Source of the DNA: a virus
Length of the DNA stretch: 54,868 bases
Strand: one strand, 5' to 3'
IMG/VR virus record: IMGVR_UViG_3300003324_000142
Span: 1 to 54,868 of that record
The position numbers were made by a program, and so were the translations under genes. Shown here one piece after another: positions 1 through 54,868 of this stretch; the stretch's first letter is position 1; each line of letters begins with the position of its first letter. The notes beneath the pieces are model-generated. The model searched no databases and had not been told where the DNA came from. It saw only the letters and a list, made by a program, of their open reading frames with translations.

Positions 1-395
1 AGGCGGTTCGCTACGCCCGCCGTCAAGACGCAGAGGCCGTCCATGCCGAGGACGAGGATGCTTGGCGCGTCGAGCCATTTGGCACGAACGATGCGCCGGT
101 AGAGAGGTTGGTGGAGGCTGCGAAGCGCGTTCTTGTGCTCGCTCGCAACGAGGGGGTGGCGACCGGAAGCAACGGGCAGGTGTTTTGGGGCCAAGCGATC
201 CGCGACTTGGAAGCCGCCCTAACCACCGCACCAACCGCGCCTGTGGTGCCGGATCGGGAGGCGATTGCGCGGGTCATTTGCCCCGCCGCATTCACAATCG
301 GCTCAAAGAACCGAGCGCACTGGCGGGAATATGCGCTCAGACGGGCCGACGCCATCCTCTCCCTGATCGCCGCCCGTCCCGGAGACACCGCATGA
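1..395 (+). CDS. Hypothetical phage protein, 3' part (start lies beyond the window edge)
   Basis: The frame is open from base 3 to the TGA at 393-395, about 130 codons, with no ATG start in it. It reads like real protein: a charged start (AVRYARRQDAEAVHAEDEDAW) followed by helical, Ala-rich sequence. The gene at the far end of the window (54648-54868) runs off the edge in a compatible way: its last bases repeat the 'aggcgg' that opens the window, and joining through that repeat gives ...TSQRTEAVRYARRQ... in one frame. The two pieces are therefore probably one protein of about 200 residues. The function is unknown. The next gene starts in an ATGA overlap, so this belongs to the same early operon. 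Confidence 0.7.
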   Translation, partial: AVRYARRQDAEAVHAEDEDAWRVEPFGTNDAPVERLVEAAKRVLVLARNEGVATGSNGQVFWGQAIRDLEAALTTAPTAPVVPDREAIARVICPAAFTIGSKNRAHWREYALRRADAILSLIAARPGDTA

Positions 396-877
396 CCCCC
401 ACGGACACGAATATCGTCATCGACACAACCCGTCCAACGCTGATCTGGTGCGTCTATGAACACCAGTGCGTCCTTGAGCCCGAAAAGCCGCCCGAGACGA
501 TCCTTGTTGGCGCGTGCCGGCTAACCGACTGCTACAAGTTGATCGACGGCAAGACGAACAGCGAATGGGGGCGGATATACGCTAACGGCGGGGCAGTGCT
601 GGTCCGGATCATCCAGTTGCACGACGATGCGCTCACAGCCAAACGGGCCGCGATTGCGCACATCAAAACGCTGCCGCACCCGCCGCGGTGCAACCTGCGC
701 GGCGTCAGTATGCGCGGCGCCAAGCGGCCCATCATCTGCGATCAGAACGGGCAGGAATACGCGACGCAGGGCGAAGCGGCCGAAGCGCTCGGCATCTCGC
801 AGTCGGGCATCAGCCGGCACATGGCGGGCGAATTGGCGCACGTCCAGGGGCACACATTTCATTACAGGGCGGTGTGA
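392..877 (+). CDS. Hypothetical protein with C-terminal HTH (NUMOD1-like) segment
   Basis: 161 aa. The ATG at 392 overlaps the previous stop (ATGA), which fixes the start and suggests translational coupling. The N-terminal two thirds are unrecognised. The last 50 residues (GQEYATQGEAAEALGISQSG, then ISRHMAGELAHVQGHTF) look like the short helix-turn-helix repeat that follows nuclease domains in phage homing endonucleases or stands alone in small DNA-binding proteins. No nuclease residues are visible upstream, so a stand-alone DNA-binding role is the cautious reading. Family recognition is by eye only. Confidence 0.7.
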   Translation: MTPTDTNIVIDTTRPTLIWCVYEHQCVLEPEKPPETILVGACRLTDCYKLIDGKTNSEWGRIYANGGAVLVRIIQLHDDALTAKRAAIAHIKTLPHPPRCNLRGVSMRGAKRPIICDQNGQEYATQGEAAEALGISQSGISRHMAGELAHVQGHTFHYRAV

Positions 878-878
878 T

Positions 879-1136
879 ATGGTCATATTTAAATACGAAT
901 TCGAAACGGATGCAATCAACGCTCCGAACGGTAAAGTGCTGCTTGTCAGCCAACGACAGGACGGGGTGACACTGCCGACCATCTGGATCGAACATAGCAG
1001 CGCAGCATCACGGACCGAGATGTTGTATTTCCTTCGTGGGACGGGTGAGACAATACATCCGGATAGCAATGCCGAACACGTCGGATCAGCAGTATGCGGA
1101 CCGTTCGTCTGGCACGTCTATCGAAGGGCGGTATAA
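879..1136 (+). CDS. Hypothetical small protein
   Basis: 85 aa. It begins one base after the preceding stop and its TAA overlaps the next ATG (TAATG), so it sits in the tightly packed early operon. The sequence (MVIFKYEFETDAINAPNGKV...) is mixed beta/polar without a recognisable motif or membrane segment. I do not recognise a family. Confidence 0.6.
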   Translation: MVIFKYEFETDAINAPNGKVLLVSQRQDGVTLPTIWIEHSSAASRTEMLYFLRGTGETIHPDSNAEHVGSAVCGPFVWHVYRRAV

Positions 1137-1300
1137 TGCGCACATACAGAATCCGAATGGAATATAATCGCTGGTACGTCCGTATCTACGCTGATACAAC
1201 AACCGGTGACTGCATCGACCGACACGGCCCATACGATACGCTCGAAGCAGCGGAACAAGTGGGCCGCGACACCGGACTGAACAACGGAGACGAGGGATGA
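1136..1300 (+). CDS. Hypothetical small protein
   Basis: 54 aa. The ATG at 1136 overlaps the previous TAA and its own stop overlaps the next ATG (ATGA). It starts MRTYRIRMEYNRWYVRIYAD and is rich in Tyr, Arg and acidic residues, suggesting one short beta-rich domain. No family is recognised. Its place in an unbroken chain of overlapping genes is the main support for it being real. Confidence 0.55.
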   Translation: MRTYRIRMEYNRWYVRIYADTTTGDCIDRHGPYDTLEAAEQVGRDTGLNNGDEG

Positions 1301-1584
1301 TTATCGCAGCACTTGCCATGATCGCGACAACGGATCGCGATCGTGCGTGTTTCATGCTTGCCGACGTGGCCGAATCGGTTATCGAAGCCCATGAAGCAAA
1401 TGTTCCGATTCAACAGGCAATGTCTATTGTCGATGGTCTGGTGGATGCGCCCCCGCTCGCTAACATCGCTCGAAATCTCATCATCAAAATCTACCGAACT
1501 GAACCGACGGGCGAACCTGTCGATCGAGTGCAAACGATCAACGAGTTGGCCGCAAATTGTATGAAGGCAGATTATGATGAGTGA
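1297..1584 (+). CDS. Hypothetical small helical protein
   Basis: 95 aa. It starts in an ATGA overlap with the gene before. The first ten residues are hydrophobic (MIIAALAMIATTDRD) but too short for a clear membrane span. The rest looks helical and acidic (ADVAESVIEAHEANVPIQQA). No known motif was found. The next gene's ATG lies inside its last four codons. Confidence 0.6.
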   Translation: MIIAALAMIATTDRDRACFMLADVAESVIEAHEANVPIQQAMSIVDGLVDAPPLANIARNLIIKIYRTEPTGEPVDRVQTINELAANCMKADYDE

Positions 1585-1825
1585 GGAACGCGACACCATC
1601 AACGCACTCGGCGCGCAGTTGCTCGGTCTGATGGGACCGAAGGAACGCAGCGTGACGTTGCATCCCGGCAGCGCCGACACACCCAACGGCAGCATCAGCG
1701 CCACGGTGAACAACGGCATCGTCAGCCACACGTCCGAAGCGGTCGGCTTGTACGATGCGCTCCACATGGCCCGCCGTGAGGTGGAGATACAGACGGGCCG
1801 ACTGTTGAAGGGAGACGCAAGTTGA
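1574..1825 (+). CDS. Hypothetical small protein
   Basis: 83 aa. Two ATGs stand in tandem (1574 and 1577); an AAGG lies six bases before the first, which favours 1574. It overlaps the previous gene by 11 bases. The sequence is hydrophilic and ends in a helix (ALHMARREVEIQTGRLLKG). No family is recognised. The stop overlaps the next gene's TTG start. Confidence 0.6.
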   Translation: MMSEERDTINALGAQLLGLMGPKERSVTLHPGSADTPNGSISATVNNGIVSHTSEAVGLYDALHMARREVEIQTGRLLKGDAS

Positions 1826-2019
1826 CCATTGGACGCAGCATGTCGATCGATATTGTTAACCGTCACAACAACGAAAGTTGCACCTTGCGATTGAATATAT
1901 ACAATGACGACGGTATGATTACGGACATCATCGAAGGGCCGATGCGCTTCATCATTACTTACGCGATGAAGCACGTTTCTCCCGATACCAAACTGGAATT
2001 ACGAAAGGTGCGAAAATGA
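1822..2019 (+). CDS. Hypothetical small protein (TTG start)
   Basis: 65 aa if started at the TTG at 1822, which overlaps the previous stop as TTGA. An in-frame ATG at 1840 would give a protein six residues shorter. The junction pattern favours TTG. The sequence (SIDIVNRHNNESCTLRLNIY) suggests a small beta domain. Function unknown. Confidence 0.5.
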   Translation: MTIGRSMSIDIVNRHNNESCTLRLNIYNDDGMITDIIEGPMRFIITYAMKHVSPDTKLELRKVRK

Positions 2020-2195
2020 AACGTTATAAGGTCGAGATGACGCACGGTCAGGATCAACGGCTGGTCGAAGCGGACAGCGTGCGGCAAATCGACGACTGGC
2101 TCATCTTTTATCGTCTGCCGCCCCAGGGCGGGCCAGCACTGGAACATTGGCGCGTTCGGATCGAATGCGTCGTGTCAATGGAGACAGTACGATGA
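2016..2195 (+). CDS. Hypothetical small protein
   Basis: 59 aa, from ATG 2016 (overlapping the preceding TGA) to TGA 2193-2195. It begins MKRYKVEMTHGQDQRLVEAD and continues as a compact mixed alpha/beta sequence. Both ends overlap neighbours by four bases, which makes a chance ORF unlikely. A strong AAAGG lies just upstream of the start. No family is recognised. Confidence 0.6.
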   Translation: MKRYKVEMTHGQDQRLVEADSVRQIDDWLIFYRLPPQGGPALEHWRVRIECVVSMETVR

Positions 2196-2857
2196 CGACA
2201 CACATCAGTCTGGACCTCGAAACATGGGGCACACGACCCGGATGCGACATTCGGTCCATCGGTGCGACTGTATTCTTCCCCGGTAGTAACATCGGTGACG
2301 GTGTACCGGACGGCACAATTGACGGAATCGAACAGGCGTTCTACATCGCGTGCGACAATCCATGCAAGTATCCGCACGGCAGCGACGAATACCCCGACCT
2401 CATTCGAAAATACCCCCTCCACCGCGACCCCCGCACCGTCCAATGGTGGTCCGAACAGTCCGACGAAGGACAGGCGGCTTTCACGGACCCTGTGGACTTG
2501 CGTGAGGCGTTGGAACGGTTCAGTGAATGGCTATACAGGGTCAACGATAACAACGCATTGGACGAACGGCTACGCATCTGGTCCCACGGCTCACATTTCG
2601 ATCCGCCGATCCTCGCCGCAGCATATGAAGCGATCGGTCTGCCCGTCCCGTGGCACTATCGAGCCCCGCGCGACACTCGGACGCTGTTCGATGCGGCCGG
2701 CATCGACGATCACAGCATGTGGCTCAAGCAGCACCCCGGCCCGCTCGGTGTGCCGCATCATGCGCTCGACGACGCCATTTGTCAGGCACGGGCCGTGTGT
2801 GCCGCTTGGAGCCGATTGCGGGTGGTCGGGAACCGTGCTACGGGTGACACGGTTTAA
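2192..2857 (+). CDS. DEDDh-type 3'-5' exonuclease (RNase T / DnaQ-like)
   Basis: 221 aa; the ATG at 2192 overlaps the previous stop. The three exonuclease motifs are visible. Exo I is DLE at residues 8-10 in HISLDLETWG. Exo II is FD at about 136-137 in SHGSHFDPPI. Exo III is the DEDDh pattern at about 189-194 in HHALDDA. These residues would bind the two metal ions for hydrolysis from a 3' end. The length fits small phage exonucleases of the DnaQ-like fold often found near replication genes. The DNA polymerase in this genome has its own exonuclease domain, so this enzyme more likely acts in nucleotide turnover, recombination or RNA trimming; that role is inference. Confidence 0.85.
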   Translation: MTTHISLDLETWGTRPGCDIRSIGATVFFPGSNIGDGVPDGTIDGIEQAFYIACDNPCKYPHGSDEYPDLIRKYPLHRDPRTVQWWSEQSDEGQAAFTDPVDLREALERFSEWLYRVNDNNALDERLRIWSHGSHFDPPILAAAYEAIGLPVPWHYRAPRDTRTLFDAAGIDDHSMWLKQHPGPLGVPHHALDDAICQARAVCAAWSRLRVVGNRATGDTV

Positions 2858-2876
2858 CCCTGTCAGGAGCCATCCC

Positions 2877-3101
2877 ATGAACAAATCCGCGCTCAAGGCG
2901 CTCGCCGATGGGCCAGTGGTCCAGGTGCTGCCGGAAAGCACCGCGCAGCCGATGATCGACAGCGGCCACGTCCGCCGCGCCACGATCGATCCGATGCCCA
3001 AGAGCGGCATTCCGGTCAGCATCACGGCCAAGGGCCGCGGCGCGCTCGCGGGTCCGGGTGGCCCGACGCCTCCCCCGCCGCCGCCCCCGCCCAAGGACTG
3101 A
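2877..3101 (+). CDS. Small protein with C-terminal polyproline tract
   Basis: 74 aa; ATG 2877 is preceded by a good CAGGAG. The body (MNKSALKALADGPVVQVLPE...) has Pro, Gly and Lys spread through it. It ends in eight consecutive prolines and KD. Such a tail is likely extended and may bind another protein or need EF-P for translation; both are inference. No family is recognised. Confidence 0.6.
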   Translation: MNKSALKALADGPVVQVLPESTAQPMIDSGHVRRATIDPMPKSGIPVSITAKGRGALAGPGGPTPPPPPPPPKD

Positions 3102-3104
3102 GCG

Positions 3105-3545
3105 GTGCAAATCCACGTCTGGTACGGCGTGGCGCTTGCGGCCATCACCTTTGTCTCTTGGAGGCTTGGTGGTGGCCGTTTCGCATGGGGCAAATTATTC
3201 TGTCACGATCCCGCAGACGACCGCATCTATCTGTGCCTGATCCTATGGTACAATTGGCTTTGCACCAACGCAGCCGCACTGACCCAAGCGTCCTATTACC
3301 CGTTCCTGACGATGTTCGTGATCGACGGCGCGACATGGGGTCTCATCGTCGGCACACTGCAAAGCGACCGCGCGCGGATCGTGGGATACACCAGTCTTGC
3401 GGTGCTGACATACGACATAACGCTCGCAGCCGGCGTGTCGTCGCTCGGGGTGAGCCCTGCGCTTGATTGGCTCCGTATGTTCGGCTACTTCCAGATGCTG
3501 CTCATCCTGCTCCCGGAGAAGCGAGTATGCCCAATCCGGCTCTAG
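3105..3545 (+). CDS. Integral membrane protein, unknown
   Basis: 146 aa from a GTG at 3105, three bases after the previous stop. Several hydrophobic stretches are visible: near the N-terminus (VALAAITFVSWRL), around residues 40-60 (IYLCLILWYNWLCTNAAAL), 65-85, 90-110, and a C-terminal one (MFGYFQMLLILL). This suggests four or five membrane spans. It overlaps the next gene by 19 bases. The family is unknown; it forms a trio with the next two membrane proteins. A holin role cannot be excluded, but the endolysin is far away at 25.2 kb. Confidence 0.65.
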   Translation: MQIHVWYGVALAAITFVSWRLGGGRFAWGKLFCHDPADDRIYLCLILWYNWLCTNAAALTQASYYPFLTMFVIDGATWGLIVGTLQSDRARIVGYTSLAVLTYDITLAAGVSSLGVSPALDWLRMFGYFQMLLILLPEKRVCPIRL

Positions 3546-4039
3546 TAGTCCCTGCGGTCAGCACTTTCCCGCTGTCATTCGACGGCAACCCGTGGACCTT
3601 CGGGAGCGCTTTGTTCGCCCTGACCGTCGTGTCGTCGGTATCGCTCGCAACGATGGGCCAATTGTGGGCCGAAGCGCGCGTATTCGGCTATCGGTTCAAT
3701 GCTCCGCATGGTGCCGCACGGACGATTCTGTTCCTGCTGATGCTGTCGTTTTTCATGCGGTCCGCTCCGGACGTGCTTTTCCTGCTGCTATGGGGCGGCG
3801 TCGGACCGCATACCATCGCCATTGTGCTGATCACGAAACGGTGGTTCGACGCGATCAGCGTGATCCCCTTTCTCGGCTCGGCACTCATTCTCATCCGAGC
3901 CCGACCGCCCATCGTGTTCCAATTGACCCGACAACCGCTTCCGGTTGACCTGTGGCCCACATGGCTTATGGTGCGGAAGAACGTGGGGATTATCGGCTTG
4001 GCAATGCTGATAGCAACGGGGGTTACACTTGCGCGATGA
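3527..4039 (+). CDS. Integral membrane protein, unknown
   Basis: 170 aa; ATG 3527 follows a GGAG seven bases upstream (GGAGAAGCGAGT). Hydrophobic runs appear around residues 25-45, 67-95 (TILFLLMLSFFMRS, then VLFLLLWGGV), 95-120 and at the C-terminus (VGIIGLAMLIATGVTLA), so four or more spans are likely. The stop overlaps the next start (ATGA). I do not recognise the family. The trio of membrane proteins ends the leftmost + strand operon. Confidence 0.65.
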   Translation: MPNPALVVPAVSTFPLSFDGNPWTFGSALFALTVVSSVSLATMGQLWAEARVFGYRFNAPHGAARTILFLLMLSFFMRSAPDVLFLLLWGGVGPHTIAIVLITKRWFDAISVIPFLGSALILIRARPPIVFQLTRQPLPVDLWPTWLMVRKNVGIIGLAMLIATGVTLAR

Positions 4040-4380
4040 CCGTAAAACCGGCCGTTGTTGTCGCGCCGTCATTTGGACCGGCCGTGGTCGTCATTGCCGG
4101 TCAGCCGATTCCGGTCATGGCGGCAGGGCTCGCGGTCGCCGGATTGATCCTCGCGCGACTGGTCGCACCACCCCCTAAAGTCCCGATGACCCGATCGAAG
4201 GCTTGGGCGCTCACCGGCTTGCTAACCGTGGTGTTGCTTGGCGGGGTCATCACAATGCAACCAACCGCGGGCACGGGCGTTGCGCTCGGTGTCGGACTCG
4301 GATATTCGGGGATGCTCGCAATCGAGTTTCTCGGCAGCCGAGTGACCGCCATGTTGAAGGCACTCACCGAAGGGAAGTAG
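4036..4380 (+). CDS. Small membrane protein (holin-like size), unknown
   Basis: 114 aa; it starts in an ATGA overlap. At least two membrane segments are visible (PVMAAGLAVAGLILARLVA near residues 27-45 and ALTGLLTVVLLGGVITM near 58-75), with a third weaker Gly-rich one. Size and topology resemble small holins, but no endolysin is adjacent and a better holin candidate sits beside the endolysin at 24841. The gene ends exactly where the convergent primase gene ends. Confidence 0.6.
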   Translation: MTVKPAVVVAPSFGPAVVVIAGQPIPVMAAGLAVAGLILARLVAPPPKVPMTRSKAWALTGLLTVVLLGGVITMQPTAGTGVALGVGLGYSGMLAIEFLGSRVTAMLKALTEGK

Positions 4381-6705
4381 TCAGGTGCTATACCCCTGCG
4401 CCGCCGCATACCCAGAGACATCGCCCCGCTCGCCCCAATGGTACAGGGTGGCGCGTGCGTTGGGCTCGTCGGGGTTCTCCGCGAAATAGCCTTGGAGCGC
4501 TCGCCCGCTGTCCACGTAGCCCATCGATTCGAGGATGCCGGCGATGATGTGCGGGCTGACCTGACCGCGCGTGACGGACTGTTTCTTGAGCCGCTGCATC
4601 ACAGCGACGCTGCTGATCCATCCGCCGACGAAGCCAGGCAATTGCTGCTCGACCGCTTCGCTGATGGCACGCTCGATCGGGCTGCGTGAGAGGTTGACAG
4701 CTTCCGCGGTGCTGGTCGTCTCGGGTGCGCGCATCGGGATCGCGCCGCGCTCGATCGGATAGCTGAGCAACCAGTCGGCGACGATCGCCTTGCCGTCGCC
4801 GCGCATCCATTCGAACAACGGCTTGAAATACTCGTCGTTCATACCGCGTTCGATCAGGTCGGATGCGGTTTGGATTGGGCTGTAGAATATGGCGTAGCGA
4901 CGACCGTTCTTCTTCGCCGGGATCGCGTCTTTATAATTTGTGAAGAATCCCCAACACGCAGGGTTGTCCTCCATGTCCTGATCGTGACCTTTGCCCTGTA
5001 TCTCGATCGTTTCGCGGGTCAAAAGCGGCTTCAATACCTCGACCAGATGCAGGCGTTCGTCGACCTTGATTTCGTCGGCCAGAATGAACACCTTGTTGCG
5101 CATCCACGCGTTGAATTTGCCGCCGCCGTCCGCCAGTTCCTGTGCGTTGGGGAAATGGACGTAAGGGGCGCCGACAGCGTGCGTCATGGCGATTTCGATC
5201 ATCGTCTTGCCGGCACCTTCGGCCGACTGGATCACCGGCGCCCATGGTATCTTGTAGCCCGGATACTGGACGATGTGCGCCATCCATTGATGCAGAATGC
5301 GCTGGTCGTTGGTGTCCGGGATCAGCCGCGCCAGGTGGTTCAGGAACGGGCTCGCGTCGCCTTCGATCCGCTGGACCTGTGGTGGCGCGTACATGTTGAC
5401 CCCGGACCGACCAAGCGCGTCCTTCACTATCGCCCCTTGGGGCTGCTGCGGCAGGAAACGGATGTGGTCGACCTTGGGGATGGTCCACAGCGTCGAGCGG
5501 AGCGCCGCCTTCCAGGCTTCGTCGGTTTTCTTGCCGTCGCTGGTGATGATGAACTGCTTGCCACCATAGGCACCGTTGAACGTCGTCGCGTTGTGGAACC
5601 GCCCGTCCGGTGCGAGAATTTTACCCATTTTCACGATGAAGGCACACCCGGCGAAATACTGCTCGCATTCCAAATGCGTCAGATATTCACCGCTGCAATC
5701 GAGCGGCGGCGGTGATGCCACGGACGGCATGGGCGGCACGGTGTCACCCTGCGCCGCCGCGGGCGCTGGCACCTGTTGCCCGCCGAACGACAGCGCCGCT
5801 TGGAGCGCAGGTACCTTGCGGGTCAGATAAGACCAGCCGACCTCTGTGTCGCGCAGCGAATGCCACTGCTTGTGATTCTCACCCCGGTCGTTGGCGTCGT
5901 AACGCTCGCACCATTTGGACCACATGGCGAACAGCGATTCGCAGTCCGTCAGCGACCATCCGGCTTGCTTGACGCCGCTGGTGACGGCGATCCATTCGCC
6001 GCGGTCCAGATCGTTCGGGTCGATCAGGTCAAGCGCCCGCTGGACCCATTCGATCGATGGCGCGGCCATGTCGGGCGTGCCGAGCGGATGCCGGGTGCCG
6101 TTGCCGCCGTCGATTACGTTGACGTGTGCGAGTGCTGTTTCGAGCGCTTCGACGGTGTAGGGCTGACCGAATGCGCCGAGCGCATGGCATGTCACCAGAT
6201 ACGGTTCGCCCTTGCGGTGATAGAAGCCGGGGCATCGCATCACGCGCGTTGCGTCGATGATGTTGTCCGCGTCGTACAACTGGCGCAATTTGCGCTGGAT
6301 CAGGGTGAACCGATCGTTGCCGGTGTAGGGTTGCGTCACCCAATAGACATGATATTTGCCGGGGCTCGACTGGACGGCGAACGACGGGACGGGTTGTAAT
6401 GCTGCGGCCCGCTCGTAATTCTGCTGCGCTGACACGTTGTCCAGATCGGCGTAATTGGCGCGCAGTGCAGACACGTTATCCAGCTTGCGGCCCGCACCGT
6501 CCATCATCGCCGGGGTGACGAAGATGCCGTAGCCGCGTTCATTCATCGCGGTCAGCCATTGCCACAGGTTCGGCAGGGTGCCGCGCTGCGGATGGCCGGG
6601 GTCGCTCTTGTCCGTGTCGTGGAGCGCGCGCCAGTCCATCACCGCTGTATTCGGGTCGCCGGCAATCGCTGAGACGTAGGCCCATGCGTAATCGTAGGGG
6701 GTCAT
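4381..6705 (-). CDS. Primase-helicase (PrimPol / RepB-like primase fused to helicase domain)
   Basis: 774 aa. The start at 6705 overlaps the stop of the upstream HTH gene (ATGA); a longer frame from 6726 is possible but lacks this junction. The N-terminal 170 residues match a PrimPol-type primase: NYADLDNV gives the D87xD89 metal pair, PGKYHVYW holds the conserved His near 119, and DATRVMRCPGFYH follows. Residues 230-290 look like a PriCT-2 domain (ESLFAMWSKWCERYDA). The C-terminal half holds a helicase-type ATPase with Walker A EGAGKT near 496-501 and Walker B FILADE near 540-545. It probably makes primers and unwinds DNA for the phage family B polymerase. It is convergent with the + strand membrane genes. 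Confidence 0.85.
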   Translation of the reverse strand: MTPYDYAWAYVSAIAGDPNTAVMDWRALHDTDKSDPGHPQRGTLPNLWQWLTAMNERGYGIFVTPAMMDGAGRKLDNVSALRANYADLDNVSAQQNYERAAALQPVPSFAVQSSPGKYHVYWVTQPYTGNDRFTLIQRKLRQLYDADNIIDATRVMRCPGFYHRKGEPYLVTCHALGAFGQPYTVEALETALAHVNVIDGGNGTRHPLGTPDMAAPSIEWVQRALDLIDPNDLDRGEWIAVTSGVKQAGWSLTDCESLFAMWSKWCERYDANDRGENHKQWHSLRDTEVGWSYLTRKVPALQAALSFGGQQVPAPAAAQGDTVPPMPSVASPPPLDCSGEYLTHLECEQYFAGCAFIVKMGKILAPDGRFHNATTFNGAYGGKQFIITSDGKKTDEAWKAALRSTLWTIPKVDHIRFLPQQPQGAIVKDALGRSGVNMYAPPQVQRIEGDASPFLNHLARLIPDTNDQRILHQWMAHIVQYPGYKIPWAPVIQSAEGAGKTMIEIAMTHAVGAPYVHFPNAQELADGGGKFNAWMRNKVFILADEIKVDERLHLVEVLKPLLTRETIEIQGKGHDQDMEDNPACWGFFTNYKDAIPAKKNGRRYAIFYSPIQTASDLIERGMNDEYFKPLFEWMRGDGKAIVADWLLSYPIERGAIPMRAPETTSTAEAVNLSRSPIERAISEAVEQQLPGFVGGWISSVAVMQRLKKQSVTRGQVSPHIIAGILESMGYVDSGRALQGYFAENPDEPNARATLYHWGERGDVSGYAAAQGYST

Positions 6706-6878
6706 GCCGTCTCCCCCCGAACCCATGCGTCAACCTGCTCGACGGCCCATCGACGCGGTGACGTGCCTGGGATCGCGCGGACGGGGAAGCGCCCGTCGTT
6801 CAACATGTTGTAGAGCGTTCGGCGGCTTACCCCTATATATTCGGCAAGCGCTTTGACGCATAAGGTTTGGGCTGTCAT
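6702..6878 (-). CDS. Small HTH protein (AlpA / excisionase-like)
   Basis: 58 aa. It contains a winged-helix type HTH: VKALAEYIGVSRRTLYNMLN followed by PRRWAVEQVDAWVRG, the usual layout of the HTH_17 / AlpA / Xis-like family. It overlaps the primase start by four bases, so the two are probably made from one transcript. A short inverted repeat (TTACC-4-GGTAA) spans its own start codon at 6878-6891 and could be an operator. With no integrase visible, a transcription regulator is more likely than an excisionase. Confidence 0.75.
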   Translation of the reverse strand: MTAQTLCVKALAEYIGVSRRTLYNMLNDGRFPVRAIPGTSPRRWAVEQVDAWVRGETA

Positions 6879-6912
6879 TACCCTGTGGTAAGCGGTTCGG
6901 GTCGTTCGGGTC
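6878..6912. promoter_or_regulatory. Possible operator between divergent genes
   Basis: The 93 bases between the divergent HTH gene and the + strand gene at 6972 hold a perfect inverted repeat TTACC-CTGT-GGTAA (6878-6891), followed by a tandem direct repeat of GTTCGGGTC (6895-6903 and 6904-6912). The same 9-mer recurs in the control region near 49052-49060. A regulator site is a reasonable reading; no footprint evidence exists. Confidence 0.35.
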
Positions 6913-6971
6913 AAGCATCTTTTTGCACATTTCTGCATTGCGTGTCGCTTGGGGTGGTGATAAGCCGCGGC

Positions 6972-7169
6972 ATGGATATGACCCCGACCGAACGCATCGA
7001 GCGTTACACCGCAGCACGACGAGCCGCAGGGATGCCCGCAGTCCGCATGGACCATGTGGCTGATCGCTACATCGTTTACGGCAGTCAACGTAGCTACAGC
7101 GCTACAGAAGTTGACAACGCCATACACGGTATGCAATTAGCGGTGCAACATAAAGGAGACGACAGATGA
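6972..7169 (+). CDS. Hypothetical small protein
   Basis: 65 aa from ATG 6972. The N-terminus is charged and helical (MTPTERIERYTAARRAAGMP). The middle has alternating beta residues (DRYIVYGSQRSYSATEV). It is first in the short + strand run 6972-8989 and overlaps the next ATG (ATGA). No family is recognised. Confidence 0.55.
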   Translation: MDMTPTERIERYTAARRAAGMPAVRMDHVADRYIVYGSQRSYSATEVDNAIHGMQLAVQHKGDDR

Positions 7170-7852
7170 CGAAAACCACATGGGGTGAACCGATCAAAAC
7201 CAACGGTGTGAAGCCGGCGTGGTTGCGTGATGACGACGTTTGGCAGTGGTCAATCAGCCACACTGATCATTTCATCGACGCCAATTTTACCGCCAGTAAA
7301 TACGACGCTGCCGATCAGTATCGTTTCATCGCTCGGGTTCGTCTGCCCGCCGATCATCCCGCCTATATCATCCTCGCAGCCGGCGAACCGCTATGGGACG
7401 GACGGACCGGGTGGATGCCGTGGCATGGTGGCGAGCGTGCGCCGGATGATTGGGACGGTGGACACCAGATGGCCCGCAACGGAGACGTCGATAAATATGT
7501 CGAATGGCGGCACCCGTGGCGTGGTGGAGTCGGTACAACAGAGTTCGACATCATCGCCTATCGTCCGACGCAGCAGGCTTCGACCGGTTCGGTTCCGAAT
7601 GCTGTCTCAACGCAATGGTACGATCCCGGTGAGTATCCCTATGCTCACACCCGAGACGACGCGATCAAACTGCTCACTGATGCGGGTTACAAGATCGAGC
7701 CGCCCGATCCGTTGGCACCGGCGCGTGAGGCGTTGGCTCAGGCCATGGAAGCAGTCGGCAACCCGTACTCGGCCAACATTTATCGTAGCAAAGGCAACGA
7801 AGTGGTCGTCCAAGCCATCGCCGACCGCTTCACGCTCAAGGCAGACACCTGA
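7166..7852 (+). CDS. Hypothetical protein, unknown
   Basis: 228 aa; the start overlaps the previous stop (ATGA) with AAAGGAG just upstream. The sequence is Trp-, Tyr- and Asp-rich in the first 140 residues (HPWRGGVGTTEFDIIAYRPT) with a helical tail carrying EALAQAMEAVGNPYSANIYR. The tail resembles the linker-rich C-termini of small phage early proteins. No catalytic motif was seen and no family is recognised. Confidence 0.65.
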   Translation: MTKTTWGEPIKTNGVKPAWLRDDDVWQWSISHTDHFIDANFTASKYDAADQYRFIARVRLPADHPAYIILAAGEPLWDGRTGWMPWHGGERAPDDWDGGHQMARNGDVDKYVEWRHPWRGGVGTTEFDIIAYRPTQQASTGSVPNAVSTQWYDPGEYPYAHTRDDAIKLLTDAGYKIEPPDPLAPAREALAQAMEAVGNPYSANIYRSKGNEVVVQAIADRFTLKADT

Positions 7853-7924
7853 GCGGTGTGGGACTACAGCAAGGGTGCGGGTGCGAAAGCACAAGGACGA
7901 CACAACAGAAAAGGTGGTTATATT

Positions 7925-8092
7925 ATGAACCGCGACTATTTCACCCGACCGATCCAGGGCGGTGGGCGTGACGCCCATTACTACGGCAACAGCGGACCAT
8001 TGCAGCCGATGGACCAACCGGCGTCACGCAGCCGCCTGATGGTCGCTGCACTGCTGTTCGCAGCGGTCGTCGTGCTGTGGGTGGTGATATGA
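7925..8092 (+). CDS. Small protein with single C-terminal membrane segment
   Basis: 55 aa from ATG 7925, which has AAGGTGG eight bases upstream. An in-frame GTG at 7856 would give 78 residues but lacks a comparable ribosome site. The N-terminal 35 residues are polar and Gly/Pro-rich. The end is a clear hydrophobic segment (RLMVAALLFAAVVVLWVVI), so it is probably tail-anchored in the inner membrane. Function unknown. Confidence 0.55.
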   Translation: MNRDYFTRPIQGGGRDAHYYGNSGPLQPMDQPASRSRLMVAALLFAAVVVLWVVI

Positions 8093-8385
8093 CCTACGCC
8101 GCAATGGGCAAGCAAGTTCTGCTGGATGGCACGCATTACGCCGACGCGCGTGATCCGGTCGTCGCGCAGCAGATCGTCGAAGCGCTGCGACTGCGTGAGG
8201 ATTTGGTGGCATGGAACGACGTATCGCCGATGCATCCGGATCAGGTCGTCGAAATCACACCGATTGCGGCTGACGCACCGCGGCGTGTTCGAGGCATGGT
8301 GTGCCAAGTGACGCAGCAGCAGGATGAATACGCTTGCACTTGCGGTCGACGGTGGGACGTGGCGGATGGCCCTGAGCACCCCTGA
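8089..8385 (+). CDS. Hypothetical protein
   Basis: 98 aa; it starts in an ATGA overlap with the membrane protein gene. A helical middle (VAQQIVEALRLREDLVAWND) is followed by a Cys-containing end (YACTCGRRWDVADGPEHP). The few cysteines do not make a complete zinc site. It overlaps the next gene by 20 bases. No family is recognised. Confidence 0.6.
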   Translation: MTYAAMGKQVLLDGTHYADARDPVVAQQIVEALRLREDLVAWNDVSPMHPDQVVEITPIAADAPRRVRGMVCQVTQQQDEYACTCGRRWDVADGPEHP

Positions 8386-8989
8386 CCTATTCCGATGGGG
8401 CACGCGGGTCGAGCGCGAGCGACGCATCAGGGTGAGGCTGTGCGTCGCCACCTACGCCTATGAGATCGCCGACGCGCCAATCCTGTCCGATGCTGCCTAT
8501 GACAACCTTGCGCGACAATCGGACCCCGCCGTCTGCACGGGCCATCTAGACGACTGGTGGCGCGCGATGTTCAGCCCGCACACCGGTCTGTGGATACACG
8601 CGCATCCGGACCTTGCCGGCGTCGAGCGGTCATGGCGACGATTGGCCCACCCGGCGCCTTGGCACGATAGCCCGTTGGCGCGGTGGTTGCTCGCATCGCT
8701 GCGGGCCGAACCTGCGGCTGGTCGACTGGTGAGGATTGAGAACCCGCATAACCGCGGCACGATACAGGTGATCACCTATGACGACGATCCGCGCGCACAA
8801 CGGCTCCAGGCGCTCCGTGATGAGGCGGGTGATGCGCTCATGCGATGGGGCTCGCGTGATGCGGTTGAAGCGTATCTGGACAGCCCGCAGGTCGACGACC
8901 TGATCAGACGCCAGCTAGATACACCTGACGCATCGCAGCCGGCATATCTGCAACAGCCGGATGGCCGGCGACGATCAGTTTGGGGATGA
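8366..8989 (+). CDS. Phage protein with NAD-ligase-like N-terminal motif, function unknown
   Basis: 207 aa from ATG 8366 (CGTGGCGG upstream). Residues 20-45 (ATYAYEIADAPILSDAAYDN) resemble domain Ia of NAD-dependent DNA ligases, where Y-x(8)-S/D-x-E/D-Y-D-x-L contacts NAD. No adenylation lysine or nucleotidyltransferase domain follows, so ligase activity is not supported. The C-terminal half is helical and charged. The last 86 bases overlap the convergent TetR-like gene on the other strand. Confidence 0.6.
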   Translation: MALSTPDLFRWGTRVERERRIRVRLCVATYAYEIADAPILSDAAYDNLARQSDPAVCTGHLDDWWRAMFSPHTGLWIHAHPDLAGVERSWRRLAHPAPWHDSPLARWLLASLRAEPAAGRLVRIENPHNRGTIQVITYDDDPRAQRLQALRDEAGDALMRWGSRDAVEAYLDSPQVDDLIRRQLDTPDASQPAYLQQPDGRRRSVWG

Positions 8990-9200
8990 TGACCGGATCG
9001 CACATTTCGACGGCGCGCTCGGCTATTGCAGCGCGCATCTTGTCGAGGGAGCCGAAGTGATAGAGACACCCGGCATGGCTCATCCCGAGAACCTTGCCAA
9101 TCCGGCGCGCGCTGACCGAGGCCGGATCGTCGCGCCATAGGTCCAGACCGGCCTGGATGATCGCCTCGCGCTTCTGCGCGCCTGCCATATAACCGCTCAT
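8904..9200 (-). CDS. Short TetR-like HTH regulator
   Basis: 98 aa. The start at 9200 overlaps the Fic stop (ATGA) and has CGGAG six bases upstream; an alternative ATG lies at 9188. The first 60 residues follow the TetR N-terminal pattern: REAIIQAGLDLWRDDPASVS, then ARRIGKVLGMSHAGCLYHFG as the HTH. The large ligand-binding domain of true TetR proteins is missing; only about 35 residues follow. It could be a free DNA-binding module acting with, or on, the Fic operon. It is the last gene of the long minus-strand operon and overlaps the convergent gene ending at 8989. Confidence 0.75.
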   Translation of the reverse strand: MSGYMAGAQKREAIIQAGLDLWRDDPASVSARRIGKVLGMSHAGCLYHFGSLDKMRAAIAERAVEMCDPVIIPKLIVAGHPAVADMPAAMRQVYLAGV

Positions 9201-9616
9201 CGACCGCTCCGAGCAAGCGTTTGATAATAGAACGCATGAAGGAAACCGATCGGAGCACGCCCGTTGTGACGATGGAGCCAAAGCGCTCGACCAGACCGTC
9301 CGTTGCCATCCGTGAATGGGTGCAGTGTCTCATAATCGATGTGTTGCTGCCACACGTCATCGATCGTCAAAATGCTCTCCAGATCGGTTCGGATGGTTGG
9401 CCCGCTCGGTGGGGCGATATGGTTGCCGACGCGAACCCCCGGAACGTCAACCCGATCGCGTAGGACGGCATCCGGTTGGAGGACAGAGACAAGCGCAACG
9501 AGCGTGTCGATTGTCACGGGTTTCGACAGGAAAACTCGATGCGCGCGGATATGGTCGGGATGCGTATAGTCGATCCCTTCGATCCGGTTTGATTCCTTGA
9601 CGAACTGCTCTAACAT
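9197..9616 (-). CDS. Fic-domain protein (putative AMPylase) with N-terminal inhibitory motif
   Basis: 139 aa. The full Fic signature is present as HPFTDGNGRSGR at residues 99-110 (HxFx(D/E)GNGRxxR): His 99 as base, Asp 103 for metal, and Asn 105/Arg 107/Arg 110 for phosphates. Enzymes with this signature usually transfer AMP from ATP to Ser, Thr or Tyr of target proteins. Residues 9-14 (SNRIEG) fit the (S/T)xxxE(G/N) inhibitory helix, whose Glu normally blocks the ATP site; being N-terminal within the same chain, this would make it class II. The gene is coupled to the TetR-like gene downstream. It may modify a host target; alternatively it is a toxin-like module kept inactive by its own helix. 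Confidence 0.85.
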   Translation of the reverse strand: MLEQFVKESNRIEGIDYTHPDHIRAHRVFLSKPVTIDTLVALVSVLQPDAVLRDRVDVPGVRVGNHIAPPSGPTIRTDLESILTIDDVWQQHIDYETLHPFTDGNGRSGRALWLHRHNGRAPIGFLHAFYYQTLARSGR

Positions 9617-9633
9617 AGGTCATTCCTCGCCGA

Positions 9634-10044
9634 TTACCGACCGGGTGTCAAGTTGAACGCCTCGACATAGGCGCGCACCTGGTCCGGATGGGTCACGAAG
9701 CCGCCGAGCCCGCCGACCGACAGGACCAGATCGATGAAGCGCTTTTGCGCCTGCGCACGCTTGTCGCCGGGTGTCATGTGCCAGCCCGCGCGCTTCGTCT
9801 CGAACACCCCGAACGCTGCGATGGTGCGACCTACATGGTGCGGTTGGATCACGATGGGCACCGGAGCCACAATGTCTGCGCTCTTAAATCGTTCGTTTTG
9901 CTGCTTGGATTCATTCATCAGACCGTAGCGAATGAACCGCCCTGTCTCATCGGTACACGCGCCCACATTGTTCCGCATGGGCAATGCACCAATACGAGCC
10001 AATTCGAGCCGGGTGTGCTGTTGGACTGCTGTTTCAGTTTGCAT
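9634..10044 (-). CDS. VRR-NUC domain nuclease (Holliday-junction-resolvase-like)
   Basis: 136 aa. It overlaps the previous gene by 11 bases. The second half has the VRR-NUC pattern: GVFETKRAGW supplies the E-x-K core, followed by Lys/Gln-rich helix residues (KRAQAQKRFIDLVLSVGG) that give the usual Q. The fold is PD-(D/E)XK-like and in phages is used as a structure-specific nuclease or resolvase. The N-terminal 60 residues include NNVGACTDETGRFIRYG, typical for this phage subfamily, where a loop precedes the nuclease core. It probably acts in recombination or replication-fork processing. Confidence 0.8.
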   Translation of the reverse strand: MQTETAVQQHTRLELARIGALPMRNNVGACTDETGRFIRYGLMNESKQQNERFKSADIVAPVPIVIQPHHVGRTIAAFGVFETKRAGWHMTPGDKRAQAQKRFIDLVLSVGGLGGFVTHPDQVRAYVEAFNLTPGR

Positions 10045-10522
10045 TCCATCGCTCCAATTGTGTTGCGTAACCGATCATCAGGGGATGTTTCGGATGACCG
10101 TCCGCACAGACACCGAGACAATAGGCCGGTTTGTTCATTGCTGCCAACGAATCGACAATAAACTGATACCTTTTACGGAGATGCGTCGGCAGTTTTGCAG
10201 ATGCGCCCCATGCGACCATAACAATGTCTGATCGCATCATGGCGTCAATCGTATAAAGGTTATTCAATTCACCGATCGGATCGGATACTGACCGCAATTC
10301 ATTGACATCTGTCGCTCTGTAAGCGAATAGATTCACCACGATAAACTCCGACCATTGGAAACCTTTGGCGAACCCTTTGATCTTTCTGATCGTGGCATCG
10401 TCGATTTCAGCATCCGCCGTTGAAGGGTTGACCATGATGACACAGGCTTTGAAACCGTGACGCTGAACCGAACGGCGCAATTCGTAGCGATAACGACCGC
10501 ATTCTGATATTATAGCGCTCAT
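10034..10522 (-). CDS. DUF1643 family protein
   Basis: 162 aa; the start at 10522 lies in an ATGA overlap with the HNH gene. It has the DUF1643 look: YRYELRRSV near the start, VIMVNPSTADAEIDDATIRK with the N-P-S-T-A signature, then FIVVNLFAYRATD, and the W-G region DIVMVAWGASAK. The family's biochemical role is not established. It commonly occurs in phages and mobile elements and is sometimes suggested to act on nucleotides or DNA. It lies among nucleases here. Confidence 0.8.
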   Translation of the reverse strand: MSAIISECGRYRYELRRSVQRHGFKACVIMVNPSTADAEIDDATIRKIKGFAKGFQWSEFIVVNLFAYRATDVNELRSVSDPIGELNNLYTIDAMMRSDIVMVAWGASAKLPTHLRKRYQFIVDSLAAMNKPAYCLGVCADGHPKHPLMIGYATQLERWNAN

Positions 10523-10971
10523 CGTAACCACTCCGGTTCAACATAATAAGGTACGTCGTCTGGATCATCTTCATACACATCCGGCGCACGATCCAGACCG
10601 ACTTGCACCCTGATCCATTGCAACTCTCGGTTCACGGTCGCCGGCAACACCTGGACGTGCTGGACGCATAGCGTATTGCACGGGCGGTCCGGAAAGCAGC
10701 AATGGTCCACCTGCGTCGTCGGGTCCGATATATCGAGCCCGTGAATGTATCGCGCGGCCCAACGATGCGCGAGCCACATCTTCCCCTCGAACCAGAAATA
10801 GCCGTACTCAGCCGTCTTGCCTTGCGCGCTGGTGGTCGCCGCAGTCCACACGACGCACCCGGTCAACGGATCGAAGCGGCACTTGCTGCGAAACCGATCG
10901 AGTGCGGACCGGGTGGACCGGGTGGACCGGAAGCGACCGTCTGACTGCCTGGTGAGGATGGTGCCGTGCAT
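10519..10971 (-). CDS. HNH endonuclease
   Basis: 150 aa from ATG 10971 (TGATG overlap with the Gp88-like gene). It has the layout of phage HNH_3 endonucleases: CVVWTAATTS, YGYFWFEGKMWLAHRWAARY with the first His, TTQVDHCC with the DH core, then NTLCVQHVQVLPATVNRE. It is a free-standing gene and does not visibly interrupt a neighbour. It may be a homing endonuclease that entered between two genes, or a domesticated nicking enzyme. GC content is like its neighbours, unlike the two AT-rich HNH genes near the polymerase. Confidence 0.8.
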   Translation of the reverse strand: MHGTILTRQSDGRFRSTRSTRSALDRFRSKCRFDPLTGCVVWTAATTSAQGKTAEYGYFWFEGKMWLAHRWAARYIHGLDISDPTTQVDHCCFPDRPCNTLCVQHVQVLPATVNRELQWIRVQVGLDRAPDVYEDDPDDVPYYVEPEWLR

Positions 10972-11747
10972 CAATGTGCCACGAACGCGACGTTTTTATC
11001 ACCCGACCAGCACGCACCGCACGTCGCGCAAGCGAGCGTTGCACCAGTCTGTTCCGGGCACACGAACGCATCGGGTGGGCAATCATTGGCCCGATCGATG
11101 CTGACGGTGCAGTCGGTCGGTGCGTCGCCATCGGACCAACGAATGCGGAAGCGATCGGGATACAGTGCTTTGGTCGTCACCAGCGCATCGCCGATTGCTG
11201 ATTGAGGATTGCGAGCCGTATAGCCCCACACGGCAAGTCGCGGATAGAGCGCCATCATGGTCCGCCAGAATCGAACATACTCGACGCTGTAGAAATCGCC
11301 GAGCGCGTGCAGTCGGATCAGGATACCTTCGCGACCTCGAACCGCCAGCAGCCGGCGAATATCGGCTTCGATCGCTTCACATAGAGCGGCGTGATCCGTG
11401 TGGTCGACCCGGCGCGCGAACGGCATCGCATTGCCGTAACATGTGGACCAATGGCGGCATCGGGACGGGCAGGTTGCGCGTTCCTCAAGCGACAGGCTGT
11501 AAATCCAGTAGCCGCGGAACCGACCCTTGCGCACGTCACGGCCGATCTTGATGTTGTTGTGACCCGACACCAGCACCGATCCTTCGACCGGCTTGACCTG
11601 ATTGGGGAACCGCGTCCCGGTCGCACCGTCAGGCATCGGTGCGACGCTCGACGGTTTCGCGTGCCGACCGGGTTGCTTGACCCATCGGGTCAATGTTTCA
11701 CCGGCTCGGGCGGGTCGCATGTTTGCTAGTGGTTTCATCGTCGTCAT
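10971..11747 (-). CDS. Gp88-like Cys-rich phage protein (DUF7227)
   Basis: 258 aa. Residues 77-110 carry the hallmark of this phage family: FRGYWIYSLSLEERATCPSR followed by CRHWSTCYGNAMPFARR. A second Cys cluster near the C-terminus (LACATCGACW) completes what looks like a metal or iron-sulphur site. The middle (IRLHALGDFYSVEYVRFW) is the conserved core. Members are widespread in phages and their function is unknown to me. It is the fourth gene counted back from the Fic gene in an overlapping chain. Confidence 0.75.
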   Translation of the reverse strand: MTTMKPLANMRPARAGETLTRWVKQPGRHAKPSSVAPMPDGATGTRFPNQVKPVEGSVLVSGHNNIKIGRDVRKGRFRGYWIYSLSLEERATCPSRCRHWSTCYGNAMPFARRVDHTDHAALCEAIEADIRRLLAVRGREGILIRLHALGDFYSVEYVRFWRTMMALYPRLAVWGYTARNPQSAIGDALVTTKALYPDRFRIRWSDGDAPTDCTVSIDRANDCPPDAFVCPEQTGATLACATCGACWSGDKNVAFVAH

Positions 11748-11749
11748 CC

Positions 11750-12004
11750 TCAGTACATAAATTCATACGGCAGCGACACATTATGAGGCGCATAATCGAA
11801 CATCGGTGCAACGACGCGCGGCGGATACCCCCAACCCTTTGCAGTCACCCGATACCGACAGTCCGGGTGTTGCCGCGCGTGCGTCAGAAACCCGGCGACC
11901 ATAGCGGCGATGAGCGGCGCGGGCAGTCGCTTTCCCGCACTGTCACGAACGGGAATATTCGTCACCGATGCAGCGGATAGATCGACGGGGCGCACGTCAG
12001 TCAT
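11750..12004 (-). CDS. Hypothetical small phage protein
   Basis: 84 aa. ATG 12004 overlaps the stop of the ASCH gene (ATGA); its own stop is two bases before the next ATG. Features are a helix (PAPLIAAMVAGFLTHARQHP) and an aromatic C-terminus (PMFDYAPHNVSLPYEFMY). The pattern YRVTAKGWGYPPRVVAPMF is seen in other small phage proteins, but I cannot name a family. Confidence 0.6.
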   Translation of the reverse strand: MTDVRPVDLSAASVTNIPVRDSAGKRLPAPLIAAMVAGFLTHARQHPDCRYRVTAKGWGYPPRVVAPMFDYAPHNVSLPYEFMY

Positions 12005-12402
12005 GGTAATAACTCGTCAGGCACATTGAAAAATCCCTGGCCGCCTCTGAACGGTATAGGTTCAATTGCTTCGATATTCCCAAGCAGCCAACCATAACGA
12101 CCGTGATCGTACACGCCGTAGCGACGTTCTGTTTCTGTGACCAAGAAACTGAGAATTTCTGTCGGCTGAACGTCTATCAATTCACATCTTGCAATAACTG
12201 CACCAAACGGCAACGCTTGACCGATTTGCGGATCATATTGAAGGCAATCGGTGGTGAATCGCTTCTGATCTGTTGCCCAACGCTTAGCCGCATGGATCAA
12301 CAACGGTCCGCGATATTTCGTCGACCAACCCCGCGTTTCGATTTTTTTCAGACCTAATGGGATCGCCGATGCCCACGGCTGCCACAGCGACACCGCTCTC
12401 AT
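12001..12402 (-). CDS. ASCH domain protein
   Basis: 133 aa; the start at 12402 overlaps the helicase stop (ATGA). It has the ASC-1 homology pattern: SLWQPWASAIPLGLKKIETR, then YRGPLLIHAAKRW, the W-Q-P and I-H-A-A-K signature of phage ASCH proteins, and GVYDHGRYGWLLGNI near the C-terminus. ASCH domains have a PUA-like beta barrel thought to bind RNA or modified nucleosides; some relatives hydrolyse N4-acetylcytidine. The specific role here is unknown. Confidence 0.8.
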   Translation of the reverse strand: MRAVSLWQPWASAIPLGLKKIETRGWSTKYRGPLLIHAAKRWATDQKRFTTDCLQYDPQIGQALPFGAVIARCELIDVQPTEILSFLVTETERRYGVYDHGRYGWLLGNIEAIEPIPFRGGQGFFNVPDELLP

Positions 12403-14966
12403 CCGAACCACCCCCGCACCTGCGCATCCAGCGCTTCCATATCACCGCGGGGCAGTGCCAACGCCTGCTGCGTCGTCATGCCGGTGGTGAGGAAGAAGCG
12501 CTTATGCACGCTGCGCTCACTGTCGCCGCCGTGCATACGAATGCCTGCCCACTGATCGATCGTGTCGCGCAACCGAGCCTGCATCTGAATACGCTCCATC
12601 TGGCGATTGGCGGCACCACGGCCCGCAATCTCGCCAGCGGCCCGCGCGACCCGCTCGGCCACGTCGCCAGGCGCTTCAAGCTGCATCGCCGCGCGCATTT
12701 GAGCAGCAACCTCACGATCGAGCAAGATCAGATCACCGTCCACCTGCTGCAACGTCCGCGCGCCACCCTGCGGCACAGGCGGTTCGGCGCCGCAATAGGG
12801 GCAAGCGGTCAATACGCGCTCATAGGGACGGCCGCACTCGCGGCACGCCGTCAGCGGTATCTCATCGGGGTCGGGTGCGGCCTTGGCTTTCTTGTCGCGC
12901 CGGTCGAGCGTCCAGTTGTGCGGCTTGTCCGGGAAGCCGTGGCGTTTCCAGTTCGACACCAGATCGATGATCGTGCCGTGCGTCTTGCCGGCCAACACCC
13001 GGAGCGCGCGGCCGAACATTTGCAGGTATTTGTTGAGCGATGCGGTCGGGCGGGCCATGATGACGACCTCGCACGCCGGCACGTCGAATCCTTCGTCGAA
13101 CAGATCGACGTTGACCAGCACCCGCAGCCGTCCATCACGGAACCTGCGGATCATCTCGCGTCGAACGCCGCTATCGGTCTTGGCGCTCACCGACGCGGCC
13201 GGAACACCTGCTTCATTGAACCGGTTGGCGATGTCGTTCGCTGTCTCGACATCGGTAGCGAAACAGATTGCCCGTTTGCCGTGGACCCATTTGAGATATT
13301 CGGTCACGGCGTCGCTGACGATGTGGCTACGCTTGGACGCCTCGCGCATCTTGTTCGGGCTGTAGTCGCCCTTCGCCGTGATCGCATCGTCGTCGATCGC
13401 GAAATCGTTCTGCGGAATGATGATGTCGTAATCGGACAGTGCATTCAGGTTGATCAATTCGCGCATCGTCGGACCGATGCACATCGCATCGAACACACCA
13501 TCCGCGTGGCGCCCAAGCCCCTTGCCGTCCGCACGGAACGGACAGGCGGTCACGCCGAGCCCTGCGGCGTTGGTGAACAGCCGGATTGCTTTACCCCATA
13601 TGTTGGGTTCAGGTTGATCTATGACATGGTGACAGTTGTGAACTACTATTCCGTTGGCGATATAGGTGTGATATTCATCGACTTCAAAATTGTAAACAAA
13701 ACTTCGTCGGTCTGTTCCAAAATCTGTCGGTTTGTAAATCTCAATACAGTCCACCCGTTGCATCGCAAAAAGGTGTCCTTTTTCGTATCCTGTATCTGAC
13801 GCACGCGCGCGCCGTGCGAAGCACCATCCGCTTCCACAGCTATTTTCAACAAGGGATGAGCCATATCCGGCTTGTAAGAACGGGGATAACCGGTATCCCT
13901 CGTCATTTTCGTCTTGATGACATGTTGATGTACAAACCCGATCGGTTCCAACAGCAGAATCAACATTTTTTCTGCTTTTGGTGGTTCCTTTCCGTTGCCA
14001 CCCTGCCGTATAGGTTTGTGATTTTGAGATAATAAAGTGTTCCGCATCTTTATTCGTGAAGCGTCTGATTTCATCGGATTGTTTCGCTTCATTCGATCCG
14101 ACGCATATTTGTGATTGGTTTTTGACATAGTTTCCGATGAAATTCTCCTGCGGTATGTATTTGAGCAGGACGTGCTGCAATACGCCCGACCGGTTTCTCG
14201 ATAGAGTCTCACTCGCCCGTAATACGGAAATGTCGCAGGAGAACCGCATACGATACACGTTGCTTCGATCGACATATAAACAGTCCTCTGGTTTCAAATC
14301 CCCCGCCGAAACCCACCCTCGGGCGGTCCAAAACGGATGGTTCGGTGTGCATACCACATGGTGCGTTCCAACAGCAATACGCACCATGTGTTTCGGCGAT
14401 GGGTTCTTATAAAGACGACCGACGCTGCCGATAACAAACCGATTCTCTTTTTCGTCCCAAGCAGTTACCTCGTCCCCCGTATTCATGGTTTCAATCGGGC
14501 GTAATCCGGTCGGTGTGGAAATCATTGTGCCGGCGGGAAAACATTCATCCTGCGTCCATCGATCGACCTGTGCGGCCCATTGCTTCAATTCGGCCGCTCG
14601 GGACACGATGGTCTGCACCGAACCAACGCTGCATCGCGCATCGGGATTGACGAACGATTTGCCGCCAAATTCAGCCCGGTGTTCCTGGACGATGCCGGCG
14701 ATGGTGGACTTGCTGCCGATGATGCGATGCTTGATCCCGCGACGCGCGACGTGCAACGACATCTGGCCGACCAACTCATTGCGATGGGCCATCACGACCT
14801 CATTGAGCCCGTTCTGATGCCCGTCGAGAATAATGTCGGTGGTGATGATCGACTTGCCGCCACCGGTCGGCAGCACGCCAAGCACATTGCTGTGCCCCGC
14901 GGACCATTCGGCGTAGATGTCCTGTTTGAGCGTAGCCTGGTCGGGTCGCAGGATGATGGGGGTCAT
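12399..14966 (-). CDS. SF2 (DEAD/DEAH-type) helicase containing an intein
   Basis: 855 aa precursor; the start overlaps the methyltransferase stop (ATGA). The N-extein has Walker A (LPTGGGKS, about 32-39) and the first half of motif II, DE at 140-141. The frame then carries a 303-residue intein (142-444) and resumes at C445-HH, restoring motif II as DECHH. The C-extein has a RecA-like second domain ending in QMFGRALR (motif VI) and a zinc ribbon (CRECGRPYERVLTACPYCG). The spliced protein would be about 552 residues, a usual size for phage DNA repair or replication helicases of the RecQ/Rad25-like SF2 group. Because the intein interrupts the catalytic DExH box, the helicase should be inactive until splicing. 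Confidence 0.9.
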   Translation of the reverse strand: MTPIILRPDQATLKQDIYAEWSAGHSNVLGVLPTGGGKSIITTDIILDGHQNGLNEVVMAHRNELVGQMSLHVARRGIKHRIIGSKSTIAGIVQEHRAEFGGKSFVNPDARCSVGSVQTIVSRAAELKQWAAQVDRWTQDECFPAGTMISTPTGLRPIETMNTGDEVTAWDEKENRFVIGSVGRLYKNPSPKHMVRIAVGTHHVVCTPNHPFWTARGWVSAGDLKPEDCLYVDRSNVYRMRFSCDISVLRASETLSRNRSGVLQHVLLKYIPQENFIGNYVKNQSQICVGSNEAKQSDEIRRFTNKDAEHFIISKSQTYTAGWQRKGTTKSRKNVDSAVGTDRVCTSTCHQDENDEGYRLSPFLQAGYGSSLVENSCGSGWCFARRARASDTGYEKGHLFAMQRVDCIEIYKPTDFGTDRRSFVYNFEVDEYHTYIANGIVVHNCHHVIDQPEPNIWGKAIRLFTNAAGLGVTACPFRADGKGLGRHADGVFDAMCIGPTMRELINLNALSDYDIIIPQNDFAIDDDAITAKGDYSPNKMREASKRSHIVSDAVTEYLKWVHGKRAICFATDVETANDIANRFNEAGVPAASVSAKTDSGVRREMIRRFRDGRLRVLVNVDLFDEGFDVPACEVVIMARPTASLNKYLQMFGRALRVLAGKTHGTIIDLVSNWKRHGFPDKPHNWTLDRRDKKAKAAPDPDEIPLTACRECGRPYERVLTACPYCGAEPPVPQGGARTLQQVDGDLILLDREVAAQMRAAMQLEAPGDVAERVARAAGEIAGRGAANRQMERIQMQARLRDTIDQWAGIRMHGGDSERSVHKRFFLTTGMTTQQALALPRGDMEALDAQVRGWFG
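13635..14543 (-). other. Intein (Hint domain) within the helicase motif II
   Basis: The in-frame insert runs from C142 to N444. Block A is CFPAGTMISTPTGLRPI with nucleophile Cys 1. Block B is THHVVCTPNHPFW with the T-x-x-H type residues. Block F is VYNFEVDEYHTYIANG, and block G is VVHN followed by Cys +1. All residues needed for protein splicing are present. The middle of the intein, roughly 240-400, has no LAGLIDADG endonuclease in this frame; instead the same DNA encodes a Vsr-like endonuclease in another frame (13646-14275). The region is more AT-rich than the extein, as expected for an acquired element. Confidence 0.9.
13646..14275 (-). CDS. Vsr-like (EDxHD) homing endonuclease overprinted on the intein
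   Basis: 209 aa, same strand as the helicase but in a different frame and wholly inside the intein DNA. ATG 14275 has GAGGAC with a 7-base spacer upstream, a good internal ribosome site. The N-terminus has a zinc-finger-like CIVCG (7-10) and YCSTSC (32-37). Next comes KYASDRMKRNNPM, typical of these phage enzymes, and then a Vsr/DUF559-like catalytic core: E102, KPDM (D137), VEADGASH (E148, D150, H154) and GWTVLRFTN. This family includes free-standing endonucleases reported next to split inteins. It would cut intein-less helicase alleles and so mobilise the intein. It overlaps splicing blocks F and G in the other frame. Confidence 0.85.
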   Translation of the reverse strand: MSIEATCIVCGSPATFPYYGRVRLYRETGRAYCSTSCSNTYRRRISSETMSKTNHKYASDRMKRNNPMKSDASRIKMRNTLLSQNHKPIRQGGNGKEPPKAEKMLILLLEPIGFVHQHVIKTKMTRDTGYPRSYKPDMAHPLLKIAVEADGASHGARVRQIQDTKKDTFLRCNGWTVLRFTNRQILEQTDEVLFTILKSMNITPISPTE

Positions 14967-16111
14967 TTGCCCATCACCGCTTCCACGAATCCCGTTGCCG
15001 TTTCAGCGTCGAGGCCGTTTCCGTAGGCGCGCAGTCGTCCCACTCGGGCGGGAGCCGCATCAGCCAACGGGAATGTGCCGGGTTCAACCGGCCGCCACCT
15101 TGGCCCGTCTGGATCGTTGCATAGCACCCATTCGCATCGATTCGTGCTGGCCCTGTCGGCCACACCTGCCGACCGAGCAAGCCGTTGATCGGCACATTCG
15201 GGCAAGCTGGGCCATCCTTGTGATCGCGGGTGGTCGGAGTCGACCACCCGCTCAACATCGCCGCTCCCGGCAACCGATCCGTTCCCTGCGATGGCCCACC
15301 CTTCGGGCCGTCCTGCTGGCATGGCGTGGGCCAACCCGCCAATTGGGCCACCATCGCAATATCCGTGAGCGACACGCCCATCGATTGCGCGCCCCGAGCC
15401 ATGCTCTCCCGCTTGCGCTCCAAAAACCACTCCGGTGTTCCGCTCGCCGGCTGTGCCACCGGCGTCGGCCAACCGCTCACCGACGAAATAGAGCCGTTGC
15501 CGGATATGGTCGCCGTCATGGTCGCCAAGCGATGCGCCAGCCCATGTGGCAAAATCACGTAATTCTTCGGTGAGAGCGGGATCGGGACTGCATAGAATGG
15601 CCCGCTGTAACCACTCGTCTGCTTGCGATCCTTGCCAGGTACGCGCCACTGAGACGCCCGCAGCGCACAGATCGACCGCCCCGAAGGCGTAACCCTCTGC
15701 TTCCATGTCCAGCGATACAAGATCGAGCCAACCGAGGCCGTCCTTGCTCGCAACCTGCTCTCCAAGGACTGCTGTAGGGCGGCACTCGCGGATGAGATGG
15801 TGCCAGTGCGGCCATAGGTGCCGCTCATCAGACACCCCAGCGCCTCGACCTGCCGCGCTGAAAGGTTGGCACGGGCAACTCCCAGTCCATACGGGTCTGT
15901 CGTCGGACCAACCGGCGCGTCTGAGTGCATGGGACCAAATTCCTATACCTGCGAAGAAATGACACTGCGTGAATCCACGCAAATCGGCGGGTCGAACGTC
16001 ACGGATGTCGCGTTGATCGACGATACCGGGTGCAATGTGACCCGCACCGATCAGATTGATCAACCAACGCGCGGCATACGGATCGCACTCATTGTAGTAG
16101 GCAAGGTTCAC
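14963..16111 (-). CDS. C5-cytosine DNA methyltransferase
   Basis: 382 aa from GTG 16111, which overlaps the preceding stop (GTGA); an ATG at 16138 is an alternative. Motif I is HFFAGIGIWSHAL (SAM binding). Motif IV is GSCPCQPFSAAG with the catalytic Cys. Motif VI is GEQVAS, with EQV in place of the usual ENV, and motif VIII is RQRLYFVG. The C-terminal motifs IX/X are RVGRLRAYGNGLDAETA. Between VIII and X the target-recognition region is Gly/Ala/Asp/Arg-rich and low in complexity (LADAGGTAGERN...), a common look in phage enzymes of this type. It probably protects phage DNA from host restriction. Much of this gene is also open in another frame. Confidence 0.85.
   Translation of the reverse strand: MNLAYYNECDPYAARWLINLIGAGHIAPGIVDQRDIRDVRPADLRGFTQCHFFAGIGIWSHALRRAGWSDDRPVWTGSCPCQPFSAAGRGAGVSDERHLWPHWHHLIRECRPTAVLGEQVASKDGLGWLDLVSLDMEAEGYAFGAVDLCAAGVSVARTWQGSQADEWLQRAILCSPDPALTEELRDFATWAGASLGDHDGDHIRQRLYFVGERLADAGGTAGERNTGVVFGAQAGEHGSGRAIDGRVAHGYCDGGPIGGLAHAMPAGRPEGWAIAGNGSVAGSGDVERVVDSDHPRSQGWPSLPECADQRLARSAGVADRASTNRCEWVLCNDPDGPRWRPVEPGTFPLADAAPARVGRLRAYGNGLDAETATGFVEAVMGK
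14974..15930 (-). CDS. Overprinted ORF inside the methyltransferase gene
   Basis: 318 codons on the same strand as the methyltransferase but in another frame, from ATG 15930 (AGGAA 10-14 bases upstream) to 14974. It is not random-looking: repeated W-P/S-T-P units (GWPTPVAQPASGTPEWF, GWSTPTTRDHKDG) lead to NGLLGRQVW and a C-terminal LNPAHSRWLMRLPPEWDDCA, which I recognise as a recurring motif of proteins annotated beside phage cytosine methyltransferases. That recollection is not backed by a search. It may be a real second product; alternatively the motif may belong to a database artefact created by the same overlap in relatives. Confidence 0.5.
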   Translation of the reverse strand: MHSDAPVGPTTDPYGLGVARANLSARQVEALGCLMSGTYGRTGTISSASAALQQSLESRLRARTASVGSILYRWTWKQRVTPSGRSICALRASQWRVPGKDRKQTSGYSGPFYAVPIPLSPKNYVILPHGLAHRLATMTATISGNGSISSVSGWPTPVAQPASGTPEWFLERKRESMARGAQSMGVSLTDIAMVAQLAGWPTPCQQDGPKGGPSQGTDRLPGAAMLSGWSTPTTRDHKDGPACPNVPINGLLGRQVWPTGPARIDANGCYATIQTGQGGGRLNPAHSRWLMRLPPEWDDCAPTETASTLKRQRDSWKR

Positions 16112-16518
16112 AGCCGCACCATCACCACGATCTGCCACACACCCTCAGCAGCCGGTCCGACCAGATCGGCACCCGGCGACGGATTGTGAACCACGGCGCC
16201 ACCACGGCACACCACGACATGATTGACCCCGCCCGCCGTCGAACCGAACAGCAGATACGGCACGGTCGGGTTCATCTGGCGCATGTGGTCCAACACAGCC
16301 GACAGCGCCTCGGAACCGTCGAGCGCGCTGATATATGGCACGAGCCCGTCCCGTTCGGACCACTCGCGCAACCGGCTCACCGCGACCTCTGGTGTCGGGT
16401 TGTCCTTGTTGAAATGCGGCACGTCGTCGCGGTCGAGCAACGTCGCGACACAGGCACGCAGGCAATCGCCGTAGCTGTACGGCGGATTGTGCGGGACGGT
16501 GCAGTAGTGAGGGGTCAT
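16108..16518 (-). CDS. Putative papain/C39-like cysteine peptidase-fold protein
   Basis: 136 aa; it starts in an ATGA overlap. The sequence has the order expected of a C39/papain-like fold: Cys in YSYGDCLRACVATLLDRD near residue 19, a central helix, His in GGVNHVVVCRGG, and Asn/Asp in AVVHNPSPGAD. Related small phage proteins exist, but the substrate is unknown. It may be a peptidase, a deamidase or an inactive fold. It lies directly before the methyltransferase in the operon. Confidence 0.65.
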   Translation of the reverse strand: MTPHYCTVPHNPPYSYGDCLRACVATLLDRDDVPHFNKDNPTPEVAVSRLREWSERDGLVPYISALDGSEALSAVLDHMRQMNPTVPYLLFGSTAGGVNHVVVCRGGAVVHNPSPGADLVGPAAEGVWQIVVMVRL

Positions 16519-16784
16519 AGTTCGACCGTTCCCTCAATGTGATCGGAATAAGCCAACCAATCGGACGCTTGTTCAGTCACATGAGCCTCCCACCATTCAT
16601 CGCGTTTGCTGATTCGTTCGTACATCGCCTCCGATATTTCTTTACCGGCTGTACCGTCACGTTTACACCAATAAAGGGCGTCAACGCCACCATCGTCATC
16701 GGTTGAATAGCCGTCCCCGCGCGTAAACCAAACATCGGCAATCAGCGGCAAACCACCCATGACTGTGACAGGTGCGCGAGGCAT
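16515..16784 (-). CDS. Hypothetical small protein
   Basis: 89 aa. ATG 16784 overlaps the TAA of the upstream gene (TAATG), which decides against the longer frame. It starts MPRAPVTVMGGLPLIADVWF and has an acidic, Trp-rich C-terminal half (ISKRDEWWEAHVTEQASDWL). No motif is recognised. Its stop overlaps the next start. Confidence 0.6.
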   Translation of the reverse strand: MPRAPVTVMGGLPLIADVWFTRGDGYSTDDDGGVDALYWCKRDGTAGKEISEAMYERISKRDEWWEAHVTEQASDWLAYSDHIEGTVEL

Positions 16785-17377
16785 TACAGCCACCCCGGCA
16801 ACGCAGCCGGTGCGCGCGTTACATCGTCGTTCAGGGTCATCATCGTAACGGCGCACCATCCGTCGTCGTTGAGATCGCGCATCAGCACGGGCCGGGTGTC
16901 CGCGGCGATCATGCGCTCGAACACCACCACACCGGACGGGCTGGTCCGAGCGAGCAATTCAATATCGTCGGCGATCCAGATCATCGTTCCGGACGGCTCC
17001 TGCACCGGTTGTCGCAGCGGTTCGATGATCCGTTCGTGCCAATCGTCGTAAGCGGTCGGGTGATCGGACCACACGCCGATATTCTCGGACACATCGAACC
17101 CGAGCGTCGTCCGAGCCGTGGTGTATTTCAACACCGGGTTCGGCGTGATGTCGAGGACACTGTTATATTTGGCTTCCTCGCGGCATTGGTTCGCCAGGGC
17201 TTCCGGCACGTTGATGTGATAGGCGCCCTCGAACGATTCGACCCGCTCGATCACCATCAGCTTGCGGTTTGAGGCGACGACGCGCCCATTGTCCAACCGC
17301 AGCGTGTTGAAGATCGGATCATCGGCCCGCCCGAGTAACAGGGACAATCGGGCGATGGTGTCACAGGAGATTTTCAT
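16784..17377 (-). CDS. Phage protein of unknown function, possibly clamp-like
   Basis: 197 aa; first gene of the long minus operon. It begins MKISCDTIARLSLLLGRADD. It has alternating beta strands (TLRLDNGRVVASNRKLMVIE, then GAYHINVPEALANQC) and repeats a similar layout in the second half (GTMIWIADDIELLARTSPSG). Two-fold beta/alpha repetition and the position before replication genes make a sliding-clamp-like fold conceivable. This is a weak structural guess, not a family match. Confidence 0.6.
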   Translation of the reverse strand: MKISCDTIARLSLLLGRADDPIFNTLRLDNGRVVASNRKLMVIERVESFEGAYHINVPEALANQCREEAKYNSVLDITPNPVLKYTTARTTLGFDVSENIGVWSDHPTAYDDWHERIIEPLRQPVQEPSGTMIWIADDIELLARTSPSGVVVFERMIAADTRPVLMRDLNDDGWCAVTMMTLNDDVTRAPAALPGWL

Positions 17378-17411
17378 GGGGTGAGGGGCTCCGACCGATC
17401 AGGTTTCCACC

Positions 17412-17440
17412 GTGTTAGTTTTCGCTTGCGCCAGCGTCAA
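17412..17440 (-). promoter_or_regulatory. Candidate sigma70 promoter for the minus replication operon
   Basis: Read on the minus strand, TTGACG (17440-17435) and TAACAC (17417-17412) are separated by 17 bases. The -35 is five of six to consensus; the -10 is weak. It lies 35 bases before the start of the 17377 gene in the 105-base divergent gap. No other hexamer pair in the gap is better for this direction. Confidence 0.4.
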
Positions 17441-17454
17441 GAGCGTTCTATCAC
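17426..17454 (+). promoter_or_regulatory. Candidate promoter for the + polymerase operon
   Basis: TTGCGC (17426-17431) and TATCAC (17449-17454) are 17 bases apart and lie 28 bases before ATG 17483. It overlaps the opposing promoter candidate, so the two transcription directions may exclude each other. The match is modest. Confidence 0.3.
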
Positions 17455-17482
17455 GATCCGGCGTAACGATGGAGACACGACG

Positions 17483-18478
17483 ATGAAATTGACCCTGATG
17501 ATCGAAGGAAGCGCCGCGACGATCGCTGCGGTGTTGCAATCGCTGCCGAGCGATGCCGGAACCGGGACCGCGATCGAAAATGTGATGGTGATGACTGGCG
17601 ACGGTGAAAAAGCGGCACACAACCTTCAACCGGGTGACACGGTGATGAGCGCCGGCCAGCAGCGCGGCGCGGTGGGAAACGGCGACACGACCACTGGCGC
17701 GGCATCCCAACCAGCCGCCACTGCACCGATGCCTGGTGCGTCCTCCCCGGCACCCGCGCATCAGACGGGTGACGATACGCAGGGTGCGGCCGAGCCGTCT
17801 AACGGTGCTGCATCCGATGATGTCGATGCAACCGGCCTGCCATGGGACGAGCGCATCCACAGCAGCACCAAGGGCGTCAACGAAGATGGATCGTGGAAGA
17901 AGCGCCGCGGCGGTCCGAAGGGAGCCGAACTGGCCGCGATCGAAGCGGAACTGCGTGGCGCCGCACCTGCGGACCCTACGCCCCCGGCAGCGCAGTCCGA
18001 CCAGCCGACCCATTCCGACACCCAACCCGCTGCGGTGGCCCCGACGCCTGCGCCGTCTGCCGTGCCGCCTATGCCCGCCGCTGCACCCACGGCGTCTGGA
18101 CCGGTCGCTGCCACTCCTGCGAGTAACCCGGTCCCCATGCCGACCGCGATGCCGATGCAGCCGACCGGCATGACCGTGACGCCTGCCGCACCGATGCCGA
18201 CCGCGCAACCGGTCCAGCAGCAGGCACAGCCGATGCCCATGCCGACCCCGGCGCCCGCACCAGTCGAGCAGCAGCCCGCAGCAGCGCCGGCAATGGGCTT
18301 CACCGAGTTCATGGGTCAACTCGGACCGAAGATGGCCGGCGACAATCCGAGCATCACGACCGAATATGTCACGCGGATCAGTGCCGAAATGGGCATCAAT
18401 TCGCTGACGGATATGGCGACCGATCCGGCGCGCATCGGCCAGGCGATCGGTCTGATGCAGCGCGACGGCGTGTGGTAA
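17483..18478 (+). CDS. Pro/Ala/Met-rich phage protein upstream of nuclease
   Basis: 331 aa from ATG 17483 (GGAGACACGACG upstream). The N-terminal 50 residues form a small domain. The middle holds the short conserved block ATGLPWDERIHSSTKGVNED followed by GSWKKRRGG, seen in many phage proteins encoded next to DUF2800 nucleases. The stretch from about residue 165 to 270 is Pro/Ala/Met/Gln-rich low complexity. The C-terminal 60 residues are a folded helical part (FTEFMGQLGPKMAGDNPSIT). The role is unknown; the position suggests recombination or replication support. Confidence 0.75.
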   Translation: MKLTLMIEGSAATIAAVLQSLPSDAGTGTAIENVMVMTGDGEKAAHNLQPGDTVMSAGQQRGAVGNGDTTTGAASQPAATAPMPGASSPAPAHQTGDDTQGAAEPSNGAASDDVDATGLPWDERIHSSTKGVNEDGSWKKRRGGPKGAELAAIEAELRGAAPADPTPPAAQSDQPTHSDTQPAAVAPTPAPSAVPPMPAAAPTASGPVAATPASNPVPMPTAMPMQPTGMTVTPAAPMPTAQPVQQQAQPMPMPTPAPAPVEQQPAAAPAMGFTEFMGQLGPKMAGDNPSITTEYVTRISAEMGINSLTDMATDPARIGQAIGLMQRDGVW

Positions 18479-18525
18479 TGTAACGAGCGGACCGAGTGCG
18501 ACGGTCCGCTGACGGAGACAACAGG

Positions 18526-19599
18526 ATGACCCTTGCCATCACCGCCACAGAATTGCCGCGGGTCATGCGCTGCATCGGCAGTCGCAACATGCCGGCGATG
18601 CTGCCGCCCGATTACGATCACGAAAAGCGAGATGAGGGCAATTGCGCCGATTGGCTCGCCGAACAGTGGTTCAACGGGCTCGCAGCCGATGTCGGCACAA
18701 AGGCGCCGAACGGCTATGTCGTGACGAGCGACATGGTGGAACACGTCAAGTCCTATCTCGAAGCGCTCGACTGCGGCGAGATGCAGGTCGAAACGACGTT
18801 CAGCGGTCCCGGTGGTGTGTGGGAAATCCGGGGTCGTGCGGACCATATCAAGCTGGCCGGCACGACCCTCACGATCGACGATCTGAAATACGGGTTCCGC
18901 ATCGTCGAGCCTGACGCCAACTGGACGCTGCTGGCGCACGCGATCGGCTATTGCATCCGGCACCAGGTCGCGCCGGATCGTATCGTCCTACGCATCCACC
19001 AGCCGCGCCCGTATCATAGCGACGGTCCGTTGCGTGAATGGTCATGCTCCTATGAGCAGTTGATGGGCTACTACCACCAGATCAACGACCGGCTCACCAA
19101 TCCGACCGACGAATTGACGACCGGGCTCGACTGGTGCGCCAAATGTCACGCGCTAGCCGGTTGTCCTGCGGCGCGCCGTGCCAGCATGAACGCGATCGAC
19201 GCCAGCATGATCGCGTTCAGCGAAGAATTGCCGAACGACGTGCTGGCGTTCGAACTGGAAACGCTCGAACAAGCGACCGGAATGATCAAGGCGCGTCAGG
19301 ACGCGGTGAGTGAACTGATGACGCACCGGATCAAATCGGGTCAGGTGATCGACGGTTACGCGCTGGAAACGCGCTACGGTCACACCAAATGGAAAACCGG
19401 CTACACGGGACGGATGTTGTCCGCACTGACCGGTGTTGATCTGACAGCCGATGGCGCGGTGACACCGGCAGAAGCAAAACGACGCGGCGTTACACCGGAA
19501 GCGTTGACAGCGATCACCGAACGTCCGATGATCGGCTCGAAACTCAAACGCATCGACCCGGATCGAGCGGCGCGCAAGATGTTTGGAGATCGGGCATGA
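18526..19599 (+). CDS. Cas4-like / DUF2800 PD-(D/E)XK exonuclease
   Basis: 357 aa from ATG 18526. The nuclease core shows EIRGRADHIKL, then TIDDLKYG, giving the D...D-x-K metal-binding pattern. The cysteine cluster WCAKCHALAGC near 205-215 resembles the iron-sulphur site of Cas4/AddB-like nucleases, with an early Cys (RVMRCIGSRN) that could complete it. The C-terminal 100 residues are helical. It probably works with the SSB-like protein encoded two genes downstream in recombination, as in many phages. Confidence 0.8.
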   Translation: MTLAITATELPRVMRCIGSRNMPAMLPPDYDHEKRDEGNCADWLAEQWFNGLAADVGTKAPNGYVVTSDMVEHVKSYLEALDCGEMQVETTFSGPGGVWEIRGRADHIKLAGTTLTIDDLKYGFRIVEPDANWTLLAHAIGYCIRHQVAPDRIVLRIHQPRPYHSDGPLREWSCSYEQLMGYYHQINDRLTNPTDELTTGLDWCAKCHALAGCPAARRASMNAIDASMIAFSEELPNDVLAFELETLEQATGMIKARQDAVSELMTHRIKSGQVIDGYALETRYGHTKWKTGYTGRMLSALTGVDLTADGAVTPAEAKRRGVTPEALTAITERPMIGSKLKRIDPDRAARKMFGDRA

Positions 19600-19748
19600 A
19601 TTGGCTCCAACTCGCCGCGACGATCGGTGGTGTCGCGCTCGGTATCGGTATTATCGAACTGCGACGACAATGGTATTACAGGCGATACCAGCGTGATTTT
19701 GAACGTCACATTCAACAACTCAACAACGGAGACAACGACAATGCGTAA
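19596..19748 (+). CDS. Small single-span membrane protein
   Basis: 50 aa from ATG 19596 (ATGA overlap with the nuclease stop) to TAA 19746-19748. An N-terminal hydrophobic segment (WLQLAATIGGVALGIGIIEL) is followed by a very basic, Tyr-rich stretch and a polar tail ending NNGDNDNA. The last eight bases overlap the next gene. Function unknown. Confidence 0.55.
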   Translation: MNWLQLAATIGGVALGIGIIELRRQWYYRRYQRDFERHIQQLNNGDNDNA

Positions 19749-20706
19749 CCTACTCACCACGACGATGCTGACGGCTTATGCTGCTGGCGGCGACAACGGG
19801 ACGGAAATCACGACGCCGGTTGGCCGGATCGTGTGGGGTCACCCGTGCAAGCCTCGGGACAAGACGGACCAGCAGAACAACAAGATTCTGGATGCGAACG
19901 GTCAGCCGGTCCAGGAGGTTGCTTTCGGTCTGGCGATCCCCACGGCCGAATTTCAGCAGTACGTCTGGTCAGCGATGGCGGCTGAGATCGCGAAGGGCTA
20001 TCCCAACGGCGCACCCGGCAATTTCAGCTACAAGATGACGCAGGAACACGAGATCGATCGCAACGGCAAGCCATACGGCGAGCGCGAGGGATACGCCGGC
20101 TGTGTGGTCCTCGCCATCGCCACCACGCTCCAAGCGCCCAACGTGTTCAAGCTGGAAAACGGCGGCTATCGGCAGATGCAGCCCAACGAGATCAAGACGG
20201 GCGATTTCGTTCGCTGCGGCATCAATTTCAAGGTCAACGTCCCGACCAACCGCAGCCACACGCCGTCGATCTACGTCAACCCGCTGGCGATCGAGTTCAT
20301 CGGCTACGGCACCGAAATCAGCAGCGGGTTCCAGGCCGATCCGAACGCGCTGTTCGGCGGACAGCAGGTGGCCTTGCCGGCCGGCGCGAGCGCAACGCCG
20401 GTTGGTGGCGCCGCCCCGGCACAGATGCCCGGTATGGGCATGGGTGGCGGACAGCCGCAGCAGGGGATGCCGGGAAACGCTCAGGCCGGGATGCCCATTG
20501 CATCGCCGCAGGGTGCCCCGGCCCAACAGATGATGCCTGCCCAATCACCGGCTGCGGCCAGTGCCCCCAATGGGATGCAGCAGATGCCGCCGCCCGCGAC
20601 GGGGTTCGCTGAGGGACAGCCCCAGCAGGGGATGCCGGGAAACGCGCCGCAGCCCGCAATGCAGCCGCAGCCCGGACCCGGTGGAATGCCGCAGATGCCG
20701 CGGTAA
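19741..20706 (+). CDS. Single-stranded DNA-binding protein-like (DUF2815 type)
   Basis: 321 aa; ATG 19741 lies inside the end of the previous gene. Residues 20-205 look like the OB-fold DUF2815/T7-type SSB family: KMTQEHEIDRNGKPYGER, GYAGCVVLAIATTLQAPNVF, SHTPSIYVNPLAIEFIGYG. The C-terminal 100 residues are a Gln/Pro/Gly/Met-rich tail, longer than in typical relatives, with repeated GQPQQGMPGNA units. The place between a Cas4-like nuclease and the polymerase fits a replication or recombination SSB. The N-terminus MRNLLTTTMLTAYAAGG resembles a leader found on several virion proteins here. Confidence 0.75.
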   Translation: MRNLLTTTMLTAYAAGGDNGTEITTPVGRIVWGHPCKPRDKTDQQNNKILDANGQPVQEVAFGLAIPTAEFQQYVWSAMAAEIAKGYPNGAPGNFSYKMTQEHEIDRNGKPYGEREGYAGCVVLAIATTLQAPNVFKLENGGYRQMQPNEIKTGDFVRCGINFKVNVPTNRSHTPSIYVNPLAIEFIGYGTEISSGFQADPNALFGGQQVALPAGASATPVGGAAPAQMPGMGMGGGQPQQGMPGNAQAGMPIASPQGAPAQQMMPAQSPAAASAPNGMQQMPPPATGFAEGQPQQGMPGNAPQPAMQPQPGPGGMPQMPR

Positions 20707-20720
20707 CACCGTGCCAGTGG

Positions 20721-20856
20721 TGCGGATCGGTTCGTGGGCAGGCTTGCCGATGGTCCGATCCGCGCGCCTGTCCTGAGATCGGGGATATTATCCCTTACTG
20801 AAATCGCGCGCCGTGGGAATTGGGCGCTGCCCACGCACAGGTTGCACGGCGCGCGA
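20721..20856 (+). other. Structured intergenic region before HNH gene
   Basis: Two strong inverted repeats lie in the 164 bases between the SSB and HNH genes. The first is GCGGATCGG (20722-20730) with CCGATCCGC (20755-20763), extendable by a wobble pair and one more pair. The second is a perfect 12-bp pair, 20804-20815 with 20845-20856, enclosing an inner 5-bp hairpin TGGGC-GCT-GCCCA (20821-20833). No T-run follows, so a factor-independent terminator is unlikely. It may be a processing or regulatory RNA structure, or arrived with the HNH gene. Confidence 0.5.
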
Positions 20857-20870
20857 TACTGGAACAAGAA

Positions 20871-21449
20871 ATGCTACCTTTGCGTCGATGCAATACATGT
20901 GACTCTGACAAACCACTGGATGAATTTTACAACAATAAGTCGCGCAAAGACGGCAAATACACCAAATGTAAGGACTGTCAGAAGTCTTATCAAAGAAATC
21001 GTTACAAGCACGACCCCGAAGTAAGAAAGCAACACGCCGATTACGACAGGAAGCGCAGAACGCACGATCCGAAATTTGTCGAAGCGGTTCGACGGCGGTC
21101 TAGAAAATTTTACGGCTCTGTCAAAGGTCGCGCAAAAACCTTGTTTTCGGCTGCGTGCAGGCGTGATCCCGACGCAACAATAACTCTTGAATTTGTAGAA
21201 AATCGAATCGCAGAAGGGTTTTGCGAAGTTACAAAAATACCGTTCGATTTATCCAACGGCTATCAAATTCTCACAGGGTCTAAAAATAACCCTTTCGCGC
21301 CTTCACTCGATCGAAAGAACCCAAAAGTTGGTTACACTCCCGAAAACGTAAGAGTTGTGATTTGGCAATTCAACTGGATGAAAGGCGAACTGTCCGATAT
21401 TGAATTGAAATATTTTTGCCAAACGATTCTGAAAGCCCTAGAGCAATGA
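20871..21449 (+). CDS. HNH homing endonuclease inserted before the DNA polymerase
   Basis: 192 aa from ATG 20871; the frame extends upstream but the protein-like part starts here with MLPLRRCNTCDSDKPLDEFY, a CxxC zinc site completed by CKDC. The catalytic region is FCEVTKIPFDLSNG, NPFAPSLDRKNPKVGYTPEN and VRVVIWQFNWMKG, the HNH-like layout of phage homing endonucleases. The gene is clearly AT-richer than its neighbours. Its stop overlaps the polymerase start (ATGA), so it drives into the polymerase gene. It is a relative of the HNH at 22923 (both have NPFAPS-DRK-GYT). Confidence 0.85.
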   Translation: MLPLRRCNTCDSDKPLDEFYNNKSRKDGKYTKCKDCQKSYQRNRYKHDPEVRKQHADYDRKRRTHDPKFVEAVRRRSRKFYGSVKGRAKTLFSAACRRDPDATITLEFVENRIAEGFCEVTKIPFDLSNGYQILTGSKNNPFAPSLDRKNPKVGYTPENVRVVIWQFNWMKGELSDIELKYFCQTILKALEQ

Positions 21450-22930
21450 TCACTCTCGACAATGCGCAAGTATACGATGTCGAATGTTTCAGCAATCTGT
21501 TCATGTTGACCGCGATGTCGCTGAACCGGGACGATTGCAACGTTTGGGAGATCAGCGACTATCGGAACGACGCAGCCCAATTGATTCAGTGGTTCAATTG
21601 GTTGCAGCAGACGCAGACGCCGATGATCAGCTACAACGGCGAGCATTACGACTACCCGATGATACACATGCTGATGATGTCGGCGGGCCGAGCGTCCAAT
21701 GCGGACCTCTACGCCAAGTCGCAGGCGATCATCGGCAGCAACGATCGGTTCGGACACACGATCTGGCCGCGGGATCGCTTCGCGCCGCAGATCGACTTGC
21801 TCAAATTGCACCATTTCGACAACCAGGCCAAGCGCCAGTCGTTGAAAGGATTGCAGTTCAACATGCGCTCGCCGTCCGTGGTGGACGCGCCGATCCCGTT
21901 CGATCAACCGGTCCGAGCGGATCAGGTCGACACGGTGTTGCACTACAACAAGCACGACGTTCTCGAAACGAAGCGATTCGCCGGCTATAGCGCCGACGCG
22001 ATCAAATTCCGGCTCGGGCTCGTCGATCAGTTCGGTGTCGAATGCCTCTCGTGGAACGACACCAAGATCGGCGAGAAGATGCTCGAACAGCGTCTTGGCG
22101 ATGACGTGTGCTACGATCGGTCCAGCGGGCGCAAAGAGCGCCGTCAGACCATCCGGGACCGCATTGCCCTGCGCGACATCATCTTCCCGTACGTCCAGTT
22201 CCAGCACCCTGAATTTCAGCGCATCCACCAGTTCATGCTCAACCAGGTGTTGACGCCTGACGACATTGAAACCAGCGCCGTCGCTGATTTTGGGGGTGGT
22301 CGCAAAGCACAAGTGAGCGCCATCCGGACCAAGGGCGTGTTCACCGACCTCCACGCTGATGTCGGCGGACTCCGCTTCCATTTCGGCACTGGTGGCGTCC
22401 ATGCGTCCGTCGAGGCGCAACGGTTCATCGCGACTGACGAATGGTTGATCCGCGACATCGACGTGGCGGCGCTGTATCCGAGCCTCGCGATCGTCAACCG
22501 GCTCGCCCCGGCTCACCTTGGCGAAGCGTTCGTCGCCGAATACGCGAAAATCCCGGCCGAGCGGAAGCAGCACGCCAAGGGCACCTACATGAACGCCGCG
22601 CTCAAGCTGGCGGCGAACGGCGCGTGGGGAAAGTCCAACAGCATGTACAGCGTGTTCTACGATCCGCAGTACGCCATGACGATTCCGATTAACGGACAGT
22701 TACTTATCTGCATGTTGGTCGAATGGCTGTTGACGGTGCCGACTATATCACTCGTGCAATGCAATACGGATGGCGTCACGTATCGCATTCATCGCGACTA
22801 TCTGGCAGCGGCTCAAGCCATCGAGCGGCAATGGCAGGATTATACAGGGTTGACCCTTGAGGACGCATTCTACAGTCGGATGTGGATTCGGGATGTGAAC
22901 AATTATTTAGCGGAGTATATTGATGACTGA
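21446..22930 (+). CDS. Family B DNA polymerase, N-terminal piece (exonuclease, palm and fingers)
   Basis: 494 aa; ATG 21446 overlaps the HNH stop. Exonuclease motifs: Exo I DVE (11-13), Exo II SYNGEHYDY (N64, D69), Exo III YNKHD (167-171). Polymerase motifs: motif A DVAALYPS (339-346), motif B KLAANGAWGKSNS (from 387), motif C QCNTDGV (D442). Both metal-binding Asp residues (339 and 442) are in this piece. The protein stops at ...NNYLAEYIDD, where relatives, as I recall them, continue directly with GKLK-; that part is encoded at 23482 after an HNH gene. It is probably active only with the second piece. Confidence 0.9.
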   Translation: MITLDNAQVYDVECFSNLFMLTAMSLNRDDCNVWEISDYRNDAAQLIQWFNWLQQTQTPMISYNGEHYDYPMIHMLMMSAGRASNADLYAKSQAIIGSNDRFGHTIWPRDRFAPQIDLLKLHHFDNQAKRQSLKGLQFNMRSPSVVDAPIPFDQPVRADQVDTVLHYNKHDVLETKRFAGYSADAIKFRLGLVDQFGVECLSWNDTKIGEKMLEQRLGDDVCYDRSSGRKERRQTIRDRIALRDIIFPYVQFQHPEFQRIHQFMLNQVLTPDDIETSAVADFGGGRKAQVSAIRTKGVFTDLHADVGGLRFHFGTGGVHASVEAQRFIATDEWLIRDIDVAALYPSLAIVNRLAPAHLGEAFVAEYAKIPAERKQHAKGTYMNAALKLAANGAWGKSNSMYSVFYDPQYAMTIPINGQLLICMLVEWLLTVPTISLVQCNTDGVTYRIHRDYLAAAQAIERQWQDYTGLTLEDAFYSRMWIRDVNNYLAEYIDD

Positions 22931-23495
22931 ATGTATGGTTTGCGGTGCTGAAATCGTCAGCAAAATACGAAAAGTCACCTGCTCGCAAGAGTGTTACGGA
23001 ATCTATGATAAAACACGAAAAGCTGCGTATAGAAACGCAAATAAAGAGAAATTGAGGTTATATAATAAACAATACAGAAAGAAAAATTTAGAAAAATGCA
23101 GAGCGAGTAGTTTACGCAGCCGTGATAAGTTTATGGCATCAATCGAACATCGTCCTGACAAAAGAATCGATCTTTTGATGCGGAGTTGTCGTCTAAGCGC
23201 TAAAAGGAAGAATATCGCATTTGAATTATCTTCCGCTGTCATAATGACGTTGATAAAATCTCAAAATGAGCAATGTGCGCTGACCGGGATCAGTTTTGAT
23301 TGGGGTTTTGGCGGCGAACATCGCGCCAATCCTTTTGCCCCATCGATAGATCGAAAAGATAGCAGAAAAGGTTACACATACGACAACATTCAGATCGTCT
23401 GTTATATTGTAAACTTGGGTAAAAATGAATACCCGATTGAATTATATGATCGGGTGTGTCGCGCCAGAGTAGGAATTTTAAATGGGGAAACTTAA
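22923..23495 (+). CDS. HNH homing endonuclease splitting the DNA polymerase
   Basis: 190 aa from ATG 22923, inside the last codons of the polymerase N piece; the stop lies inside the first codons of the C piece. It has CMVCGAEI and CSQECYGIY as a zinc site, a basic helical linker (KQYRKKNLEKCRASSLRSRD), then CALTGISFDWG, NPFAPSIDRKDSRKGYTYDN and IQIVCYIVNLGKNE as the HNH core. AT content is much higher than in the flanking polymerase. The ORF fills the whole 560-base insert, leaving no room for a self-splicing intron. This is a free-standing HEG that turned the polymerase into genes in pieces. Confidence 0.88.
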   Translation: MTECMVCGAEIVSKIRKVTCSQECYGIYDKTRKAAYRNANKEKLRLYNKQYRKKNLEKCRASSLRSRDKFMASIEHRPDKRIDLLMRSCRLSAKRKNIAFELSSAVIMTLIKSQNEQCALTGISFDWGFGGEHRANPFAPSIDRKDSRKGYTYDNIQIVCYIVNLGKNEYPIELYDRVCRARVGILNGET

Positions 23496-24057
23496 ACAGA
23501 AAGGTGTATATCATTTTCCTGACCCGCTCGATTACGCCGCGAGTATCAGCACCATGTCACCACCGGGCTGGCATCGGGATTGGTCGGCGACTGTAGTTCA
23601 AGAATCTGCTGTCGCCGCTATGGTTCACAATGTGCCGCCTGAGACGTTTGTCCACGCTTGCACCAACCCATACGCATTCTGTCTCCGCGCCAAAGTGGAC
23701 CGGTCGAGCCGCCTGTATCTCGGGGATCGCGAGATGCAACGCACCACCCGCTACTATGTCGCTCGTCAAGGGTCCGAACTGATCAAAATCAGTCCACCGG
23801 CTGCTGGCGGTGTGATCGGACAATGGAAGCGAGCGAACGGTGTGACCAAGGCCGAATACGACCGCGTGATGACCGAAACCGGTGGTGCATGGGACGAGCG
23901 GGTCTGCACGAAGAACCAATCCAAATACACCGAACGACGTACCGCATTTCAGGCAGGTTATGCCATCGCCGAATGCAACGACGCTGCGTCGTTCCGGTTT
24001 GACAACCTGAATTACGATTGGTACATCGGTGAAGCACGAAAACTGATCATAGGATGA
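23482..24057 (+). CDS. Family B DNA polymerase, C-terminal piece (thumb)
   Basis: 191 aa from ATG 23482. The start codon bases ATGGGG recreate the junction: without the insert the gene would read ...YID-GKLKQKGVYHF.... The piece shows the conserved downstream sequence of this phage polymerase group (GWHRDWSATVVQESAVAAMV, SRLYLGDREMQRTTRYYVA, YDWYIGEARKL). It holds no catalytic Asp. Its GC-rich codon use matches the N piece, not the HNH gene between them. No strong ribosome site is seen before the ATG, so translation may be coupled to the HNH gene, which overlaps it by 14 bases. Confidence 0.88.
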   Translation: MGKLKQKGVYHFPDPLDYAASISTMSPPGWHRDWSATVVQESAVAAMVHNVPPETFVHACTNPYAFCLRAKVDRSSRLYLGDREMQRTTRYYVARQGSELIKISPPAAGGVIGQWKRANGVTKAEYDRVMTETGGAWDERVCTKNQSKYTERRTAFQAGYAIAECNDAASFRFDNLNYDWYIGEARKLIIG

Positions 24058-24239
24058 CCACAATGATCAACTGGACCAAATGCGCCTACTGCCGCGATGC
24101 CCCGATCGACGAAGCGATCCGACCGTATTGCTCGGTGCGGTGCATCACGGCGTCGGTTCGCTACAGAATAGTCGCGTGGTGCTTGATTGCGATCGGGCTT
24201 GCAGTATTCTGGTCGACGCTTCTGACGCTGATTATTTAG
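24054..24239 (+). CDS. Small zinc-finger-like membrane protein
   Basis: 61 aa; it starts in an ATGA overlap with the polymerase C piece. The N-terminal half has CAYCRDAPIDEAIRPYCSVRC, a CxxC...CxxxC site. The C-terminal half is one hydrophobic segment (IVAWCLIAIGLAVFWSTLLTLII). The combination suggests a cytoplasmic zinc site anchored in the membrane. It ends the + operon and overlaps the convergent spanin gene by eight bases. Confidence 0.6.
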   Translation: MTTMINWTKCAYCRDAPIDEAIRPYCSVRCITASVRYRIVAWCLIAIGLAVFWSTLLTLII

Positions 24240-24573
24240 CGTCCGGTCGAGCCGCATTGACCATATCCTCGCATGTCTGCACGATCTGCACGGTGTCGGC
24301 GGTCCGCCCGTTGGCCTTCTCGATCTGGCCGTCCTGAGCGACATACGCCGCAGCCCACGGAGCGATGATCGCCGCCTCGATCGCATCGGTCAGCGGTTTC
24401 CCGATCCAGGCGCTCGTATCGGTATTCGCGGGCACCGGCGTCGCAGCGACACCCTTGGTCCAATCGGACGGGATCAGCTTACTGCACGCGGCAGGCGGGG
24501 TCGTTATAATGGGCCGGCGATCCGCACACGCTGCGCACGACAGTAGCGCGCACATCAGCAGCAGTCTTGGCAT
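24232..24573 (-). CDS. Outer-membrane spanin lipoprotein (Rz1-like)
   Basis: 113 aa. It has a signal peptide with lipobox (LLLMCALLSCAAC), so the mature lipoprotein would start at a Cys in the outer membrane. The first 95 bases overlap the end of the Rz-like gene in another frame, the classic nested spanin arrangement. At about 95 mature residues it is longer than lambda Rz1. Together with the Rz-like protein it should span the periplasm and fuse the membranes in the last lysis step. The paired arrangement is the main evidence; sequence similarity is slight. Confidence 0.75.
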   Translation of the reverse strand: MPRLLLMCALLSCAACADRRPIITTPPAACSKLIPSDWTKGVAATPVPANTDTSAWIGKPLTDAIEAAIIAPWAAAYVAQDGQIEKANGRTADTVQIVQTCEDMVNAARPDAK

Positions 24574-24844
24574 CGTTTATTCCTTTCGTCGCTTCCTCGA
24601 CAGACTGATCGATTGCATCTTCGGTTGCAACTCGATTCTCAAGCGTTCCGATAGCGGCATTGGCGGCGTTGGATACGGCTTCGCTGCTGCGGGACGTTTG
24701 TTCAATCTGAGCCTCCTTGTCCGGATCGGAACGGGTGCAGCGCCCAAGCAGGAATGCTGCACCGATGACGAACGCGACAATGAGCCCGCCGATCAGCCAG
24801 CGAGCCCCTGTGACGCCGAAACGAGCGGCAAGCCATGTCATCAT
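24479..24844 (-). CDS. Inner-membrane spanin (Rz-like)
   Basis: 121 aa from ATG 24844 (ATGA overlap with the holin-like gene). One N-terminal membrane span (RWLIGGLIVAFVIGAAFLLG) is followed by a periplasmic helical, coiled-coil-like part rich in Ala, Glu and Gln (SEAVSNAANAAIGTLENRVA). It ends with CGSPAHYNDPACRVQ. Topology, size and the overlapping lipoprotein gene identify it as the i-spanin. Confidence 0.75.
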   Translation of the reverse strand: MMTWLAARFGVTGARWLIGGLIVAFVIGAAFLLGRCTRSDPDKEAQIEQTSRSSEAVSNAANAAIGTLENRVATEDAIDQSVEEATKGINDAKTAADVRATVVRSVCGSPAHYNDPACRVQ

Positions 24845-25242
24845 TGCGATATCTCCGCTGCTTTGTCCTGTGCTGCGTCTGCCACCTGTTGCGCTGCATC
24901 CTGACGGCTCACCTCGGCTTCGAGCCCATCCTTGCCACCCCGGAACTTGAATTGCCCTCCCACGACGCCGAGAACGGCCATGGCGGCGATCACGAACGCA
25001 TTCGTCAGGGCGTAGACGTAGCTGTTCTGTGCGATGGCCCCGATCTGAGTAGAGAGCAGCCCGACGCAGGCCCGCGCAATCTCGATCGAGCCATCGCCGG
25101 TCATCTGCTTGGCGCTGACCGCGGTTGCACAGAAATCCTTGCTGGCGAGGATGTTCGTATACCGCACCGACATGTAGGACATGAAGATGCCGAGCGCGGT
25201 GATGATCGATAGCGCGGCGTAGAAGGGGCGGCGGTTGGTCAT
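24841..25242 (-). CDS. Putative holin
   Basis: 133 aa; the start at 25242 overlaps the endolysin stop (ATGA). Two membrane spans are visible: FYAALSIITALGIFMSYMSV near residues 7-26 and TNAFVIAAMAVLGVVGG near 80-96. A charged, Ala/Gln-rich tail follows (EVSRQDAAQQVADAAQDKAA). Its position between endolysin and spanins is that of a holin, but no family is recognised; the spans are further apart than in most two-span holins. Confidence 0.6.
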   Translation of the reverse strand: MTNRRPFYAALSIITALGIFMSYMSVRYTNILASKDFCATAVSAKQMTGDGSIEIARACVGLLSTQIGAIAQNSYVYALTNAFVIAAMAVLGVVGGQFKFRGGKDGLEAEVSRQDAAQQVADAAQDKAAEISQ

Positions 25243-25790
25243 GCCGCCATGATCCGCGCGAGCCACCCGTAGAGGAAGGTTTCGTTCGCCGCCCTCCCCT
25301 CCGCCAGAGACAGGTAGCGTTCGCCCTGCTCGGCATTGAGGAGCGCGAGCAGCCGCCGTTCGCCCTCCGCCGCGCGCTTGGCGAGATATGCCGTCAGCGC
25401 CGCGCGTGTGGCCGGACCAGCCTGCCCGTCAACGATCAGGTCGGCATAGTCGGTGCCATTGCGGTTGAGGCCATTCAACGCCCGTTGCAGGAACGTCGCG
25501 GCGACCTTCGGTCCCATGTTCACGCCGGTATCGATAAGCTCGCGCGCAACCGGCATGGAGATAGCGCCAATGGCCGTGAAGCCCGGCGCGTCGGCGTAGC
25601 GGCGGCGATACACCTCGATCGCGAAGGACCGGGGCATAGAGCGGATTGGGCCGTCGTAACCGTTCTGACGCGCGGTCGATATCGTTATGCCGAAGTTCGT
25701 CTCGCCGCCCGCATCGCGACTGTCGTTGACATAGCCGCCCTCGTTCGGGAGCACGACCTGTTCGATGATGTCGTCAATCGTCATCGTCAT
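25239..25790 (-). CDS. Endolysin, GH108-type muramidase with peptidoglycan-binding end
   Basis: 183 aa. The N-terminus has the GH108 signature: PNEGGYVNDSRDAGGETNFG, with Glu 17 as likely catalytic acid, followed by GITISTARQNGYDGPI. The C-terminal half (GVNMGPKVAATFLQRALNGL, VDGQAGPATRAALTAYL) is the PG_binding_3 domain usual in this family. It should cut the glycan backbone of peptidoglycan. There is no signal peptide, so release would depend on the holin. Confidence 0.88.
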   Translation of the reverse strand: MTMTIDDIIEQVVLPNEGGYVNDSRDAGGETNFGITISTARQNGYDGPIRSMPRSFAIEVYRRRYADAPGFTAIGAISMPVARELIDTGVNMGPKVAATFLQRALNGLNRNGTDYADLIVDGQAGPATRAALTAYLAKRAAEGERRLLALLNAEQGERYLSLAEGRAANETFLYGWLARIMAA

Positions 25791-25882
25791 CCCCCATCAC
25801 CAGCCGCTTCGCGCTCGCCGCCGCCAAGGCCTCCGAAGCCCGAGGCAATCTTGATCGCCTCTTCGCTGAGATCGCTCGCCAT
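25787..25882 (-). CDS. Micro-ORF coupled to endolysin
   Basis: 31 aa, from ATG 25882 to a TGA overlapping the endolysin start (ATGA). The sequence MASDLSEEAIKIASGFGGLG ends Gly/Ala-rich. A 12-codon ORF (25882-25920, MSDLRNQAQRRR) precedes it in a TGATG chain from the tail gene stop. These may only pass ribosomes to the endolysin. Whether the peptide matters is unknown. Confidence 0.35.
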   Translation of the reverse strand: MASDLSEEAIKIASGFGGLGGGEREAAGDGG

Positions 25883-25919
25883 CACCGCCGCCTCTGCGCT
25901 TGGTTGCGGAGATCAGACA

Positions 25920-26639
25920 TCAGATCGAGATGCCGAGATCGGCGTACAGGCCCTGTGCCGCCTGATAGGCTTGGTTGCGTTCGTCGGCGCTGAGAACCGC
26001 ATCCCAGGTCATCAGGCACGCCAGATCAAAGTTACCGATGTACGTGCCGCTGGCCCCACCGCCGCCGATCAGCATCGATCCCACGCCGACCGTTCGATCC
26101 AGCGCGTCCGCGTTCGCGTCCGTGTCAGCGCGGCCCGTCGTCATGTCATAGACGCCCGATCCGACCGCTCCCACTGTGCCGATGAGGCACCGCCACGGGA
26201 GAGGTGCGGTGGAGAAACCCGAGGGCGTCATCTGCGATTGGATCGAGGGGCCACCATAGGCACCCGCCATTTGAATGTTGTTTGAGGTAGCCGTCACAAC
26301 CAGCCGCGCTCCGAACCCGCCGCCGAGATTGTCGAGGATGGTGCAGGCGTCACCCGTAGTATGAAGCCGGACAAGCGCCAGCACGGTCATTTCCGCCGTG
26401 TCGGTCTGGCCCGTGTCGAAATACGCATTTCCGCCGTCGATCTCCGCGTAGGTGTCGTGAAACACCGGGGAGCCGATCACGTCGAGGGTCGCACCGCCAT
26501 GACGGCGATTGGCGCAACTTCGTGCCACATCCTGCCCAAAGAACCACGCGTTGGTGCAGTTCGCCGGTCGAGCCGGGCTGTAATAGAGATCTGGAACGAC
26601 CGAGAGGTCTGGTGTCGGTACGAGAAGTTTTCGTCCCAC
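25920..26639 (-). CDS. Tail protein with concanavalin/LamG-like fold
   Basis: 239 aa from a GTG at 26639 with GGGAGGG nine bases upstream. The C-terminal 170 residues look like a laminin-G/concanavalin lectin domain: YAEIDGGNAYFDTGQTDTAE, TVLALVRLHTTGDACTILDN, YIGNFDLACLMTWDAVLSAD. Such domains in phage tails often bind host surface sugars. It follows the large PhoD-like tail protein and precedes lysis, the usual place for receptor-binding or accessory tail proteins. Confidence 0.7.
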   Translation of the reverse strand: MGRKLLVPTPDLSVVPDLYYSPARPANCTNAWFFGQDVARSCANRRHGGATLDVIGSPVFHDTYAEIDGGNAYFDTGQTDTAEMTVLALVRLHTTGDACTILDNLGGGFGARLVVTATSNNIQMAGAYGGPSIQSQMTPSGFSTAPLPWRCLIGTVGAVGSGVYDMTTGRADTDANADALDRTVGVGSMLIGGGGASGTYIGNFDLACLMTWDAVLSADERNQAYQAAQGLYADLGISI

Positions 26640-26653
26640 GTTCTAGCCCTCCC

Positions 26654-28948
26654 TCAGGCCAAGTCGGTGATTGAATAAGAGCCCAGCAGCGTTGCGTCCG
26701 TGCCGGTGTACGGCTCGGAGTAGATGCGCGCGGTCCAGCTTCCATCGACGGCAACATCGATCAGCACGTATGCGTCCGATTTACCCGGGAACGAACTTGC
26801 GACCCCGTTCCACATGAGGGGGTCGTAGGTGTCGGGCGGCGGCAGATCAGCCGCATCAAGTGCCAGCCCCGATGAGCGGATCAATGGAATGTTCAGCTTG
26901 CCGGTGCCACCCTCCTGCGCATCCACCCAGCCGCCGTCGTCGACCCCGCAATAGTGAATATCGCCATCGATCAGAGTCAGCGGCGGAAGCCCGGCGGTTC
27001 CGGAAATGAAGTTCGCCAGTTCGTGGATGTCGGGATAGCCGCCCCAATTCTCGAACCGCTCGGTCGAGATAATGAACACGTAGTCGAGGCCTGCCGTCCC
27101 CGCCTGGGTAAGCCGCTCCTCCAACCACGCCATCTGGGCCGCCCCAAGCATCGTCTTGTTCGGATCGGTGGCCTTGCGATAGCTCGTGCAATCGAGCAGC
27201 ATGAACCGTACGCTGCCGATGTTGATCTCTTGAGCGAGACCGCCATCATCGAATGCGAGAGGGTAGAACGGGAACGTCTCTTTCGCCGCGCGCTGACTGT
27301 TGCCGAGGACGATGGGCCATGTGGTGCCGTCAAATGTGCTGACATCCTTCGACGGAGGACCGCTATCGTGGTTGTCGAACATGTAGGCCATCGGAACGGT
27401 CTTGAGCATCTCGGCAACGACCGCGCCCGAGCGCCAATCTCTAACATTCGCGGCGCGCTGCAACCGAATGTCGTCGGTATCAATATTGCTGTAATCGATA
27501 TCGCCGATGTGGAAAAACAGCAGCGGGCTGGCCGCCGCTATCGATGCGAACGCCGGATAATCGGTCTTGTCCTCGCGCGGATTGCAGCAGCCTACCGCAA
27601 TCGTAAATGCGGCTGGCGCACTAGCCGCCGGGAAGGTGCGCAGCGAGCGCGCATCGCCAGCGACGCCATCCACCACTAACCTGTAGTAATAAGGCGTATC
27701 CGGCCGCAGGTCTTCTGCCGCGATCTTGACCGAACGATAATCGGCATTGGCGGACTTTGCCGTCCGATACGGCCGAACCGGCGGCGAGATGTACGTGCGA
27801 TCGGTGAACGCCTCGTCCGTGGCAACCTCAAGCTCCGTGACGCCTTCGCCAGCCGACTGAATGTCGGCCGCGACAATGAACGACTTGTCGGTCACTGCAC
27901 CAGAAATGACTCCCGTCGCCATCGCGTTCGCGTCCGAGCCGGGCGTGTCGAAGATCGATCCCTCGACGACAGCGAAGTCGTTCGTGACCTGATACAGGAT
28001 GAAGCCCTGATCGGTTTCGATCGAGACTTGGTAATCATCGCTCTCGGGTAGGGTCTCTTGCAGCACCTTCGTCTGAGCCGCGAGGCTGTTCGGGTTGCTC
28101 AGGACTGTGAATGCGATTGAAGGCGTCGTGACCGATGACGAATAGCTGACGGTCTCGCCAATACCCGGATCGACATAGTTGACGCTGCCGGGGCCGCCCG
28201 ATGCCAGATAGAGCAGGTTCCCACCGCCCGCGACCCGCTTGTAGAACACGCGGTCTCCGGTCCGCAGGTAGATATTGGAAGCACTGTAATCGACCGTGTT
28301 GACGCCAGCCGCATCGGCGGTGAAATCGTGCTCCTCTCTCAGAACGTCATCGGCACCGACGATCTGGATTTTGCCGGGGCCAGCAGCGGTAAGGCGAACG
28401 CTGACTTGTTTGAGGAAGCCCTGAGTTACAACCGCTAGCGTGCTTCCGAACGCAACAGTGGTGGCGGTTCCGTAGTTGCTATCGGCTCCATCGGTGTCGC
28501 CGATGACGGTCTCGGCAAGTCCGCTAGCGTACGGCCCTACCCCTGTGTTGAGATAGGCGCTTTTGAACGTGTTCTTTGCCTCGTTCGCAAATGCCGCCGC
28601 CTCGTCCACCAATGGCTGCACGACCGATGACACCCCTTGGTAGAAACCTTCCGCGATCCGAGGAGCCCCATCCACATATTCGTAAACCCCATTGGCGGGG
28701 TCATCCGAGGCGCCGTTGTTGTTGTTGACGTAGACGAGCTTCCCTTGATTGGCTTCGTCGGCGTAGAAAGCATCACGCGCGGCGGTGTCAGCGACGATCG
28801 TAATATTAGCCGCAGCAGCGGCTTGAGCAATGATCGCGGCAGCATACAATTCAGCGAAAGCCGAAATCACCCCATCGCGATCGGGTTCATAATCCTGCGA
28901 CGGCGGACTACCGTAAAGCGCCGTCCGAAGAATATCAATCGCGCTCAT
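26654..28948 (-). CDS. Tail protein with PhoD-like metallophosphoesterase domain
   Basis: 764 aa from ATG 28948. The N-terminal 120 residues resemble tail-fibre attachment and spacer regions (AAIIAQAAAAANITIVADTA). A middle part is beta-rich. Residues about 345-440 look like the fibronectin-type domain that precedes alkaline phosphatase D enzymes (RPDTPYYYRLVVDG). From about 450 the PhoD motifs follow in order: VGCCNPRED, FFHIGDIDYS (480-486), MFDNHDSG (523-530), TFPFYP and DGDIHYCG (661-668). These give the metal-binding Asp, Asn and His residues. Enzymes of this type cleave phosphomono- or diesters, including cell-surface polymers. As a tail component it may attack a phosphorylated surface glycan; that is inference. 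Confidence 0.75.
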   Translation of the reverse strand: MSAIDILRTALYGSPPSQDYEPDRDGVISAFAELYAAAIIAQAAAAANITIVADTAARDAFYADEANQGKLVYVNNNNGASDDPANGVYEYVDGAPRIAEGFYQGVSSVVQPLVDEAAAFANEAKNTFKSAYLNTGVGPYASGLAETVIGDTDGADSNYGTATTVAFGSTLAVVTQGFLKQVSVRLTAAGPGKIQIVGADDVLREEHDFTADAAGVNTVDYSASNIYLRTGDRVFYKRVAGGGNLLYLASGGPGSVNYVDPGIGETVSYSSSVTTPSIAFTVLSNPNSLAAQTKVLQETLPESDDYQVSIETDQGFILYQVTNDFAVVEGSIFDTPGSDANAMATGVISGAVTDKSFIVAADIQSAGEGVTELEVATDEAFTDRTYISPPVRPYRTAKSANADYRSVKIAAEDLRPDTPYYYRLVVDGVAGDARSLRTFPAASAPAAFTIAVGCCNPREDKTDYPAFASIAAASPLLFFHIGDIDYSNIDTDDIRLQRAANVRDWRSGAVVAEMLKTVPMAYMFDNHDSGPPSKDVSTFDGTTWPIVLGNSQRAAKETFPFYPLAFDDGGLAQEINIGSVRFMLLDCTSYRKATDPNKTMLGAAQMAWLEERLTQAGTAGLDYVFIISTERFENWGGYPDIHELANFISGTAGLPPLTLIDGDIHYCGVDDGGWVDAQEGGTGKLNIPLIRSSGLALDAADLPPPDTYDPLMWNGVASSFPGKSDAYVLIDVAVDGSWTARIYSEPYTGTDATLLGSYSITDLA

Positions 28949-28951
28949 CAA

Positions 28952-31564
28952 TCAAACTCCCGGTTCGGTCATCTTAGCGTTGTGCGACAGAACGCCAGCG
29001 CTGATATATGTATGAGCATCGGACACGGTAATTTTTGCCACGCGCGCAACCCCATCCTCTTGCCCCATAGTATCCATTCGGACCCAACCGTCAATCCAGA
29101 ACCGGTGCGCCGCCGTGGTCCGGGGATAACCCTCGGCTCGATAGACGATCTCGTCGTCATGGAACGAAATGGCTTCGACCTGATAGGCGCCCCACCGCAT
29201 CGTGATTTCGTGCTGCGTCCACACCCAATCACCGACCCGAACGTCTGCTGCGGGCTTGGTCAATCCTGGCCCGCTGCGATCGTAATTCGCCATCAAGATC
29301 GGCGTGTCATCGGTCGGACATTGCCCGCCCGGAATGCCGCCGCCACCGCCGCCACCCGATCCGGTCGTGGGGACGCTGAAATAGCCGACGTAATGCCGCC
29401 CCGGATGGGCCGGCCCGACATGTGCGTCGTTGTCATCTTCATATAGGTTATACGTCACCGCACCACCGAGACGATCAGGATCGTCGTAGCCGATCGATCG
29501 GGTATCGCCAGCAGCAAGACCGGTCGCGATTGACGCCCCTGTGACGGACACGTCAGGATGTTCATCGGCATAACGACGTGTGTGATCATCGATTGTCAGA
29601 GTGCCGTCCGATCCGATGGTGACGACCTGAACACCGGCCGCAACCTCGACGATCCAACTATTATAAATCGCTTGCGCCGCACTGCCCTCGACAGCATTGA
29701 CCAGATAAGGCGGATCGTACCAATTGGATGGGGTGCCGCCGCTCGATACAGACCGCCAACGGACCAATTGCGGGACACTTTTATCGACTGACCCGCTGTA
29801 GGCGAACAGCTTGTCCATATCGACGTTCATTCGCGACCATCGGTCCGTTGCATCATCATTCCATTCGGACTGCGCGATGTATTGAAATTCGTATCGCACA
29901 TCCTCGCGAAAGGGCGTGTCGAACCGTGCTTCGATGCGATTGTTGTTGTATTCGATGACAACACCGGTTGGTAGCGACGGCGTAAATTCACTTTCAGTCG
30001 TTGCCGAATTGGGTTTCGGTTTTTCTTCACCCGGCAACAAGTTGAACCGATTTTCGTCCATCGGGACCATGCCGAGGGAACAGAAAAAACCACTTTCGTC
30101 TACCTCAACAGGGGTTACGATTTCATAATCGCCGGCAAAGGTGTTGTCGTAGTTGATGTTGACGATGCGCTCCTGCATCGCACGCAATCCCCGCAGACCA
30201 ACGGTCGGGGCAATCTTCTGGATCGGCTGCGACCGCATTCCGATGGATTTGGCGAGCCGCATTGCTTGGTTGTGGTTGTAGCACGTTGGGATGTCGACGG
30301 TCAGGAATGTATTGCCCTGTCCCGGATCATAATAGTTCGGATTGTACCAAGGCGCCGAAGGTTGCAGCGTGAAATTCGCATTGTGGTCGATATAGCGAAC
30401 GATCACACCCTGCGTTTCGCTTTCGCCATTTTGCGCTTCGACCGACTCCATCGTGATGATGTCACGGTTCGCTGACAAAACCAACGTCGGTGTTTCATAG
30501 TATCCGACACGCAACCATGTCTTGCCATCGTCGTTGAACACCAACTGACCATCACACGCCGTCATAATCTGTGTTTCGATGCTTGCCCGATCAACATTGT
30601 CCTGTGCTGCAATTGCGCACTCGTAGCGCGGTTGCATCGATTCGATGCCGGTGATGTTCTGATCGCAAATGTCGGCTTGCTCAGCGACGCGATCCCAATC
30701 GATATCGCTTTCAGGCTTTTTGCGACCGTAAGGATGCGTCCGCCACCATGCCCATATCAATTCATTGTTGCGGGACGGTTTGTATGTCGTGCGATCACCT
30801 AACACTTGATCTGGATCACGCGGATCGTACATGTTGGACCAGTCGGCAAGCAAAGCGACGTTCGGCTCACCGAGCCCGAGCGTTCCCCGCCAGCGATAGA
30901 CCTTGTACCGATCTTCGATCTTGATCGCCGCGCCGCGGATCACGCTGTATGTCGTGCCGACAAGCATGTGGGAAAGCGTGTCCCATTTTGTCGGAAACGC
31001 TGCCGCCAATTCGGATGCGCCAGTCGGGATCGGATTGGACTCGCTGTAGGTATGCGTCCAAACCTTGAAATAGCGTTTACCTTCGTCGGTGAATGCGGCG
31101 GTGGTCACATCGTTTCCGCTCAACGTCACCGGAATCGTATCGAGATAGACTTGCGGTGCGCCGGTCATAATGCTGTCGCAATGAACCACCAGATACCACA
31201 GGTTGCCGGCGCTATCGAACTCAGCGAACAGCACACCGCCGCCTTGCAACACCAGACCCGCATTGATCCAGCGGATTGGTTCTTCCTGTCGGACGTTGAT
31301 TTTTGCGGCGGTGATGTCTGACTTGGGTTTGAACAGCGCGCTGCTGATCAGGGAACCGGTGAGCGTGATTGCGACGGACCCTATGGCGATGATGAGGGAC
31401 GTTGCGGCTGCGGCGCTAATGCCGAGGGTGCCGGCTAAGGCAGCGCCGAGCCCCGGCGCGTAAATATTCAACGCCACGATCGCGCCGATCTCGACCACCG
31501 CCAGCAGAATTTTGCCAACCTTGCCGTAGCCATTCACCGGCCGATTGATCAGTCGTGCGCGCAT
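28952..31564 (-). CDS. Tail tip / central fibre protein ending in a Hint domain
   Basis: 870 aa from ATG 31564 (TGATG overlap); a GTG at 31567 is possible. The N-terminus has a hydrophobic stretch (LAVVEIGAIVALNIYAPGLG and onward), as in gpJ-like tail tip proteins. The main body (PRDPDQVLGDRTTYKPSRNN, DICDQNITGIESMQPRYECA, GNTFLTVDIPTCYNHNQAMR) matches the phage tip-attachment group. After a glycine run, residues 749-862 form an intein-like Hint domain. The protein sits between the NlpC-like gene and the distal fibre genes, as gpJ does. Confidence 0.8.
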   Translation of the reverse strand: MRARLINRPVNGYGKVGKILLAVVEIGAIVALNIYAPGLGAALAGTLGISAAAATSLIIAIGSVAITLTGSLISSALFKPKSDITAAKINVRQEEPIRWINAGLVLQGGGVLFAEFDSAGNLWYLVVHCDSIMTGAPQVYLDTIPVTLSGNDVTTAAFTDEGKRYFKVWTHTYSESNPIPTGASELAAAFPTKWDTLSHMLVGTTYSVIRGAAIKIEDRYKVYRWRGTLGLGEPNVALLADWSNMYDPRDPDQVLGDRTTYKPSRNNELIWAWWRTHPYGRKKPESDIDWDRVAEQADICDQNITGIESMQPRYECAIAAQDNVDRASIETQIMTACDGQLVFNDDGKTWLRVGYYETPTLVLSANRDIITMESVEAQNGESETQGVIVRYIDHNANFTLQPSAPWYNPNYYDPGQGNTFLTVDIPTCYNHNQAMRLAKSIGMRSQPIQKIAPTVGLRGLRAMQERIVNINYDNTFAGDYEIVTPVEVDESGFFCSLGMVPMDENRFNLLPGEEKPKPNSATTESEFTPSLPTGVVIEYNNNRIEARFDTPFREDVRYEFQYIAQSEWNDDATDRWSRMNVDMDKLFAYSGSVDKSVPQLVRWRSVSSGGTPSNWYDPPYLVNAVEGSAAQAIYNSWIVEVAAGVQVVTIGSDGTLTIDDHTRRYADEHPDVSVTGASIATGLAAGDTRSIGYDDPDRLGGAVTYNLYEDDNDAHVGPAHPGRHYVGYFSVPTTGSGGGGGGGIPGGQCPTDDTPILMANYDRSGPGLTKPAADVRVGDWVWTQHEITMRWGAYQVEAISFHDDEIVYRAEGYPRTTAAHRFWIDGWVRMDTMGQEDGVARVAKITVSDAHTYISAGVLSHNAKMTEPGV
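28979..29320 (-). other. Hint (bacterial intein-like) domain at the tail tip C-terminus
   Basis: In-frame residues 749-862 of the tail tip protein. The first residue is Cys in GGQCPTDDTPILM (block A), followed by RVGDWVWTQHE. AAHRFWIDGW supplies a later His, as in Hint domains. VSDAHTYISAGVLSHN gives blocks F and G ending in His-Asn. The next residue is Ala, not Cys/Ser/Thr, and only eight residues follow. It therefore fits a bacterial intein-like (BIL) domain more likely to cleave than to splice. Self-cleavage during tail assembly is inference. Confidence 0.75.
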
Positions 31565-31938
31565 CACACCTTCCAGGCTGCGGTGGGAGTGACAAACCGC
31601 TTGTTCAACTCGACGACACCCCGCTCAAGCCGTAGCGCAAACATGTCGCCGGTGCAAAGCGCGCCGATCCCCTGAATGACGACCACATCGCCCCGCTGCG
31701 GCTCACCTGACGCCCTTGGCGCGCCTGTCAGGTCGATCAGCCCCTCTGCACCGCCGTTCGCGTCCATATGAGCCTGTGCGCCAGATTCGGTGTCATAGGT
31801 GCCCCGGAACTGAACCGCCACGTCGCGATAGCCCGCCTGTGCCAGATAATCGCCGATGGACAGCAGGCAATCCGACGACCCCCATACATGCCCACCCCGC
31901 CGCCATACGCGCAGCGTCTGTTCGACCAGATCGGTCAT
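31564..31938 (-). CDS. Tail assembly protein, DUF6950/NlpC-like
   Basis: 124 aa; it starts in an ATGA overlap. HVWGSSDCLLSIGDYLAQAG carries the Cys of an NlpC/P60-like active site. The matching His is less clear; the sequence runs GDVVVIQGIGALCTGDMFAL. Small proteins of this kind lie directly before the tail tip gene in many siphoviruses and are thought to help tail assembly or local peptidoglycan opening. Confidence 0.75.
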   Translation of the reverse strand: MTDLVEQTLRVWRRGGHVWGSSDCLLSIGDYLAQAGYRDVAVQFRGTYDTESGAQAHMDANGGAEGLIDLTGAPRASGEPQRGDVVVIQGIGALCTGDMFALRLERGVVELNKRFVTPTAAWKV

Positions 31939-32600
31939 GGGACTTGGTAGGTCCGGTTGGCGAGCGCAGCGACGTATTCGCAGCCTTTATCGACTTGATC
32001 GGTCACGCCCATCTGCCGCGCGTATTCACGCTGCGTGGTGTCGTTGTAGGTTCGGTTTGGTGTGTTCGCACGCCCAAAATTGGCGTCTTTGGCAGCGATC
32101 GTCACCTTGTAGGATTTGACCAGAACACCGTTGGGGTCGACTGTCATACCTTCCGAGAATTTCGGGCTGCGCATCACCAATTGTTTGAAAAACCTGATCG
32201 GTATCGATGGTCGCAGACCTTCACCGTCTTTGAATATCACAAGAAAACACGTCAACGACCGCCCTGCAACGCGCCACTGATCCGCTTTCAGCGCTCGATA
32301 TAATTCACCGCTCGATTCGCCTGGTATGTCAGGGATCGTCATACTGAATTGGTATGAGGGACTTGAACCGTCACGACCATCTTGCAAACGTGGCGTCACA
32401 TGGATGTCTTGATTAGCGTCGTTGATCGTACCGAGCCATTCCTGACCGTCTGCGGTGAATAGACGACCCTTGCCTTGCCACATGCGCGTCGGGTAGCCGT
32501 CGAAATCATAAAACCACAACCGTCGACAGATCACGCGAATATCCGAAAGGACAGCCGCATCACCGAGATATTCCTCAAGCAGATCGTCGAATGGGCTCAT
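31935..32600 (-). CDS. Distal tail / minor tail protein
   Basis: 221 aa; ATGA overlaps at both ends. MWQGKGRLFTADGQEWLGTI and QFSMTIPDIPGESSGELYRA are typical of minor tail proteins between tape measure and tip. It is beta-rich without enzyme motifs. The role as tail-tip hub component comes from position and flavour. Confidence 0.7.
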   Translation of the reverse strand: MSPFDDLLEEYLGDAAVLSDIRVICRRLWFYDFDGYPTRMWQGKGRLFTADGQEWLGTINDANQDIHVTPRLQDGRDGSSPSYQFSMTIPDIPGESSGELYRALKADQWRVAGRSLTCFLVIFKDGEGLRPSIPIRFFKQLVMRSPKFSEGMTVDPNGVLVKSYKVTIAAKDANFGRANTPNRTYNDTTQREYARQMGVTDQVDKGCEYVAALANRTYQVP

Positions 32601-33256
32601 ACGATCGACTCGGAAAAAATGATTTTGCCGGGTTGGATCGCACCGACATTTTCAGCATCGTAAGTCGTTCGCACGTCTGCGATATTGCTGATCGTCCCGG
32701 TGAAAAACGGGCGATAATAGGCAGGGTCGCCGATTTCGATGTTCTTACGCAACGGCGGCTTGACAACCATTGTTGCAATTTGCGTGTCGTCGTCGAATGA
32801 AACCTCATCGATTTTGTATGTCGTACCGCTATGACCAATGACATGACCGGGACGTGCGACATCGCCGTATCCCGTCATGTTGACCTTGATCGTCGTCTCG
32901 CCTTCCTGAGCCGTAGCGGAATAGAACGCGGTGACATCGCCAGCCCACGGCACATCACCGGCCCAAAGTACGCCGCCGTCCCATGCGACCGGTCGGGATC
33001 GCGCGCTCAAAACCTGTGGGGTCGGCGCCAATCGGACGCGGAAGATTTCACCGTTGCCCTTCGACATCAGCCAACTCGACAGCGGAAATTCCCATTCGCG
33101 TACCTGTAACGCGATCTGCAATTCCAACACGGATCGCCCACCCGGTTCGGGTGAAATGATCCGCACAGCGCCGGCCGTATAGCCGCCCTCAACAGCGGCA
33201 CCCGGTACATGAAACAACTGCTTACTGACCGGCACGGTGGGAAAATTATAGATCAT
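32597..33256 (-). CDS. Minor tail protein
   Basis: 219 aa, coupled to its neighbours by four-base or shorter overlaps (TGATG with the tape measure stop). It is beta-rich with repeated Trp-Gly-Gly motifs (PVAWDGGVLWAGDVPWAGDV). Its place directly after the tape measure is that of a distal tail protein. I do not recognise a named family. Confidence 0.7.
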   Translation of the reverse strand: MIYNFPTVPVSKQLFHVPGAAVEGGYTAGAVRIISPEPGGRSVLELQIALQVREWEFPLSSWLMSKGNGEIFRVRLAPTPQVLSARSRPVAWDGGVLWAGDVPWAGDVTAFYSATAQEGETTIKVNMTGYGDVARPGHVIGHSGTTYKIDEVSFDDDTQIATMVVKPPLRKNIEIGDPAYYRPFFTGTISNIADVRTTYDAENVGAIQPGKIIFSESIV

Positions 33257-35781
33257 CAGACGACAGCCCCGCTCGTTTGATATTCGGCAATAATGCCGGG
33301 GATCGAGCGACGCAAATCATCCTTCGTCTGTTCCGCGGACTGACGGATCGATTGCGCCACATCGACGCTGCTGATCGCCCCGCTGATCGCGAACGTCTGG
33401 TTGATGCTGATCACCGGTGCCGGCATCGAACCAGCCCCGCCGTGAACCTGGACGCCAAGCGAGCCGTCGCGACCACGCTTGAGCGGCATGATCGCTTCCG
33501 GTCCCGCTTCGCCCATCAGACCGGTCCCCTTGGCGAATTTAAACAGCGTCGGCGTGGTCACAATGTCACGACCGTCGAACACATTGCCCTTGGCGTTCGC
33601 AGTCGGTTTGCCGCCGAACAAGCCGGCAACCGCCTTAATGAAGCCGCCTGCGCCGATGCCGTTCTTGCCGCCGTCGATCGCCGAATCGATCGCCAGATCG
33701 GTCAACTTGTCGATGACCTTGTTCAGCACGTTGAGGACGCTGTTGCCGAATGCGTTGAAAAATCCTTTGCCCTGTTCGAGCCCGTTCCGCAGATCGGACA
33801 CGAAGCCCTTCACACCGCTGCGAACGAAATCGAGCGCGTCCTTCATCTGCCGAACCGCTTCGGTGATGTGGTTGGTGCGAATTTCGCCTTCGGCAAGCGC
33901 ATGTGCCATCTGCTGCAATTGCGCGATCTGTTCCGGTGTAGCATTGATGAGGCGGGACAATTGGTCGCCGTACCACATTGTCTCATATTTGTAGCGCGAC
34001 ATCTCGTCGGCGGTCATGCCGATTTGGTTCTGCGCGTCTCGCATCGCTACCATCTGCTTTGCAAAATCGTCGCCGATCGACTTGAACGTCTTGGCATCCT
34101 CGAACACCACATCCGCGTGCGCCATTCGAGCCGCCAGATCATCGATAGCACGCGCATATTCCTTGGTGATCGGAATGCCCGCCTGCGTGGCTGCGTTCGT
34201 CAGATCGGTTGCGTGCTTGAGTTTCAGTGCCGCTTCGGTCGCAAGATTCAATCCGGCAGTATCGGCCTGCTTGGACGTGATGTAACGTTCGCCACCCGCA
34301 AGGATGTCGGCGAATTTCTCCGCTGGTGTCTTGGGTGTGCGTGGATGCGCCGTGCGGGTCTTTTTCAGTTTCTCATCGGTCTTGCCGAGCCCGTCCGCAA
34401 TGGACCGCAACTTGTCGCCGAGTTTGCTGGCCTGATCGCTCACCCATGTCACAGCCTTAGTGAAATACTGCCCGTTGATCCCCTTGGCGATTTCATCACT
34501 GGCGATCGCGTTCAAATTGTCTGCCGCGCCAGCGTTAGGATTCGCGAGAGGATGATAGGACATCTTGCCGATCAGGTTCGGATCACCGCCACCGAGCCAT
34601 TTGGGGATGGCGGCATTCAAACGATTGATCTTCTCGATCCCGCTGTTCACCAGGTCCGTCATCGCGCGGTCGACCTGATTGGCGGTTTGGATCACCGCAT
34701 CGCCGATTGCCGCAGGCAACAGACGCCATGTTTTCTTGACTGCGTTGAAGCCGCCGACGAAGAAACCGACGATGTAGTTCATGCCCTTTTCGGCTGCACC
34801 CACGATGTCGACGCCGATTGCCTTGGTCAGATCGTCACGAAACGCTACCGCACCCGCGACAACCGCAAGCAGACCGGCAATCAGAATCGCAGGCAAGCCG
34901 ATCGCCGCCGTCATCGACGCGACGAGCCCCCACATCGCCTTCGTCAGCGTGACGACACCGGACGCGATGGTCGGCAGATTCCACAGGAGCATCGCCGCGC
35001 CGAACGCCGCCACATAGGGTCCAGCAGCCTCAAGAACGTCCGCCATACCGCGTAGAGCCGCCTGGCCCACCTTGACCCAATCGACCATCTGCAACAGCGC
35101 TGCAACGAGCCCGACGATGCCGATGGTGAGCAAGGATGTCGGGCTCAGCAGATTGGCAAACGCAGCGCCGAGATTTTTCAGCCCGCCGCCTGCGAACGCC
35201 GCGGACAATTGCGTTCCCTGCTGCAACGCAATGAGCATCGGCGACATGCCGGCTGCGGCGGTGACGCCGATGTCCTGAAACTGCGCGGCGATGTTCCCCG
35301 GCGTGGCCTGCAAACGATTGATGTTGTCGTTCGCGGCTGCGCCGAGGCGATCGAGCGACGATTTGGCCCCGTTCACCACCTTCGGCAAAGACGCCAGATG
35401 TTGCTGGTAGGCAATGACGTGAGCATCGGCCTGCTGCATTGCACGCCCAAGATTGAACGCTGACCCGCTGAGCCCGGTCATGCCCGATGCCGCAGCCACA
35501 GCCGCACGCTGCACGGTGCCCATTGCCGTGCTGGCATTGAGCGCCGCCTTGGTCGCTCCGTTACTCCCGGTCGCGGCCTGGCTCGCAGCATTGGCGAACG
35601 ACTGAATGCCGGTCGCAGCACCGCTTCCGGACCGGGTGATACCCGCAGCAGCCGTGTTGAACGCCTTGGTCGCATTCTCGGCCCGCTTGGCTGCGGGGAC
35701 CAGTTTGTCGAGCGCCGCTTCGCCCGCCTCAAGCTGCGACGTATCGACGGCAAACCCGAGGCGAGCCAGATCGTTCGACAT
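33256..35781 (-). CDS. Tape measure protein
   Basis: 841 aa, among the longest genes of the tail block. It starts LARLGFAVDTSQLEAGEAAL, typical of tape measure proteins. It continues as Ala/Gly/Gln-rich helix with hydrophobic segments (LLTIGIVGLVAALLQMV, GLPAILIAGLLAVVAGAVAF) that could enter the host membrane during DNA injection. The C-terminal part has KFAKGTGLMGEAGPEAIMPL, a conserved tape measure motif. It follows the frameshifted chaperone pair, as expected. Its length sets tail length. Confidence 0.9.
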   Translation of the reverse strand: MSNDLARLGFAVDTSQLEAGEAALDKLVPAAKRAENATKAFNTAAAGITRSGSGAATGIQSFANAASQAATGSNGATKAALNASTAMGTVQRAAVAAASGMTGLSGSAFNLGRAMQQADAHVIAYQQHLASLPKVVNGAKSSLDRLGAAANDNINRLQATPGNIAAQFQDIGVTAAAGMSPMLIALQQGTQLSAAFAGGGLKNLGAAFANLLSPTSLLTIGIVGLVAALLQMVDWVKVGQAALRGMADVLEAAGPYVAAFGAAMLLWNLPTIASGVVTLTKAMWGLVASMTAAIGLPAILIAGLLAVVAGAVAFRDDLTKAIGVDIVGAAEKGMNYIVGFFVGGFNAVKKTWRLLPAAIGDAVIQTANQVDRAMTDLVNSGIEKINRLNAAIPKWLGGGDPNLIGKMSYHPLANPNAGAADNLNAIASDEIAKGINGQYFTKAVTWVSDQASKLGDKLRSIADGLGKTDEKLKKTRTAHPRTPKTPAEKFADILAGGERYITSKQADTAGLNLATEAALKLKHATDLTNAATQAGIPITKEYARAIDDLAARMAHADVVFEDAKTFKSIGDDFAKQMVAMRDAQNQIGMTADEMSRYKYETMWYGDQLSRLINATPEQIAQLQQMAHALAEGEIRTNHITEAVRQMKDALDFVRSGVKGFVSDLRNGLEQGKGFFNAFGNSVLNVLNKVIDKLTDLAIDSAIDGGKNGIGAGGFIKAVAGLFGGKPTANAKGNVFDGRDIVTTPTLFKFAKGTGLMGEAGPEAIMPLKRGRDGSLGVQVHGGAGSMPAPVISINQTFAISGAISSVDVAQSIRQSAEQTKDDLRRSIPGIIAEYQTSGAVV

Positions 35782-36586
35782 TACGGCTTATCCTCCATCG
35801 CCCGACCGGCTTCGATCTCAACCGTCACGCCCGCGCAATATGCACGGTCCATCGCCGCGAGGATAGCAAATTCCCACGGATAGACAATATCGCCGGTCAA
35901 CTGCGACCAGGCCAGCCATTCGGACGGTGGAATGCGGTTACACACGCTGTCGGCGACACGACTGATCCGCTCGTCGCATTCAAAGTACCATTGCCAGATG
36001 TAATCGCCGGCTTCCGGTATGTCGATGGGCGGTGATGGGTGTCCGAACCGCCCGTTGTATTCACGACGAGTCAGATAGACCTCTTTCCCGTCGTCACCCT
36101 TGACCTTTCGTGTCGCTGTTTCGTACCGCGCGTATGTCGCTATCGCATCGACTAACTCCGACTGGATTTGCTGAAAAAACCCTCGTCGTCCTCGAATACC
36201 TCGCCCATCTGGTTGAGGAACCACGGTAGCGCCGTCGTAACCTCGTTGAAATTTTTCTTGTTGAACTCGGGCACCGATCCGTTGAACGACGGCATCTGAT
36301 CTTCGTCGTAGCCTTCGTCACCCTTCTTGCCGGTCGGATTGTACCATTCCCACCCGGTCGTCGCGGTGAATGCCAGATCGCGCCCGTTTTCTTCTTCCTG
36401 TTCCGCGGTCATGGACTTGCCGCGCTTGGTCAGCCGGATCGCATCGTCACGCAACTTGCGCCGGAAGCGCTTGAGCCGTTCATCCTGAATGCTCACCATC
36501 GACACACGGACGCCGAGCGGCATACCAGTGCCGGGATGCTTGATTTCGATCGTCTGTGCGTCGGGTTTGATCGTCGAAAGGTCCAT
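35781..36586 (-). CDS. Tail assembly chaperone, frameshift product (gpGT-like)
   Basis: About 268 aa: the 138 codons read from 36586 through the slippery site, then 130 codons in the -1 frame from 36173 to the stop at 35781. The T part continues QQIQSELVDAIATYARYE and ends FAILAAMDRAYCAGVTVEIE. The T frame has no convincing start of its own, and its stop touches the tape measure ATG (TAATG). In lambda-like phages the fusion and the shorter protein bind the tape measure and recruit tube subunits. Confidence 0.8.
36152..36586 (-). CDS. Tail assembly chaperone (gpG-like)
   Basis: 144 aa from ATG 36586 with AAGGAA upstream. The sequence (HPGTGMPLGVRVSMVSIQDE, then AFTATTGWEWYNPTGKKG) fits the Gpn/G chaperone group. 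Its last codons include the TTTTTTC slippery run, after which the zero frame stops within six codons (FFSKSSRS). Most ribosomes should make this short form and a minority the fusion. Confidence 0.82.
   Translation of the reverse strand: MDLSTIKPDAQTIEIKHPGTGMPLGVRVSMVSIQDERLKRFRRKLRDDAIRLTKRGKSMTAEQEEENGRDLAFTATTGWEWYNPTGKKGDEGYDEDQMPSFNGSVPEFNKKNFNEVTTALPWFLNQMGEVFEDDEGFFSKSSRS
36173..36179 (-). promoter_or_regulatory. -1 ribosomal frameshift site T TTT TTC
   Basis: On the minus strand the zero-frame codons GGT TTT TTC contain the heptamer T-TTT-TTC, a canonical X-XXY-YYZ site. Slipping back one base moves decoding from ...GFFS to ...GFFQQIQSE, the only frame that stays open to the tape measure. 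No obvious pseudoknot was worked out downstream. Confidence 0.8.
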
Positions 36587-36588
36587 TG

Positions 36589-36867
36589 TCACAATTCCTT
36601 CCAATGCGGGTTGAGTCGTTTGAATGATCTGTAGCGAGCATGTTTATATTCGTCACTTTCGTTTGTCGCGTTCCGAAAGTCCGTCAAGATGCACGAACGA
36701 TCATGCGAAACAAGGTTTGCATTCGCAGCCGCTTTGTGAAAATATTCGACAAGTTTGTCGTTTACACCATATGCCGCCATCATATTCGCAGCGTAACTGA
36801 ACGGATATATCTCACCCTCGTCATCACTGATCAGATCGATGAGTTCGTTCACAGTCATCTCGGGCAC
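36589..36867 (-). CDS. Hypothetical protein between tail tube and chaperone genes
   Basis: 92 aa from a GTG at 36867, or 89 aa from the ATG at 36858; GAGGAC lies upstream of the GTG. The sequence is acidic at the start (MTVNELIDLISDDEGEIYPF) and basic at the end (HARYRSFKRLNPHWKEL). Its stop lies two bases before the chaperone start. It is AT-richer than its neighbours. Function unknown. Confidence 0.55.
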   Translation of the reverse strand: MPEMTVNELIDLISDDEGEIYPFSYAANMMAAYGVNDKLVEYFHKAAANANLVSHDRSCILTDFRNATNESDEYKHARYRSFKRLNPHWKEL

Positions 36868-36883
36868 GGTGTCGTCCTCACAA

Positions 36884-36917
36884 GAAAAAGGGTGCCGACA
36901 TCCTGCGCCAGCACCCC
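36884..36917 (-). terminator. Factor-independent terminator after the tail tube gene
   Basis: On the minus strand a GGGTGC ... GCACCC stem (36916-36911 with 36895-36890) with a 15-base loop is followed by five T. It lies about 30 bases after the tail tube stop. Partial termination here would give more tube than downstream tail proteins. Confidence 0.7.
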
Positions 36918-36943
36918 AAAACTGTCAACCCGGTAAGATCGGA

Positions 36944-37474
36944 TTACGGCGTCGCGTCGACCGGATCGACCGTGATCTGCTTCTGCTGCAATCCGAGCGT
37001 GAACACTTCCAGGTCGAAGTCCTCGTTGCGCCCGTTCGGCTGCGTCGGACCGCTGATCAGGCCGCGGTTGTAGCGGATAGTCGGACTCGAACCAGTGAGA
37101 TCGTTCGGCGCGTCGTTGCCTTCGATCTTGAAGGCGTAGTTCAGGTTCGTGTCGGCGATCGACCGCATGATGACCTGACCGGGATCGTCCGGATCGCGCG
37201 CAACCTCGACGGTCGGCGAACCGGCATCGGTCATGCCCTTGGCCTTCTGGACGACATCATCGTCCCACGTATCGTAGGTGAGGATATTGGTTGACGAACC
37301 CGTTTCGCCGTGACTGCCGACGCCGGCCACCAAAACCCAGGTCAGCGCTTCGAAGCCGCTCTGATCCAACTTGGTCGGCTGCGGGGTGGCACACACGTAG
37401 AATTTCTTCTGCGCGTTGGTATTGAAGAAACCTGCGGCGAGCGAGGCGCCGAGGATGGCCTTGATCTGTTTCAT
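36944..37474 (-). CDS. Major tail protein (tail tube)
   Basis: 176 aa from ATG 37474. It starts MKQIKAILGASLAAGFFN, then has the beta-rich body of tube proteins (TWVLVAGVGSHGETGSSTNI, TVEVARDPDDPGQVIMRSIA). Position between tail terminator and chaperones, and a terminator directly downstream, support the assignment. The hydrophobic N-terminal leader is shared with several other proteins of this phage and is unusual for a tube protein. Confidence 0.75.
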   Translation of the reverse strand: MKQIKAILGASLAAGFFNTNAQKKFYVCATPQPTKLDQSGFEALTWVLVAGVGSHGETGSSTNILTYDTWDDDVVQKAKGMTDAGSPTVEVARDPDDPGQVIMRSIADTNLNYAFKIEGNDAPNDLTGSSPTIRYNRGLISGPTQPNGRNEDFDLEVFTLGLQQKQITVDPVDATP

Positions 37475-37532
37475 GTCGGTGCCCCTATATGGATGGACGC
37501 CCACGCCTATCACGGACGCGAGCGGCTTGCAA

Positions 37533-37943
37533 TCACCCTCGATACGACCGGTAGCGAATCGAACAGCCGTAGAGCGTTTCGTCGTCCTGCGGGATCGAAC
37601 CCGTGAAATCGGGCTGCTCGTAGATTTGCACCCCGTCGACCATTCTGCCCTTGGCGAACCACCCTGCGATCGACGCGAGCGTTTCCAGCGGCGCATAGAT
37701 GCCGCCGCCATCCTTGGGCCAATGCAGAACCAGACGAAACAACCCCTGATAATTCTTCTCATCGCCCCAAAAGTCACCCTGACGATTGTTCGGTATCCAG
37801 ACGATTTCGACCCATTTGCCGTCGCTCGGGACATCGAAATTAACATCGATATACGCGACTGGCAACGTAGGCACTGACGACGCCGCTACAGCAGCCGTTA
37901 CACCTTGTTGCAGCGATGCGATGATTAGCGTTTCATCTTCCAT
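37533..37943 (-). CDS. Tail terminator (DUF4128-like)
   Basis: 136 aa. It has the order of small tail terminator proteins: an N-terminal helix (IIASLQQGVTAAVAA), PVAYIDVNFDVPSDGKWVEI, a conserved strand YQGLFRLVLHWPKDGG and a final strand TLYGCSIRYRSYRG. It lies just upstream of the tube gene, where lambda gpU-like proteins are found. It should cap the tube and join it to the head. Confidence 0.75.
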   Translation of the reverse strand: MEDETLIIASLQQGVTAAVAASSVPTLPVAYIDVNFDVPSDGKWVEIVWIPNNRQGDFWGDEKNYQGLFRLVLHWPKDGGGIYAPLETLASIAGWFAKGRMVDGVQIYEQPDFTGSIPQDDETLYGCSIRYRSYRG

Positions 37944-37944
37944 A

Positions 37945-38394
37945 TCACTTGATCCTTTGACGTAAGGTATCGGTATTGAACGCTACATATCGCGCCCAAT
38001 TTTGCGCGCTGGTTTCCAGAAAACCATCATACAACTCGCGGTAACGAGCGTAATTCGCAGTCCAACCGAAATAGAACGTATCGCCGAATTTCATCTTGAT
38101 CAACGCGGCACTGATCGCTTCGCCGTTGTAGGTGTAACTGTTGATCGCTGCATCAGCGGGTCGCACGCTCGGACCGGATGGAAATCCTTCCAGACTGGCA
38201 CGGGCCGACGCGCGCAGAAAGCCCGTCTTGATACGCATCCGACCGCCTTTCGCAGTCGGCTGTTGCGCATTGTCGACCACATCCTGAATGCTCGACTGCA
38301 TTACAGCAAGCATTCGCTCTTTGCTCTTGCGCACCCAATCTTCAACCGTAGCCGATGGGCTGGTATATGCGCGCTGACGACCGTAATAAGTCAT
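37945..38394 (-). CDS. Head-tail joining / tail completion protein (HK97 gp10-like)
   Basis: 149 aa from ATG 38394 (TGATG overlap); the GTG at 38397 is also possible. A helix with MRIKTGFLRASARASLEGFP and WTANYARYRELYDG matches the tail completion family, in which a conserved Y-A-x-Y/R motif ends the core. It acts at the connector or upper tail. Confidence 0.7.
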   Translation of the reverse strand: MTYYGRQRAYTSPSATVEDWVRKSKERMLAVMQSSIQDVVDNAQQPTAKGGRMRIKTGFLRASARASLEGFPSGPSVRPADAAINSYTYNGEAISAALIKMKFGDTFYFGWTANYARYRELYDGFLETSAQNWARYVAFNTDTLRQRIK

Positions 38395-39419
38395 CACGAC
38401 ACTCCGGCGAAAAAGTCGATCTTATAACGGACGTGACAGCGGCACCCGACGATCTCAGCAGCATCAGCACCAAGCGATCCATCGCCGGGGTGCATCATCT
38501 TTGACCCCTCAGGCGTCGTGAACGCCTCGTTGAGCCCCACAGTTTGCCCATCCATTTCACGATGGGTCTGCCGGACGCGATTGTCGCCCGCCGTCTCCCA
38601 CACCTTCTCGGCCGCGCTGTCGGGCAGCGCGCTTTGCGCCAACGCCTGCTGCGTCGCCTCGAACTCAGACCGGTTGAGCGCAGCGAGTGCTTCGGTCCGT
38701 CCGATCCCTTCGCCGCGGAACCGCAGGGCGCTCGACCGATACTGGTTGACCAACTTGTCCACCGTTTCGAGCGGCAGGGGTTTGCCGGCGTCGATCGCGG
38801 CCCGCACTGTCTTATCGAAGCGCTTGTCACGCAGACCCAATTCGAAATACGATTCGTCCAGTGACAACAGCTTCGCACGGGCCGATGCGGCCCATCCTTC
38901 CTCACGCGAGCCAAGGCCCACGACGCCACCCTCACGCTGTCTGGTTTGCGGGTTGAACCGCCCTACGATGTCGAGCGCCACATTGTTCGGATTCCGGCCC
39001 TCCTGCATCCCACGGACCATCGTGTCGCGCACCGTCTGGCGAATGTCGTCCTCAATCCCGGTGACGAGTGCTGCGGATCGCTCGGACAGCCATTTCTCGG
39101 TGCGCTCATCACGAATGTCGAACCGCAGCGGTGATTTCATGCCGCTCAGCCCGGTCGTATATTTGGGAAAGGTCGCCATCATCATAAGCCCGCCCTGCTG
39201 AAACGCATTGGTCAGCGCAAGGGTCATCGGGTTGAATGCCGGTGGCGTATATCCGAGCGCGTCGAACGCCGCCTGCACGTCGTTACGTTTAATCGCGTCG
39301 ACCACTTGCGCGAGGATCGCATTGTCCACCACATCCTGCACGGCATCCAAAAACGCGCGCCGGATCGCCGGCGCCATCTGTGCCAACAGTGCTTCGAATT
39401 GTTCGATCAGCGTCGACAT
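38394..39419 (-). CDS. Phage head morphogenesis protein (SPP1 gp7 / Mu F-like)
   Basis: 341 aa from ATG 39419; the frame extends to 39431. The C-terminal third has the minor head protein pattern: GIGRTEALAALNRSEFEATQ, EKVWETAGDNRVRQTHREMD, then the Cys/His end GADAAEIVGCRCHVRYKI. These proteins enter the procapsid and may be ejected with DNA. Its place among the connector genes, far from the portal, is a little unusual. Confidence 0.8.
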   Translation of the reverse strand: MSTLIEQFEALLAQMAPAIRRAFLDAVQDVVDNAILAQVVDAIKRNDVQAAFDALGYTPPAFNPMTLALTNAFQQGGLMMMATFPKYTTGLSGMKSPLRFDIRDERTEKWLSERSAALVTGIEDDIRQTVRDTMVRGMQEGRNPNNVALDIVGRFNPQTRQREGGVVGLGSREEGWAASARAKLLSLDESYFELGLRDKRFDKTVRAAIDAGKPLPLETVDKLVNQYRSSALRFRGEGIGRTEALAALNRSEFEATQQALAQSALPDSAAEKVWETAGDNRVRQTHREMDGQTVGLNEAFTTPEGSKMMHPGDGSLGADAAEIVGCRCHVRYKIDFFAGVS

Positions 39420-39763
39420 ATCACCGTCCACACGACAGGGGTACCGGCTGCGGGTCGCGGCATGATTTCGATAATCTTATGCGACACCCCGTCGATTTTG
39501 ATCGAACCGGTCATGTCGGGTGTCACTCCGTCGTTCGGCATCGTGATTTGCTTGTCGGACTGCACGATGTTGGTGCCGTCGACATATTTGGTCGACACCG
39601 GCCGTGCAACCGCATTGATCGGATGGGGCACCGGGACCGATGGCGTCGGTCGATCCGGGGTGCCACCGGGTTGCTTTTCCAGCGCGACGTACACCACGCT
39701 ACCCTGCTGAAATTCGCCGATCACATCGGACGCGATCTGCCGCATGTCGTCATAAATGCTCAT
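39407..39763 (-). CDS. Head-tail connector protein
   Basis: 118 aa; it overlaps the next gene by 13 bases. A beta-rich middle (GSVVYVALEKQPGG, STKYVDGTNIVQSDKQITMP) and the C-terminal strand KIIEIMPRPAAGTPVVWTVI resemble stopper-type connector proteins. It starts 73 bases from the divergent + strand gene at 39836. Confidence 0.65.
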   Translation of the reverse strand: MSIYDDMRQIASDVIGEFQQGSVVYVALEKQPGGTPDRPTPSVPVPHPINAVARPVSTKYVDGTNIVQSDKQITMPNDGVTPDMTGSIKIDGVSHKIIEIMPRPAAGTPVVWTVICRR

Positions 39764-39835
39764 AGGACTTGACCACCCTGAAAGTAACGGTTAAACCACA
39801 TCGGTCAATACGACGCAACCCAACGGAGAATCGAA

Positions 39836-40246
39836 ATGAAGCGACTGAACACTCTGACCGCCACGGCGCTCTGCACCGGTTATGCCAGCGCCGATGCACC
39901 CAAGGTGGCGACCGGCACGAAGGCGCCGACGACGACCGATGCGTTCGCAATCACCCCGCCGCCGTCGAACAACCGCGGCAGCACGTCGCCGCTGAGGCCC
40001 AAGTTCGAAGGGCTCGATGTCGGCCAGGCCTTCGGGGTGACCGATCGCACCAAGAAGCAGATTCAGGGCACCGTCAGCAACATGAACCGCAAGTTCAAGT
40101 CGGTTGCGACCGACGCCGAAGGCAACGAAAGCACGCTGCCCGGTCATCGGCATTTCAAGGTGTTCGATGTCGACGCCAACTACGCCAAGACGCTCAAGGG
40201 CACTCCGCTCGACGGCGCCAAGACCCTCGTGTTCCGCGACGCCTGA
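39836..40246 (+). CDS. Small protein on the opposite strand inside the late operon
   Basis: 136 aa from ATG 39836 with ACGGAG upstream. It starts MKRLNTLTATALCTGYASAD and has a folded part: LDVGQAFGVTDRTKKQIQGT, then GHRHFKVFDVDANYAKTLKG and TLVFRDA. It is flanked by its own weak promoter candidate (TTGACC at 39770 with TTAAAC 16 bases on) and a very strong terminator. All its neighbours run the other way. The family is unknown; an early or independently expressed DNA-binding or accessory protein is possible. Confidence 0.65.
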   Translation: MKRLNTLTATALCTGYASADAPKVATGTKAPTTTDAFAITPPPSNNRGSTSPLRPKFEGLDVGQAFGVTDRTKKQIQGTVSNMNRKFKSVATDAEGNESTLPGHRHFKVFDVDANYAKTLKGTPLDGAKTLVFRDA

Positions 40247-40267
40247 CCCCCCTCTCGGCGACGCGGG

Positions 40268-40300
40268 AAGGGCTGCACTGGCAACGGTGCAGCCCTTTTT
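40268..40300 (+). terminator. Strong terminator of the + strand gene
   Basis: A perfect 11-bp stem (40268-40278 with 40287-40297, AAGGGCTGCAC/GTGCAGCCCTT) and an 8-base loop, then T-rich sequence. The T-run lies on the + side only, so it should stop transcription into the head of the opposing gene but barely affect late transcription. Confidence 0.85.
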
Positions 40301-40791
40301 CATGCCCGCACCACCTGACCCATCATCCCCGACCCGGCGCCATCCCACCACAGCAGCGACGCGATGATCTGACCGACGATCGGCAACTGGACTTGTGCAT
40401 CTGCCGCACCGCCCATGCCGGCATATTGCACGCTGATCGCGCCGTCGATCGAAACGCGGCTGTATTTGTTCGGCGTGAAGTCGGTCGTCAGCGATCCTGG
40501 TGACTGCAACTGCCTCAACGCAACCTCGTAGGTCGCATTCTCGATCTGCACCGGTACGGTCACACTCGATACGGCGTAACCCTCGCGATCAATGACGCCT
40601 TGCCGCGGCCAGTCCCGATCCTGCGTGTGAACCGTCTTGAGCCCCGGCCACCGCATCGCATAGAGCCCGTCGAGCCACTCGGACGCGACCAGACGGGCGG
40701 CGGTGATGTCACCGTCGTCATAGGCGCTGACATCGCGCCCACGGGCCGTGTGGTAGTCGGTGAACCCCTGATTGGTGCCGTAGCTGTCCAT
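40300..40791 (-). CDS. Head-tail adaptor, DnaT-like domain protein
   Basis: 163 aa from ATG 40791 (GGAGCAAGCGTG upstream). The sequence DGDITAARLVASEWLDGLYA, then WPRQGVIDREGYAVSSVTVP and IENATYEVALRQLQSPGSLT, matches small head-completion proteins that carry a DnaT-like label in databases. It should sit on the portal ring as an adaptor. It ends at the T-run of the opposing terminator. Confidence 0.7.
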   Translation of the reverse strand: MDSYGTNQGFTDYHTARGRDVSAYDDGDITAARLVASEWLDGLYAMRWPGLKTVHTQDRDWPRQGVIDREGYAVSSVTVPVQIENATYEVALRQLQSPGSLTTDFTPNKYSRVSIDGAISVQYAGMGGAADAQVQLPIVGQIIASLLWWDGAGSGMMGQVVRA

Positions 40792-40805
40792 CACGCTTGC
40801 TCCCA

Positions 40806-40834
40806 AGAAAAAGGGCGACCCTTTCGAGCCGCCC
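40806..40834 (-). terminator. Terminator after the 41329 gene
   Basis: On the minus strand GGGCG ... CGCCC (40834-40830 with 40817-40813), with further G-U and C-G pairs around a CGAAAG-type loop, is followed by five T and CTT. It lies about 30 bases after the gene stop and before the adaptor gene, so head-protein mRNA may be partly ended here. Confidence 0.7.
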
Positions 40835-40861
40835 CATCCGTATCATGCCCTGGCGCGCGTG

Positions 40862-41329
40862 TCAGCGCGGCAACGCCTTGATCGCATCGTTCGCGGCCTT
40901 CTGGCTCGAATAGCCGTCCTCGTCGATGCCCTCGACGCCCTTGATCTTCTGACCCATGCCATCGACGATGAAGAATTTCTTCCCCTCGGGCATGACGAGC
41001 CGACTGTTGGGCGACGCGGTAGTCGGAACGACGGCGCCGGTGTTCGGATCGGTCGGCAGCGGCGCGACCGTCTTGCCGCCGCTGTAATCCGGCGTACCGG
41101 GCGTCGCGATGCGGGCTGCATCGTTGATGGTGACGCCGCCACGCGACTTTTCGGCCGTTTCCTTGCCGCTGTACTTGGTGTACTGCCGCTCGGCGCTCGG
41201 CTTCTCCTGGTCGGCGTCGAAATCGGCCTGATTGACCCGGACGGGGCCATCCTTGCCGCTGACCAGGACCACACCGGTCGTTTCGGACATGAAGCCGCTG
41301 ATGACGGCCAAAGCGAGAATCGTTTTCAT
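40862..41329 (-). CDS. Putative virion protein after the coat gene
   Basis: 155 aa from ATG 41329 with GGAGATACAAG upstream. It begins MKTILALAVISGFMSETTGV, then is Pro/Thr/Lys-rich and ends in a small domain (SRLVMPEGKKFFIVDGMGQK, then EDGYSSQKAANDAIKALPR). Its place between coat and connector genes and its own terminator suggest an abundant structural or decoration protein. No family is recognised. Confidence 0.6.
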   Translation of the reverse strand: MKTILALAVISGFMSETTGVVLVSGKDGPVRVNQADFDADQEKPSAERQYTKYSGKETAEKSRGGVTINDAARIATPGTPDYSGGKTVAPLPTDPNTGAVVPTTASPNSRLVMPEGKKFFIVDGMGQKIKGVEGIDEDGYSSQKAANDAIKALPR

Positions 41330-41385
41330 CTTGTATCTCCTGCTTGGTGGGGTGCCGGTGAAGCACCCCACCACTGCGACGAATA

Positions 41386-42609
41386 CTACCCCATGAGCAA
41401 ACCGATATGCTCAGGTTTCACCGCCTTCTGGCCCCACGCGAGGCCGATTTCGCCCCGAATCTTGTGGTAGCCCTTGTAGATGGCGATGTCGAACGTGATA
41501 CCCGACCGCGGATCGGTGATCAGCCGGCGATCCGAAGCAGCGTCGCCGCCGTCCGGAATGGCGGGCGGACGAAGCGCGACAGCCATCGCGTTCGCGCTGA
41601 ACCCGACGTTGGCATAGTAGTCGTTCGCCAGCGTGATCGCCGTCGCCTGCGCCGGGATCGCGACGCGAAGGCCCGGTTCGGCGATGGTGAACGTGCCGCC
41701 GTTCGACGTGTCGGCATCACCCGAAACGACCACGTACTTGTTGGTGTCGCCCGCAAAGGTGACGACATCACCCGCCAGGATCGTACCCGTGCCTGCCGCC
41801 GCCAGCGTGATCGTGGTGGTGCCCTTGGCATAGCCGGTCGCATCGGTGGTCGCACCCGCGCCGGTGCCGGCATCGTGCGTCACCGCCTGCGCGGTTTCCT
41901 TGATCGACATCCCGTAGAGGTTGAGCAATTCACCGTCGCGGAGGGTCATCTGCGTACCCGCCTCGTTGACCTTGGTGAGATTGCCGAGCGTGATCAGCTT
42001 GGCCGATGCGGTCGAGTTGAGGATCATCGACCGACCGGTCTTGGGCGCACCGTTGTCGTCGAGAATCTTCTTGATCTGCGCGAGATCGGTCAGATCGCCC
42101 GAGCCGAACGGCGTGGTCCCCGGCGTACCGTAGGCGCGCGATGCGCCGCGGGTCGCTTCGGCCGCGATGTCGGTTTCGATTTCATTGGCGAGCGTCCGGA
42201 ACGCCTCAGCGATCCACATGCCCTGGACGGACAGGAAGCCGACGCCACCAGTGTTGAGCGCGCGCTGTTCCTCGCCGGTGATGCCGAACGAGACGGTGCG
42301 CGCCTTGGTGATCGCCATCTGACCCACCGCGACGGTCCGGTCGGGCGGCTCGGGAATGGTCATCGACGGCACGATGTCCTGCGCCTCGACGCCTTCGGCG
42401 ATCGGATAGCTGACCGACTGACCCTTGGCGGCGCGTTCGACACCCGGCGCACGCATCACGGACGGGATGAAGCCCATCTGCTCGCGCGACACGGTGTCCA
42501 TCGCGGCGAAAAGGTCCGGAAGGATCGCGGTAAGAGTGTTGTCGAAGCCCATGATGGGCGCGGACTGGCTGATCGCCAGCAGCATCATCTTTCGCATGGT
42601 CTGCCCCAT
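41386..42609 (-). CDS. Major capsid protein (P22 coat-like)
   Basis: 407 aa from ATG 42609, or 403 from ATG 42597 (MRKMMLLAISQSAPIMGFDN). P22-type features: NTLTAILPDLFAAMDTVSRE near the start, IAAEATRGASRAYGTPGTTP, LAQIKKILDDNGAPKTGRSM, then a beta-rich insertion (TITLAAAGTGTILAGDVVTF) and DIAIYKGYHKIRGEIGLAWG at the end. HK97 fold is expected. A scaffold gene and portal precede it as in P22-like modules, and no prohead protease domain is seen. Confidence 0.9.
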   Translation of the reverse strand: MGQTMRKMMLLAISQSAPIMGFDNTLTAILPDLFAAMDTVSREQMGFIPSVMRAPGVERAAKGQSVSYPIAEGVEAQDIVPSMTIPEPPDRTVAVGQMAITKARTVSFGITGEEQRALNTGGVGFLSVQGMWIAEAFRTLANEIETDIAAEATRGASRAYGTPGTTPFGSGDLTDLAQIKKILDDNGAPKTGRSMILNSTASAKLITLGNLTKVNEAGTQMTLRDGELLNLYGMSIKETAQAVTHDAGTGAGATTDATGYAKGTTTITLAAAGTGTILAGDVVTFAGDTNKYVVVSGDADTSNGGTFTIAEPGLRVAIPAQATAITLANDYYANVGFSANAMAVALRPPAIPDGGDAASDRRLITDPRSGITFDIAIYKGYHKIRGEIGLAWGQKAVKPEHIGLLMG

Positions 42610-42743
42610 GTTGAATGTGAAGGTGAAGCGTGCGTTCGGTCATCCAACCGACCCGCAACCTGCGCCCCCGATCATCCAACCGGCTGACTGCGATCTTTGG
42701 TGTAATGCTGCTGTGGGGTGGGTGTCAAGTCACCCCCATACAA

Positions 42744-42780
42744 CACGGCCCGGTGGGACGACGAATACCACCGGGCCGTG
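42744..42780 (-). other. Perfect 13-bp hairpin between scaffold and coat genes
   Basis: CACGGCCCGGTGG (42744-42756) pairs perfectly with 42768-42780 around an 11-base loop. No T-run follows on the minus strand (TTGTATGGGG), so it is not a standard terminator. It may stabilise or process the coat mRNA, or reduce read-through. Confidence 0.55.
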
Positions 42781-42807
42781 GAGATCAACCCGTGCGGGCG
42801 ATCTAAC

Positions 42808-43629
42808 TCAATCGACGATCTGGATTTCGCCCTTGCCCATCGACGCCGCAGCTTCGGCCTGCTGCGCAGGGCTCAGGCTGTCGAACTCGGACCGCTTCAT
42901 CACCCGCCCGTTGCCGCGACCGCCACCGCCGCCCTGACCGCCCGTACCGTTCGTGTCGGGCGCCTTGAGGATCATGTCACGATGTGCGTAAGCACCGACG
43001 ATGATTTCCATCGCTTCGTCGGCATCGGCAACCTCGCCGGCCCGCTTCTTCGAATAGATCGGATTGCCGTTGCTGTCCTGCGGCACGATCTTGCCGTCCT
43101 CGACCTTGAAATGGTCGCCGAACGTCTTTTGCGCGATGTCGGCGGGCAGGATCAGTTGCTCGTTGACGAATTTGCTGTCGCGGAACGCCTGGCTGATCAG
43201 CATGTTATCCGCACGCTGTGCCGCGGCGTCGCGCTCAGCAGTGGCGTCGGCGATCTGCTTTTCGTACTGCGTCCGCATCTCGTTGCGGACTTCATCGACC
43301 TTGCCGGCGTCGATCAGTTTCTTGTCGTCGATCTTACCGACTGTATCGAGCGCTTCACGCGCCTTGTCGGGATCGAGCCCGTCGAACTTGGCGAGTTTCG
43401 TTTCCGCCGCCTCGGCCCGCTCGCGATGCCGCTTGCTCTCGTTGGTGAGCCGCGCGACGGTGCCGCTCTCGACCGACATCTCGCCGCCGTCGATCGCCAG
43501 CACCGGGTTGCCCTTGTCGTCGACGACGATGTGGCCGTCGTCATCCTTCTTCCAACCCATGCCGTCGAACCCGGCAACGATCGCCGTTCCGATCGATGCA
43601 AGCAAAAGCCCCTTGATCCGCATCCGCAT
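42808..43629 (-). CDS. Capsid scaffold protein
   Basis: 273 aa from the second of three close ATGs (43635, 43629, 43623); GGAG is seven bases before the second. A short hydrophobic start (IKGLLLASIGTAIVAGFDG) is followed by a long charged helical region typical of scaffolds (SKRHRERAEAAETKLAKFDG, YEKQIADATAERDAAAQRAD), then a Gly-rich linker and a short C-terminal helix. It lies between portal and coat, the usual scaffold site. Confidence 0.82.
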   Translation of the reverse strand: MRMRIKGLLLASIGTAIVAGFDGMGWKKDDDGHIVVDDKGNPVLAIDGGEMSVESGTVARLTNESKRHRERAEAAETKLAKFDGLDPDKAREALDTVGKIDDKKLIDAGKVDEVRNEMRTQYEKQIADATAERDAAAQRADNMLISQAFRDSKFVNEQLILPADIAQKTFGDHFKVEDGKIVPQDSNGNPIYSKKRAGEVADADEAMEIIVGAYAHRDMILKAPDTNGTGGQGGGGGRGNGRVMKRSEFDSLSPAQQAEAAASMGKGEIQIVD

Positions 43630-43641
43630 TCTCATTCTCCG

Positions 43642-45141
43642 TCAGGTCGTCATGTCCGGTGGTGTGTTACCACGCGGTAATTCGCCTAGCAAGCGCTCAC
43701 GTTCGCGTTCGGCGGTGAAATCGCTCGAATACACGCCGCGACGCTTCTTTTCTTCCCACAGCGTTTCCTGGCTGATGTCGCCGCGGTCGCGATCGGCGTC
43801 GAGCGACGACAGATCGTCCGCCTCCATCCAGTCGTCGAAATCGACGAACACATGGACCACCGATTCATACGGCACGTTCATCCAGCGTGCGGTCAGGTTG
43901 AGCGCGTTTTCAAGCGCATCCTTGAGCCCATAGGCCCACGCCTTTACGGCGCTCTTGGCCTTGCCGGCTGCGACCGCCGCCGTGATGACGGTGATGTTGC
44001 CCGACTGCGCCGTCAGCGGCTGACGCCCCAATTCGCGAAGCTGCTGGATTGTCGACGCCACGTCATCGGCGAGGAATTTAAGGTTCTCGGATGACGGCTC
44101 GACCCACTCGAACGACCCGACCTTGCCGCTCGCGTCCATGCTGGACCACAGCATCCGCGCCGGTCCGATCTGGACGCGCTTATCGGGTTTGCCGTCCTGT
44201 CCGACCGGTGGATTGATGCCGTTCGCCGCCAGCATGGGATACGCACTCATCGTCTTGATGAACTTGAGCCCGCTTTCCTGCTGATACAATTCGATCTGTA
44301 GGTCGACCGCATCCTTGAGCGCCGGCTTGAACGTCCAGTTGCGCCCGTCACGTCGACCGGTGATGAACGGGATTAGCGGGATCACATCGATGCCAAGCGT
44401 GCCGCCATCGATCCGTGCGTACTGCGTCTTGCCGTCCGGTCCGGTCGTTTCGGTTTTCTCGTACAGCGTCCACGTCACCCCTGCGTCGGTGCGTTTGTAT
44501 TCGCGCACCCGATCCGGACTGCCCGGTTCGAAAATGCGGATGAACGTCAGAACCTCACTGCCGCCGATCATCTTGGATCGCACGTCGAGTACGTTGCGCC
44601 CGATCACATGCGACCAGTACGGGCGTACCTTCTCGCGCTTGGCGTCGGCGATGCTGCGGACGGCGGGATTTTTCTTATCGAAATCGACCATGATCCAGTC
44701 GATCGCGCTGTTGATGCCGTTGAAAAACGTCGTCGCGGCGAAACTGGTCAGGTTGTTGCCGCTACCATCCACGTCCCACGAAAACTCGGTGATCTGCTCG
44801 GGCGCGTCGATTACCTGCACCGGGTATTCGAACGGCTTGCTGGTCAGCCCTTCCACGATGTCGTTATAGACGTTCGTGACCTTGGTGCATTGGAGTCGAT
44901 ACTGATATTCGCGATCGGTTTCGTCGGGGAATTTCGGCAGATACGTCGTACCGGCCAACCGGAGCGCGTCGATACCGCCGATCACCGTGTCCGTCTTGTC
45001 CCAATAGGGCAGCATTGCCGCACTGTCGCGCGACCGCTTGGTGATGGTGTCCACGCTAAACATTTCGACCACCGGATCGAGTGGTCGACTGGCATAGCCG
45101 GTGATGGCGGTGGTGTGCAGCAAGGTCGTGAGATGGGTCAT
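43642..45141 (-). CDS. Portal protein (DUF4055-like)
   Basis: 499 aa; ATG 45141 overlaps the terminase stop (TAATG). It has the portal body: EMFSVDTITKRSRDSAAMLP, LQCTKVTNVYNDIVEGLTSK, VIPLIPFITGRRDGRNWTFK, AVDLQIELYQQESGLKFIKT, ITAAVAAGKAKSAVKAWAYG. The N-terminus MTHLTTLLHTTAITGYAS resembles the leader on other virion proteins here. It should form the dodecameric DNA gate at one capsid vertex. Confidence 0.88.
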   Translation of the reverse strand: MTHLTTLLHTTAITGYASRPLDPVVEMFSVDTITKRSRDSAAMLPYWDKTDTVIGGIDALRLAGTTYLPKFPDETDREYQYRLQCTKVTNVYNDIVEGLTSKPFEYPVQVIDAPEQITEFSWDVDGSGNNLTSFAATTFFNGINSAIDWIMVDFDKKNPAVRSIADAKREKVRPYWSHVIGRNVLDVRSKMIGGSEVLTFIRIFEPGSPDRVREYKRTDAGVTWTLYEKTETTGPDGKTQYARIDGGTLGIDVIPLIPFITGRRDGRNWTFKPALKDAVDLQIELYQQESGLKFIKTMSAYPMLAANGINPPVGQDGKPDKRVQIGPARMLWSSMDASGKVGSFEWVEPSSENLKFLADDVASTIQQLRELGRQPLTAQSGNITVITAAVAAGKAKSAVKAWAYGLKDALENALNLTARWMNVPYESVVHVFVDFDDWMEADDLSSLDADRDRGDISQETLWEEKKRRGVYSSDFTAERERERLLGELPRGNTPPDMTT

Positions 45142-46862
45142 TATCCGCCGTATCCTCCGATGCTCAACGTCGCGCCGCCTGCCGGCACCGGGAACATCGC
45201 TTGCACAAGCGCGTCCGCCAAATTCGGACTTTTAGCACCGTTCGGCGATTTGTCCACGAGCATCTTGAGGGTCGCCGCGCTCGCCTTACGGGTCGGTTGG
45301 GCCAACTCGGTCATCAACTTGTCGCGCACCACCACCGGAATGCTGCTGTCGATACTGATCAACTCGTCCGGTGGATAATACAGACCCTCATTGACGCACC
45401 GCCACGTCTTGTAGAACCGGGTCCGCACAGACCACCATGCCTGCGCCTTGAAATTATGGAAAAAGTCACGATTGGTCGGGCTCTCGCGGTCGTCCGGGAT
45501 GACATGCGCGTAAGGCTCGATCACCGCGGCGCCCGCGTTCCACGGCACCATTTCGAACTCATCGCGCCCGATGCTGCCCGCTTCCAGCAGCCGGTTGTAT
45601 TCCGCCTTGACCGCCGCACCGACGCCCACGCAATCGTACTGGACGGCGATACCGCGCCGGCCACCCTCGCGCAGCCCTGCCAGCATCCGGCGCGTCGTCT
45701 CGCCTGGGTCGCGCTCGCCCCATTCCTCGGCAGCGCGAATGATGACCCCTTGCCGCTGGACGAGTGCGTTGCGGTCGCCGCCCTCGTCGGCCACGTCGAG
45801 CCCTGCACCCCATTGACCGGGCTCGGCTGCGGCCAGTCCGGGGATGTGCAGGTGGGCGTCAAGCGCTGCGGCGATCCATTCCGCGCTGATGACGGTGTTC
45901 TCCACCGCGGCGCTGTAGTTGCGATCGACCTCCTGCGCGAAGATGTGCTGTAGCCCCTCGCGTTCCGCCTTGGCCTTGCGCGCGTCGTACCATTCCTGTG
46001 TCTTTTCCGGGTGGTCGCGCCAATCGAAAATGAACACCCGTGTCACGCCGCGCGGGATAGATGCACCCGGCTCCCACACCACCCCTTCCATTCGTCGCCG
46101 ATGAAAAATGTTGCCGGTGCCGTTGACCGACGACATGTCGATCCGGACATCGGTGTTGTCGCCAAGCGATGCCTCGATCGTCTCGGGTCGTTCGATGTGG
46201 GCGGCTTCGTCGACGAAATACCGGCTCTTACGACCACCACGTCCGATATTAGCACCCGCCTCACCGGTAACGCTCGCACCATTGGACGTGTTGATCACCT
46301 TGAGAAACGCATCCTTGGTGACGGGTCGAAATTCACGCGGCAGTCGGCTTATGAGCAACCGTATTTTCTCGAAAATGCTGTCCGTGTCGCCGAGTTTGTC
46401 GACCAGCGCTTCTTTACGTGATCCCCACCCTGTCGCGTCGTTCTCAAGGAAAGTCAGCGCCCACACGCTGTATGCTGCACCGATCCATGTAGCGCCGATG
46501 TCGCGGCATTTTTCGACCAGACCGCTTTCACCCTCGGCCCGCAGCGCTTCAAGATATTCGATGAATAACCGCTGCTTATCGAACAGGACGAACGGCATCC
46601 ATTTTTGCGTCTGCTTGCGCGGGTTGTACGTCTCGCACCAATGCGTGATGAACTCGACCGGATGTGTCGTGTAATATGCACGCGCTTCGGCGAGCAATGA
46701 CGGATCGGACCGTATCCGTTCGAGCATTTGAACCCGCCACGCATAGACCCCCTTGTAATCAGGAGGCCATTGGTCGTGCGTGAGCGGTCGCGGACGCCAC
46801 GGTGCGATCGTCGCGGCTGGTGCGCGTGGGACGAATAGGTCGGGGCTAGACGGCAGGGTCAC
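45141..46862 (-). CDS. terL: Terminase large subunit
   Basis: 573 aa from GTG 46862, which overlaps the upstream stop (GTGA); in-frame ATGs lie further up at 46886 and 46895. ATPase: Walker A-like CRDIGATW (119-126) and Walker B RYFVDEAAH (about 214-222). Nuclease: GLDVADEGGDRNAL, YDCVGVGAAVKAEY and NLADALVQA carry the expected Asp residues. It should cut concatemers and power DNA packaging into the portal. Confidence 0.92.
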   Translation of the reverse strand: MTLPSSPDLFVPRAPAATIAPWRPRPLTHDQWPPDYKGVYAWRVQMLERIRSDPSLLAEARAYYTTHPVEFITHWCETYNPRKQTQKWMPFVLFDKQRLFIEYLEALRAEGESGLVEKCRDIGATWIGAAYSVWALTFLENDATGWGSRKEALVDKLGDTDSIFEKIRLLISRLPREFRPVTKDAFLKVINTSNGASVTGEAGANIGRGGRKSRYFVDEAAHIERPETIEASLGDNTDVRIDMSSVNGTGNIFHRRRMEGVVWEPGASIPRGVTRVFIFDWRDHPEKTQEWYDARKAKAEREGLQHIFAQEVDRNYSAAVENTVISAEWIAAALDAHLHIPGLAAAEPGQWGAGLDVADEGGDRNALVQRQGVIIRAAEEWGERDPGETTRRMLAGLREGGRRGIAVQYDCVGVGAAVKAEYNRLLEAGSIGRDEFEMVPWNAGAAVIEPYAHVIPDDRESPTNRDFFHNFKAQAWWSVRTRFYKTWRCVNEGLYYPPDELISIDSSIPVVVRDKLMTELAQPTRKASAATLKMLVDKSPNGAKSPNLADALVQAMFPVPAGGATLSIGGYGG

Positions 46863-47278
46863 AGCGACATGCAGTCGACGCCACATCCGCTGCAAATGTC
46901 GCGACGTGCGGCGATGCGTACCGCTTGCTCCGCTGTCGCACCTGCGTCAAGCGCGCCGTATGCGACAGCGCTGCCCGATCCGGCTGCTGCTGGTGCACCA
47001 CATTCGTACCAACGACCGAATTTATCGTATGATCGAACCGACCCATCCGGTCGCAACACCAGAAATTCGCACCCGTCATCGCGCGGATCGAACGGGTCGG
47101 TCGTACCGCTGTCGTACCATCGGACGAAGGCTTCAAGCAAGTACGGTGTTCCGGTTACGGCGGCGATCGAACCATCTGTCGCACGTGCGATTTTACACAT
47201 CTCACCATGCAGCAATCCGTTACCAGTGACAGCCCGGTCCGCTGCCATGCTCTTGCCATCCGTCGCTATCGTCGTCAC
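46859..47278 (-). CDS. Proteasome/HslV-like Ntn hydrolase
   Basis: 139 aa from GTG 47278 with GGGGG nine bases upstream. The protein begins M-TTIATDGKSMAADRAVTG, so Met removal exposes an N-terminal Thr, the nucleophile of HslV and proteasome beta subunits. GSGSAVAYGALDAGATAEQA near 100-120 is the family's conserved G-S-G motif. It ends with a Cys-rich tail (DICSGCGVDCMSL). It lies between the small and large terminase genes. It may process capsid or scaffold proteins or be a host-directed protease; no ATPase partner is encoded nearby. Confidence 0.75.
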   Translation of the reverse strand: MTTIATDGKSMAADRAVTGNGLLHGEMCKIARATDGSIAAVTGTPYLLEAFVRWYDSGTTDPFDPRDDGCEFLVLRPDGSVRSYDKFGRWYECGAPAAAGSGSAVAYGALDAGATAEQAVRIAARRDICSGCGVDCMSL

Positions 47279-47282
47279 TGCG

Positions 47283-47912
47283 TCAATCCCCCAACATGTC
47301 CGCGTATCGTTGGCCCGCCTCGGCGGCGGTGAGCGCGGGGCCCATACGGGCCGCTGCGACCTTCTCTTGATCGGCGCGCCATACCGGGTTGTCCGCATCC
47401 CACAGACCCATGAACCGACCGAGCCGATCGATGCCGGCGATCTTGTCGTGCAGTTGAATCTTGAATTTACGCTTGTGCGACCGGCTCATCGGATCGCCGA
47501 CCTCCTCCACGTCGATCGACTTGATCGCCGCCAGTTGCTCAGGCGTACAGCGGGCCAGGTCGAACACCGGCGTCCCGTCCGCGTCGACCTCCATGTAATC
47601 GCCCATGCTGCTGAACGCGATCGCCATGCACTCCCGAATCATCCGTTGCGCCGTCAACTCGCGCGCCGCGGCCAACTCGGTTACTCGCTCCGTGATCGCC
47701 GCCGTCACCATCGGCTTGTCGAGCATCCCTCGCGACCGGTCGCTGATGACGGCCGGGACGGGCCGGCTGAGCGCCAGACTGATCCGCTCGCCGGTCCGGT
47801 CGGCATCCTGTTCGAACCACTGGACCGTGGCGTCGACGAATGCACGCTCCGCAGGCGTCAATTGCCGATATGCCGATGCGAACGACGTGTGACGGGTGAC
47901 AGCCATGTCCAT
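47283..47912 (-). CDS. terS: Terminase small subunit (putative)
   Basis: 209 aa from ATG 47912 (ATG 47906 also possible; no clear ribosome site, and the frame is open to 48035). The helical N-terminal half (ERAFVDATVQWFEQDADRTG, AAITERVTELAAARELTAQR) and the region FSSMGDYMEVDADGTPVFDL, then KIQLHDKIAGIDRLGRFMGL, is typical of TerS proteins that precede terminase. It would bind phage DNA and hand it to the large subunit. Confidence 0.78.
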   Translation of the reverse strand: MDMAVTRHTSFASAYRQLTPAERAFVDATVQWFEQDADRTGERISLALSRPVPAVISDRSRGMLDKPMVTAAITERVTELAAARELTAQRMIRECMAIAFSSMGDYMEVDADGTPVFDLARCTPEQLAAIKSIDVEEVGDPMSRSHKRKFKIQLHDKIAGIDRLGRFMGLWDADNPVWRADQEKVAAARMGPALTAAEAGQRYADMLGD

Positions 47913-47962
47913 GCGGACGGGATATTGGACGATCGGGGGTGGCGTCAAGCGCGGTTGTGCGC

Positions 47963-48166
47963 TCACGCCATGACGTAACGCTTGCCTGCGCCTTTGCAAT
48001 TGACGCACGGCAACGTGCCGGGTGGCGGGTTCCACGGTGCATATTTGGACCAGTCGCCGTCACCACCGCATTCCCAACAGTCGGTGACCCCTACGCCTCC
48101 ACCGATGTCCTGAACCGGTTGGTTCAATTGTGCGTAGCCGCGCAGGGTGGTGACGTAGAGGGTCAT
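47963..48166 (-). CDS. Small DnaJ-type zinc finger protein
   Basis: 67 aa; ATG 48166 overlaps the HD gene stop (ATGA). Two CxxCxGxG-like units are visible: CWECGGDGDW and CVNCKGAGKRY. This spacing resembles one half of the DnaJ central zinc domain. It may be a small RNA- or protein-binding adaptor. It lies just before the small terminase gene. Confidence 0.65.
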   Translation of the reverse strand: MTLYVTTLRGYAQLNQPVQDIGGGVGVTDCWECGGDGDWSKYAPWNPPPGTLPCVNCKGAGKRYVMA

Positions 48167-48675
48167 TCTTCGTCTGTCACGCGGCATTGATCCACGGCGA
48201 TCCGGTGCAGCGTTCTGTCGCCTTTGGTCAGCACGTCGAGCAATGCGCGTTTCTCGGCGAGATACAACGTCGCGAAACCCGGATCGTATTGCACGATGGT
48301 CCGTGTGTTCGAAATCAGGTCGGCCAGTTTGATCGTTTGTGCGTCGGGTTGGGTCAGCCCGAGCCGTTGACATTCCATCGATTTGCGCTTGGCTCGATTA
48401 CCCATCTCTGGTGATGTGAAAATATCGGTCAGATCGAATACCAGTTTGCCTACACTGAACCCGAAATTAGCACAGATGTCATCGTGCGTCGCGTCGGTAT
48501 CCTCCACCGTGTCGTGCAGGACGGCAGCGGCCAGCATCTCATCCGTGTGCGGGACGCTGTTTACGATCGTCATCACTTCGATGCAGTGCGCAACGTACGG
48601 TTCGTTGGTGTATTTGCGGCGCTGGCCGGCATGGGTTTTGGCTGCGAAAATGATGGCTTCATCGACCATGCTCAT
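48163..48675 (-). CDS. HD-domain hydrolase, SpoT/MESH1-like
   Basis: 170 aa from ATG 48675 with AGGGAGA upstream. The HD pattern of (p)ppGpp hydrolases is present: THAGQRRKYTNEPYVAHCIE with the first His, AAAVLHDTVEDT with the HD and ED pairs, and TIKLADLISNT with the last Asp. The size matches stand-alone MESH1-like enzymes, which remove pyrophosphate from alarmones. It is the first gene of the late operon. It could prevent a host stringent response during late growth; that role is inference. Confidence 0.75.
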   Translation of the reverse strand: MSMVDEAIIFAAKTHAGQRRKYTNEPYVAHCIEVMTIVNSVPHTDEMLAAAVLHDTVEDTDATHDDICANFGFSVGKLVFDLTDIFTSPEMGNRAKRKSMECQRLGLTQPDAQTIKLADLISNTRTIVQYDPGFATLYLAEKRALLDVLTKGDRTLHRIAVDQCRVTDEE

Positions 48676-48701
48676 CGGATGTCTCCCTTGTGTCGCTCGC
48701 A

Positions 48702-48731
48702 TCCATAGTGCGGATGTTACCGGGTGGTCAA
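48702..48731 (-). promoter_or_regulatory. Candidate late-operon promoter
   Basis: Read on the minus strand, TTGACC (48731-48726) and TATGGA (48707-48702) are 18 bases apart and lie about 27 bases before the HD gene start. Both hexamers match consensus at four or five positions. It is the best sigma70-like site before the structural genes; a phage-specific activator cannot be ruled out. Confidence 0.45.
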
Positions 48732-49036
48732 GTTTGATCCGTGGAAAATAGCGCAAAAAATTTTCCGGGTGGTTGGTTTTTGATTTTTGCGGATTTGAAC
48801 AAATTGACGAGCGACCCATCCCACCCAGCCGCAAGGGGGTAGGGGGATCGTTCGCGCCAACGGTCCGCGTGTGACGAGCGATCCGGGCGCCCCAAGCTGA
48901 GCGAGGCTCGAACATCGGGTACGGTGTGATAAGACGCATTATGTTAAATACTGACCGTTTGGTAAGTGCGGTATGGTTGAGCGGTCGATTGGACCGCTCA
49001 ACGGCGCCAGTGATCCAGGCGAACGATTATGAACGT

Positions 49037-49322
49037 ATGTTGTATTGGATCGTTCGGGTCGGTCGATTGTGAACGTATGTTGTATAATCGAGTTATTCAG
49101 AAACCCATACAACGCCGCATTAGGACGCAGAAATGCAATGTTGTATTAACTGTATTATATAGTGTATGTTATGCTGAATAATGAAATGTATCCCATAATT
49201 AGGGTAGGGGTTTGAGCGTGTTTGTGCCGGATTTACGGATTATAAACCGATACAACATCACAATGACCCATTTGATACAACATACGATAGTAATCGCTCG
49301 CCCCGCTCGTTTCATGTTGTAT
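49037..49322. repeat. Six exact copies of ATGTTGTAT (iteron or operator cluster)
   Basis: Forward copies lie at 49037-49045, 49077-49085, 49138-49146 and 49314-49322. Reverse copies (ATACAACAT) lie at 49250-49258 and 49275-49283. The first two share a longer TGAACGTATGTTGTAT and are exactly 40 bases apart; the 49275 copy shares CGTATGTTGTAT. A degenerate copy lies at 49107. One 9-mer would occur by chance far less than once in this window, so the cluster is real. Confidence 0.85.
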
Positions 49323-49336
49323 AGATTTATAATCGC

Positions 49337-49364
49337 TTGACACCCGCCCCAGGCGCGCTAATGT
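49337..49364 (+). promoter_or_regulatory. Candidate promoter for the + accessory genes
   Basis: Perfect TTGACA at 49337-49342 and a weak TAATGT at 49359-49364, spacer 16, about 34 bases before ATG 49398. A perfect TATAAT at 49328 lies just upstream, next to one ATGTTGTAT copy, and may mark a second promoter under repressor or activator control. Confidence 0.4.
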
Positions 49365-49397
49365 AGCATAATCAACCAACGACACGGAGTAACTGAC

Positions 49398-49601
49398 ATG
49401 TTGACCGAACGAGCCGCACTGAACAAAGACACCACCACCGGCAAAGCCGATATGCAGCATCGGCATTTTGCCACGATCGCAACGATCCTGCGCAACATGG
49501 GCGCCGATCGTGAGACGGTGGAGCGTTGGGCCGATGAGTTGGTTCCGACCAATCCGCGCTTTGATCGGCGCCGTTTCATCCGTGCCGCGCTTGCGGAGTA
49601 A
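49398..49601 (+). CDS. Hypothetical small protein
   Basis: 67 aa; first gene of the + accessory run, with the shared ribosome module (CGGAGTAACTGAC) directly before ATG 49398. The sequence is helical and basic (MQHRHFATIATILRNMGADR, then WADELVPTNPRFDRRRFIRA), possibly a small nucleic acid-binding protein. No family is recognised. Confidence 0.6.
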   Translation: MLTERAALNKDTTTGKADMQHRHFATIATILRNMGADRETVERWADELVPTNPRFDRRRFIRAALAE

Positions 49602-49606
49602 CCGAG

Positions 49607-49852
49607 ATGAAACTTGGCACGAAGAACCACCGCAGCGTAGGTAAGCGCGTTCAAATTCCGGCATATACCGATTTGTGGATGCGCGGCGCGCGTTTCGGCA
49701 CAGTCGAACGATTCATCGCCGGTTCCCGCGGCTATCTTGATCCACATGATCCGCGCGCCGCCGATATTTTCGTCATTCGCATGGATCATCCGGCGGCGCG
49801 CAAATTAGTCCGCGTGATCGCCGACGATTGCACGTTCATCGAGAAAGCATGA
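49607..49852 (+). CDS. Hypothetical small protein
   Basis: 81 aa from ATG 49607; the module CGGAGTAACCGAG overlaps the end of the previous gene. The sequence is basic at the start (MKLGTKNHRSVGKRVQIPAY) with a compact core (TDLWMRGARFGTVERFIAGS). The stop overlaps the next start (ATGA). Function unknown. Confidence 0.6.
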   Translation: MKLGTKNHRSVGKRVQIPAYTDLWMRGARFGTVERFIAGSRGYLDPHDPRAADIFVIRMDHPAARKLVRVIADDCTFIEKA

Positions 49853-50142
49853 CCATGCGCCACACACTCATCACAGCCGCCACGCTCGCCCTGACCGCCA
49901 GCACCATCGCCACCGTCGCCCACATGGAGCAAGCGGCCCCGCGGCCCGAGCCCGTCCGATGGTCCCTTGAGCGCGACACGGCAGCGCTGGAGCGTATCAC
50001 CGTCGCCACGGGCCTCACGCTGTCCGACTGTGCCGCCGCGGCCCAACGGCTCGCCCTGACCGCCAGCACCGACACAATCGACGCAGACGCCGGGAGCACG
50101 ATCAACATCCTATGCGTGCCTGAGATGGAGCCCCGGCCATGA
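49849..50142 (+). CDS. Small exported or membrane-anchored protein
   Basis: 97 aa from ATG 49849 (overlap). An N-terminal hydrophobic segment (HTLITAATLALTASTIATVA) could be a signal peptide or anchor. The rest is acidic with two Cys residues. It may act in the envelope. No family is recognised. Confidence 0.55.
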   Translation: MTMRHTLITAATLALTASTIATVAHMEQAAPRPEPVRWSLERDTAALERITVATGLTLSDCAAAAQRLALTASTDTIDADAGSTINILCVPEMEPRP

Positions 50143-50333
50143 GTGAGACAATAACCATTCGCATCAACGTTGACCGGTACGCGCTGAACAATCGGCTGGG
50201 CAACGTCCAGACCGTATCGCTGGAACATGCAATAACCGAATTGCTGAACGGCGCGTTTGGTCCGGAGCACGATCCGCACAGCGGCGAGATCATCGAGCCC
50301 GCTGTCGAGGCAACATTTGAATTTATCAGTTGA
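50139..50333 (+). CDS. Hypothetical small protein
   Basis: 64 aa in an ATGA overlap. It begins MSETITIRINVDRYALNNRL and continues with an acidic, beta/alpha part (VSLEHAITELLNGAFGPEHD). No motif is recognised. It is coupled to the membrane-anchored protein gene. Confidence 0.55.
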   Translation: MSETITIRINVDRYALNNRLGNVQTVSLEHAITELLNGAFGPEHDPHSGEIIEPAVEATFEFIS

Positions 50334-50342
50334 CGCAACGCA

Positions 50343-50510
50343 ATGAGCCGCGCGAAGCACCTGGAAAGCATGGTGTCTGAGGGATGGCGCGCCCGCGATG
50401 GCCGATTGATCCACAGCGATGGACGGCCCGAATATTACAATTCGTTCACGTCCTACGGGATGGAATACGCAACATGGCTTGACACAACGCTACAGCGTCA
50501 CTACATATAA
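50343..50510 (+). CDS. Hypothetical small protein
   Basis: 55 aa from ATG 50343 to TAA 50508-50510. It starts MSRAKHLESMVSEGWRARDG and is Tyr/Trp-rich later (RPEYYNSFTSYGMEYATWLD). No clear ribosome site is seen, but the composition is protein-like. It lies just before the first copy of the 40-base leader. Confidence 0.45.
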   Translation: MSRAKHLESMVSEGWRARDGRLIHSDGRPEYYNSFTSYGMEYATWLDTTLQRHYI

Positions 50511-50523
50511 ACACACGCTGATA

Positions 50524-50563
50524 CGGAGCCCTCTAGGCGGCTCTACATACGGAGTAACCGACA
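50524..50563 (+). repeat. 40-bp leader repeat, copy 1
   Basis: Directly before ATG 50564. It holds a small hairpin GAGCC-8-GGCTC and the ribosome-binding part ACGGAGTAACCGACA. Identical over 40 bases to copies at 51611-51650 and 51900-51939. In this copy one extra A stands before the ATG. Confidence 0.9.
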
Positions 50564-50923
50564 ATGACTAACATCTATACCCGCTTTGACCGCGCCACGT
50601 CCGACATCACCGCCATTGCCTTGCTACGGAACGGCAAGCCGGTTGGTCGCATCGTTATCAAATACGGCGCAGCGGCAACAGCCTACGTTCAGATTTGGGG
50701 CGCCCCGATGGCGACCGCTCGCGCTACCGGTGGCGGATATGATAAGGCAACCGCCGCTGTCATGTCTGCGGTGGAGCGCATGACCGACCGTCCCAACAAG
50801 CGCGACACCGTTGCCACCGCGGCATTCGATGCGATTCGCGCCGTAGCGTCCGAATGGGACGGTGGCACGCGCTACACATCGGCGTTGGTGGCTGCCGGCT
50901 TCATGCTGGCTTTGGTAGTCTGA
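50564..50923 (+). CDS. Hypothetical protein with 40-bp leader
   Basis: 119 aa. The N-terminal part is beta-rich (TAIALLRNGKPVGRIVIKYG), then helical (VMSAVERMTDRPNKRDTVAT), with a hydrophobic C-terminus (SALVAAGFMLALVV). The first half looks like a small alpha/beta domain. Expression is probably controlled by the repeat leader. Function unknown. Confidence 0.6.
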   Translation: MTNIYTRFDRATSDITAIALLRNGKPVGRIVIKYGAAATAYVQIWGAPMATARATGGGYDKATAAVMSAVERMTDRPNKRDTVATAAFDAIRAVASEWDGGTRYTSALVAAGFMLALVV

Positions 50924-50947
50924 CACATACAGCACGGAGTAACTGAG

Positions 50948-51283
50948 ATGACACAGATGCCGATGGATTTTTACGAAGCTCGCGATGCTATCCAGTCCGG
51001 ATGCGCCAGCTATCCGATGTGCCGCGATCCGCAAGCCGAGATGACGCCGGATCAACGTCGCAAATATCGCGGCGATAATTTCATGACGCCGGAACGGATC
51101 ACGATGCGCCGCGTCGGTCCGTTCATCGTGGAAGTTTCCACCGGAACATTTCTCAGCGATCGAATGATCGGGCTGACTGTGTTTCGCATCGGCGGTGACG
51201 CCAATAACGATTATGAATTGTGCCAGTGCGTTCACAGCATTGACGAGATGCAAGCGCATCTTGATACATTGGCGGCGCTGTAA
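50948..51283 (+). CDS. Hypothetical protein
   Basis: 111 aa; ATG 50948 follows the short module CGGAGTAACTGAG. It has a few cysteines (GCASYPMC, ELCQC) that could form a metal site, a middle strand region (RVGPFIVEVSTGTFLSDRMI) and a helical end. No family is recognised. Confidence 0.6.
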   Translation: MTQMPMDFYEARDAIQSGCASYPMCRDPQAEMTPDQRRKYRGDNFMTPERITMRRVGPFIVEVSTGTFLSDRMIGLTVFRIGGDANNDYELCQCVHSIDEMQAHLDTLAAL

Positions 51284-51324
51284 CTCGCCTGGCGCATGTC
51301 GCCAATGAGACAGGAGTAACCGAG

Positions 51325-51567
51325 ATGATCACCCCCGCCACAATCGCTCGCACGGCCCAAGCGTGCCACCACACCCAAAAGAGCCTCGCAACGCTGGCGC
51401 GCCATAAGCTGCGCGGCACGTATCACGAGGATGCGGCATTGCACCTGCTCGACCGCAACATGCGCGACGCCTGCAAACGCCTTGGCATCCGCGCCACATA
51501 CGATACGCGCCGCCGCGCTGCGCGACTGGTGCTATCGGCCTGGATGGAACAGGTCGCCATCGCTTGA
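51325..51567 (+). CDS. Hypothetical small helical protein
   Basis: 80 aa after the module GGAGTAACCGAG. It is His/Arg-rich and helical (HHTQKSLATLARHKLRGTYH, RRRAARLVLSAWMEQVAIA). A DNA- or RNA-binding role is possible from its charge. No family is recognised. Confidence 0.55.
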   Translation: MITPATIARTAQACHHTQKSLATLARHKLRGTYHEDAALHLLDRNMRDACKRLGIRATYDTRRRAARLVLSAWMEQVAIA

Positions 51568-51610
51568 CACGGACCGCATGGGCCGATACATAAGACATGC
51601 AACACAGCAA

Positions 51611-51650
51611 CGGAGCCCTCTAGGCGGCTCTACATACGGAGTAACCGACA
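51611..51650 (+). repeat. 40-bp leader repeat, copy 2
   Basis: Second identical copy; its last base is the A of ATG 51650. It contains the GAGCC/GGCTC hairpin and the GGAGTAACCGAC ribosome module. Confidence 0.9.
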
Positions 51651-51889
51651 TGACGACTTGGACCGTAGAACACACCGACACGTTCGCCGGTGAGGCGAAT
51701 TATTCTTGGGTTAACCGCCAGTGTTTCGACATGCCGGACGACGCAACACAGCGCCAGATTGTCCGTAAGGCGAAGGAATTGATTGGCGAAACCGGATCGC
51801 CGACGCGCACGGAGTATTACAACGGCGATACGTATGAATTGCGCTATCCCGGCCGTTGCGTCGTTACGTTTATCGTCGCCAATTACTGA
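51650..51889 (+). CDS. Hypothetical protein with 40-bp leader
   Basis: 79 aa. It is aromatic and acidic at the start (MTTWTVEHTDTFAGEANYSW), with a helix (ATQRQIVRKAKELIGETGSP) and a final strand pair (DTYELRYPGRCVVTFIVANY). It reads as a complete small alpha/beta domain. Function unknown. Confidence 0.6.
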   Translation: MTTWTVEHTDTFAGEANYSWVNRQCFDMPDDATQRQIVRKAKELIGETGSPTRTEYYNGDTYELRYPGRCVVTFIVANY

Positions 51890-51899
51890 AACACAGAGA

Positions 51900-51939
51900 C
51901 GGAGCCCTCTAGGCGGCTCTACATACGGAGTAACCGACA
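51900..51939 (+). repeat. 40-bp leader repeat, copy 3
   Basis: Third identical copy, only 250 bases after copy 2. Its last base is the A of ATG 51939. Close spacing suggests that leader plus gene units were duplicated or inserted as cassettes. Confidence 0.9.
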
Positions 51940-52268
51940 TGACACGAGCATACAAACCGCGCCGCGCTTCGAAGCGTTGGACGAACGACGCGCCCGCTTG
52001 GGTGCTCGATTGTTTCGATCATCCGCAATTCGCTGATCGCTACACCGTTATTTTCGGCGGCGATTTGATCGAAGGCAACGGAACCTTTCGCAACACATGG
52101 CTTCACTATCTCAGCACGTCCGAAAACGGCGGCGTTAGCGGCATTGGCGAATTTGAAGCGCATACCGCCGCCGCGTATCGCTATCGCAACAAAAATCGCC
52201 GGATCGCATGGCGCGATTTGCCCGAACCGGTCAAAGCGATGGCGACTCGATTCGCCACGGAGGATTGA
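51939..52268 (+). CDS. Hypothetical protein with 40-bp leader
   Basis: 109 aa. Basic N-terminus (MTRAYKPRRASKRWTNDAPA), then a folded part (YTVIFGGDLIEGNGTFRNTW) and a basic C-terminal helix (AAYRYRNKNRRIAWRDLPEP). No motif is recognised. It does not resemble the products of the other two genes with this leader. Confidence 0.6.
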   Translation: MTRAYKPRRASKRWTNDAPAWVLDCFDHPQFADRYTVIFGGDLIEGNGTFRNTWLHYLSTSENGGVSGIGEFEAHTAAAYRYRNKNRRIAWRDLPEPVKAMATRFATED

Positions 52269-52272
52269 GCCA

Positions 52273-52539
52273 ATGACACGCATCACACACAAGCAAATTG
52301 AGCAAGCCGTCGCACGGTACAACGCCGCGCGCGGTCTGACATATCCCGCTATCGGGTATCTTCAATATGCCGACATCCGCGGCGACGGGGGCAACCGGCG
52401 CGGGCTTTATGTCGGTATCAATGCGCAAGGCGGCGTCGGCACGTCCTACGTGCCCCGCCTGGGCCGCACGATGCGCGAGACACTGGCGAATATCGAAGCC
52501 GCATGTGCGCTGACGATGGCGCCGAGCGCGCCAGAGTGA
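52273..52539 (+). CDS. Hypothetical protein
   Basis: 88 aa from ATG 52273, four bases after the previous stop. It has a helix (HKQIEQAVARYNAARGL) and a Gly/Arg-rich strand region (GGNRRGLYVGINAQGGVGTS). Part of its 3' end (52498-52516) is repeated 300 bases on. Function unknown. Confidence 0.55.
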   Translation: MTRITHKQIEQAVARYNAARGLTYPAIGYLQYADIRGDGGNRRGLYVGINAQGGVGTSYVPRLGRTMRETLANIEAACALTMAPSAPE

Positions 52540-52573
52540 CGAATGATCCATTGGACCAATTGGAGTTAAAGAG

Positions 52574-52750
52574 ATGACATACCCCACAATCGACGCTCGC
52601 GCAGCCTGGGCGGGAAACCGCAACGAATGCGGCCGGCTCTATCGACAATGGCGCGATTGTTTCGCCGGATCGTTCGCGGCATTGCGCCGCTATTACGGTT
52701 GGACACGCCCCGCAATGGTTCAAGCGTTGCGCATCGGCCAAACCGTCTAA
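52574..52750 (+). CDS. Hypothetical small protein
   Basis: 58 aa from ATG 52574, with TTGGAGTTAAAGAG just before it, a diverged form of the local ribosome module. It is Arg/Trp/Tyr-rich (RNECGRLYRQWRDCFAGSFA, ALRRYYGWTRPAM), which suggests nucleic acid binding. No family is recognised. Confidence 0.5.
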   Translation: MTYPTIDARAAWAGNRNECGRLYRQWRDCFAGSFAALRRYYGWTRPAMVQALRIGQTV

Positions 52751-52841
52751 CACAGCCGAAACGGCGCATTCGGTGAGATGCGCCGTCCGCACATGGTGCC
52801 GCATGTGCGCTGACGACGGCAGGCAATTTAGGTGTGATACG

Positions 52842-53006
52842 ATGAACGGACGTTACAAAACATTCGGCGAAGCCGCTAAGGTTCAATCACGCGAATTACA
52901 GAAACGCGGCGTTTTCAAAGCGCCGATTTGTGTCGGCGACGATGGCCTATATTACGTCCGATGCGAGCAACACGGCACAACCGGATCAAGCATTTACAAC
53001 GCATAG
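52842..53006 (+). CDS. Hypothetical small protein
   Basis: 54 aa from ATG 52842 with AGGTG upstream. It starts MNGRYKTFGEAAKVQSRELQ and ends with a strand region (VGDDGLYYVRCEQHGTTGSS). Cys and His are too few for a clear zinc site. Function unknown. Confidence 0.5.
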   Translation: MNGRYKTFGEAAKVQSRELQKRGVFKAPICVGDDGLYYVRCEQHGTTGSSIYNA

Positions 53007-53096
53007 CCGAAACCGCTCGCCAGAGCGACCTATGTGTCGCCTGGCACGGTCGCACCGGGTATCCCGTTCGGTGCCTGACGATGGCAGGGAATAGAT

Positions 53097-53480
53097 ATGC
53101 TGACGCTTATTCGCGGCTTGCCTGGATCGGGTAAATCGACGCTCGCGCGATCGATGGCCGATCATGTGCATATCGAAGCGGATATGTATTTCACGGTGCC
53201 TCGCACTGGCGAATATCGGTTTGATCCGGATCGCTTGAGCAATGCGCATAATTGGTGCCAGTGGCGCACTCGTCGCGCTTTGGCTGAAGGTTCTCGCGTT
53301 GTCGTCAGCAACACATTCACGCGCGCTTGGGAGATGCGGCCCTATTTCGACATGTGCGCCAATGTGCGCGTTATCGAATGCAAGGGCCATTGGCCGAATG
53401 TGCACGGTGTCCCCGCCGATGCCATCGCCCGCATGGCAGAACGCTGGGAACCGGTCGAATTGGTGGATTATCTCGCATGA
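53097..53480 (+). CDS. P-loop kinase-like ATPase (AAA_33 type)
   Basis: 127 aa from ATG 53097 with GGCAGGGAATAGAT upstream. Walker A is RGLPGSGKST near residues 6-15. EADMYF near 28-33 and VVVSNTFTRAWEM near 69-81 follow, as in small kinases of the polynucleotide-kinase / NEDD4BP2-like group. It is shorter than full polynucleotide kinases. It probably phosphorylates a nucleotide or nucleic acid end; substrate unknown. Confidence 0.75.
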   Translation: MLTLIRGLPGSGKSTLARSMADHVHIEADMYFTVPRTGEYRFDPDRLSNAHNWCQWRTRRALAEGSRVVVSNTFTRAWEMRPYFDMCANVRVIECKGHWPNVHGVPADAIARMAERWEPVELVDYLA

Positions 53481-53623
53481 CACGAATGCAAGCCGAGCAT
53501 CGCGCCGCACGGCTCAACGCGCGTCACCCCGGCACGTCCTACGCGGCCGCGCATATCAGCGCCACATGGTGCGTCGAGACGCACAGGGGCGGATGTGTGA
53601 CAGAGCGGCGATTTGAGCCATGA
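53477..53623 (+). CDS. Hypothetical small protein
   Basis: 48 aa in an ATGA overlap with the kinase gene; its stop overlaps the next start. It is Ala/Arg/His-rich (MQAEHRAARLNARHPGTSYA) and ends with two Cys (WCVETHRGGCVTERRF). Overlaps on both sides support a real gene. Confidence 0.5.
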   Translation: MTRMQAEHRAARLNARHPGTSYAAAHISATWCVETHRGGCVTERRFEP

Positions 53624-53994
53624 GCGTGCCCGGATCGCCCGTCAGGGGCGGAATAAACCCGCACGGCCCCACAGGGGCGGAGCGATGCCACGCGACCGGC
53701 CGGCACGACTGGTCCAATTGGGGACCGTGGCGCCCGTTGCAGCCGGCTTGGCCGTGGATAGTGAGCGAGCCGTTGCCCAAACCGCCGTTGCCCCTAACGA
53801 TCCAAGCCAATCGGCACCGCCAGTGCGTCGACTGTGGCGCTGTGGAACGCGAGACGCACGACGGCAAGCGGCAGGTGATACATGACCCGTCCGGTGTGGA
53901 TCGATACATGCAGCCACGCGGCCAGGGGCGAAGCGATGCAACAGGCACCGGCACACGCCCACACAGATACATTGCTACAGCGAATCGTGTATAA
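53620..53994 (+). CDS. Hypothetical protein with zinc-ribbon-like motif
   Basis: 124 aa from ATG 53620 (overlap). It is Pro/Gly/Trp-rich (HDWSNWGPWRPLQPAWPW). The metal site candidates are CHATGRHDW early and RQCVDCGAVERETHDGK later, a CxxC knuckle with His residues. No family is recognised; low-complexity composition lowers confidence. Confidence 0.5.
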   Translation: MSVPGSPVRGGINPHGPTGAERCHATGRHDWSNWGPWRPLQPAWPWIVSEPLPKPPLPLTIQANRHRQCVDCGAVERETHDGKRQVIHDPSGVDRYMQPRGQGRSDATGTGTRPHRYIATANRV

Positions 53995-54024
53995 CGACTA
54001 CACCGTTAACACAGGAGCGAAGCA

Positions 54025-54105
54025 ATGACTAAGATAACCGCAGCCGAATGGCTGGACAAACAGACCGCCGAAGCGAAGGAACCGCTGTCGACGATCGCCG
54101 CTTAG
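54025..54105 (+). CDS. Very small ORF before a terminator
   Basis: 26 aa (MTKITAAEWLDKQTAEAKEP...) from ATG 54025 with a strong AGGAGCGAAGCA upstream. The stop at 54103 is followed within 15 bases by a terminator. The good ribosome site and isolated position suggest a translated micro-protein. The function is unknown. Confidence 0.5.
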   Translation: MTKITAAEWLDKQTAEAKEPLSTIAA

Positions 54106-54119
54106 GGCTGCGAACCTAA

Positions 54120-54153
54120 CTCGCCGCGGCTTTTGTCACGGCGGGTCTTTTTT
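54120..54153 (+). terminator. Terminator of the + accessory genes
   Basis: CGCCG (54122-54126) pairs with CGGCG (54139-54143) around a loop, followed by GGTC and six T (54148-54153). It separates the accessory genes from the early run that begins at 54224 and continues across the ends to 4380. Confidence 0.65.
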
Positions 54154-54223
54154 ATGTTGCATGATACGCCGCACCGGTCCATACGACTTACATGTTGGTC
54201 AGCATTGATCAGGGAGACGACGA

Positions 54224-54661
54224 ATGACCCAAGAGACCGTGAGCCAGCGGGCGAGAGATCGTGAGAAGGCATACAATCGCGCCATGATCCTCGAAGCGGA
54301 CGCAACCGGCGCCACCACGCCAGGATATGCGCGCCGAGCAGCGTTGCGTGCCATGGAGGCGTGGGAGCGCTCCATCCTCTCCGAACACTCGGATGGCGTT
54401 GTTACCTGCCCGATCTGCGGTGATGATAATTCACCGTGTAAGGTGTGCAACGGCCATGGGTTCCTGACAACGGAGGAAGCTGCCGGTTGGCTACTTGCGC
54501 AGCGGGATGTCTCCGAACACGACAGCCGTGTGAAGGAGCTGGAGGCACTTTTAGCCGAGTGCTGCACAATCCTTAAAGCAGCGGCGCGACCCGGCGAACG
54601 TCCGAGTCTCTTAGTCCGGGTTGAAGCCGCCCTCAACGGAGGCTCCGATGCAGGAGAGTGA
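54224..54661 (+). CDS. Small protein with DnaJ-like zinc finger
   Basis: 145 aa from ATG 54224 with AGGGAG upstream. An N-terminal helix (RARDREKAYNRAMILEADAT) is followed by CPICGDDNSPCKVCNGHGFL near 63-82, a CxxC-x7-CxxC-x-G-x-G zinc unit like those of DnaJ. The C-terminal part is a helix (RVKELEALLAECCTILKAAA). Small proteins of this kind are common in phages; their partner is unknown. Confidence 0.65.
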   Translation: MTQETVSQRARDREKAYNRAMILEADATGATTPGYARRAALRAMEAWERSILSEHSDGVVTCPICGDDNSPCKVCNGHGFLTTEEAAGWLLAQRDVSEHDSRVKELEALLAECCTILKAAARPGERPSLLVRVEAALNGGSDAGE

Positions 54662-54868
54662 TATTGTAGACGAATTGTTGGCGTTATCTCGATCTGATGC
54701 GCCAGCGAAAACGCGCTCCCTTGCTCGTGCCGCGAAGAGTGAAATCACCCGCCTCCGCGCCCTCACGAACGATGCGAACGGATGGATCGTCGCCAATGCT
54801 GACGGAACACTCTGGCGGCGTTGGGATGCTGGCGGTCCCGAGTGGACAAGTCAGCGTACAGAGGCGGC
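54648..54868 (+). CDS. Hypothetical phage protein, 5' part (continues across the window ends)
   Basis: 73 complete codons from ATG 54648, overlapping the zinc-finger gene by 14 bases, still open at the window edge. The start is helical and acidic (MQESDIVDELLALSRSDAPA), followed by GWIVANADGTLWRRWDAGGP and EWTSQRTEA. Joined through the shared 'aggcgg' with the frame that opens the window, it gives one continuous protein. The last base (c) disagrees with the start-side base (t). Confidence 0.65.
   Translation, partial: MQESDIVDELLALSRSDAPAKTRSLARAAKSEITRLRALTNDANGWIVANADGTLWRRWDAGGPEWTSQRTEA

Follow-up and report, generated by a model that had tools for sequence, protein, structure and literature searches.

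Fractured genes, in which a split intein carries a Vsr-like endonuclease gene (HEG) between its halves, were reportedly described by Dassa et al. in 2009 (NAR 37:2560), and EDxHD homing endonucleases, I-Bth0305I (PDB 3r3p) among them, by Taylor et al. in 2011. Intein endonucleases are described in a general review as in-frame fusions (PMC3943268), and the intein types listed elsewhere are split, full-length and mini only (PMC9403480). The nearest published case to an intein HEG overprinted in another frame is a phage DNA methylase whose ShiLan domain hides an HNH endonuclease out of frame; this domain is neither an intein nor an intron, and its nuclease lies outside any intein (Arsenault, Gosselin and Gogarten 2025, PMC11855218). 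For overlapping frames that paper refers to Gorbalenya 1998 and to a preprint about actinobacteriophage inteins of non-canonical architecture (Gosselin et al., bioRxiv 2025.01.02.630785). The preprint may describe similar cases, its title limiting the scope to actinobacteriophages, and priority may lie with Gosselin et al., Dassa 2009 or Gorbalenya 1998.

Here we analyse a 54,868-base virus record (the window, meaning this whole stretch of DNA), which belongs to a tailed phage as judged from its portal, major head protein, terminase, tape measure and primase genes. The part compared, positions 1-25000, is without a close relative. Its helicase gene contains an insertion that resembles the ShiLan domain in being read through without stops in a phage gene, in holding an unannotated homing-type nuclease in another frame and in its patchy occurrence (PMC11855218). 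The ShiLan domain has no splicing motifs, no detectable ribosome-binding site, an HNH nuclease and a GTG start (PMC11855218). In contrast, a predicted splicing Hint domain is present here and shares part of its codons with a nuclease of the EDxHD/DUF559 type.

The likeness to fractured genes of the Dassa type lies in the Vsr-like nuclease and in an intein at conserved sites of DNA-metabolism genes, and seven fractured loci that we recovered have just this arrangement. However, the intein is unsplit in the window and in 135 other loci, where the HEG lies across it in another frame and the intein frame is uninterrupted. As in canonical full-length inteins such as PI-SceI, the Hint domain is interrupted between blocks B and F and the element appears mobile, but the canonical endonuclease lies in frame and is excised with the intein, whereas here it would be a separate product from another frame. 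We interpret the locus as a mobile intein with a homing endonuclease encoded over it in the +1 frame instead of being fused in frame, and from the sequences we give this reading a probability of about 0.88. It would constitute a fourth intein architecture beside the split, the mini and the full-length form with an in-frame endonuclease, one in which a single DNA segment encodes two proteins, each doing a different job for one selfish element. As a long same-strand gene overlap in prokaryotic viruses it would also be very well replicated. Live homing endonucleases might then lie concealed in what annotation treats as 'mini-inteins with a long disordered insert', and the arrangement provides a route to split inteins that can be tested.

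Architecture of the intein and the overlapping endonuclease gene

The features of the locus, all on the minus strand, are as follows.

12399..14966 (-): SF2 (DExH) helicase ORF, the intein host (ResIII E 4e-9, Helicase_C E 1.5e-17)
14966-14544 and 13634-12402 (-): N-extein and C-extein, parts of the helicase ORF
13635..14543 (-): intein, 303 aa, C1...H302 N303 followed by Cys+1 (C1/TxxH/HN in 56 relatives; empty alleles in Vibrio phages)
14259..14543 (-): predicted Hint splicing domain, N-terminal part, residues 1-95 (AF2 pLDDT about 93-97; Foldseek to inteins)
13770..14246 (-): intein-frame linker, residues 100-258 (predicted disordered, AF2 pLDDT about 42-56; HEG wobble z about 0)
13635..13769 (-): predicted Hint C-terminal part including blocks F and G, residues 259-303 (AF2 pLDDT about 94-96; NCBIfam intein_Cterm)
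13646..14275 (-): HEG, 209 aa, +1 frame relative to the intein, ATG start, TAG stop (DUF559 E 4.4e-12; AF2 pLDDT 92; 136 loci)
14283..14288 (-): Shine-Dalgarno-like GAGGAC, 7 nt before the HEG ATG (sequence; Shine-Dalgarno enrichment in the family)
14165..14257 (-): zinc-finger-like segment of the HEG, C7/C10/C33/C37 (C33 invariant, the others at least 90% in 56 relatives)
13676..13879 (-): DUF559/Vsr-like nuclease domain of the HEG (D137, E148, D150, H154 and D163 conserved)

The helicase ORF (14966-12399) matches the DNA helicase family PHROG_16 (E 1.5e-81) and is interrupted at DE/CHH (the slash marks the junction), in the Walker B/DExH box. The intein matches Pfam PT-HINT (E 4e-12), Intein_splicing (E 1.4e-10) and NCBIfam intein_Nterm and intein_Cterm, and has the class 1 splicing residues C1, T66-H69 of block B and H302-N303/C. 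C1, TxxH and HN are invariant or near-invariant across 56 intein relatives, and Intein_splicing is matched by every member of the 56-row intein alignment. Judged by these motifs, 13635-14543 is a complete class-1-type intein. It forms one continuous frame in the window, where the gene is not split into two intein halves. Domain profiles found no endonuclease in the intein frame; disorder is predicted there instead. The AF2 model computed from the 56-row alignment has both ends at pLDDT >93 and the middle at about 48, and in the C-terminal part confidence is lower only at a loop near residues 271-280. Its nearest structures in Foldseek are inteins (2lwy, TM(target) 0.87), consistent with a predicted Hint fold.

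DUF559 is matched by 56/56 members of the HEG alignment. A sequence profile matched PDB entries 3hrl (E 2.7e-10) and 3r3p (E 0.053), and the relevant Foldseek matches of the AF2 model (56-row alignment) are NGO0050 (3hrl), the homing endonuclease I-Bth0305I (3r3p, rank 3) and Vsr (1vsr). These structural matches are weak (E about 0.004-0.17) and mostly confined to the nuclease domain, and the sequence profile backs them. By its conserved residues the 209-aa protein has an EDxHD (Vsr-like) catalytic domain. It shares the nuclease fold of I-Bth0305I and the EDxHD homing endonucleases, although I-Bth0305I is intron-encoded and the present HEG is encoded across intein codons.

A sequence-only reading of the window had already placed an intein and a 209-aa ORF here, and its coordinates and motifs proved exact. 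Its full set of splicing motifs around a middle without an endonuclease agrees with the profile matches. The Vsr-like enzyme that it saw in the other frame of the same strand is borne out by DUF559, 3hrl and the conserved acidic and His residues, as is its zinc finger by the conserved cysteines, and GAGGAC is indeed present seven bases before the ATG (14288-14283). It had also noted an overlap with splicing blocks F and G; the HEG stops 11 nt short of the intein end, so the overlap takes in F and part of G. Antisense to the helicase lies a 480-codon open frame (12357-13799, plus strand).

Distribution and probable mobility of the dual-coded intein

A tblastn search of annotated phages with the 209-aa protein returned 41 records, including Pseudomonas MR14, many Vibrio phages (CP-T1 among them), Corynebacterium phi673 and one Tunturiibacter phage. 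Among the 40 records listed, the HEG match always falls within a single annotated gene (helicase, P-loop hydrolase, hypothetical or coil-containing protein), and the whole intein-bearing helicase aligns over 97-99% in MR14, 1.088.O, K391, CP-T1 and 104E43.1. In the seven annotated phage records that were inspected, the HEG is offset by +1, stops number 14-24 in the third frame and the HEG is nowhere annotated as a separate gene.

Loci were gathered by alignment-led scans of viral and bacterial contigs, together with profiles for the HEG and both intein ends; when the single HEG protein served as query, viral contigs gave no matches, and an alignment query was needed. A continuous intein frame with the HEG at +1 was found at 136 loci on phage and bacterial contigs (122 clusters at 70% identity), and no locus in the contig scans had it at +2. 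The sequence-only reading could have failed had only one frame been conserved in relatives, or had stops broken the 209-aa frame. Both frames are conserved, and the core of the HEG frame is free of stops in 136/136 loci, a count to be read with the preference of HEG-led searches for intact HEGs in mind; the third frame carries 2-28 stops in the loci for which it was counted. The scans also returned 7 fractured, 6 in-frame and 6 full-length free-standing forms, plus a set of short DUF559 matches on bacterial contigs in which no intein was found (L099-L124), which we left out. The arrangement is spread patchily over Pseudomonas, Vibrio and Corynebacterium phages and over MAG contigs of many phyla.

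Searching with the N-terminal part of the intein alone yielded 70 different inteins, with a bias to close kin because its query alignment came from dual-coded loci and the best 80 were kept. A +1 HEG was present in 66, with one more cut by the contig end; the rest were two mini-inteins of 130-138 aa and one truncated intein. In these sequences the +1 overprinted HEG is the normal state of the intein family and not a rare intermediate.

The dual-coded inteins occupy Walker B motifs, mostly DE/CHH of SF2 helicases. At five loci (L050, L058, L065, L094, L098) such an intein lies in a non-helicase P-loop protein with DnaX-like or terminase-like flanks, the terminase-like genes being assigned by eye from those flanks, and again at Walker B. 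A further group of inteins (L068, L070-L081), at an HPNC/..HN/CRC site in host genes of head-morphogenesis type by reading of the flanks, has an in-frame DUF559-type endonuclease that is kin of the overprinted one.

Intein-less alleles, a comparison that the sequence-only reading had proposed, exist in the related Vibrio phages 141E35-1 and PS17B.1, where DECHH is uninterrupted. At the same site, Vibrio phages 268E42.1, K459 and PS65A.1 have a 150-aa mini-intein without a HEG, and Vibrio phage 1.088.O has a 356-aa dual-coded intein. Joined together, the exteins of 1.088.O measure 1635 nt, exactly the length of the empty gene, which indicates precise in-frame insertion in these relatives. In several pairs the intein DNA is far more similar than the flanking exteins. 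Between 1.088.O and K391 (L002/L003) the intein differs by 5.6% and the exteins by 22%; the singly coded N-terminal part of the intein also differs by only 6%. Such low divergence is as expected for recent transfer, with constraint accounting for part of it. The excess similarity is not seen in the bacterial contig pair L087/L088. As read from the sequences, the empty alleles, the 150-aa mini-inteins, the excess intein similarity and the enrichment of Shine-Dalgarno (SD) sequences described below fit an active mobile element. The helicase of Vibrio phage PS65A.1 (L283) has, besides its Walker B mini-intein, a second, canonical-looking intein at Walker A (GGGK/CH..HN/TVV) with LAGLIDADG-like motifs in frame.

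Constraint on the two frames

When HEG codons were reshuffled synonymously, the intein frame stayed open in <1% of trials in nearly every lineage, and in the window in 0/4000 or 0.0005, by the codon usage chosen. The reverse shuffle, with intein codons replaced by synonyms, gave a median of 1.1%. Summed, the forward shuffles reach log10 P -224 over 68 lineages and the reverse -244 over 122, figures that are indicative only, since the lineages are related and not independent. The shuffles in both directions rule out a chance overlap of the two frames.

Two features mark the part of the overlap where both products are constrained.

13649..13798 (-): doubly constrained stretch, HEG residues 160-209 and intein C-terminal part (wobble z 8.6, 8.4, 28.2)
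13730..13756 (-): register-locked motif, HEG GWTVLRFTN = intein RVDCIEI(Y) (common to the large majority of 126 lineages)

The stretch was delimited by a wobble test on HEG third bases, which are intein first bases, in 67 lineages, with a null of codon usage plus avoidance of intein stops. HEG profile columns 16-180 show neutral wobble (z -0.8 to 1.4); conservation sets in over columns 181-230, where the three z values listed above were obtained. Intein third bases, which are HEG second bases, give z 45-58 in the shared C-terminal part. The motif has the consensus GW[TK]VLRF[ST]N in a nuclease strand and R[VL][DE]S[VI]E[VI] in the Hint domain, and keeps one register in most of the 126 lineages, fractured ones included.

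Differences between 1.088.O and K391 follow the same pattern. Upstream of the HEG, 14 of 17 fall on the intein third base; in the HEG middle, 34 of 39 fall on the HEG third base, and codons of this close pair there count 5 changed and 32 silent for the HEG against 32 changed and 5 silent for the intein. The doubly coded last 45 codons contain two differences in 135 nt. Because of the wobble tests and these close-pair differences, we take the intein middle to be only an open passage and the end to be truly doubly coded. On this comparative evidence, double amino-acid constraint is limited to the C-terminal ~50 HEG codons, and over the first ~75% of the HEG the intein frame is an unconstrained linker, merely kept free of stops. 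The overlap thus holds an internal control, one part being constrained in a single frame and the other in both. Purifying selection, which the sequence-only reading had suggested testing in each frame, is found in the HEG frame and, within the last ~50 codons, in both; the intein middle is neutral.

A functional domain in the middle of the intein frame is unnecessary, as the wobble sites there are neutral under a null that includes stop avoidance. An RNA intron was also rejected: the host frame is both open and conserved, and a search of 13300-14900 gave nothing in Rfam at E up to 1.

Proposed expression, competing explanations and related forms

An SD sequence of at least 5 nt, located 4-12 nt before the HEG ATG, occurs in 47/115 lineages (41%) compared with a background of 7.5% at out-of-frame ATGs in exteins (P 3e-23); by the same rule about 59% of HEG starts are without one. 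At many helicase loci the SD (GAGGT) falls within the intein codons for DEVL. Because of this enrichment, translation of the HEG by internal initiation is likely.

In the mechanism that we infer, ribosomes would translate the helicase mRNA straight through the intein, whose residues 1-95 and 259-303 would form a Hint domain folding around the disordered linker. This domain would splice itself out and so restore the helicase DExH box. An internal start on the same mRNA, at the SD/ATG just past splicing block B, would yield a separate zinc-finger/DUF559 nuclease of 190-260 aa. The nuclease would cut helicase genes that have no intein, at their Walker B codons, and the whole element would be inserted when the break is repaired from a copy that has one. 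Along most of the HEG the intein frame would serve as an open passage; the register would be locked by the final ~50 HEG codons, which are constrained in both frames.

The HEG might instead lack a start of its own and be made by programmed ribosomal frameshifting, as a product joining the helicase N-terminus, the intein N-terminal part and the HEG. Its invariable +1 frame is compatible with this, as is the fact that in some loci the frame is open for tens of codons before the first good ATG. The SD-ATG enrichment at the HEG start nevertheless makes frameshifting very unlikely, as do the TGA that closes the window's HEG frame 18 nt upstream of the ATG and the free-standing and fractured relatives, which begin on their own codon; no conserved slippery site was noticed on casual inspection. 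It is extremely unlikely that the intein has ceased to splice and persists as an unspliced insert in which a HEG is hidden, the state suggested for the ShiLan domain, whose open host frame and out-of-frame HNH gene set a precedent (PMC11855218). Unlike ShiLan, 56/56 relatives match Intein_splicing. The residues C1, TxxH and HN are conserved, structure prediction gives a high-confidence Hint fold, and the C-terminal part is constrained in the intein frame. Moreover, retention of the insert would break the helicase DExH box.

The nuclease domain is common to DUF559 proteins of bacterial chromosomes and plasmids, which could point to a resident, non-homing nuclease of restriction or repair type. 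We see only a slim chance of this, given that the relatives sit within an intein or adjoin an intein-less helicase, that the intein DNA is far closer than the flanking exteins in several pairs and that empty alleles exist. A search for membership of a defence system gave no PADLOC match. A mobile intein with an overprinted, internally initiated homing endonuclease remains our preferred reading.

The fractured split-intein loci (L052, L127, L129-L133; n = 7) form one clade (SH-aLRT 100) within a group that contains overlapped ones (94) in a maximum-likelihood tree, built quickly from 138 rows, in which free-standing HEGs are scattered (five changes) inside the overlapped clade. Many branches of this tree are weak. 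Outside the nuclease domain the in-frame outgroup is poorly aligned, which leaves the root and thereby the direction of change uncertain. In fractured loci the HEG overlaps both halves; in L052 the N-half ends at 3355, the HEG spans 3252-4013 and the C-half starts at 3893. The doubly coded motif is present in 4/5 fractured lineages, the search having picked another GF site in L132. Five of the six free-standing HEGs lie directly upstream of an intein-less helicase and overlap its start, and the sixth (L193) lies upstream of other replication genes. At locus L037, the helicase lying downstream of a free-standing HEG has no intein but has a frameshift (4406-4443) at the DE/xHH site of the would-be insertion, which may be a repair scar or a sequencing error.

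The sequence-only reading had suggested that an unsplit intein with an out-of-frame enzyme could be an intermediate or alternative form. The fractured clade, nested among overlapped loci and sharing their doubly coded motif, lends this some support, but a rare intermediate does not agree with a +1 HEG in 67/70 inteins. Tentatively, and at slightly less than even odds, HEG overprinting arose once on the intein, was locked by the doubly coded C-terminal segment, was kept through >120 lineages and gave rise to the fractured split inteins and to the free-standing endonucleases next to helicase genes. If the overprinted form is the source, natural split inteins would have a concrete origin.

The upstream neighbour gene in the window, a C5-cytosine methyltransferase (14963-16138, minus strand), also has two same-strand ORFs, one of 391 aa (PHROG_363, E 2e-61) and one of 318 aa at 15930-14974 (PHROG_1008, E 2e-22; phrog_31772, E 6e-23). 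Long phage matches (at least 80% cover) number 111 records for the 391-aa frame and 71 for the 318-aa frame, and Erythrobacter phage ZS04 has the ORF pair at the same +1 offset. By these matches, the methyltransferase ORFs are possibly a second conserved dual-coded pair.
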